Below, one piece after another: positions 1-24,462 of a stretch of 24,462 bases of DNA. This DNA comes from a virus, in the IMG/VR virus record IMGVR_UViG_3300033388_002769, positions 1 through 24,462 of that record; one strand, given 5' to 3'. The position numbers were made by a program, and so were the translations under genes. A model generated the notes under the pieces. That model was not told the origin of the DNA, did not search any database, and worked only from the letters and a program-made list of their open reading frames with translations. Positions within the stretch are counted from its first letter, which is position 1, and each line of letters begins with the position of its first letter.

Positions 1-3000
1 GGCCTTGTTGTCGAGCGCCTCCGTCATCGCGTCGCCATCGGTGGGCCTCGCGGCGCTGACGATGGGCGCGTCGTTGTTCATCATCGCCAGGCGACCGCTC
101 TTGGTGTTGCCCCCAGTCTTGCGAGAGGCTTCGGTGAACTTGATGGCGTCGGACACCGACTCGTTGATCACCTTCACCACCTGGTCGAACGCCTCCGGCG
201 TGACCTGCCCAGAGAGATACGGGTCCAGCTCCCACGTACTGACCACGATCTTCCGCAAGCTGGACAAGAACTCGTTGAGCAGCTTCACCAGGCGGTCGAA
301 TGCGCTCTTGTCTGCCGTGCGAAGCTCGGCCCAGAAGCTGGCGTCTTGGGAGGCGCCACCGTAGATCCTGGCCGCGCCCTCCTCATATTTCTCCGCCGCG
401 CTGAGGTGCCCATAATAGAGGCTGTTCCTCATCATGCGGGACTTCGATATGCGGTACCCGGACTTCTTCATGGCCCGTTCGATCTTGCCTCGCATCCCGA
501 AGTTCGCACCAAGCACATGCACGATCTCGTGCGTGACAGTACGCAGGATGCTGAGATGACCAAAGTCGCCGCTATTTATGTTTACCGAGATCGAGTTCAG
601 GTCGGGCGAGTAGCTGCCGCCCAGCTTGGGATTGGCGCTGACCACCAAGAGCCTGACGCCCATCTTGTCTAGCAGGGCCCGCATTTCAACCATCAGGTCA
701 TAGACGCTATCGGACATCTTGGCTTTGAAATTCTCGATGGGGCCCAGCTCAACCTTGCCGGACAGGCCCATCTGGCTCAGCCATCTATTCACGCTGGCGG
801 CTTCAGCGGTGAGCTCCTTGGCGGTGGGTTGCTCAGTCTTGAGCTTCTCCGACTTCGCGGCCTTCTTTGGCTTCGGCTTCGCCTTCGGCTTGGGGGCGGG
901 GGCTTTCTTCAGGGGCTTCTTCTTGGCCGGTGCCTCCTTGCCGCGGGTCTCAAGGCCGAGGTCCTTCGCGGAGCCCTCGTGTCTCACGGGGATGGCGTCC
1001 TGTCCGAGAACAACGAACACGCCGGGGCCAGAGCCAAACTCCGGCCTCACCAGGTACCCGTCGTAACCGGCGTCTAGCACGGCTGCTTCGAACGAGGCGT
1101 GGTCGTCCTTCGCGTCCGCCATCATCTGCCTCATCAGGGTCTGATTGGCGAGGATGTTGTCGAACTGCTGCGAATGAACTTCCCCGCCCACTCCCGGCTC
1201 CGGCCGGGGTGCGGTCTTGAACGGCTCGGCCTCGTAGAAGTAGGACCGCTTCTTGATCCTGGGGTCCTTCGCGTCGTTGAGAAACTTGGCCTCGGCTCCC
1301 TTGCGGCCGGTGCCATACGACGCCCCGCTCAGCTCAGTCCGGGCCTCCTGCGAATAGTGGATGCCAATTACGCTCATCGCTCCCGGCTGCTTCCCCTTCT
1401 CGGAGAGCACAATCCCTTGACCCTTCCTCGGGGCAATGAGCTGGCCGCCCTTGTAGATATGCCTCTTCGGCTTGGTCAGCTTCTTCTTCTTCTTGGGCGG
1501 TGCCTTCTTGAGGGGCTTCGCAGCCGGAGTAGCCCCGGCCGCAGGGGCCACATCCGCCGGAGGGGTCGGCTTAGGTGTGGTCTTATCCTGCGGCTTAACC
1601 GTCGGGGCCTTCTCTTTGGGCTTGGTCGCTGCGGGCTTCTCGGGCTTGGGCTCTTCTTGCTTCGGCACCTTGGACTTGGCTTGTTCGCGGGCCATGGGGA
1701 TCGCGTTGCTCTTGTCGTCCTTGTGAACCTGATTCATCGCGCGAATCAGCTCTTCGGACATAACCGGAGCCGGGCTCTGGCCCTGCTGGACGGTGACGGG
1801 GATACGGGCGACAACCCACTCGGGGATGCCGTACTTCTCGGCTACGCGCTTCACGGCGCCGACACCGATATCTCCGCGCTGGTACAGCTCGATCGTGACG
1901 TATGCGAGCGCCAGCTTATCGTCAGCGTTCAGCACGTCCTCGGCTGTCAGGTCCTGGCCCATCTGGATGAGCTGTTCCGTGCTCATGGTGCCGAAGAAGG
2001 CGTCGTTCTGCCGGTGATGCAGCTCGTCCACCAGGACGGAGTACCGGAAGATGTCCATCCTGTCAGACGTGCCGGCATTCACCTTAGACTGCAAATCATG
2101 TACTGCTTCCTCAACTTGCTTGTCGGTGAACGCAGCCACGGCGTCACGGAGCCCGCCGATCTCGCCCGGGGTGGCCCCTAGGGACGCCTCTAGCGCCTCG
2201 TCCAGGTTCTTGACCCTCGCGGCCTGCACCTCGATCTCCTTATCCCCGGCCTTCTCTAGGGAGCCGTCAGGGGCCTCGGTGGTGTCATCACCCTTTTCGA
2301 CCCGCTTCCCGTGCTCTCTGAAGGACATGCCGGCCTTGCGGCCGAACAGCATCGCAGCGGAGAAACCGATGATCCCACCGATCCCACCCTCCTCCCAATG
2401 CGAATCCCAGTTCTCGTGGGCCGTCTCGACGAATCCAGTGGGCCCACCCGTCGCGCCGCGCTGCATCACCCAGTCGTCCAGGTAGCCCTGGTAGATTTCC
2501 TGCCCACCCTCGGTGGCGGCTTCGATGACTGCCTTCTTGAATAGGCGCATGCCGGAGAACAGGGGCGCGTTCATCATGGTGGACACGGCGATGTTCGGAA
2601 GGATGGCCCGCTGGGCCTCGGTCGCGGCCTGCTCCAGGGACATACCCTCGTCCAGCTTGCGGTCGATCTGCGAACCGGCCTCCATCATGGCTTCGAATGA
2701 GCCCATGGTGACACCGCCGGCGATCATCGGTGCGAACTTGCCGAGCTTGCCGGCCTTGTGCGCCTTGGTCAGCAGCGACGCCACCTTGCCAATCTTGCCA
2801 ACGCCCATGGCGGGGATCAGTAGGGTGGCCATGAACCCGGCACCATTCGCGAGCTTGTCGACGAACGACGGGTCGGCCACGCCGAAGGTGTCCTCAAGCA
2901 CGTCAGACCCGGCCCGGCCCCATTCCACCATCTTCTCGTTGCCGGTAAGGCCGCCGATAGCCGTGAGCAGGTCGGTCCAGCCGCCGGTAAACCCATGCGC

Positions 3001-3270
3001 GAACGACTTGAAACCGTCGAGCACCACGTTCTTGTCGCCGTTTTCTCCGATGGCCTTCGAGATGTTGTCCACATAGATGCTGTGGTCTTCGCGCTTCTGC
3101 ACGCCGAAGCCCGACCCACCCGAGAGCTGATTCAGCTTCGCGGATATGGAAGGGTCTACGATCTCTCCACCAAACGGCGAAGAGAATTCAACCTCGGCCA
3201 CCGGCTTCGCGCCGCCGGACATGGCCTCCAGTGCCTCGATGATTCCCGGGTCGGTTATCTCTTTGGACAC
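1..3270 (-). CDS. Large internal virion (ejection) protein, T7 gp16-like position, with ART-like and HEXXH peptidase segments; truncated by window edge
   Basis: An open frame of 1090 codons runs off the left edge. I chose the GTG start at 3270 because AGGAG sits 5 nt upstream and the previous gene ends 8 nt before it. It is the fourth gene in a gp13-gp14-gp15-gp16-like series, so I infer a protein ejected with the DNA. The N-terminal ~300 residues have hydrophobic stretches (e.g. GFMATLLIPAMGVG). A Pro/Lys/Ala-rich linker covers about residues 521-605 and includes a run of five lysines. Residues ~632-770 (GIHYSQEA... SYFYEAE... PEPGVGGEVH... GYDGYL) resemble ADP-ribosyltransferase-like domains of phage polyvalent proteins. 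A second basic linker spans ~775-810. HEIVH at 914-918, followed by SAAEKYEEGAARIYGG, looks like a zinc metallopeptidase site with a possible third Glu ligand. I do not see the N-terminal transglycosylase of T7 gp16. The coding frame is certain, the ejection role likely, the enzyme calls moderate. Confidence 0.85.
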   Translation of the reverse strand, partial: MSKEITDPGIIEALEAMSGGAKPVAEVEFSSPFGGEIVDPSISAKLNQLSGGSGFGVQKREDHSIYVDNISKAIGENGDKNVVLDGFKSFAHGFTGGWTDLLTAIGGLTGNEKMVEWGRAGSDVLEDTFGVADPSFVDKLANGAGFMATLLIPAMGVGKIGKVASLLTKAHKAGKLGKFAPMIAGGVTMGSFEAMMEAGSQIDRKLDEGMSLEQAATEAQRAILPNIAVSTMMNAPLFSGMRLFKKAVIEAATEGGQEIYQGYLDDWVMQRGATGGPTGFVETAHENWDSHWEEGGIGGIIGFSAAMLFGRKAGMSFREHGKRVEKGDDTTEAPDGSLEKAGDKEIEVQAARVKNLDEALEASLGATPGEIGGLRDAVAAFTDKQVEEAVHDLQSKVNAGTSDRMDIFRYSVLVDELHHRQNDAFFGTMSTEQLIQMGQDLTAEDVLNADDKLALAYVTIELYQRGDIGVGAVKRVAEKYGIPEWVVARIPVTVQQGQSPAPVMSEELIRAMNQVHKDDKSNAIPMAREQAKSKVPKQEEPKPEKPAATKPKEKAPTVKPQDKTTPKPTPPADVAPAAGATPAAKPLKKAPPKKKKKLTKPKRHIYKGGQLIAPRKGQGIVLSEKGKQPGAMSVIGIHYSQEARTELSGASYGTGRKGAEAKFLNDAKDPRIKKRSYFYEAEPFKTAPRPEPGVGGEVHSQQFDNILANQTLMRQMMADAKDDHASFEAAVLDAGYDGYLVRPEFGSGPGVFVVLGQDAIPVRHEGSAKDLGLETRGKEAPAKKKPLKKAPAPKPKAKPKPKKAAKSEKLKTEQPTAKELTAEAASVNRWLSQMGLSGKVELGPIENFKAKMSDSVYDLMVEMRALLDKMGVRLLVVSANPKLGGSYSPDLNSISVNINSGDFGHLSILRTVTHEIVHVLGANFGMRGKIERAMKKSGYRISKSRMMRNSLYYGHLSAAEKYEEGAARIYGGASQDASFWAELRTADKSAFDRLVKLLNEFLSSLRKIVVSTWELDPYLSGQVTPEAFDQVVKVINESVSDAIKFTEASRKTGGNTKSGRLAMMNNDAPIVSAARPTDGDAMTEALDNKA

Positions 3271-3278
3271 GTCGACTC

Positions 3279-4838
3279 CTACGGCTTTACCGAATTGAAG
3301 AAGTTGGTCGCTGCTCTCCCTACCGTTCGCTTCGCTCCGCCGAACATGTCAGCCGCAACGCCGGCTGTTTCGTCGAAGGCTCCGAGGATGTTCTGGGTTC
3401 CTTCGCCGAAGACCGAATCGCTGTAACTCGGCATTACGAACGGCTCGTTGTCTCCGAACGGACTCGGGGTGCCAGTATCGACACCAAGCGGGTCGGCGTC
3501 CAGCGGCTCTTCGTCCCTGGCCACGGCCTTGATGCGGCCGATCTTCGCGGCCTGGGTCGCGCCAGAGCTGAGCGCCTGGTCGGTGATCTCGGACTTGCGC
3601 TTCGCTTCTGCGAACCCAGCCACGTCCTCCTGGGTCACCCTGCGCCATTTTTCGTTGGAAGAGTCCTTCGCGTACAGGCCCTCGGGGATGTTGGCGTCAC
3701 TGCCGTCCATCCACTGGTACTTGTGGTTCACCGGCAGGAGGGGCCATGCAGCCTCGACCCACTGCGGGGCCGTGGCGATGCCCGGCACGTCGACGTATGA
3801 CTCCTGCTTGGTGACCTTGACCGACTTGAGCTTGTTCCCGTAGTCGTGGATCAACTGGTACTGGATCTCCGCTTCGGACATGCCGCGCTGCACCATGCCT
3901 GGGATCTTGGAGGCGAGCAGGTTGAAGTCCTTGAGCTTGTGGGGCTCGCCGCTCAGGTCGATCTCGAATACTCCGTCCACCAAGCTGCCCCGGCCGCCCA
4001 CGATGCTGACCGCGATCTGGTTCGCGAAGTTCAGCTTCTGTAGCTCACGCTTCGCGAGCGCCCCGTCGCGCGCCTGGGTCTCGCTCATGCCCTGGCCCAG
4101 GTTGTCGCGGACGTCGTACAGCATCTCCATTTGCAGATTGACCTGCTCCGGCTGCATCCCGACGCCGGCCAGGTAGTTCTTGTAGTCGAGCGCGAACATG
4201 GAGAAGTGCTCGGGGCTCTGTAGGATCTGCGTCCGCGTCATCTTCAGTTCGTCCCCGAGCGCGGTCAGGGCCTGCGAAGCCGTCGCGACTTCGCCACCGA
4301 TCTGGGAAACGGCCAGGCGCTGCTCGTGGTCAAGCTCGTCCTCGGCAGCGTCCAGGTACGCCTTGCGCGAACCGTAACCGGCCGCCTGGTGTGGGGCGCG
4401 GCGCTTCTGGATATTGCGAACATCCCCAAGGCCGTCCTCTTCGAACCGAGGCAGGACGATACCCTCCTCGTCCGCGGTGGCGGTGGCTGTCACCGAAGAC
4501 TCGGCCAGCCCGGCGGCGGCAGGACCGGCGCGACGCGGAGCCTGCTCGGCGACCTGCGGCCCATAGGACGCCATGAAGTTGCCCACGTTCAGGTGTGGGG
4601 GAAGGATATCCCCGTAGGCTTCATTCCCCATCTGGAGGAACGACGCTACCTCTCTGACGTCAGACGGCCCCTGCATGCCGTCGATCATGGCCTGGGCCTT
4701 GGTCGCGAATTCTGTGGCCTGGCCAACCAGCAAGCGCGGCTCACTGGACGACCCAGACGATCCTCGCGCCCTGTTGGATGCGTTACCGACCTGCGCTCCC
4801 TGAAGGAAGCTACTGAGTGGAGTGTCGAACAGTCCCAT
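3279..4838 (-). CDS. Internal virion protein, T7 gp15-like position
   Basis: This encodes 519 aa. The ATG at 4838 is preceded by AAGGAG with 5-nt spacing. It lies between the gp14-like and gp16-like genes, where T7 gp15 forms part of the periplasmic ejection tube, so I infer an ejection-channel subunit. It is shorter than T7 gp15 (about 750 aa). The sequence is mostly predicted helical, with Gln/Ala/Glu-rich stretches such as DAAEDELDHEQRLAVSQI and KRELQKLNFANQIAVSI. There is no transmembrane segment and no catalytic motif I recognise. The N-terminus (MGLFDTPLSSFLQGAQVG) is typical of small-headed phage structural proteins. The C-terminus is Gly/Ala-rich. The next gene starts 8 nt beyond its TAG, so translation is probably coupled. 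The assignment rests on synteny and size rather than clear sequence similarity. Confidence 0.8.
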   Translation of the reverse strand: MGLFDTPLSSFLQGAQVGNASNRARGSSGSSSEPRLLVGQATEFATKAQAMIDGMQGPSDVREVASFLQMGNEAYGDILPPHLNVGNFMASYGPQVAEQAPRRAGPAAAGLAESSVTATATADEEGIVLPRFEEDGLGDVRNIQKRRAPHQAAGYGSRKAYLDAAEDELDHEQRLAVSQIGGEVATASQALTALGDELKMTRTQILQSPEHFSMFALDYKNYLAGVGMQPEQVNLQMEMLYDVRDNLGQGMSETQARDGALAKRELQKLNFANQIAVSIVGGRGSLVDGVFEIDLSGEPHKLKDFNLLASKIPGMVQRGMSEAEIQYQLIHDYGNKLKSVKVTKQESYVDVPGIATAPQWVEAAWPLLPVNHKYQWMDGSDANIPEGLYAKDSSNEKWRRVTQEDVAGFAEAKRKSEITDQALSSGATQAAKIGRIKAVARDEEPLDADPLGVDTGTPSPFGDNEPFVMPSYSDSVFGEGTQNILGAFDETAGVAADMFGGAKRTVGRAATNFFNSVKP

Positions 4839-4847
4839 GGTCGCTCC

Positions 4848-5483
4848 TTACGCCAGCTTCTTATTGAGGTAGCTGTTTTCCATCGTGGCAGCCATCCCGA
4901 GCAGTCCGAACCCGGCGTTCAACGGGTTGTCTTGGCCGGTCGTGGTCTGGCCGATGTTGCGAAGCTGGTCGAACTGCGCGTACTGGCCACCGAGGGTGTT
5001 CACTCTGTTCATCGCCTCGTTCGCGCGGTTGCCGGCGACCTGCTCTCCGGTCAACACGGCACTGCGGTTCACTTCGCCCTGGGCCGAAGAGCGGCCCTCC
5101 GCAAGGGTCCGTGTCTGATACAGGTTGATGCTGCCAAGCCCGCCGCCGGTGCGCGCCGTGTTGACGTCTAGCTGCTCCTGCTGTGCGTCGAACAAGCGGT
5201 TCACTTCCTGCGTGCCTTGAGTGCGGACGATGCCACTGATCTTCTTGAAGACCTCCTCCCGGGCCTCGGGGCTCATGGCCTCAAGCGCGCCGGGGTACAT
5301 CTTCATGATTCTGCTGACTGCCGCCTGCTCTTCGGGGGTGTATTCCCTGCGAATCGCCTCAGTGCTCTGCTCGCCGCCTCCGCCGAACAGCCCGGCAATC
5401 GCACCGAGCCCTGCTCCGACTGGACCGCCCATCGCGAGCCCTCCGGCCGCCCCGGACGCCGCCCCAGCTACGCTAAATGACAT
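4848..5483 (-). CDS. Internal virion protein, T7 gp14-like position, glycine-rich hydrophobic N-terminus
   Basis: This encodes 211 aa from ATG 5483, preceded by AAGGAG at 7-nt spacing. That site lies inside the last codons of the upstream acetyltransferase-like gene, and the two genes overlap by 11 nt. Residues ~4-38 are a Gly/Ala-rich hydrophobic stretch (AGAASGAAGGLAMGGPVG, GAGLGAIAGLFGGGG) that could insert into a membrane. The rest is polar and helical with many Gln and Asn. T7 gp14 (196 aa) is the ejected protein thought to form the outer-membrane part of the ejection channel. The matching size, place and hydrophobic N-terminus support that role here. A longer start (MTRSTAMSF) is possible but lacks a ribosome site. 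Confidence 0.82.
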   Translation of the reverse strand: MSFSVAGAASGAAGGLAMGGPVGAGLGAIAGLFGGGGEQSTEAIRREYTPEEQAAVSRIMKMYPGALEAMSPEAREEVFKKISGIVRTQGTQEVNRLFDAQQEQLDVNTARTGGGLGSINLYQTRTLAEGRSSAQGEVNRSAVLTGEQVAGNRANEAMNRVNTLGGQYAQFDQLRNIGQTTTGQDNPLNAGFGLLGMAATMENSYLNKKLA

Positions 5484-5979
5484 CGCCGTACTCCTTGTCA
5501 AAGTCCGAAGCCGTCAAGCCCAGAACGTACAAATCTTCTGGGGAGTCGCTGCGGCGGAAGTGAACCCCGTCGCGAATCTTCCCCTCCATCTTGAACCCGA
5601 TGGCGCGAAGCGCCTTCTTGGTGCGGCCTCGCGAATCTGGCACGTATGCGCTCAGCCTACGGAACCCGGGTTGTGCGAATATGTCTTTCAACATGCCAAC
5701 CATCGCCCCGCGAAGCTGCTCTCTGTAGTCGTCAACTGAGCGGAAATACTTGGGTACCGGGATGAGGTCGATGGAACCGGTCGCTCGTGATTCTTGAATG
5801 TTAACGAACACTTTTCCAACGACCTCATCACCTTCCAACAGAACCGACTGGTCGCTACGCCTGATAGCGCAGCATGACGCGGCCGCCTCTAGCGGATTGA
5901 CCGGCATGAGCCGGTGGCGAAGGATCATCTCAAGGATGTCCTCCTCGTCCCAGGCATAAGGGCCTAGCGTCCATTCCAT
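5473..5979 (-). CDS. GNAT-like acetyltransferase-fold internal virion protein, T7 gp13-like position
   Basis: This encodes 168 aa from ATG 5979, one nucleotide after the tail tubular B stop (TAACATG), with a GGGAGGGG ribosome site just upstream. The C-terminal half has a GNAT-like pattern: a beta strand (RRLSAYVPDSRGRTKKAL), a helix that starts after the Arg-Gly-Arg, then AIGFKMEGKIRDGVHF, which resembles the GF.EG segment common in these acetyltransferases. Earlier residues ~52-75 (VVGKVFVNIQESRATGSIDL) fit the central strands. T7-like phages carry gp13 at this point, and several gp13 relatives are annotated as acetyltransferase-like. Whether it is catalytic cannot be told from sequence. It could be a structural protein that uses the fold, or an enzyme modifying a host or virion target. 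Confidence 0.8.
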   Translation of the reverse strand: MEWTLGPYAWDEEDILEMILRHRLMPVNPLEAAASCCAIRRSDQSVLLEGDEVVGKVFVNIQESRATGSIDLIPVPKYFRSVDDYREQLRGAMVGMLKDIFAQPGFRRLSAYVPDSRGRTKKALRAIGFKMEGKIRDGVHFRRSDSPEDLYVLGLTASDFDKEYGDVI

Positions 5980-5980
5980 G

Positions 5981-8299
5981 TTATCCCCTCCCACCCTTCA
6001 TGTGGACATCGAGGCTGGCGCCAATGATGTCAACGCCCTGAGTAGAGTCGTCGTAGAACCTGAACCGCCGCAACCTGGAGATCCCAGTGAGGGCGTACCG
6101 TATCAGGGCCTTGCCGGTGTCGTTCCAAATGAATCCGTCCCACAGCGCGGATCCCCAGTAGGCGCCCTCTGAGCCGCGAATCACCACGGCGTCGCTCGCC
6201 TCCGTCCAGGACCCGTCGAAGTCCGCGCCGTGCTCGATCGAAAGTGTCCCGCGGCCATTATCGCCGAACACGATGGTCAGGTAAAGCGCGCGCTTCGCGA
6301 ACTCCACGCCGCCTCCGTATGGGCGCCAATTCGAGATGTACTCGAACTCGATCGCTTCGTCAGTCCATTCCACGCTCGCGCCGCCAACCATGTCGGCCGT
6401 CTCGCCGGATGTCGCCCCAGTGAGCTCCTGCCCGTCGGTCGGCAGGTCGCCAGAAATCAGGATCACTACCGCTGTACCTTCGTTGAGCCCGGACGAGTGG
6501 GTCATGCTGGTAATCCCCACGAGTCCGCCGGAGTATCCCAGGATCTCGGCCGGATCGAACGGACCGGTGGTGTTGTCGTATGCAATACTATACAGCCCCT
6601 GGGTGCTTCTGCTGTCAAACAGGCCGGTGTTCATCAGGTAGACGTCGCCGTCGAGGTTGATCTGGTAGGCTGACTCTTCTTCGTTCAGGGTGTCGCCGAA
6701 CTTGGCCACGGAATTGTTCTCGGTGTATCGTCCATCCCAGACGGACCACCTACGCTGCTCGACTTCCGTCATCGCCGGATACATGGCGAATGCCCTGTCC
6801 GGCACGGTCGCGCCCTCGCCAGGTGCGAACCACATCACCCGCTCGTTCTCCCGGTCCCAAAAGCCGTGGATCTTGTCCCGGTTGGCTGGCGTGGTCTCGT
6901 CGATAGCTTCCTGTATTTCGAAGCAAAGAGAGCCGTGTACCAGGTCGCCATACCTGTCGGTGGTTCCGAGGCTTCGCGGCCCGTCCAGGCTCCAAAACAG
7001 CAGATCATTGCCGTATGCGAAGATACTGTTGTCACTCACTGCGCCGGAGTTGATCACGCGAACGAGCCCGAGGTTCTCGAAGGTGCTGCTGCCCGGGATG
7101 CCCGAGTAGATGAATATCTTCCGGCGCTTAAACACGACGATGTACCCAGAGAATTCGCGAACCCCGATAACCAGGTCCCCGTCCCCGCGATTGCAGTAAA
7201 AGAACCCGCCATCCAGCCCTGGATTCGACACAGCAGCCGCCTCGTCTGCCGCTTCGTTCGCGGGTGTCGTGGCGTCCTGGAAGCTGACCTTCCCGATGTG
7301 CCACGGAATGCCGAGGGCGGAGTAGTCGATACGATCAGGGTCCAACTCGAACCCGTAAGCGAACAGCCGCGCGGACTGACCTTCGCCGATGTACTCAATC
7401 CCGCGTGGGAAGTCAGTCACGTCACCGGCGGGCCAAGTTGCGCCGCCATCAGCGTTCGGATCTTCCCACCTGTCTGGGTAACCCGTGAACTGCTCCGACT
7501 CGGTGGTGGACCAGTTGGCCTTCGGCCAGCGGTGCAGGGCCGTCGGGAAGAACTCGGCGGTGCCATTATACCCGACGCTCAGCACGCCTTCGGCGAGCCA
7601 CCTGGAGCCGTCCGGGTTGCACAGATAGAACGTCGTGGAGGTGAGCCACTCCACCCTCCACGGGTTGTCATCGATGCGGCCACCGACGGCCCCGGAGGTG
7701 CCGCTGATCTTCACCCAGTCGCCCTCGCTGTCCCCGTCGTATGTCACAGGGGAGTCGATTTCCACTATAACCGGGTCACCGCTGCCGACGCCGGCCACCG
7801 TGTCAATGGTGATAGATTCGCGGAACTGATCATTGGCGACCCCGGTCATGATGTGCGGCTCGTCCGTGCCATTGGTGACGTACAGACACTCTCCGAGATA
7901 CTCCGTGATGTGAGGGTCTAGCTCGGAGAACGGGGCGTGGACTGACCTGTAGGTTTGACCGGCGGTGAACAGCAGCTCGATCTTGTCGAATTCGCCAGTG
8001 GAAAATTCATTGAGGTTGGGCACTCCGCCGCGAATGGCGAGCATGTACTTCTCGCCCGCCGACTGCTTAACGAGGGCCCCGATGAAGTCGCCGGCACCTT
8101 CGCCGTAGGGGCTGTAGACCGTGTCCCCGACCCCCATGGAGGCGAGCCCCGTCCGCTTACGAACGGACCCCTGCGGGCGGAAGTCGCAGTTCCTTGCCGT
8201 GCTGGCGAAGTCGATCTCCGCGAACACGTCGCGCTTCCGGGTGTTCAGCCCGCCGAACGTCATGGGCGGTATTTGGACTTTCTCTTCGTACCCTGCCAT
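5981..8299 (-). CDS. Tail tubular protein B (T7 gp12-like)
   Basis: This encodes 772 aa, close to T7 gp12 (about 794 aa). ATG 8299 overlaps the upstream TAA by one base (TAATG), a translational-coupling arrangement, with GGGGCG a few bases upstream. The N-terminus (residues ~6-45, KVQIPPMTFGGLNTRKRDVF then NCDFRPQGSVRKRTGL) has the usual pattern of this family: a glycine-rich opening followed by N-C-D/x-x-P-x-G-x-x-x-R-x-G. The remainder is long, beta-rich and full of Asp, Gly and Trp, as expected of the nozzle subunit of a short-tailed phage. It follows tail tubular protein A, its normal partner. I see no catalytic motif. The longer start at 8314 would be GTG without a ribosome site. Confidence 0.88.
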   Translation of the reverse strand: MAGYEEKVQIPPMTFGGLNTRKRDVFAEIDFASTARNCDFRPQGSVRKRTGLASMGVGDTVYSPYGEGAGDFIGALVKQSAGEKYMLAIRGGVPNLNEFSTGEFDKIELLFTAGQTYRSVHAPFSELDPHITEYLGECLYVTNGTDEPHIMTGVANDQFRESITIDTVAGVGSGDPVIVEIDSPVTYDGDSEGDWVKISGTSGAVGGRIDDNPWRVEWLTSTTFYLCNPDGSRWLAEGVLSVGYNGTAEFFPTALHRWPKANWSTTESEQFTGYPDRWEDPNADGGATWPAGDVTDFPRGIEYIGEGQSARLFAYGFELDPDRIDYSALGIPWHIGKVSFQDATTPANEAADEAAAVSNPGLDGGFFYCNRGDGDLVIGVREFSGYIVVFKRRKIFIYSGIPGSSTFENLGLVRVINSGAVSDNSIFAYGNDLLFWSLDGPRSLGTTDRYGDLVHGSLCFEIQEAIDETTPANRDKIHGFWDRENERVMWFAPGEGATVPDRAFAMYPAMTEVEQRRWSVWDGRYTENNSVAKFGDTLNEEESAYQINLDGDVYLMNTGLFDSRSTQGLYSIAYDNTTGPFDPAEILGYSGGLVGITSMTHSSGLNEGTAVVILISGDLPTDGQELTGATSGETADMVGGASVEWTDEAIEFEYISNWRPYGGGVEFAKRALYLTIVFGDNGRGTLSIEHGADFDGSWTEASDAVVIRGSEGAYWGSALWDGFIWNDTGKALIRYALTGISRLRRFRFYDDSTQGVDIIGASLDVHMKGGRG

Positions 8300-9135
8300 T
8301 ACAGTTCGCCCCATTCGCTGACGTGGTTGAACTGGGTGTCCCCGGCCTTCTGTAGATACTTCGCCACCTCAAGAGCGAGCATGCCTTCGCCGCGCTGTTC
8401 GTCTGCCACATAGTCGCTGTACTCCAACGACTGCTTGTATCTGGAGAGTGCCAGATTGTGGTGCGCCTCAAGCAGGTTCGTGGGCAGCGGGATCATGTCG
8501 TCGTTCAGCGACAGGTCCTTCTGGAAGCCCCAGTAGGCGACGAGCAGATCCAGGTTCATCGAAAAACCCTCTTCTTCGTCGTCCAGGTCAATGTCCGGTA
8601 TCGGGTAGATCCCTATCATGTCGCCGAAGATCGTGAAATGCTCCGGCACACCGCGCCATTGGTGTTGCTTCAAGTCAGCCATCTTTATGATCTGGGCAAG
8701 ATCGGTTTCGGTCACCTGGGTGTCAATCGGAATGGCGATCCAAGGGTACACCTTGATGAGCCGCTGGTAGTCGACGAATCGAACCGGGCCGTAGTCGTTG
8801 GTGATGCCGCCCGTGTCTTCGTCGCCAGTGACGTTCGAGCACGTAAGGAGGTCAGTAGCCCGCGCCGCCCAATCAGCGGGGAGCTGATACCACATAATGT
8901 TGTTCTCCATGGCGAGGTATCCCCACCTGCCGCGGAAATCCCACAAGCAGGCGTTGTAGACCCGCTGCAAGGCGTCGTCCACCGCGGCCTTGGCCCGCTC
9001 AACATGGTTTGACTGCGAGCCGGTGATGCTCGTCGGCGGATCCTCGCCGCAAGACCTGATCACTCGCTGCACAGCCACGAGGTACGTGCGCCCCGCCGGT
9101 TGCCGATCACCCGCGTATCCAGTCTTGAACGCCAT
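8299..9135 (-). CDS. Tail tubular protein A / head-tail adaptor (T7 gp11-like)
   Basis: This encodes 278 aa from ATG 9135. An AGAGG site lies 6 nt upstream, directly after the U-run of the preceding terminator; the longer GTG start at 9162 would begin inside that terminator. The protein is mixed alpha/beta. It has a long N-terminal helix region (RAKAAVDDALQRVYNACLW), the W-F-R-G-R-W-like step seen in gp11 relatives, and a C-terminal helical part (ALSRYKQSLEYSDYVADEQ). It lies immediately upstream of tail tubular protein B and downstream of the head genes, the T7 order. It probably forms the ring between portal and nozzle. It is longer than T7 gp11 (196 aa). The call combines synteny with overall pattern. 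Confidence 0.82.
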   Translation of the reverse strand: MAFKTGYAGDRQPAGRTYLVAVQRVIRSCGEDPPTSITGSQSNHVERAKAAVDDALQRVYNACLWDFRGRWGYLAMENNIMWYQLPADWAARATDLLTCSNVTGDEDTGGITNDYGPVRFVDYQRLIKVYPWIAIPIDTQVTETDLAQIIKMADLKQHQWRGVPEHFTIFGDMIGIYPIPDIDLDDEEEGFSMNLDLLVAYWGFQKDLSLNDDMIPLPTNLLEAHHNLALSRYKQSLEYSDYVADEQRGEGMLALEVAKYLQKAGDTQFNHVSEWGEL

Positions 9136-9149
9136 CTCAAACCTCTTTC

Positions 9150-9186
9150 TAAAAGGGGCCACTAGCCGTTACCGACTGCGGCCCCT
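9150..9186 (-). terminator. Intrinsic terminator between head and tail modules
   Basis: On the minus strand, AGGGGCC pairs with GGCCCCT (7 bp), with an inner stem AGTCG/CGGCT closed by a GTAA (GNRA) loop. The outer stem runs directly into TTTT. It sits in the gap between the 141-aa gene and tail tubular protein A. In T7 the main terminator (T-phi) also lies between capsid and tail genes, so I infer a partial terminator that lowers tail gene expression relative to head genes. Confidence 0.75.
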
Positions 9187-9213
9187 ACTGCCATTCGCAA
9201 CCTTCGCGAATTG

Positions 9214-9639
9214 TTAGGCAGACGGAATGATCGAGTATCCGAAGCGTGGAGTCTCGTCAACGACTTCGCGTTCCTCCACCGCGCCCAGGGCGTCGGAGAG
9301 GTTGTAGCCATGCTTGACGTGCTGCACGTTCGCCATCGCGAGGACGTTGGTCACTTCCGGGGGGACATCCACCCAGACTCCGACCAGGACCTTGTACCGC
9401 CGCCCCGCGCAGTTGAACGACTGCCGGGTGGGCATGCCGTCAACCTTGTGGAGCTTGAGGCACGACCACGTAGGCTGGTAGATGCCATCATGCACGCACA
9501 GGTGTCCCATTGATCCGCCCTTGGGGTTCTCGTAGTCCTCCGGCATGGGCTTGCCCGGCCGGGGGATATCAACGTCAAGGGAGTCGTCCGCGATCGCCTT
9601 CATCCGCTCTTCACTCAGGGCCGTGTTGTCATCAGCCAT
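9214..9639 (-). CDS. Unknown 141-aa protein in the head module
   Basis: ATG 9639 is chosen because GGAG lies 8 nt upstream; the longer frame start at 9702 has none. The N-terminal ~45 residues are polar and probably flexible (DDNTALSEERMKAIADDSLD, PRPGKPMPEDYENPKGG). The central part carries two His and two Cys (GHLCVHDG, WSCLKLH) and then a beta-rich stretch (RYKVLVGVWVDVPPEVTNVL). I do not recognise the family. It lies between the small capsid-associated genes and the head-tail terminator, so a minor virion or head-completion role is plausible but unproven. The His/Cys pairs could bind a metal, though the spacing fits no zinc finger I know. Confidence 0.8.
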   Translation of the reverse strand: MADDNTALSEERMKAIADDSLDVDIPRPGKPMPEDYENPKGGSMGHLCVHDGIYQPTWSCLKLHKVDGMPTRQSFNCAGRRYKVLVGVWVDVPPEVTNVLAMANVQHVKHGYNLSDALGAVEEREVVDETPRFGYSIIPSA

Positions 9640-9657
9640 TGGTTTTCTCCAGGTTTT

Positions 9658-9705
9658 ACGTCCTGCGACGTGCGAATAGTAGGGGTGGGCAGTGATGCCC
9701 ACCCC
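9658..9705 (-). promoter_or_regulatory. Two intergenic hairpins, one with a perfect 10-bp stem
   Basis: Just after the stop at 9715, GGGGTGGGCA and TGCCCACCCC (9682-9705) form a perfect 10-bp stem with a 4-nt loop. A second small stem, ACGTC/GACGT, covers 9658-9671. There is no U-run, so these are more likely RNA-stability or processing elements than terminators. Confidence 0.6.
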
Positions 9706-9714
9706 GCTCTTAGC

Positions 9715-10080
9715 CTAGTAGTACGCCTCGAAGTAGACGAGGTCGTCGGCCGCGTCGATGGCCGTCGCGGTCTCAAAGTTCACTCCAGCCGGACTGTCTT
9801 GGTCGCCGGCGAATGGAGTGAAGTAGATCCCCGCGGTTGCCCACGCCCGCGTGCCGGCCGTGACCTGCATATAGGCGGTGTAGGCTTCCCCACCCTCCAA
9901 CAGCAGGCCAGTGGCCACGGTACTGACCGAGTCAGAGTCCTTGCGGTGCATCACGATCTTCGTCGGGACAAACCCGAGCGGAAGCGATCCGATGATGACC
10001 CCGGTGGGGTCAATCTCCCCGATCACTGGCGCCCCGGCTTGGGCCCCGGCAGAGATCACAGTGAAGGTCATGTCAGCCAT
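9715..10080 (-). CDS. Small beta-rich putative virion protein, 121 aa
   Basis: ATG 10080 is preceded by AAGGAGAACAGAC, nearly the same leader as the neighbouring 132-aa gene. The protein is Ala/Gly/Thr-rich and beta-dominated. The segment GFVPTKIVMHRKDSDS resembles the phage small-head-protein pattern in which a G-F-x-P-x-x-I/V strand is followed by a charged turn, and the C-terminus ends in alternating aromatics (LVYFEAYY). It is probably a capsid-associated or decoration protein, judged by its place directly after the capsid and the strong ribosome site. It also looks distantly similar to the preceding 132-aa protein. Function is inferred only. Confidence 0.8.
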   Translation of the reverse strand: MADMTFTVISAGAQAGAPVIGEIDPTGVIIGSLPLGFVPTKIVMHRKDSDSVSTVATGLLLEGGEAYTAYMQVTAGTRAWATAGIYFTPFAGDQDSPAGVNFETATAIDAADDLVYFEAYY

Positions 10081-10096
10081 GTCTGTTCTCCTTTTT

Positions 10097-10114
10097 GGGG
10101 CGCCGAGGCGCACC
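10097..10114 (-). promoter_or_regulatory. GC-rich intergenic hairpin
   Basis: On the minus strand GGGTGCGC, loop CTCG, then GCGCCCC forms a stem with a bulged T immediately upstream of the AAAAAGGAG ribosome site of the 121-aa gene. No U-run follows. Confidence 0.45.
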
Positions 10115-10128
10115 CGGTTCGTCTTCTT

Positions 10129-10527
10129 CTACCGGTAGGCGAAGAAGAGCTGGGTTGGGCCCGTGGCCATGAGCCCGGCGCCGATGGTGAACTTCCACTT
10201 GCCGATCTCGGAGGCGGGGTCGTCTCCGTCATCCACGTTGGTCTGCGTGACCTGGTAGATGTCGAAGTCGCTGGCGGTGGACGTGGCGTAGGCCCCGGTC
10301 GTACTCGTCATGATCGAGACGAGATCGAGATCCATGCTACGGTGCCAGTGGATGATGTAGACCGGGATGCCGGTGTTGTTGTCGCAGTCGCGATACCACT
10401 CCACCTTACGCGGAATATACGGGAAGTAAAACTCCGCGTCCGCGCCGCTGCTGGAGGTGAATTCTATGAGTTCGATAGAGGACTCGATCTCGGTCGCAGC
10501 CTCTCTATCCACGATGGTGATGGCCAT
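10129..10527 (-). CDS. Small beta-rich putative virion protein, 132 aa
   Basis: I chose ATG 10527 (MAITIVDREAATE), with AAGGAG 7-8 nt upstream; the longer frame start has no site and would read through the upstream hairpin. It is the first gene after the capsid. The sequence alternates beta strands and acidic loops. The segment FPYIPRKVEWYRDCDNNTG parallels GFVPTKIVMHRKDSDSVS in the next gene, and both end with aromatic strands (QLFFAYR here), so the two may be old duplicates. Small proteins of this style often sit beside N4-gp56-type capsids. I infer a head-associated role. No enzymatic motif is visible. Confidence 0.8.
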   Translation of the reverse strand: MAITIVDREAATEIESSIELIEFTSSSGADAEFYFPYIPRKVEWYRDCDNNTGIPVYIIHWHRSMDLDLVSIMTSTTGAYATSTASDFDIYQVTQTNVDDGDDPASEIGKWKFTIGAGLMATGPTQLFFAYR

Positions 10528-10551
10528 TTCTGTTCTCCTTGCTTGTTCCCC

Positions 10552-10572
10552 GGGGGACGCTCGCGCGCCCCC
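10552..10572 (-). promoter_or_regulatory. Strong hairpin after the capsid gene
   Basis: Minus strand: GGGGGCGC, a GCGA (GNRA) tetraloop, then GCGTCCCCC, one bulged T. It begins 18 bases after the capsid stop codon and is not followed by a U-run. A role in protecting capsid mRNA or in RNA processing is likely. Confidence 0.55.
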
Positions 10573-10589
10573 CATGTCATGCGAATGGG

Positions 10590-11678
10590 CTAGTCGAGGG
10601 AGGTACACTCCACACGGCTCATCCAGTCGTCGTTGAGGATAACGGCGGTTCCGGCCGACTTCCAGCCAACGGTATGCCGCTGACGAAGTGGATCGGCGTT
10701 TCCGCCGGCCTTCTCCACGAACACGCCAGCCGCGCCACGCTGCAACGGCACGATGCCGTAGGCGTCACGAGCGAAGAACAGAGCGACGTAAACGTCGTTC
10801 AGCGTCCCCGTGGTGGACTTCATGCCGTCGCCGCCGACAGCCGCACCCACGTCCGGGAAAACCTTCGCGTTGGTGGACATGACGAACCGCACGTTGCGGT
10901 ACTTGCCGACCTCGGTCTCCATGGTGCCGGAGATCGAAGCGTAGCGCTCGACAGGAGTGAACTCCTCGCCGAGGGTGAACCCACCGTTCGCGGAGAACAG
11001 ATCGTGCTCCTGGTCGGTGTGGATCAGGCACCAGTAGCTGGCACCGATCGGGTAGGTGTTGATCTTGGTGCTACCAGCCACGATGGGAGTGAACGTCTTG
11101 GCGTCCGCTCCGCGAAGATCGCGAATGACCGCGTCGACCACGACCTGGTTGAGAGTTCCGCCCGCGAGGTTGCGAGTGGTGCCGGTGACCACGGTGCCGC
11201 TGCCGGTGAGAACGTCTTCCTGGACCACGTACACGGAGGTACCGGCCACGATGACTTCGCGGTAGACGGAGTCCATGGTCTCGCCCATGTTCTCGCCCAG
11301 CACTTCGCTGGACTCGGAGATCACGGCGTCGACGTGAGTCAGGTCGACCCAGTCGGTCACGAGCATCCAGTTACCGTACTGGCGCACCGTGGCGACGTAG
11401 TCGGTCTTCTGGAGAGCGGTACCGGTGGGGGTCACGCCATCGGACAGGGGAGTGGTGACCTGCGAGAGCTTCTCGTAGCGCCGGAAGACCATCTGCTGGC
11501 CGGAGCGCTGCGCGAGGGGCTTCTGCTGCCCGAAGCGCTGGTGCAGGAGAGCGGGCTGGGCCCGCATGAGAAGGTTCCGGTCGTAAACGCCCTGCGCTAC
11601 GCGAGGCAGGTTCGTTTCGCCAGAAACAGCGGAACCGGTGGTCCGCATATAATCTACGGTTTGGAGCGGAGTGCTCAT
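10590..11678 (-). CDS. Major capsid protein, N4-gp56-like family
   Basis: This encodes 362 aa from ATG 11678, with GGAGG 7 nt upstream (CCCGGAGGAAGATAAATG). The N-terminal third has the order I associate with N4-gp56-type capsids: a helical segment RNLLMRAQPALLHQRFGQ, then a strand QMVFRRYEKLSQVTTPLSDG, then VTPTGTALQKTDYVATVRQY followed by GNWMLVTDWVDLTHVDAV. A long helix follows (SESSEVLGENMGETMDSVYR). It sits after a scaffold-like gene and before tail genes, the right place for the capsid. The ribosome site is strong and hairpins lie downstream, consistent with high expression. T7 gp10 is similar in size but its sequence style differs, so the genome looks mosaic. Confidence 0.9.
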   Translation of the reverse strand: MSTPLQTVDYMRTTGSAVSGETNLPRVAQGVYDRNLLMRAQPALLHQRFGQQKPLAQRSGQQMVFRRYEKLSQVTTPLSDGVTPTGTALQKTDYVATVRQYGNWMLVTDWVDLTHVDAVISESSEVLGENMGETMDSVYREVIVAGTSVYVVQEDVLTGSGTVVTGTTRNLAGGTLNQVVVDAVIRDLRGADAKTFTPIVAGSTKINTYPIGASYWCLIHTDQEHDLFSANGGFTLGEEFTPVERYASISGTMETEVGKYRNVRFVMSTNAKVFPDVGAAVGGDGMKSTTGTLNDVYVALFFARDAYGIVPLQRGAAGVFVEKAGGNADPLRQRHTVGWKSAGTAVILNDDWMSRVECTSLD

Positions 11679-11707
11679 TTATCTTCCTCCGGGATGAAGC
11701 CGCTGGG

Positions 11708-12442
11708 CTACAAACCCTGCGACCTCTTGAAGTCTTCAAACTGGTCTTCGCTGAGCCCCCAAGGATCGACCTCGGGTTCGCGAAGCTCGGATGGGGTGGC
11801 AATTCCGCCACGGTTGGCTGGGGTAATCGCTCCTCGATGACCGGCCATATTGGCACCCGAACGAAGGGATTCCAGTTCCTTGTTGGCGTCGGCGAGTTGC
11901 ACTTGCAGCGTGAGCGACTCCACCCCTACTCGGGTGTTGTACTCCGCTTGCTTCACCTGGTCCAGGCCCTGGTACTTCGCGGCCACCTGTTCCTTGACCT
12001 CATCGAACCCCTCCACGGATTCGGAGACCTCGGTGCGCTGCACGAGCTTGGTAGCTCCTTCGAGCGCGGGGCCGAACGCCTGCTGAAACTCTGCCATGAA
12101 CTGCTTCGCGAACCGCTGGTTCTCCGAAGTGATCAGGCCCATGATGTCCTTCGCGGCGTCTTCGTCGAGATTGTCCAATGCGCTCAGATCCACCTGCGGT
12201 GCGGCAGGCGTCGGAGCCGGTTGCGGATCTTGCCCCGCGCTGCCTCTCATGGCGGCCAACGTGAATTCGTTGACTACCCCTTCGAGGCGATTGCGGTCCT
12301 TTAGCACTTCGTCAAGGCGCGAACGAGGGACCGTTCCCTGGCCTTCGTCTTCCTTCTTGTCGCCTGTTTCTGGCGGCGTGAAGTCTGAAGACGTCGGCGC
12401 TCTGTCGTCCAGCTCTGCGAATTGATCCGGTCGGTTCGTCAT
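11708..12442 (-). CDS. Putative scaffolding protein
   Basis: This encodes 244 aa from ATG 12442, with GGGAG 7 nt upstream. It is acidic, Gln/Glu-rich and mainly helical. The N-terminal ~40 residues are disordered-looking (DDRAPTSSDFTPPETGDKKE), then come coiled-coil-like stretches (SENQRFAKQFMAEFQQAFG and VESLTLQVQLADANKELESL), and the tail ends in a short helix (PWGLSEDQFEDFKRSQGL). That composition and its place directly before the capsid gene match phage scaffolding proteins. A central Pro/Ala-rich linker (PQPAPTPAAPQ) separates the two halves. No protease motif is visible, so I read it as a scaffold without a fused protease. Confidence 0.8.
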   Translation of the reverse strand: MTNRPDQFAELDDRAPTSSDFTPPETGDKKEDEGQGTVPRSRLDEVLKDRNRLEGVVNEFTLAAMRGSAGQDPQPAPTPAAPQVDLSALDNLDEDAAKDIMGLITSENQRFAKQFMAEFQQAFGPALEGATKLVQRTEVSESVEGFDEVKEQVAAKYQGLDQVKQAEYNTRVGVESLTLQVQLADANKELESLRSGANMAGHRGAITPANRGGIATPSELREPEVDPWGLSEDQFEDFKRSQGL

Positions 12443-12474
12443 CTGGTTGCTCCCGTGTTTTACACCCCGGAGGG

Positions 12475-12789
12475 TCAGTCTTCGTTAGTGTCGGTACGCA
12501 GCGCGTATTCGACCCAGTTTAGCACCTCATCAAGAGATGCCTGTTTGCCTGCCTGATAAGCCGTCTTGACGGCATAATCTCCACCTGCTACATCGACCTC
12601 GGATGCCCTCTTGGCGGCCACATCTGCCTTGGCTTGCAGCGCGATAAGCAGGGTCCTAAACCCCGCGCTCAGCTCAGCCGCTTGTTGAAGCTCCTCCGCT
12701 AGCGCCAGGCCCTGCGGGAGAACTGCCGCTGCTTGGCGACGCCGCAGCCGCTGGTCCATCAGATCCTGAAGCTGACTCTTGTCCGACAT
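12475..12789 (-). CDS. Unknown 104-aa helical protein overlapping the portal gene
   Basis: I chose ATG 12789 because GGAGG lies 8 nt upstream; an in-frame ATG at 12804 lies before that site. The first 116 nt overlap the 3' end of the portal gene in another frame. The protein is Ala/Gln-rich and helical (QRLRRRQAAAVLPQGLALAEELQQAAEL, shown here only to indicate style) with a basic patch RLRRRQ near residue 13. It could be a head-assembly accessory factor. I do not recognise a family. The long overlap means the portal's Gly/Ser-rich C-terminus and this gene's N-terminus constrain each other. Confidence 0.72.
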   Translation of the reverse strand: MSDKSQLQDLMDQRLRRRQAAAVLPQGLALAEELQQAAELSAGFRTLLIALQAKADVAAKRASEVDVAGGDYAVKTAYQAGKQASLDEVLNWVEYALRTDTNED

Positions 12790-14647
12790 TCGGGTTGCCT
12801 CCAAGCATCCCAGCGCTGATCATCTGGTCGAGAATGTCTTGCGCCCTGTCGGCGTCATTAAAGACCTTGTCCTCGTCGTGGAACCCCAGCAGGCGATACT
12901 GCTTCTTCATGAGTTCCAGTAGATTCAGAGCCGGGACTGTAAGTTGGTTCATGCTGTGTTGGCCGATGAACTGGGCTAGATTGATGATCTGCTCTTGACG
13001 GTCTGCGAAGTGCTTCGACCCCTTCGCGCGAATCGCCCACCCGCGGATGGACTCCGGGCTGATCTCGGTGATCTCGATCTTGCCGTCCTGGAGCTTCTTT
13101 GCGACGCGAGTCTTGCTCATGAACTGCGAATCCATCTGGACGAACAAGTTCAGGGACGCCTCGATCAGCACCAACTCTATGTGCTGGGCTATCTTGCCAA
13201 GCTCGGTGCCAACCACGTTCGCGTCAAGCGCGGTCTTCGTGGCTGACTCGCTGGTGCTGCCACCCATTGGGGTAATAGCCCTGGTCATCGATCGGTATTC
13301 GCGAACGAGATTGTCGACCTCCGCCATCGAGAACTGAACTCCCCTGAAGTCCTTGTCCAGCGGAACCAGGTTATCGAGCTGGCCCACCAGGTGCCGGCGG
13401 CCGGGGGCGCTCTTGGCGCGGGGGTCTGTGACCCCGTCGGCAACCATCTTGTACTCGGGATTGACCAGGGCAGCGATGATATCCACCGCCTGATTGACCC
13501 TGACGTTGATCAGGTTCGCAAGGCCCAGGTTGGGCTCTATGGGCCCCCATCCGTAGACCTGGCCCGGAACAGTGTTGTAGGTGGCCAACTGAGTCGGAAG
13601 CTCACCAGAGTAGAGGAAAGTGGGCTCAAAGCGTATCAAGCGCACGCGGTTAGCCACGGTGGCGATGAAGCTGACGTACACGCTCCGGCCGTCCGCGGCG
13701 CCATTGGGGATCTCCATGGTCCCGCTGGCCTCAAGGAGCTCCACCCCGGAGTTGATCGGCACATTCAGGCCGAAGGACCGGTATTGCAGGGCCAGATAGT
13801 CGTCTGCGGCCGTCTCCCGGTTCGCCTCGCTCAGGCCATCGGTGTCCTCGTAGACGCTGTAGCCCTCGTCGTCCTTCTCGGTCATCTGCTTCAGGGTCTC
13901 CTTAGAGACCCAAATCCTGCGAATGCGAAGCGCGTGCTTCGGATCTGGGCTGAACGGGTCGATGACGAAGTTGAACGGATCGCCGATCTCGATGGTCGGG
14001 CCCTCGTAGGCGATGTCCCGGCTGACTGCCGGCGGCTCGGGTACCCTGAAATCCGCCGGAGGCGGCGGGGGCGGTTGGCCGGCCCGCTCGGCTTCGACCC
14101 GCATAACCTCCATGGCAGCAACGGTTTTGTGGTATTCTGCGAATTCGGCCTTGTTCTTCTCTTCCCACTCGGCCATGGCGGCCTGGTAGGCGGGGTAGTT
14201 CACGGCCTTCTCGATGCGCCAACCGACGGTATACGGGCAGTTGCCGGTGATTATCAGCCATTTCATGGCCTCAGAAATCTTCTGGTGATACAGACACTCG
14301 TGCTGCTGCTGTCGAAGAAGGTGGAAGGCTTCCTCGGCAGCATCGTCGTCGTACTCGGCCCGGCCGTACATCGCCGGCTCGACGTACATCCAGCGGTCGT
14401 CTGGCAGGATCATGGACATGAGTTGGGAGTGGAGGGTCTCTACGGCGTCGTAAGTTGCACTGTAGTAACGACTTGAGCGGTTCGCCTCCTTCGAGGCGTC
14501 CTGCCAATCATCGTCGAACGCGCAGAGGTAGGCCCTCATGCAGGCGATCCACTTGTTTTCCTTCTCTGTGCGAACGAGCTTCAGATTCGTCCATTTGTCG
14601 ACGACGAACTGAATTACGTGCGAAGGATCAGTTCCCTTGACGATCAT
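12674..14647 (-). CDS. Portal protein (T7 gp8-like head-tail connector)
   Basis: This encodes 657 aa. ATG 14647 overlaps the terminase TAA by one base (TAATG), with GGTGG just upstream; the TTG at 14653 is less likely. Length and position fit podovirus portals. Visible features include an early segment around RSSRYYSATYDAVETLHSQL, which fits the N-terminal wing helices. A proline run (QPPPPPPADF) lies near residue 190, and the region around VYGWGPIEPNLGLANLINVR followed by NQAVDIIAALVNPEYKMVADG is typical of gp8-type connectors. The C-terminal ~45 residues are Gly/Ser/Pro/Ala-rich and probably flexible. It functions as the dodecameric DNA gate that binds the terminase, whose gene is immediately upstream. 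Confidence 0.9.
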   Translation of the reverse strand: MIVKGTDPSHVIQFVVDKWTNLKLVRTEKENKWIACMRAYLCAFDDDWQDASKEANRSSRYYSATYDAVETLHSQLMSMILPDDRWMYVEPAMYGRAEYDDDAAEEAFHLLRQQQHECLYHQKISEAMKWLIITGNCPYTVGWRIEKAVNYPAYQAAMAEWEEKNKAEFAEYHKTVAAMEVMRVEAERAGQPPPPPPADFRVPEPPAVSRDIAYEGPTIEIGDPFNFVIDPFSPDPKHALRIRRIWVSKETLKQMTEKDDEGYSVYEDTDGLSEANRETAADDYLALQYRSFGLNVPINSGVELLEASGTMEIPNGAADGRSVYVSFIATVANRVRLIRFEPTFLYSGELPTQLATYNTVPGQVYGWGPIEPNLGLANLINVRVNQAVDIIAALVNPEYKMVADGVTDPRAKSAPGRRHLVGQLDNLVPLDKDFRGVQFSMAEVDNLVREYRSMTRAITPMGGSTSESATKTALDANVVGTELGKIAQHIELVLIEASLNLFVQMDSQFMSKTRVAKKLQDGKIEITEISPESIRGWAIRAKGSKHFADRQEQIINLAQFIGQHSMNQLTVPALNLLELMKKQYRLLGFHDEDKVFNDADRAQDILDQMISAGMLGGNPNVGQESASGSDGPAAAASPSSGSSPAGPGASGGASTSG

Positions 14648-16071
14648 TACCAACCACCAAACTGAGTTTCGGACCTCGCCTGATCGATCCGCATTATTTG
14701 TTTCAATCTCGCGAGTTCGTCAAGCTCTACTTTTGTGTGGACCCGTTTGGCTACAATGCCCCTAAGTGTATCGTAAGCATGGTCTTCCGCATGCGTATCT
14801 ACGTCCCCGCTGCCGTTGGAGTCCAAGGGGATGGATTGTAGCGTGCGAATCAAATTCGTGCAGCAGTCCATGATTCTGAGCCTTGAAACCCCATTCGTGA
14901 CGCGAAGCAGGGAATGGATCTGAGCTTTCTGGGCGAGGCGCGAACCGGGGCCCTTGGGCCATTTGCGCCACCCGAGCTGATATCCGCCCAGCTTCTCGAA
15001 CTGCGTCTGGCCGCTGCCGTGCTCGGCCCAGCACTGGGGGTCCAGCCACGCCTCGGTGACCTGCCAGCCCTGCATGCGCTCCATCTCGATGATCTTGTCC
15101 CGAACGATCTCCTCGTCCTCCCGGGAGCCCATCCCGCTCTTGCGGCCCTTACCGTACAATTCGCCGCAGATTACCACATTGCCGTCGAAATCAGCGTATC
15201 CCCACAGGACGCAGTATGGCTTCTCGTAGCCCCAGTCCATGGCCCGCCAGATCGGGACGCCTGTCGGCACCCGGTATGTCATGCAAATGTGGGTTTTCTT
15301 GTCGAATTCGGGGAATGCCGCGCCAGAGACGATATCCCAGTCCCCGTCGCGAAGGGCCCTGCGAAGTGCCGGATCCGGGATCGAGTCCAGCCGCTGCATG
15401 TAGGTGCGGTCGTTCGCCATCAGGATCTTGTTGTCGGTCAGCTTCGCGGGGATGAAGCAACGGTGGCGTACCTCGCCGCCCTCCTGGAACGGAATCGGCG
15501 TCATTCCCGGAATAGTGCCAATACCGTAGCGTTCCTTCACCCAGGAGTGCCCGATGTTCCCGGGGTTCGTGGCCGCTCGCATGTAGCAGGGGGCGCCCTG
15601 GGCGCTTCGCAGGCGGGTGAAGAGGTACTCGATGTACCAGTCCGAGCCCCAGTGGGTCAGCTCGTCGAACCCGATCCAGGAGAACTGGTGGCCCTGGTAC
15701 TTGTAGACGTCGATTTCTGCTTCGAGGGCGCGAAGCTGGAGCGTGGCCGTGCCCTTGCCGGAGAAGCTGGGGATCTCCCAGGTGGTCCTCCCGCGCTTGT
15801 AGCAGTCGATACCGTATACTGGTGAAAGTATCTCTATACTTCGCCGCTCAAGCTCTTCGAGGTTCTTGTAGGTCTTCCTGAAGAGGATGCCGCGCCAGGC
15901 TGACCCGTACAGCTCAATGCCGGAGCAGTAGTCGCCGAGCAGCCCATCGGACTTGCCGCCGCCGGCCGCGCCTCCGTAGAGCACGTCCTCGAACCGGCAT
16001 TTCAGGAAAAGCTCCTGGGGGCCGGGCTGCGGTGTCCAGATTACTCGTTGATCACTCGGGGGTGCTTCCAT
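14647..16071 (-). CDS. terL: Terminase large subunit (packaging ATPase and nuclease)
   Basis: This encodes 474 aa from ATG 16071 (a TTG at 16089 would add six residues; neither has a clear Shine-Dalgarno). It powers DNA translocation into the head and cuts the concatemer. Residues 33-42 (GGAAGGGKSD) form the Walker A loop and 132-139 (WIGFDELT) the Walker B, with Asp-Glu ready for hydrolysis. TNPGNIGHSWVK near 168-179 fits the coupling motif. The C-terminal nuclease starts with AMDWGYEKPY (D279), and WLDPQCW provides a likely second metal-binding Asp. This resembles Terminase_6-type enzymes. No small terminase was identifiable nearby. Confidence 0.93.
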   Translation of the reverse strand: MEAPPSDQRVIWTPQPGPQELFLKCRFEDVLYGGAAGGGKSDGLLGDYCSGIELYGSAWRGILFRKTYKNLEELERRSIEILSPVYGIDCYKRGRTTWEIPSFSGKGTATLQLRALEAEIDVYKYQGHQFSWIGFDELTHWGSDWYIEYLFTRLRSAQGAPCYMRAATNPGNIGHSWVKERYGIGTIPGMTPIPFQEGGEVRHRCFIPAKLTDNKILMANDRTYMQRLDSIPDPALRRALRDGDWDIVSGAAFPEFDKKTHICMTYRVPTGVPIWRAMDWGYEKPYCVLWGYADFDGNVVICGELYGKGRKSGMGSREDEEIVRDKIIEMERMQGWQVTEAWLDPQCWAEHGSGQTQFEKLGGYQLGWRKWPKGPGSRLAQKAQIHSLLRVTNGVSRLRIMDCCTNLIRTLQSIPLDSNGSGDVDTHAEDHAYDTLRGIVAKRVHTKVELDELARLKQIMRIDQARSETQFGGW

Positions 16072-16102
16072 GCAGCCATTAAGCAGCAACTTGGCGGGTG
16101 TG

Positions 16103-16264
16103 TCAAGGAGAGGAGAGTCTATAGCTCCGGTTTTCTTCGCAGAGATCCTTCTTCAGCATAAGCTCTTGATACGCGACCTCATCGGAGAGTTCCTCCGAGA
16201 CTGAAGTCCATGTCTCCTCCCCGAAGAGGTCGCGATCATCAAGTACAATTACTCGGCAGGACAC
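16103..16264 (-). CDS. Unknown 53-aa protein between csrA and terL
   Basis: The frame has no ATG in range. I prefer the GTG at 16264, which overlaps the end of csrA by 16 nt, giving a small acidic protein (VIVLDDRDLFGEETW, then SEELSDEVAYQELMLKKDL). An alternative reading uses the good ribosome site GGGGAGGAGAC before ATG 16211, but that ORF is only 10 codons long. The sequence matches no family I know. Position next to terL might suggest a packaging accessory, but it is too short for a typical small terminase. Confidence 0.55.
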   Translation of the reverse strand: MSCRVIVLDDRDLFGEETWTSVSEELSDEVAYQELMLKKDLCEENRSYRLSSP

Positions 16265-16455
16265 TGTTTCCCGTCCGGTTCGCCGATAAACTCCTCGTCG
16301 ATCTCCTCGCGAAGCACACCGCAATTCGGGGGCGCGTTGACGCCGATCTGGGCTACCCCGCCCTTGACGTTCACGACGCAGACCCTGATCGGGAACTGCA
16401 AGCCGGGAACCCGGATGTGAAGTGACTCGCCCTTTTTCCGTCGTAGAACCAGCAT
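16249..16455 (-). CDS. csrA: CsrA/RsmA-family RNA-binding translational regulator
   Basis: This encodes 68 aa from ATG 16455, with GAGGAG 6 nt upstream, 13 nt after the tail fibre stop. The N-terminus MLVLRRKKGESLHI matches the family opening, with Leu4 and Arg6 conserved. The centre (VVNVKGGVAQIGVNAP) matches the strand-turn-strand, and GVLREEIDEEF carries the Arg (residue 49) that corresponds to the RNA-contacting Arg44 of E. coli CsrA. There are about five extra residues between strands 1 and 2. CsrA dimers bind GGA motifs in mRNA leaders and block or stabilise translation. In a phage late operon it could retune host carbon, motility or biofilm genes, or act on phage messages, many of which have AAGGAGA leaders. 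The family call is firm, the target unknown. Confidence 0.93.
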   Translation of the reverse strand: MLVLRRKKGESLHIRVPGLQFPIRVCVVNVKGGVAQIGVNAPPNCGVLREEIDEEFIGEPDGKQCPAE

Positions 16456-16468
16456 GTTGTTCTCCTCG

Positions 16469-19400
16469 TTAAGTGAGCTTCTTCACGAACACTTCGCACT
16501 CGGCATAGATCGTGTTCGACGTGTAGGAGCTGTCGGTGTCGTCGACCTTGACCAGAATCTCGATGTAGTCGCCGGCGGACAGGTGGGCCACTGTGACCAG
16601 GCGCGGCCTGGCGTCCCCGTAGGCGGACCCGCGGGAGTAGCTGGTCCCGCTGCCCCTCAGAACGATGGTCGACCCGTTGACCCTGTAGCCAATGATGAAC
16701 GAGGTGCGCCCAGTTCCTCCCTGGGTAATGGGGATAGCGGCACAAATCTCATAGGCCCCGTCCTCATCGACCTCGATCCGGCTGATGTTGACCGTCAGCG
16801 AATGAGTGAACTTGGACGTGTCGGTGTAGAGCCTGGAGTCCCAGTCTATGTAGGTCACGGTCCCGTTCGCGCCGCCTACGTTCTGCGAAGCGGACACCGT
16901 CTTGGTCAGGTGAATGAACGGGATAACCGGGTCGCCTCCGCCACCGGCCGGCGTCTCCCAGGCTGCCGCGCCCGCCCCGTCGGACGTGAGCACCTGGCCA
17001 TCACTGGACGCCCCGGCGTCCACCAGGGCGGCCGTGATCTCGTCCAGCGGCGCCAGGTCGCCGGAGTCGCCGATGTCAGCCAGAAGGTGTCCGTGGCCAG
17101 TGGCCGACCTGGTCGCGATCCTGGTCTCGATATGGCTTGACGAGAACAGCTCTGTAGTGGTGGCCCCGGCGTCGTTGATGATGCGATGCTTCACGCCGTC
17201 GGAGTCGGCCAGCAGATCGTGGCTTATGCCGCCGGGAGTGACCTTCTTCTTGTCGAACACCGCCGAGTCCGAATCCTCGATCATCAACACGTCTGCCGCG
17301 ACGAGCGCCGCCTTGCTGGCCAGCGCGTTGACCTCGCCGGTCTCGTCGTCGTGGATGGCGCTGATGTCGTTCTGGTCGGACCAGCCCATCGTGTAGTCTC
17401 CGCTGGCGGTCTTCGACATGACCTGGCCAATCGTACCTCCGGGGATGACGAAGCCGCCCTCTTCGAGGAACGCATCATCCTTGATCACGTACTTTTTGCC
17501 GTCAGCCGGAGGCCAGTCCTCGGCCGCCAGTTCCCCGGAGTCGCTGACGTCACTCAGATCGTGCCCGTGCCCGACGTTCGACTTCCCGGACAGGTCCCCT
17601 TGAATCTTAAACGCCGACAGCAGATCAGTGTCCAGGACGCTGCCGTCGTCGATGATCCGGTGCTGCGCGATAGCGGAGACGATGTCGTCGTGCTCGATCT
17701 GGTCGGGCTCCCAATACTCGGCGGCGTTGTTCCACACCACATGCTTGTTGGTCGCGTCCTGCGCTCCACCGTTGAAGTCTGACAGCGACGTCAGCTTGTT
17801 TACAACACCGGAGTCCACCAGGATCACGCCCGCGCCTATGCTGGAGACAATGCAGTAACCGATTCTGGCCTTGTAGCTCGGGGCTCCTGCCGGTGACGTG
17901 GCGTACCCTCCCGCCACCGAATCGGAAAGGAAGACGTAAGACCCAGCCGCGAAGGCGGATGTATTGATGTCCCTGACGAGCCCCTTCACCGTAACGTACC
18001 CGTTGGAGTTGTGGGCAATTTCCTCTGTAGCGAGCCCCACGAGTATCGCCGTCGATTTGTCGTCGGCCTTGGACAGGGCAATCAGCGGCATGTTCCCGCT
18101 TGCACCGCTGATGTAGACCGCGGCTCCGTTCGCAATCGGAACGCCAGTGGTATTGCGACACTTGACGACATGCTCCTGACCAATCTGGAGGTTCACGTTT
18201 CCGCCCGGCAGCCCAAGCTCCAGCGTGCCGTCGTCCTCGCTCCACCGCAGCATGCCCTCCTCCATGGAGGTGACCGGCTCCAGCTCGAACTTGATGGCGT
18301 CGGGATCTGCGGTGCCATCTCCGCGAAGCCAGGTGCTCGCCCGGTCCTCGGTGTGATACTGCGGATGATCGTCGTCAGCGAGGCCAGAGAGCCCGCCGTG
18401 ATCTGTGATCGACGACGCTCCTTCGCGGCTGCCACCACTGGTTCGCCAGTCGATGTAGTCGCCGCCGTCGTCCGTCGTGATGATCTGGCTTTGCACGGCA
18501 TTCGTGTATGAATCGGCCGTCTTGATGATAAACGTGGCCACCGGGATGAACTCAGGCGACAGCGCCGCGACGGCTCCGGCATTCAGCGACTCAAGCTCAA
18601 CCAGGGCGCCGGCCTGCGCCTGCCCCCGAGTGAGGTAGGTATCCTGCCCCATGATCAGCACCATGGGCTCTGCGTTGCTGTTCGAGGCGTAGAGGTGCAT
18701 CAGCACATGCTGATTGTTTCCGACCTCGGAGAGCCCCCAGGTGCCGCCTAGCTCCTGGTTCCACGAGGCCCGCCCGGTGCCGCCGAAGGGGTGTACGACG
18801 AAGTCAGTCGCCGGCAGCTTGACCCAATAGGGCAGCGTGCTGACGTGGTAGTAGATCGGCAGGTTGGCTATCGGGGCCAGGTCCTGTGGGGCTCCGTCGT
18901 CGATGGTATGTTTGATGTCCTCGTCATAGAACACACCGTTGCCTACCGACACCTGGGCGTGCGAATCAAGGTTGCCCCCGCCGTCAGTAATCATGTTGCC
19001 CGGCGCGAGGCCGCTGGCGTAGGCGGAGCCGACGGTGTGATGTAGCCTTCCGTGCGTGGCTGGGTCCATGGCCCACGTATGAAGCTCGACTCCGAGTAGG
19101 TTGTGGACCGCCCCGGAGGAATACCAGTACACGACGGCGACCAGCGCCCACTCGTCCTGCTCTATATCCCAGGGGGTCCGCGAAGCAGTCAGCGTGTTGC
19201 CGACGAAGTAGATGAACCACAGGCCGCTGATGTCGTCGATCACCACGTCTGCGGGCGCAGACTTTACGCGCCTGATCCCTGCCGACCAATACTCGAACTC
19301 CGCCCCGGTGGGCGCGATGGTGAACGTCCGGGTGCCGTCGTCAAACGACATGACAACCGTGGATTGAGCATCCAGGCCCCAGCCGTTCTTGCGCGTGTAC

Positions 19401-19975
19401 TGCGGATGATCGAGACCCTCCAGGCCGATCAGGTCTATACCGTGATCGTGGCCATGGGGGTCGTCGGACTTGCCGGCCAACTGTGTCTTGATCTCCTCCG
19501 AGGACATCAACTCGGTCAGGGAGAACCCGGCGTCGTTGATGATCCTGTGCTCGCCGTCAAGGAAGTTGTCCAGCGCGTCGTGGTCGATGGCACCCTCGTG
19601 TTGGGTGACGCTGCTCTCGGAGATCCTGGCGTTCGCGAAGGAGCCGGAGACCGTCTCGGCTGCCGCGTGATCATGCGGATCATCCGACTTGCCATCCAGC
19701 AGCACGTCGACCTCAGACTCCCGGTAGTACCTCGCGTCGCCCCTGGAGTCGGTGTGATACTGGGGATGATCGTCGTCGAGCAGAGATGGGCCATCGAGCA
19801 GGCCATGATCCGTGGTGCCACCGCCGCCGCTGCCGGTGACCCAGTCGGCGTCGTAGTCGGCGTCGCTTATCTTGGTGAGAATCTGACTCGTCGCGCCCCC
19901 TCGCGGAACCATGTACGGCTCCACGAGGGCGACGATCTTACGGCGGAGCTCAAGGGTCCATACTGGCAGTGCCAT
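16469..19975 (-). CDS. Tail fibre / spike protein with repeated modules and TNF/C1q-like C-terminus
   Basis: This encodes 1168 aa from ATG 19975 with AAGGAG 6 nt upstream. The protein is the likely receptor-binding fibre. A DDDHPQYHT module occurs near residues 55-80 and again near 520-550, with a shorter LDHPQYT near 195. A second module, HRII(N/D)D(A/G)G then a spacer, then G-H-G-H and D-S-G-(E/D)-L, occurs near 144, 774 and 929. The HxH motifs are like those that bind iron in trimeric fibres. Residues ~610-725 form a domain common in phage tail proteins (VVKCRNTTGVPIANGAAVYI, then GLVRDINTSAFAAGSYV). The last ~145 residues are a beta-rich jelly-roll-like segment starting FIHLTKTVSASQNVGGANG, possibly TNF/C1q-like. 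It lies far upstream of the tail genes, next to csrA and terL. No enzyme motif is obvious. Confidence 0.88.
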   Translation of the reverse strand: MALPVWTLELRRKIVALVEPYMVPRGGATSQILTKISDADYDADWVTGSGGGGTTDHGLLDGPSLLDDDHPQYHTDSRGDARYYRESEVDVLLDGKSDDPHDHAAAETVSGSFANARISESSVTQHEGAIDHDALDNFLDGEHRIINDAGFSLTELMSSEEIKTQLAGKSDDPHGHDHGIDLIGLEGLDHPQYTRKNGWGLDAQSTVVMSFDDGTRTFTIAPTGAEFEYWSAGIRRVKSAPADVVIDDISGLWFIYFVGNTLTASRTPWDIEQDEWALVAVVYWYSSGAVHNLLGVELHTWAMDPATHGRLHHTVGSAYASGLAPGNMITDGGGNLDSHAQVSVGNGVFYDEDIKHTIDDGAPQDLAPIANLPIYYHVSTLPYWVKLPATDFVVHPFGGTGRASWNQELGGTWGLSEVGNNQHVLMHLYASNSNAEPMVLIMGQDTYLTRGQAQAGALVELESLNAGAVAALSPEFIPVATFIIKTADSYTNAVQSQIITTDDGGDYIDWRTSGGSREGASSITDHGGLSGLADDDHPQYHTEDRASTWLRGDGTADPDAIKFELEPVTSMEEGMLRWSEDDGTLELGLPGGNVNLQIGQEHVVKCRNTTGVPIANGAAVYISGASGNMPLIALSKADDKSTAILVGLATEEIAHNSNGYVTVKGLVRDINTSAFAAGSYVFLSDSVAGGYATSPAGAPSYKARIGYCIVSSIGAGVILVDSGVVNKLTSLSDFNGGAQDATNKHVVWNNAAEYWEPDQIEHDDIVSAIAQHRIIDDGSVLDTDLLSAFKIQGDLSGKSNVGHGHDLSDVSDSGELAAEDWPPADGKKYVIKDDAFLEEGGFVIPGGTIGQVMSKTASGDYTMGWSDQNDISAIHDDETGEVNALASKAALVAADVLMIEDSDSAVFDKKKVTPGGISHDLLADSDGVKHRIINDAGATTTELFSSSHIETRIATRSATGHGHLLADIGDSGDLAPLDEITAALVDAGASSDGQVLTSDGAGAAAWETPAGGGGDPVIPFIHLTKTVSASQNVGGANGTVTYIDWDSRLYTDTSKFTHSLTVNISRIEVDEDGAYEICAAIPITQGGTGRTSFIIGYRVNGSTIVLRGSGTSYSRGSAYGDARPRLVTVAHLSAGDYIEILVKVDDTDSSYTSNTIYAECEVFVKKLT

Positions 19976-20141
19976 AATCTTCTCCTTGGGGGAGCTCGGG
20001 GATGCGCTCCCATTCGTACTGGGGCGGGGCGGAGGTGTAACACGTAACCAGAATCCACAGGGTCCCGTCGTTCGCAGTGACCAGGACAGTGCCGTCGCCT
20101 AGCTCGTGGAGCTTCTCGACCTTGCGGTGGACTATAGCCAC
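19950..20141 (-). CDS. Unknown 63-aa protein upstream of the tail fibre
   Basis: I read this from GTG 20141, which overlaps the spanin-like gene by 10 nt, and it overlaps the tail fibre start by 26 nt. The sequence is compact and beta-like (DGTVLVTANDGTLWILVTCY, then TSAPPQYEWERIPELPQG). The fibre's ribosome site lies inside its last codons, so the three genes are probably coupled. The frame continues upstream across the spanin-like gene, but that part shows no coding sense and lacks a lipobox. No family recognised. Confidence 0.6.
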   Translation of the reverse strand: MAIVHRKVEKLHELGDGTVLVTANDGTLWILVTCYTSAPPQYEWERIPELPQGEDYGTASMDP

Positions 20142-20431
20142 GACTCGCCCAATCCCGTCTTGGTGATCTGGCTTTTCCGCAAGAGCTCTGCAAGCTCCCG
20201 GCATTTCTCTGAGGAGCGAACCCGCTGGGCTTCCGATTCCCGCGCCGCAGTGTGCGCGAAGTCGATCTGCTCCCGGCATTTCTTCTCCGCTAAGCCGACA
20301 AGTCTCTGGTAGTGGAGTTTCGCTTCTAGGTGAATCGCCGATGCTTCTCTCTTTAAAGCCCATATTGAGAAGGTAAGGACAATCGCGCCGCCCACACAGA
20401 CACCGAGAAGGATTAGAAGGACTGAACCCAT
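20132..20431 (-). CDS. Spanin-like (Rz-type) membrane protein with N-terminal anchor and coiled coil
   Basis: This encodes 99 aa from ATG 20431 with an excellent AAGGAGG site 6 nt upstream. Residues 3-25 are hydrophobic (SVLLILLGVCVGGAIVLTFS), a single transmembrane helix. The rest is charged and helical (LKREASAIHLEAKLHYQRL to SEAQRVRSSEKCRELAELL), fitting a periplasmic coiled coil. This is the layout of inner-membrane spanins, which bridge the envelope and fuse membranes at lysis. T7-like phages place Rz near the terminase and fibre genes. No overlapping Rz1 lipoprotein with a lipobox is visible, so it may be a single-component system or simply another membrane protein. Confidence 0.65.
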   Translation of the reverse strand: MGSVLLILLGVCVGGAIVLTFSIWALKREASAIHLEAKLHYQRLVGLAEKKCREQIDFAHTAARESEAQRVRSSEKCRELAELLRKSQITKTGLGESWL

Positions 20432-20446
20432 GACGAACCTCCTTGT

Positions 20447-20905
20447 TCATGACTGCTCCCGTTGAAGACCCTCGTACTTGAACTTCGCGCCGGCGTCGGC
20501 GCACTTCTTCTCGTGCTCGTGGTCGAGGACCTTCTTCAGCCGCTGGTTCTCCGAGCGGAGATCGGCGACGTGGCGGCGATGGCTGCCCTCGCTGGCTTCG
20601 GACATCGACAGCTTCGCCTCGGCCCGATGCTGGGCCGAGATCGCGTCGGCCGCGAGCGTACCGGCCCTGAACAGGCGAAGGTTCGCGCGCTCGATGGCGT
20701 CATTGACGCGGCGAAGCTCGCGCTTCCTGACCCCGGAGTTCCGGCAGGCGTTGAGCAGGGTGTCCAGTGGGACCTGCATGATTTCCTCGCGAGCCTTGTT
20801 GCACTCCGGGCAACGTCCGTGGGGGTTCGCGTCGTTGAAGATCAGTTCGCAGCCGCGGTACCCGCAGCCACAAATGAACAGGTAGTCTTTGTGCAGAGCG
20901 TTCAT
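20447..20905 (-). CDS. Zinc-ribbon-like, coiled-coil protein of unknown role, 152 aa
   Basis: I chose ATG 20905 (MNALHKDYLFICGCGYRGCE) with AGGAG 8 nt upstream; it overlaps the previous gene's stop as ATGA. Residues ~13-41 contain Cys-rich pairs (ICGCGYRGCE... GRCPECNK), which could bind zinc as a ribbon. A basic, helical part follows (RKRELRRVNDAIERANLRL) and then a charged coiled coil toward the C-terminus (DLRSENQRLKKVLDHEHEKK). A nucleic-acid-binding function is plausible. It might be considered for the missing small terminase, but I see no supporting motif. Confidence 0.78.
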   Translation of the reverse strand: MNALHKDYLFICGCGYRGCELIFNDANPHGRCPECNKAREEIMQVPLDTLLNACRNSGVRKRELRRVNDAIERANLRLFRAGTLAADAISAQHRAEAKLSMSEASEGSHRRHVADLRSENQRLKKVLDHEHEKKCADAGAKFKYEGLQREQS

Positions 20906-21426
20906 GACTTGTTCTCCTGCTGTAGGTGATACGTGGGCGTGAAAATTGCAGCCACGCACTTCTTGAGAAGGGATCCGTTGATGACCATTCGCTCGCAAGC
21001 ATCGCCGACGTCTACGTAGACTGCGATGAGGTCTTCATCTCTCACATCGTGAGTGACGATATCTTCGCCCTCGGGCCCGTCCATGAACTGGCACGGGATC
21101 AGCTTGACGTCCCTGGGCGCAAAGCGAAGCCCCCACTCCTTGGATGCAAGCACAAGCTCCGTCATTTGACCGGCGGTGATGTTGGTGACTAGGGCTATGA
21201 CCGCCAGGCGAAACGGGTCAGCGTCGGGCTGATTGACCGCCGTCACGTCCGGGCCACCCGCTGCTCGGTAGTGCTGCTTGGTCTCGTGCGTGTCGCCTCT
21301 GCCCGGCAGAGCAGTGTGCTCGTTGCCGTGAAGGTCCACCCAGTGGACGGCAACTTCTTCTCCGGGATTGATGACGATGTTGATTCTGGGCTGTGTTTGG
21401 TAGGGTTTGTCCAGCGGGTCCATCAT
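20902..21426 (-). CDS. Unknown 174-aa protein, first larger gene of the late operon
   Basis: The start has two consecutive ATGs (21426 and 21423) with GGATGG 6 nt upstream. The N-terminal ~60 residues are polar (INPGEEVAVHWVDLHGNEHT, then GRGDTHETKQHY). A beta/alpha part follows (LAVIALVTNITAGQMTELVL), and the end contains acidic segments (GPEGEDIVTHDVRDEDLIAV) and a short hydrophobic helix. The stop overlaps the next start as ATGA. I do not recognise a family. Its place in the late operon suggests a virion-assembly or lysis-timing role, but nothing in the sequence decides. Confidence 0.78.
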   Translation of the reverse strand: MMDPLDKPYQTQPRINIVINPGEEVAVHWVDLHGNEHTALPGRGDTHETKQHYRAAGGPDVTAVNQPDADPFRLAVIALVTNITAGQMTELVLASKEWGLRFAPRDVKLIPCQFMDGPEGEDIVTHDVRDEDLIAVYVDVGDACERMVINGSLLKKCVAAIFTPTYHLQQENKS

Positions 21427-21451
21427 GTTAAACCATCCAGGTTCGAGTGGC

Positions 21452-21497
21452 GGTGCGCCGAGGCGTCTGCTTGCTGCTCCCGTAGGCTCAGCGCACC
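21452..21497 (-). repeat. Inverted repeat GGTGCGC/GCGCACC
   Basis: A 7-bp inverted repeat with a 32-nt loop lies in the 78-nt gap between the 66-aa and 174-aa genes. It could fold in the transcript upstream of the 174-aa gene. No U-run follows. Confidence 0.35.
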
Positions 21498-21504
21498 AAG
21501 CCCC

Positions 21505-21705
21505 CTACAGGAGCGGGTCCTCGTCGGTGATTTCGAAGTCGACGTCGACCACGACATCGACCTCGACGGCCTTTTCGATCTCCTCAACCAGAGGGAGAGG
21601 ATCGACGATGGCCGCCAGCATCTTGTAGCTGAGAAGGTGCTTCGGCTGAGGGAACCCAGACACGATGACCGTGTCGCCGGGATGCACTGTGTGAATCTTC
21701 CCCAT
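21505..21705 (-). CDS. Unknown 66-aa acidic protein
   Basis: ATG 21705 shares one base with the upstream stop (TAATG), so translation is probably coupled; only a weak GGGGG site precedes it. The first half is a small beta segment (GKIHTVHPGDTVIVSGFPQP). The second half becomes very acidic (VEEIEKAVEVDVVVDVDFEI, then TDEDPLL). Such short acidic phage proteins sometimes bind host enzymes or mimic DNA, but no family is recognisable here. Confidence 0.7.
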   Translation of the reverse strand: MGKIHTVHPGDTVIVSGFPQPKHLLSYKMLAAIVDPLPLVEEIEKAVEVDVVVDVDFEITDEDPLL

Positions 21706-21887
21706 TAGAAGACCCCCGGTTCGTCGTGGAGCGCGTCCAGGATCTTGGCCTCCATCTGGCAGAGCTTCACCAGGCCACCGATGCCGCCCATTTCAGCATA
21801 GTGGTCCGTGTGGAACTCGCGCAGAGTAGCGAGAGCAGAAAAGATCGCGAAGTCGCCGACTGGAACTCTGTTCATTTTTTCAGGCAT
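21705..21887 (-). CDS. Unknown 60-aa protein, first gene of the late operon
   Basis: ATG 21887 is preceded by AGGAGG at 7-nt spacing. The protein is small, helical and contains His and Met (LREFHTDHYAEMGGIGGLVK, then MEAKILDALHDEPGVF). Its leader shares 13 bases (AACACAGGAGGTG) with the 59-aa gene at 23453. It is the first gene downstream of the late promoter and its hairpin leader. No family recognised. Confidence 0.72.
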   Translation of the reverse strand: MPEKMNRVPVGDFAIFSALATLREFHTDHYAEMGGIGGLVKLCQMEAKILDALHDEPGVF

Positions 21888-21892
21888 TTTGC

Positions 21893-21905
21893 CACCTCCT
21901 GTGTT
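21893..21905 (-). repeat. 13-bp ribosome-site leader shared with 23458-23470
   Basis: The minus-strand sequence AACACAGGAGGTG is identical at 21905-21893 and 23470-23458, each just before a small gene's ATG. It gives the two operons the same translation-start context and may be a common regulatory target. Confidence 0.6.
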
Positions 21906-21928
21906 CAGCCTTGCAGGCTTTTGAAAAT

Positions 21929-21994
21929 GGGGCCGGGCCGATCGCCCACGTTCTGCTCCGGCCCCCTGTGGCAGCCGAGGTGTGTCATCTCGGC
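21929..21994 (-). promoter_or_regulatory. Structured 5' leader of the late operon
   Basis: Between the promoter and the first late gene are two inverted repeats: GCCGAG/CTCGGC (21974-21994, 9-nt loop) and GGGGCCGG/CCGGCCCC (21929-21965, 8 bp, 21-nt loop). On the minus strand the second is followed by ATTTTC, so weak attenuation is possible. Transcript stabilisation is the alternative. Confidence 0.5.
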
Positions 21995-22006
21995 CATCGC
22001 AGCGTC

Positions 22007-22035
22007 AATATACCCTACCGCCTAGGGGTGGTCAA
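22007..22035 (-). promoter_or_regulatory. Sigma70-like late promoter
   Basis: Minus strand: -35 TTGACC (22035-22030), a 17-nt spacer, -10 TATATT (22012-22007). Each box matches the bacterial consensus at five of six positions. Transcription would start near 22000 and read the late operon. An ATCAGTGAT palindrome ends 8 nt upstream of the -35 box, a good place for an activator. Confidence 0.8.
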
Positions 22036-22085
22036 TGCACATTATCACTGATCTGCGAGCCGGCGGCGATTTTTTTCCTTGACAT
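22032..22085 (-). CDS. Possible 17-codon leader ORF
   Basis: ATG 22085 follows the strong site GGGGAGGAAGG and reads MSRKKIAAGSQISDNVH then stop. It overlaps the palindrome at 22044 and the -35 box of the late promoter, so it would need a transcript starting farther upstream. It may be a leader peptide or chance. Confidence 0.25.
   Translation of the reverse strand: MSRKKIAAGSQISDNVH
22044..22052. promoter_or_regulatory. ATCACTGAT palindromic site at the late promoter
   Basis: The site reads ATCA-N-TGAT and so is self-complementary apart from its centre. It lies directly upstream of the -35 box. Further copies are at 22349-22357, 22461-22469, 22474-22482 and 22485-22493. Confidence 0.55.
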
Positions 22086-22336
22086 CCTTCCTCCCCTGCA
22101 CTTACTTTAGCCACCAGGTAATTGAAACCTAGTTTCTAATGTCTACTATATGCTGTCTTCCCTACCATAGGAAGTAAGACCCCCTCCTAATCCTCCGTTC
22201 GGTTCCGATATCTACGATATCTACACCTCACTCGTCCTAATGGTTCCCCCATTAAACGACTTACGGCATTCTGAATTGATTCTCATCAGCACACTCGACT
22301 TGGGGCACCAAGCCTAAAGGCCGCTTTGGATGGACG

Positions 22337-22361
22337 GAGAAGGTACCGATCACTGATTATG
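22337..22361. repeat. 25-bp direct repeat, copy 1
   Basis: Contains GAGAAGGTAC followed by the palindrome ATCACTGAT and ATG. It differs from copy 2 (22449-22473) at two positions. The copies are 112 bp apart in the same orientation. Confidence 0.7.
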
Positions 22362-22448
22362 TGTCATTCTCATAATCCATTATCACAGGTACTGTGTCAC
22401 CCCGTAACGCAGATCGGCTCTTTTTCAAAACTATAGATTAGAGGCCCT

Positions 22449-22473
22449 GAGAAGGTACGGATCACTGATAATG
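22449..22473. repeat. 25-bp direct repeat, copy 2
   Basis: Same elements as copy 1: GAGAAGGTAC, ATCACTGAT, ATG. It runs straight into the triple palindrome cluster. Confidence 0.7.
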
Positions 22474-22493
22474 ATCACTGATCGATCACTGAT
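22461..22493. repeat. Cluster of three ATCACTGAT iterons
   Basis: Three exact copies start at 22461, 22474 and 22485, spaced 13 and 11 bp, about one helical turn apart, so bound proteins would lie on nearly the same face of the DNA. Confidence 0.7.
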
Positions 22494-22524
22494 CGTAAAA
22501 CCGTACTATGGGGTGAGGAGATTC

Positions 22525-22537
22525 GCACTCTGAGTGC
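22525..22537. promoter_or_regulatory. 13-bp palindrome GCACTCTGAGTGC
   Basis: Two 6-bp arms flank a single central base. It lies about 30 bp from the iteron cluster and about 35 bp past the end of the lysis-side operon. An operator or a small hairpin is possible. Confidence 0.4.
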
Positions 22538-22570
22538 TCATGACACGCTCTGATACCACCCGGGAAATGG

Positions 22571-22732
22571 TCACTTTTTGTCAGCAGTTGCCTGCTTGCA
22601 GGCGAGACCAGCCTCGACGATCCCGAGCTTGATCTTCCAAGCCCTGGTAGTCTGGTAGGTTTTGTGGATGATGCGGAGGACCCTGACGGCCTTTGCGAAA
22701 TCGGCCCTGGTCGGCTCTCTACGGCTTGTCAT
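22571..22732 (-). CDS. Unknown 53-aa basic protein, last gene of the lysis-side operon
   Basis: ATG 22732 opens a frame that overlaps the 34-aa membrane ORF by 14 nt. The product is basic and helical (TSRREPTRADFAKAVRVLRI, then THE lysine-rich end ATADKK). The ribosome site is weak (TTGGCT), so translation may depend on the upstream ORF. Codon positions look coding-like, but the gene is too short for certainty. Confidence 0.5.
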   Translation of the reverse strand: MTSRREPTRADFAKAVRVLRIIHKTYQTTRAWKIKLGIVEAGLACKQATADKK

Positions 22733-22823
22733 TGCGAGCCAATATCAGTATGCCGGCCCAGAGGAAGAGCATGCCAAAGGCTGATTGTACCCAAGTGGGT
22801 ATAGGCAGGAGGGGGTCTATCAA
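22719..22823 (-). CDS. Tiny 34-aa single-membrane-segment protein after the amidase, holin candidate
   Basis: TTG 22823 overlaps the amidase stop (TTGA) and has GGGAGG 7 nt upstream, a good site located inside the amidase's last codons. The product reads MIDPLLPIPTWVQ, then a hydrophobic segment SAFGMLFLWAGILILA, then a charged end RNDKP. One transmembrane helix with a short charged tail next to an endolysin-type gene suggests a minimal holin or antiholin. Non-ATG start and length reduce confidence. Confidence 0.5.
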   Translation of the reverse strand: MIDPLLPIPTWVQSAFGMLFLWAGILILARNDKP

Positions 22824-23284
22824 GGCCGGGCCTCCCGCACGAACTGGCGGAGCTCACTCATATCGAAGAGTTCGCCCGGGCAGGTCTTCCCGGAATAGTC
22901 CCGATGGGGTACGATATCGTCGACGCCTAGTTTGAACTGTTCGCACCAGGGCGCCAGCACGCGAAGGGCTGCTTCGCGGAGAAGCTCCTCTGGGGGGATC
23001 TGCGAATCGTAGTCTCCGACGAAACAGAACCCCAATGAACGCGAATTGTATCCGGCGACATGTGCGCCGATCGCCAGCACCGGACGGCCGTAAAGCACTA
23101 TGGGCCTTGGCTTTGCCCAGCACGAGCGCAGGATCATTTCAGCGCCGGCGTGATATCCGATGTCTGAATAGTGGTTTTTTACGACGTGGTAATTGCGAAT
23201 CGCTTCCCAGCTCAAAGTCCCCGAGTCGTCGGTCGCCGAGTGGTGAATGACGATCATTCGCGGCTTGAAAGTGCTACCCCTCAT
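22820..23284 (-). CDS. N-acetylmuramoyl-L-alanine amidase, T7 lysozyme-like
   Basis: This encodes 154 aa, about the size of T7 lysozyme (gp3.5). It cleaves the bond between muramic acid and the peptide stem. Zinc ligands are visible in Amidase_2 order: His14 (VIHHSAT), His127 (VPHRDYSG) and Cys135 (KTCPG), with catalytic Tyr44 (DIGYHAG) and Lys133. The segment GYNSRSLGFCFVGDYD matches the family's G-Y-N-x-x-S-I/L-G strand. ATG 23284 has AAAGGA upstream and overlaps the 59-aa gene by 11 nt. No signal peptide is present, so release would need a holin. T7 lysozyme also inhibits the phage RNA polymerase; whether this one does cannot be told. Confidence 0.93.
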   Translation of the reverse strand: MRGSTFKPRMIVIHHSATDDSGTLSWEAIRNYHVVKNHYSDIGYHAGAEMILRSCWAKPRPIVLYGRPVLAIGAHVAGYNSRSLGFCFVGDYDSQIPPEELLREAALRVLAPWCEQFKLGVDDIVPHRDYSGKTCPGELFDMSELRQFVREARP

Positions 23285-23453
23285 CGAGAATCCTTTCGGT
23301 CGGGAATTCTGGCTCGGCGACTGATGTCCCCTCTTGCGGCAGGACGTCGGACCCGCGCTCGTAGCACTTGGGCAGTCTCAAGTACCGCCGGCGTCCGTCC
23401 CTGTAGACGTTTGCACCCCTGCGGGCCTCTTCTGCATCGTACAACGTCGCCAT
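23274..23453 (-). CDS. Unknown 59-aa protein upstream of the amidase
   Basis: ATG 23453 follows AGGAGG at 6-nt spacing. The product has an Arg/Tyr-rich first half (EEARRGANVYRDGRRRYLRL) and an acidic second half ending in a stop that lies inside the amidase gene. The leader shares 13 bases with the gene at 21887. It is probably translated, but no family is recognised. Confidence 0.72.
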   Translation of the reverse strand: MATLYDAEEARRGANVYRDGRRRYLRLPKCYERGSDVLPQEGTSVAEPEFPTERILDEG

Positions 23454-23559
23454 CACGCACCTCCTGTGTTAGTTGCCGGGGCCCGGGGGTCGAACCCGAG
23501 AGCCGCCTCGCCCATTGCGCGCCTGGGCTAAGGGGGTCGCAGCCGCACCCCCAGCATCA
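23454..23559 (-). promoter_or_regulatory. GC-rich structured leader before the 59-aa gene
   Basis: A hairpin GGGGGT/ACCCCC (23532-23552, 9-nt loop) is followed by GCCC/GGGC and a CCCCCGGGCCCCGG stretch, and ends in the shared ribosome-site repeat at 23458-23470. The TTCGA inside it recalls a tRNA T-loop but no anticodon arm forms. It probably acts in RNA processing or stability. Confidence 0.4.
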
Positions 23560-23799
23560 TTATCTCCGCCGTCTCCCCGCGAAAACCTTCCCAAATACCG
23601 AGCCGGCGTGCCCCGTGGAGGGCGTTTGCCGCGGAACGGCGAAATATCCAACGTGAATCTTCGGCGATCCAGTGCGAATCTTCATATTCGCGAAGCTCGG
23701 GAGCTTGAAAGTTTGGGGAATACGGTTCGCACCCCCTCCACCGGCCCTCATACCCTTGAGCTGGGGATGTGTCGGTGCCCAACTACCCTTTTTCTGCAT
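23560..23799 (-). CDS. Unknown 79-aa basic protein
   Basis: ATG 23799 has AAGGAG 7 nt upstream, inside the end of the 33-aa gene it overlaps by 17 nt. The frame is preferred over two others in the same stretch because of that site and its coding-like codon use. The product is basic, with Pro and Gly (LKGMRAGGGGANRIPQTFKL) and an Arg-rich end (AGRRRR), suggesting nucleic-acid binding. No family recognised. Confidence 0.6.
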   Translation of the reverse strand: MQKKGSWAPTHPQLKGMRAGGGGANRIPQTFKLPSFANMKIRTGSPKIHVGYFAVPRQTPSTGHAGSVFGKVFAGRRRR

Positions 23800-23884
23800 C
23801 AGCGGGCTCCTTTTCGGGTTCGGTGGTCCTCTTGTCGCCCGGCCAGCCCTTCCCGGACATCCACCGCTTCAGAATATCGCTCAT
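23783..23884 (-). CDS. Unknown 33-aa charged protein
   Basis: ATG 23884 overlaps the previous stop as ATGA, with GGTGG upstream. The product reads MSDILKRWMSGKGWPGDK and then an acidic/lysine-rich end. It is too short to classify. Tight coupling to its neighbours supports translation. Confidence 0.5.
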   Translation of the reverse strand: MSDILKRWMSGKGWPGDKRTTEPEKEPADAEKG

Positions 23885-23976
23885 GACGCCACCATCACAG
23901 ACCAGCGCCAGAGCGCACCAAGCATGAGACCCAACATGAGCAGCAATAATGCCTCAAGGCGGTCATCGCGGCTCAT
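23881..23976 (-). CDS. Tiny 31-aa membrane protein
   Basis: ATG 23976 has GGAGG 7 nt upstream and overlaps the stop of the 48-aa gene. Residues ~8-26 are hydrophobic (EALLLLMLGLMLGALWRWS), one transmembrane helix after a charged start MSRDDR. It could be a small holin-like or superinfection-type peptide. Length limits confidence. Confidence 0.5.
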   Translation of the reverse strand: MSRDDRLEALLLLMLGLMLGALWRWSVMVAS

Positions 23977-24119
23977 TTCGGAGCCTCCGGCGCCGGGATA
24001 TCGAGAGAATCCTCCCAGTCCCACCCAGACGCCCACATATCCAGCACGATGTCAGGCTTCCCGTTCCTGAAAACCACGATATGGTCATCGATTTCCGCTG
24101 CTGCCGGCCTCTTCTTCAT
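23973..24119 (-). CDS. Unknown 48-aa protein, first gene of the lysis-side operon
   Basis: ATG 24119 has GGAGG 5 nt upstream. The product is small and polar with four Trp/Asp-rich turns (MWASGWDWEDSLDIP) and a basic N-terminus (MKKRPAAAE). The stop overlaps the next start. A sigma70-like promoter lies 29 bp upstream. No family recognised. Confidence 0.6.
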   Translation of the reverse strand: MKKRPAAAEIDDHIVVFRNGKPDIVLDMWASGWDWEDSLDIPAPEAPK

Positions 24120-24147
24120 CCGAACCTCCAGGTTGATCACTTCACGG

Positions 24148-24175
24148 ACTCTACACTAAACGTCGCCTCTGTCAA
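24148..24175 (-). promoter_or_regulatory. Sigma70-like promoter of the lysis-side operon
   Basis: Minus strand: perfect -35 TTGACA (24175-24170), 16-nt spacer, -10 TAGAGT (24153-24148, four of six). AGTGATCA, similar to half of the ATCAGTGAT site, lies just downstream near 24136-24143. Confidence 0.65.
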
Positions 24176-24245
24176 GTGAATAGAGTTTTTACAGGAAATG
24201 GGGGAGTGGACATGTTAGAGAGCGAACAGCCAAGCCAAGGACCCC

Positions 24246-24462
24246 CTACCCCACCTCCTCTGAGGGGGGCGCAGGGTCCACATCACCCTTCGCAGGCGAA
24301 TCAGGAGGGATACACTCCGCAACCGTCTCTGCCCAATCCTGGACTGAATCACCCACCTTTCCAGGGATCACTATAACACCGTGGTTTATCAACGTCTTAG
24401 CGCTATCAGCACCCTCCTGGCCTGGCCCTCCCTCGATACCAAGACAAAGACGGTCCAGCTTT
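24246..24462 (-). CDS. C-terminus of an unidentified protein, possibly Toprim/primase-like; truncated by window edge
   Basis: A frame with no visible start enters from the right edge and ends at TAG 24248-24246, giving the last 71 residues. The segment GADSAKTLINHGVIVIPGKV followed by GDSVQDWAETV recalls the end of Toprim domains in phage primases, where a helix and strand lead to a P-x-x-G-x-D-x-x-D-W pattern. The rest is a Pro/Glu/Asp-rich tail. This is a weak resemblance, so the function is tentative. The coding frame itself is convincing from composition and length. Confidence 0.6.
   Translation of the reverse strand, partial: KLDRLCLGIEGGPGQEGADSAKTLINHGVIVIPGKVGDSVQDWAETVAECIPPDSPAKGDVDPAPPSEEVG

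What the first reader, a model, noticed from the sequence alone, without database searches (positions are those of the whole stretch)
1..3270. Ejection protein with a HEXXH metallopeptidase motif and an ADP-ribosyltransferase-like segment
The protein in the T7 gp16 slot carries HEIVH (residues 914-918) with a plausible third Glu ligand, plus an ART-like stretch (~632-770), each separated by Lys/Pro/Ala-rich linkers. Gp16-type proteins enter the cell with the DNA, so this could be an injected effector that modifies or cuts host proteins at the first moment of infection. The enzyme assignments come from motifs; delivery is inferred from synteny.
Basis: partly seen in the sequence, partly recalled or inferred. 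Interest (0 to 1): 0.8.

Follow-up and report, generated by a model that had tools for sequence, protein, structure and literature searches.

The report
Phage polyvalent ejection protein, ART plus zincin
The fragment encodes a large phage protein, probably carried in the virion and sent into the bacterium with the DNA, that combines a divergent ADP-ribosyltransferase-fold domain with a probable zinc-protease domain; such 'polyvalent' proteins are already a recognised class, so this is a new member with an unusual enzyme-like domain.

Summary
The 1090-aa ORF at 1-3270 (minus strand, cut by the contig end) has HEIVH at 914-918, Lys/Pro/Ala-rich linkers, and a distinct domain at about 606-770. 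That domain has relatives in 65 IMG/VR loci, Limnohabitans phage DC33 and phage zth2-2, mostly in giant ORFs, several with Pfam polyvalent domains (LPD38, LPD22, ART-PolyVal). Its AlphaFold model (pLDDT 80) matches ADP-ribosyltransferase (ART) folds: RES toxins, diphtheria-type ARTs, PARPs and a viral PolyVal ART. The HEXXH segment aligns with zincin-like domains of four polyvalent-protein groups, with H914, E915, H918 and E964 invariant, but its own model is too weak (pLDDT 63) to prove the fold. In related phages the same slot holds LPD/ART-PolyVal giants, one annotated as a virion RNA polymerase, so N4 gp50 is a better comparison than T7 gp16. Injection of such effectors, and the ART plus zincin pairing, were proposed by Iyer et al. 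2017 (PMC5512222). The window protein is a new member of that class. What may be new is the ART-like clade, which matches no Pfam or PHROG family here. Its catalytic set is only partly conserved, so activity is unproven.

The parts
1..3270 (-). Polyvalent ejection-type protein, 1090 aa, C-terminus cut off by the contig end
   Evidence: Open frame from GTG at 3270 to the contig edge; gene order and homologous domains
1711..3270 (-). Residues 1-520: N-terminal region with Gly/Ala-rich stretches, no database family; possible ejection/membrane module (inference)
   Evidence: No convincing Pfam or PHROG family; no homologue found in relatives
1456..1710 (-). Residues 521-605: Lys/Pro/Ala-rich linker
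   Evidence: Composition scan
961..1455 (-). Residues 606-770: divergent ART-fold domain (motifs IHYS, YGTGxKGAE, PExGVGG, DAGYDG)
   Evidence: Homologues; alignment A3; model and fold matches
1357..1359 (-). H638, invariant His in strand 1, the candidate catalytic His
   Evidence: Invariant in 28 sequences; strand 31-40 of the model
1315..1317 (-). Y652, invariant Tyr just after the short strand 2, the candidate catalytic Tyr
1060..1062 (-). D737 of GYDG, beside strand 138-141 of the model; candidate equivalent of the strand-5 Asp of ART-PolyVal
   Evidence: At least 90% conserved; lines up with the ART-PolyVal GYDG in hhalign
817..960 (-). Residues 771-818: second Lys/Pro/Ala-rich linker
   Evidence: Composition scan
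166..816 (-). Residues 819-1035: zincin-like metallopeptidase domain (probable)
   Evidence: Alignments A5/A6 with 12 zincin-like domains; profile search; low-confidence model
517..531 (-). HEIVH, residues 914-918, in a predicted helix
379..384 (-). E963-E964: candidate third zinc ligand; E964 is invariant across the aligned zincin-like domains
3279..4838 (-). Neighbouring 519-aa protein (gp15-like by position only)
   Evidence: no family match
4848..5501 (-). Neighbouring 217-aa protein (gp14-like by position), similar at its N-terminus to the 234-aa protein of the closest relative
   Evidence: hhalign E 4.6e-5

Best explanation
The gene encodes a large polyvalent protein of a podovirus-like phage with an N4-gp56-type capsid. 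It is most likely made with the late virion proteins, packaged in the head and ejected into the bacterium with the DNA (inferred). Once inside, the ART-fold domain (606-770) uses NAD+ to modify a host component or deplete NAD+ (inferred from fold). The zincin-like domain (819-1035) most likely cuts within this protein at the flexible linkers to release the modules, or cuts a host protein (inferred). Shown here: domain layout, homology of the ART-like domain to a family found in polyvalent proteins, its ART fold by model, in-register conservation of H914, E915, H918 and E964, and gene order.
For: ART-like domain: 65 IMG/VR loci, mostly in giant ORFs, several with LPD22, LPD38 and ART-PolyVal. 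By my count, 38 of 40 closed ORFs that carry the domain also carry a HEXXH, though many of these loci are near-identical. AlphaFold core pLDDT is above 90. Foldseek PDB hits are weak (best E 0.14), but the leading rows are mostly ART-superfamily folds. VIA best is MbcT, Z 6.2, and most of the top rows are RES toxins, diphtheria-type ARTs and PARPs. BFVD matches are large polyvalent proteins (E to 3e-14) and a 'PolyVal ADP-Ribosyltransferase' (E 1.6e-3, prob 0.98). Zincin: H914, E915, H918 and E964 are invariant with 12 domains from four groups; a profile made without the window scores it 15.9 bits, against at most 6.5 for 2000 shuffles. Slot: the same position holds LPD38, ddrB-ParB/ART-PolyVal/LPD1/LPD5 and LPD39 giants in phages with related capsid proteins. 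N4 gp50, which is ejected, also carries a HExxH domain (PMC12633501).
Against: No Pfam, PHROG or NCBIfam family matches the window protein convincingly. Profile comparison with canonical ART-PolyVal covers only the GYDG stretch at low probability (10.6%). The Tyr of the ART-PolyVal GTGVY motif lies where this clade has Lys. The zincin model has pLDDT 63 and no convincing fold match, and the profile signal sits mainly in the helices after the ligand Glu rather than in the HEXXH helix. The closest phage relative by capsid (55%) has no detectable homologue of either domain. No virion proteomics.
Confidence: 0.68

Rival explanations
1. The ART-fold domain is catalytically dead or has changed chemistry and serves as a structural or nucleotide-binding module; only the protease, if either, is active.
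For: The clade has Lys where ART-PolyVal has its motif Tyr, and invariant residues not part of the usual set (E660, R675, E691, E728). Many of these proteins carry a separate canonical ART-PolyVal domain as well, so a second copy could be free to drift.
Against: H638, Y652, E691 and E728 are invariant across 28 sequences down to 24% identity, and D737 is at least 90% conserved, which suggests an active site under selection.
Confidence: 0.3
2. The ART-fold domain acts on NAD+ itself, as RES toxins do (hydrolysis or phosphorolysis), rather than on host proteins.
For: The best structural matches are RES-type toxins (MbcT Z 6.2, NatT 5.5, ParT 5.3), and one member gives a weak Pfam RES match (E 0.033).
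Against: Rows within 1 Z unit are tied and include diphtheria-type ARTs; the viral matches include a PolyVal ADP-ribosyltransferase. Within the RES family itself activities differ: the ParT entry is titled a Prs ADP-ribosylating toxin.
Confidence: 0.25
3. HEIVH is a chance motif in a helical segment and there is no protease.
For: The model is mostly helical and of low confidence, with no zincin at the top of the fold list; HEXXH arises by chance in 2.1% of shuffles.
Against: It aligns in register with four groups of zincin-like domains, including the third-ligand Glu; the profile made without it beats 2000 shuffles; zincins are the commonest domain of this protein class; zincin proteases do appear among the lower VIA rows.
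Confidence: 0.15

Closest known systems
Large polyvalent proteins (Iyer et al. 2017, PMC5512222)
   Same: Long multidomain protein in the late virion gene region, combining an ART-fold domain and a zincin-like domain in one chain; injection with DNA proposed.
   Different: No catalogued polyvalent domain is detected in the window protein itself; its ART-like domain matches no Pfam or PHROG model; the gene is incomplete.
ART-PolyVal (Pfam PF18760, Tox-ART-HYD2 clade)
   Same: ART fold, His in strand 1, GYDG near strand 5, same type of host protein.
   Different: Sequence profiles align only over the GYDG stretch; GTGVY is replaced by GTGxKG; extra invariant Glu and Arg residues.
N4 gp50 virion RNA polymerase (schitoviruses)
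   Same: Giant ejected protein of a related capsid lineage with a HExxH zincin-like domain (PMC12633501; PMC5512222).
   Different: No RNA polymerase domain is detected in the window protein, which carries an ART-like domain instead.
T4 Alt
   Same: Model for a head-packaged ART that enters with the DNA.
   Different: Alt is an R-S-E ART (PMC5512222) and is not known to be fused to a zincin; homology was not tested here.
T7 gp16
   Same: Position after the tail genes, by gene order only.
   Different: Capsid and neighbouring genes point to the N4-gp56 lineage; no direct comparison with gp16 was made.

Membership tests
Large polyvalent protein | Two or more domains of unrelated biochemical activity in one polypeptide | tested here: met
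   ART-fold domain plus zincin-like segment, the latter probable only
Large polyvalent protein | Encoded among late virion genes | tested here: met
   Follows capsid, portal, tail and small internal-protein-like genes on one strand; same slot in relatives
Large polyvalent protein | Catalogued polyvalent domain (LPD, ART-PolyVal, MPTase-PolyVal) in the protein | tested here: inconclusive
   None detected in the window protein, but homologues of its ART-like domain sit in proteins with LPD22, LPD38 and ART-PolyVal; the C-terminus is missing
Large polyvalent protein | Packaged and injected with DNA | not testable with these tools
   Needs virion proteomics and an injection assay
ART superfamily | ART fold | tested here: met
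   Model with core pLDDT above 90; leading VIA rows are mostly ART-superfamily folds, best Z 6.2; BFVD match to a PolyVal ART. Foldseek PDB E-values are weak (0.14 at best)
ART-PolyVal (Tox-ART-HYD2) | H in strand 1, Y in strand 2, D in strand 5 | tested here: inconclusive
   H638 invariant in strand 1; D737 at least 90% conserved next to the GYDG strand; Y652 invariant but just after the short strand 2, with Lys at the GTGVY Tyr position
ART-PolyVal (Tox-ART-HYD2) | Matches the PF18760 profile | tested here: not met
   0 of 28 members match PF18760; so it is filed as ART-fold, not as PF18760
Zincin-like metallopeptidase | HEXXH in a helix | tested here: met
   HEIVH 914-918; helix 90-107 of the model; model confidence there is only moderate
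Zincin-like metallopeptidase | Third-ligand Glu in a downstream helix | tested here: met
   E964 invariant across 13 sequences; helix 144-159 of the model
Zincin-like metallopeptidase | Zincin fold with three-stranded sheet | tested here: inconclusive
   Model pLDDT 63, strands barely formed, no convincing fold match

The most novel reading that the evidence does not exclude
The IHYS/YGTGxKGAE/GVGG/GYDG domain is an undescribed clade of ART-fold enzymes, common in polyvalent ejection proteins of phages, with a changed catalytic set. It would be injected as an effector against host NAD+ or a host protein and freed from its carrier by a neighbouring zincin that cuts the Lys/Pro/Ala linkers.
Probability: 0.3. 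Interest if true: 0.6.

Novelty: new member of a known kind. Interest (0 to 1): 0.4.

Why it matters
Polyvalent ejection proteins are thought to disarm or reprogram the cell in the first moments of infection, yet few of their domains have been tested. This case adds an ART-fold clade that matches no Pfam or PHROG model here but recurs in dozens of phage loci, usually in a protein that also has a HEXXH and often a canonical ART. A single small domain of about 165 residues could be purified and tested for NAD+ chemistry, and the linker-zincin arrangement gives a direct test of the self-processing idea.

Tried and rejected
Close relatives of the whole protein, of the ART-like segment alone, of the zincin segment alone and of the tail protein: none in IMG/VR with single-sequence patterns. 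Plasmids: none for either domain. Bacterial and archaeal genomes: nothing confirmed with A3 or A2 patterns, which are strict, so absence from prophages is not shown. Zincin segment in sequenced phages: only a weak match (E 0.9) after the HEXXH, set aside. The missing C-terminus could not be recovered: 42 phage records with related capsids gave no match to this protein. The closest relative instead has a separate 702-aa protein and a 2781-aa LPD38 protein in the slot; I considered the 702-aa protein as the counterpart of the window N-terminus, but sequence comparison gave nothing. Sequence searches against solved structures found no relative of either domain. The fold search with the zincin model gave mostly unrelated helical proteins; zincin proteases appear only at low Z, which I do not count as proof. 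The T7 gp16 label was dropped in favour of the N4 gp50 slot.

Full report
Observation. The window is a 24,462-base linear virus record, a fragment. Its structural genes all lie on the minus strand: terminase 14647-16089, portal 12674-14653, major capsid 10590-11678, tail proteins 8299-9162 and 5981-8314, a GNAT-like gene 5473-5994, two internal-protein-like genes 4848-5501 and 3279-4838, and then the gene in question. That gene runs open from GTG at 3270 to the contig edge, 1090 aa, so its end is missing. HEIVH is at 914-918 and is the only HEXXH; shuffling the protein produces one in 2.1% of cases.

The ART-like domain. No Pfam, PHROG or NCBIfam model matches it. It has real relatives: Limnohabitans phage DC33 and phage zth2-2 (38-41% identity) and 65 IMG/VR loci. 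They sit in very large ORFs, many of 1500-3900 aa; 38 of 40 closed ORFs also have a HEXXH (my count; many are near-identical phages). Representative proteins carry LPD22, LPD38, ART-PolyVal, Zeta_toxin or DUF7178, and many carry a separate canonical ART-PolyVal domain. In an alignment of 28 sequences H638, Y652, T654, G655, K657, G658, A659, E660, R675, Y679, E691, G693, G695, E728, G735 and G738 are invariant and D737 is at least 90% conserved.

Fold of that domain. AlphaFold with this alignment gives pLDDT 80, with the core above 90. Foldseek against the PDB is weak (best E 0.14), but its leading rows are mostly ART-superfamily folds. VIA ranks MbcT first (Z 6.2, 129 residues, rmsd 4.2), followed by NatT, diphtheria-type ARTs, ParT, an anti-CRISPR protein and, lower down, PARPs. 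Rows within 1 Z are tied, so no subfamily can be picked from this. In viral models the best hits are large polyvalent proteins (E to 3e-14), and a 'PolyVal ADP-Ribosyltransferase' scores E 1.6e-3 with probability 0.98. I take the ART fold as supported. Membership in PF18760 is not: no member matches that model, and a profile comparison aligns only the GYDG stretch at 10.6% probability. Iyer et al. give the polyvalent ART set as His in strand 1, Tyr in strand 2, Asp in strand 5. Here H638 and D737 fit, while the Tyr is uncertain: Y652 is invariant but lies just after a short strand 2, and Lys occupies the place of the Tyr in GTGVY. Activity is therefore an open question.

The zincin segment. 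No relative of it was found by sequence search. Compared with the HEXXH domains of polyvalent proteins, it aligns in register with four groups (HEFHH, HEGLH, HEVIH, HETYH); H914, E915, H918, E964 and A967 are invariant across 13 sequences. A profile made from the 12 others scores the window 15.9 bits (E 0.0011), against at most 6.5 in 2000 shuffles, and hhalign gives 40.7 against at most 25.1 in 60 shuffles. Most of that signal is in the helices after the ligand Glu. The AlphaFold model has HEXXH and E964 in helices, as expected, but pLDDT is only 63 and the strands are poor. Its fold matches are mostly unrelated, with a few zincin proteases at Z 2.0-3.1. So the zincin is probable, not proven.

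Gene context. The major capsid protein matches Pseudoalteromonas phage Y3 (34% over 91%), annotated as N4-gp56 family, and an IMG/VR phage at 55%. In Y3 the region after the annotated N-acetyltransferase and small genes holds a 3421-aa protein with ddrB-ParB, LPD5, LPD1 and ART-PolyVal, followed by a 1027-aa ART-PolyVal protein. In the 55% relative the slot holds a 702-aa protein and a 2781-aa LPD38 protein, and in Stenotrophomonas phage StenR_269 an annotated virion RNA polymerase. The contents differ from phage to phage, but the slot is a polyvalent-protein slot. N4 gp50, the ejected virion RNA polymerase, is a better comparison than T7 gp16, and its structure paper reports a HExxH domain.

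What it most likely does. The protein is packaged, ejected with the DNA, and acts early. The ART-fold domain would act on a host component or on NAD+. For the protease, Iyer et al. discuss self-processing before packaging, in the head, or after entry, as well as attack on host proteins; the two long linkers make self-processing the more economical reading. Packaging, delivery and both activities are inferred.

Novelty. Class, delivery and the ART plus zincin pairing were proposed in 2017. The window protein is a new member. The ART-like clade may be new, but I could not check the supplementary alignments of that paper. Interest is set at 0.4 for that reason.

Noticed in passing
window 16249-16455 (-): A 68-aa ORF between the terminase and tail-fibre genes matches CsrA, the carbon storage regulator (best PDB match E 2.4e-5): a phage-borne copy of a host RNA-binding regulator.
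   Followed up: partly
window 5473-5994 (-): GNAT-like acetyltransferase gene inside the virion module; homologous to the gene at the same place in the closest relative (E 9e-28), and phage Y3 has an annotated N-acetyltransferase in the corresponding region.
   Followed up: partly
window 22820-23284 (-): Amidase_2 endolysin-like gene (Pfam E 9e-15).
   Followed up: no
L028:5000-9000: A polyvalent protein of about 3900 aa that carries the same ART-like domain also has a Zeta_toxin domain (E 4e-12).
   Followed up: no
L004 (PQ492659.1): Limnohabitans phage DC33 is filed under Inoviridae, but its 39-kb genome encodes a 3126-aa polyvalent protein with LPD22 and ART-PolyVal, which looks like a tailed phage.
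   Followed up: no
L067 and L068: A divergent branch of the ART-like domain in which GYDG reads GYSG, so the candidate Asp is lost.
   Followed up: no
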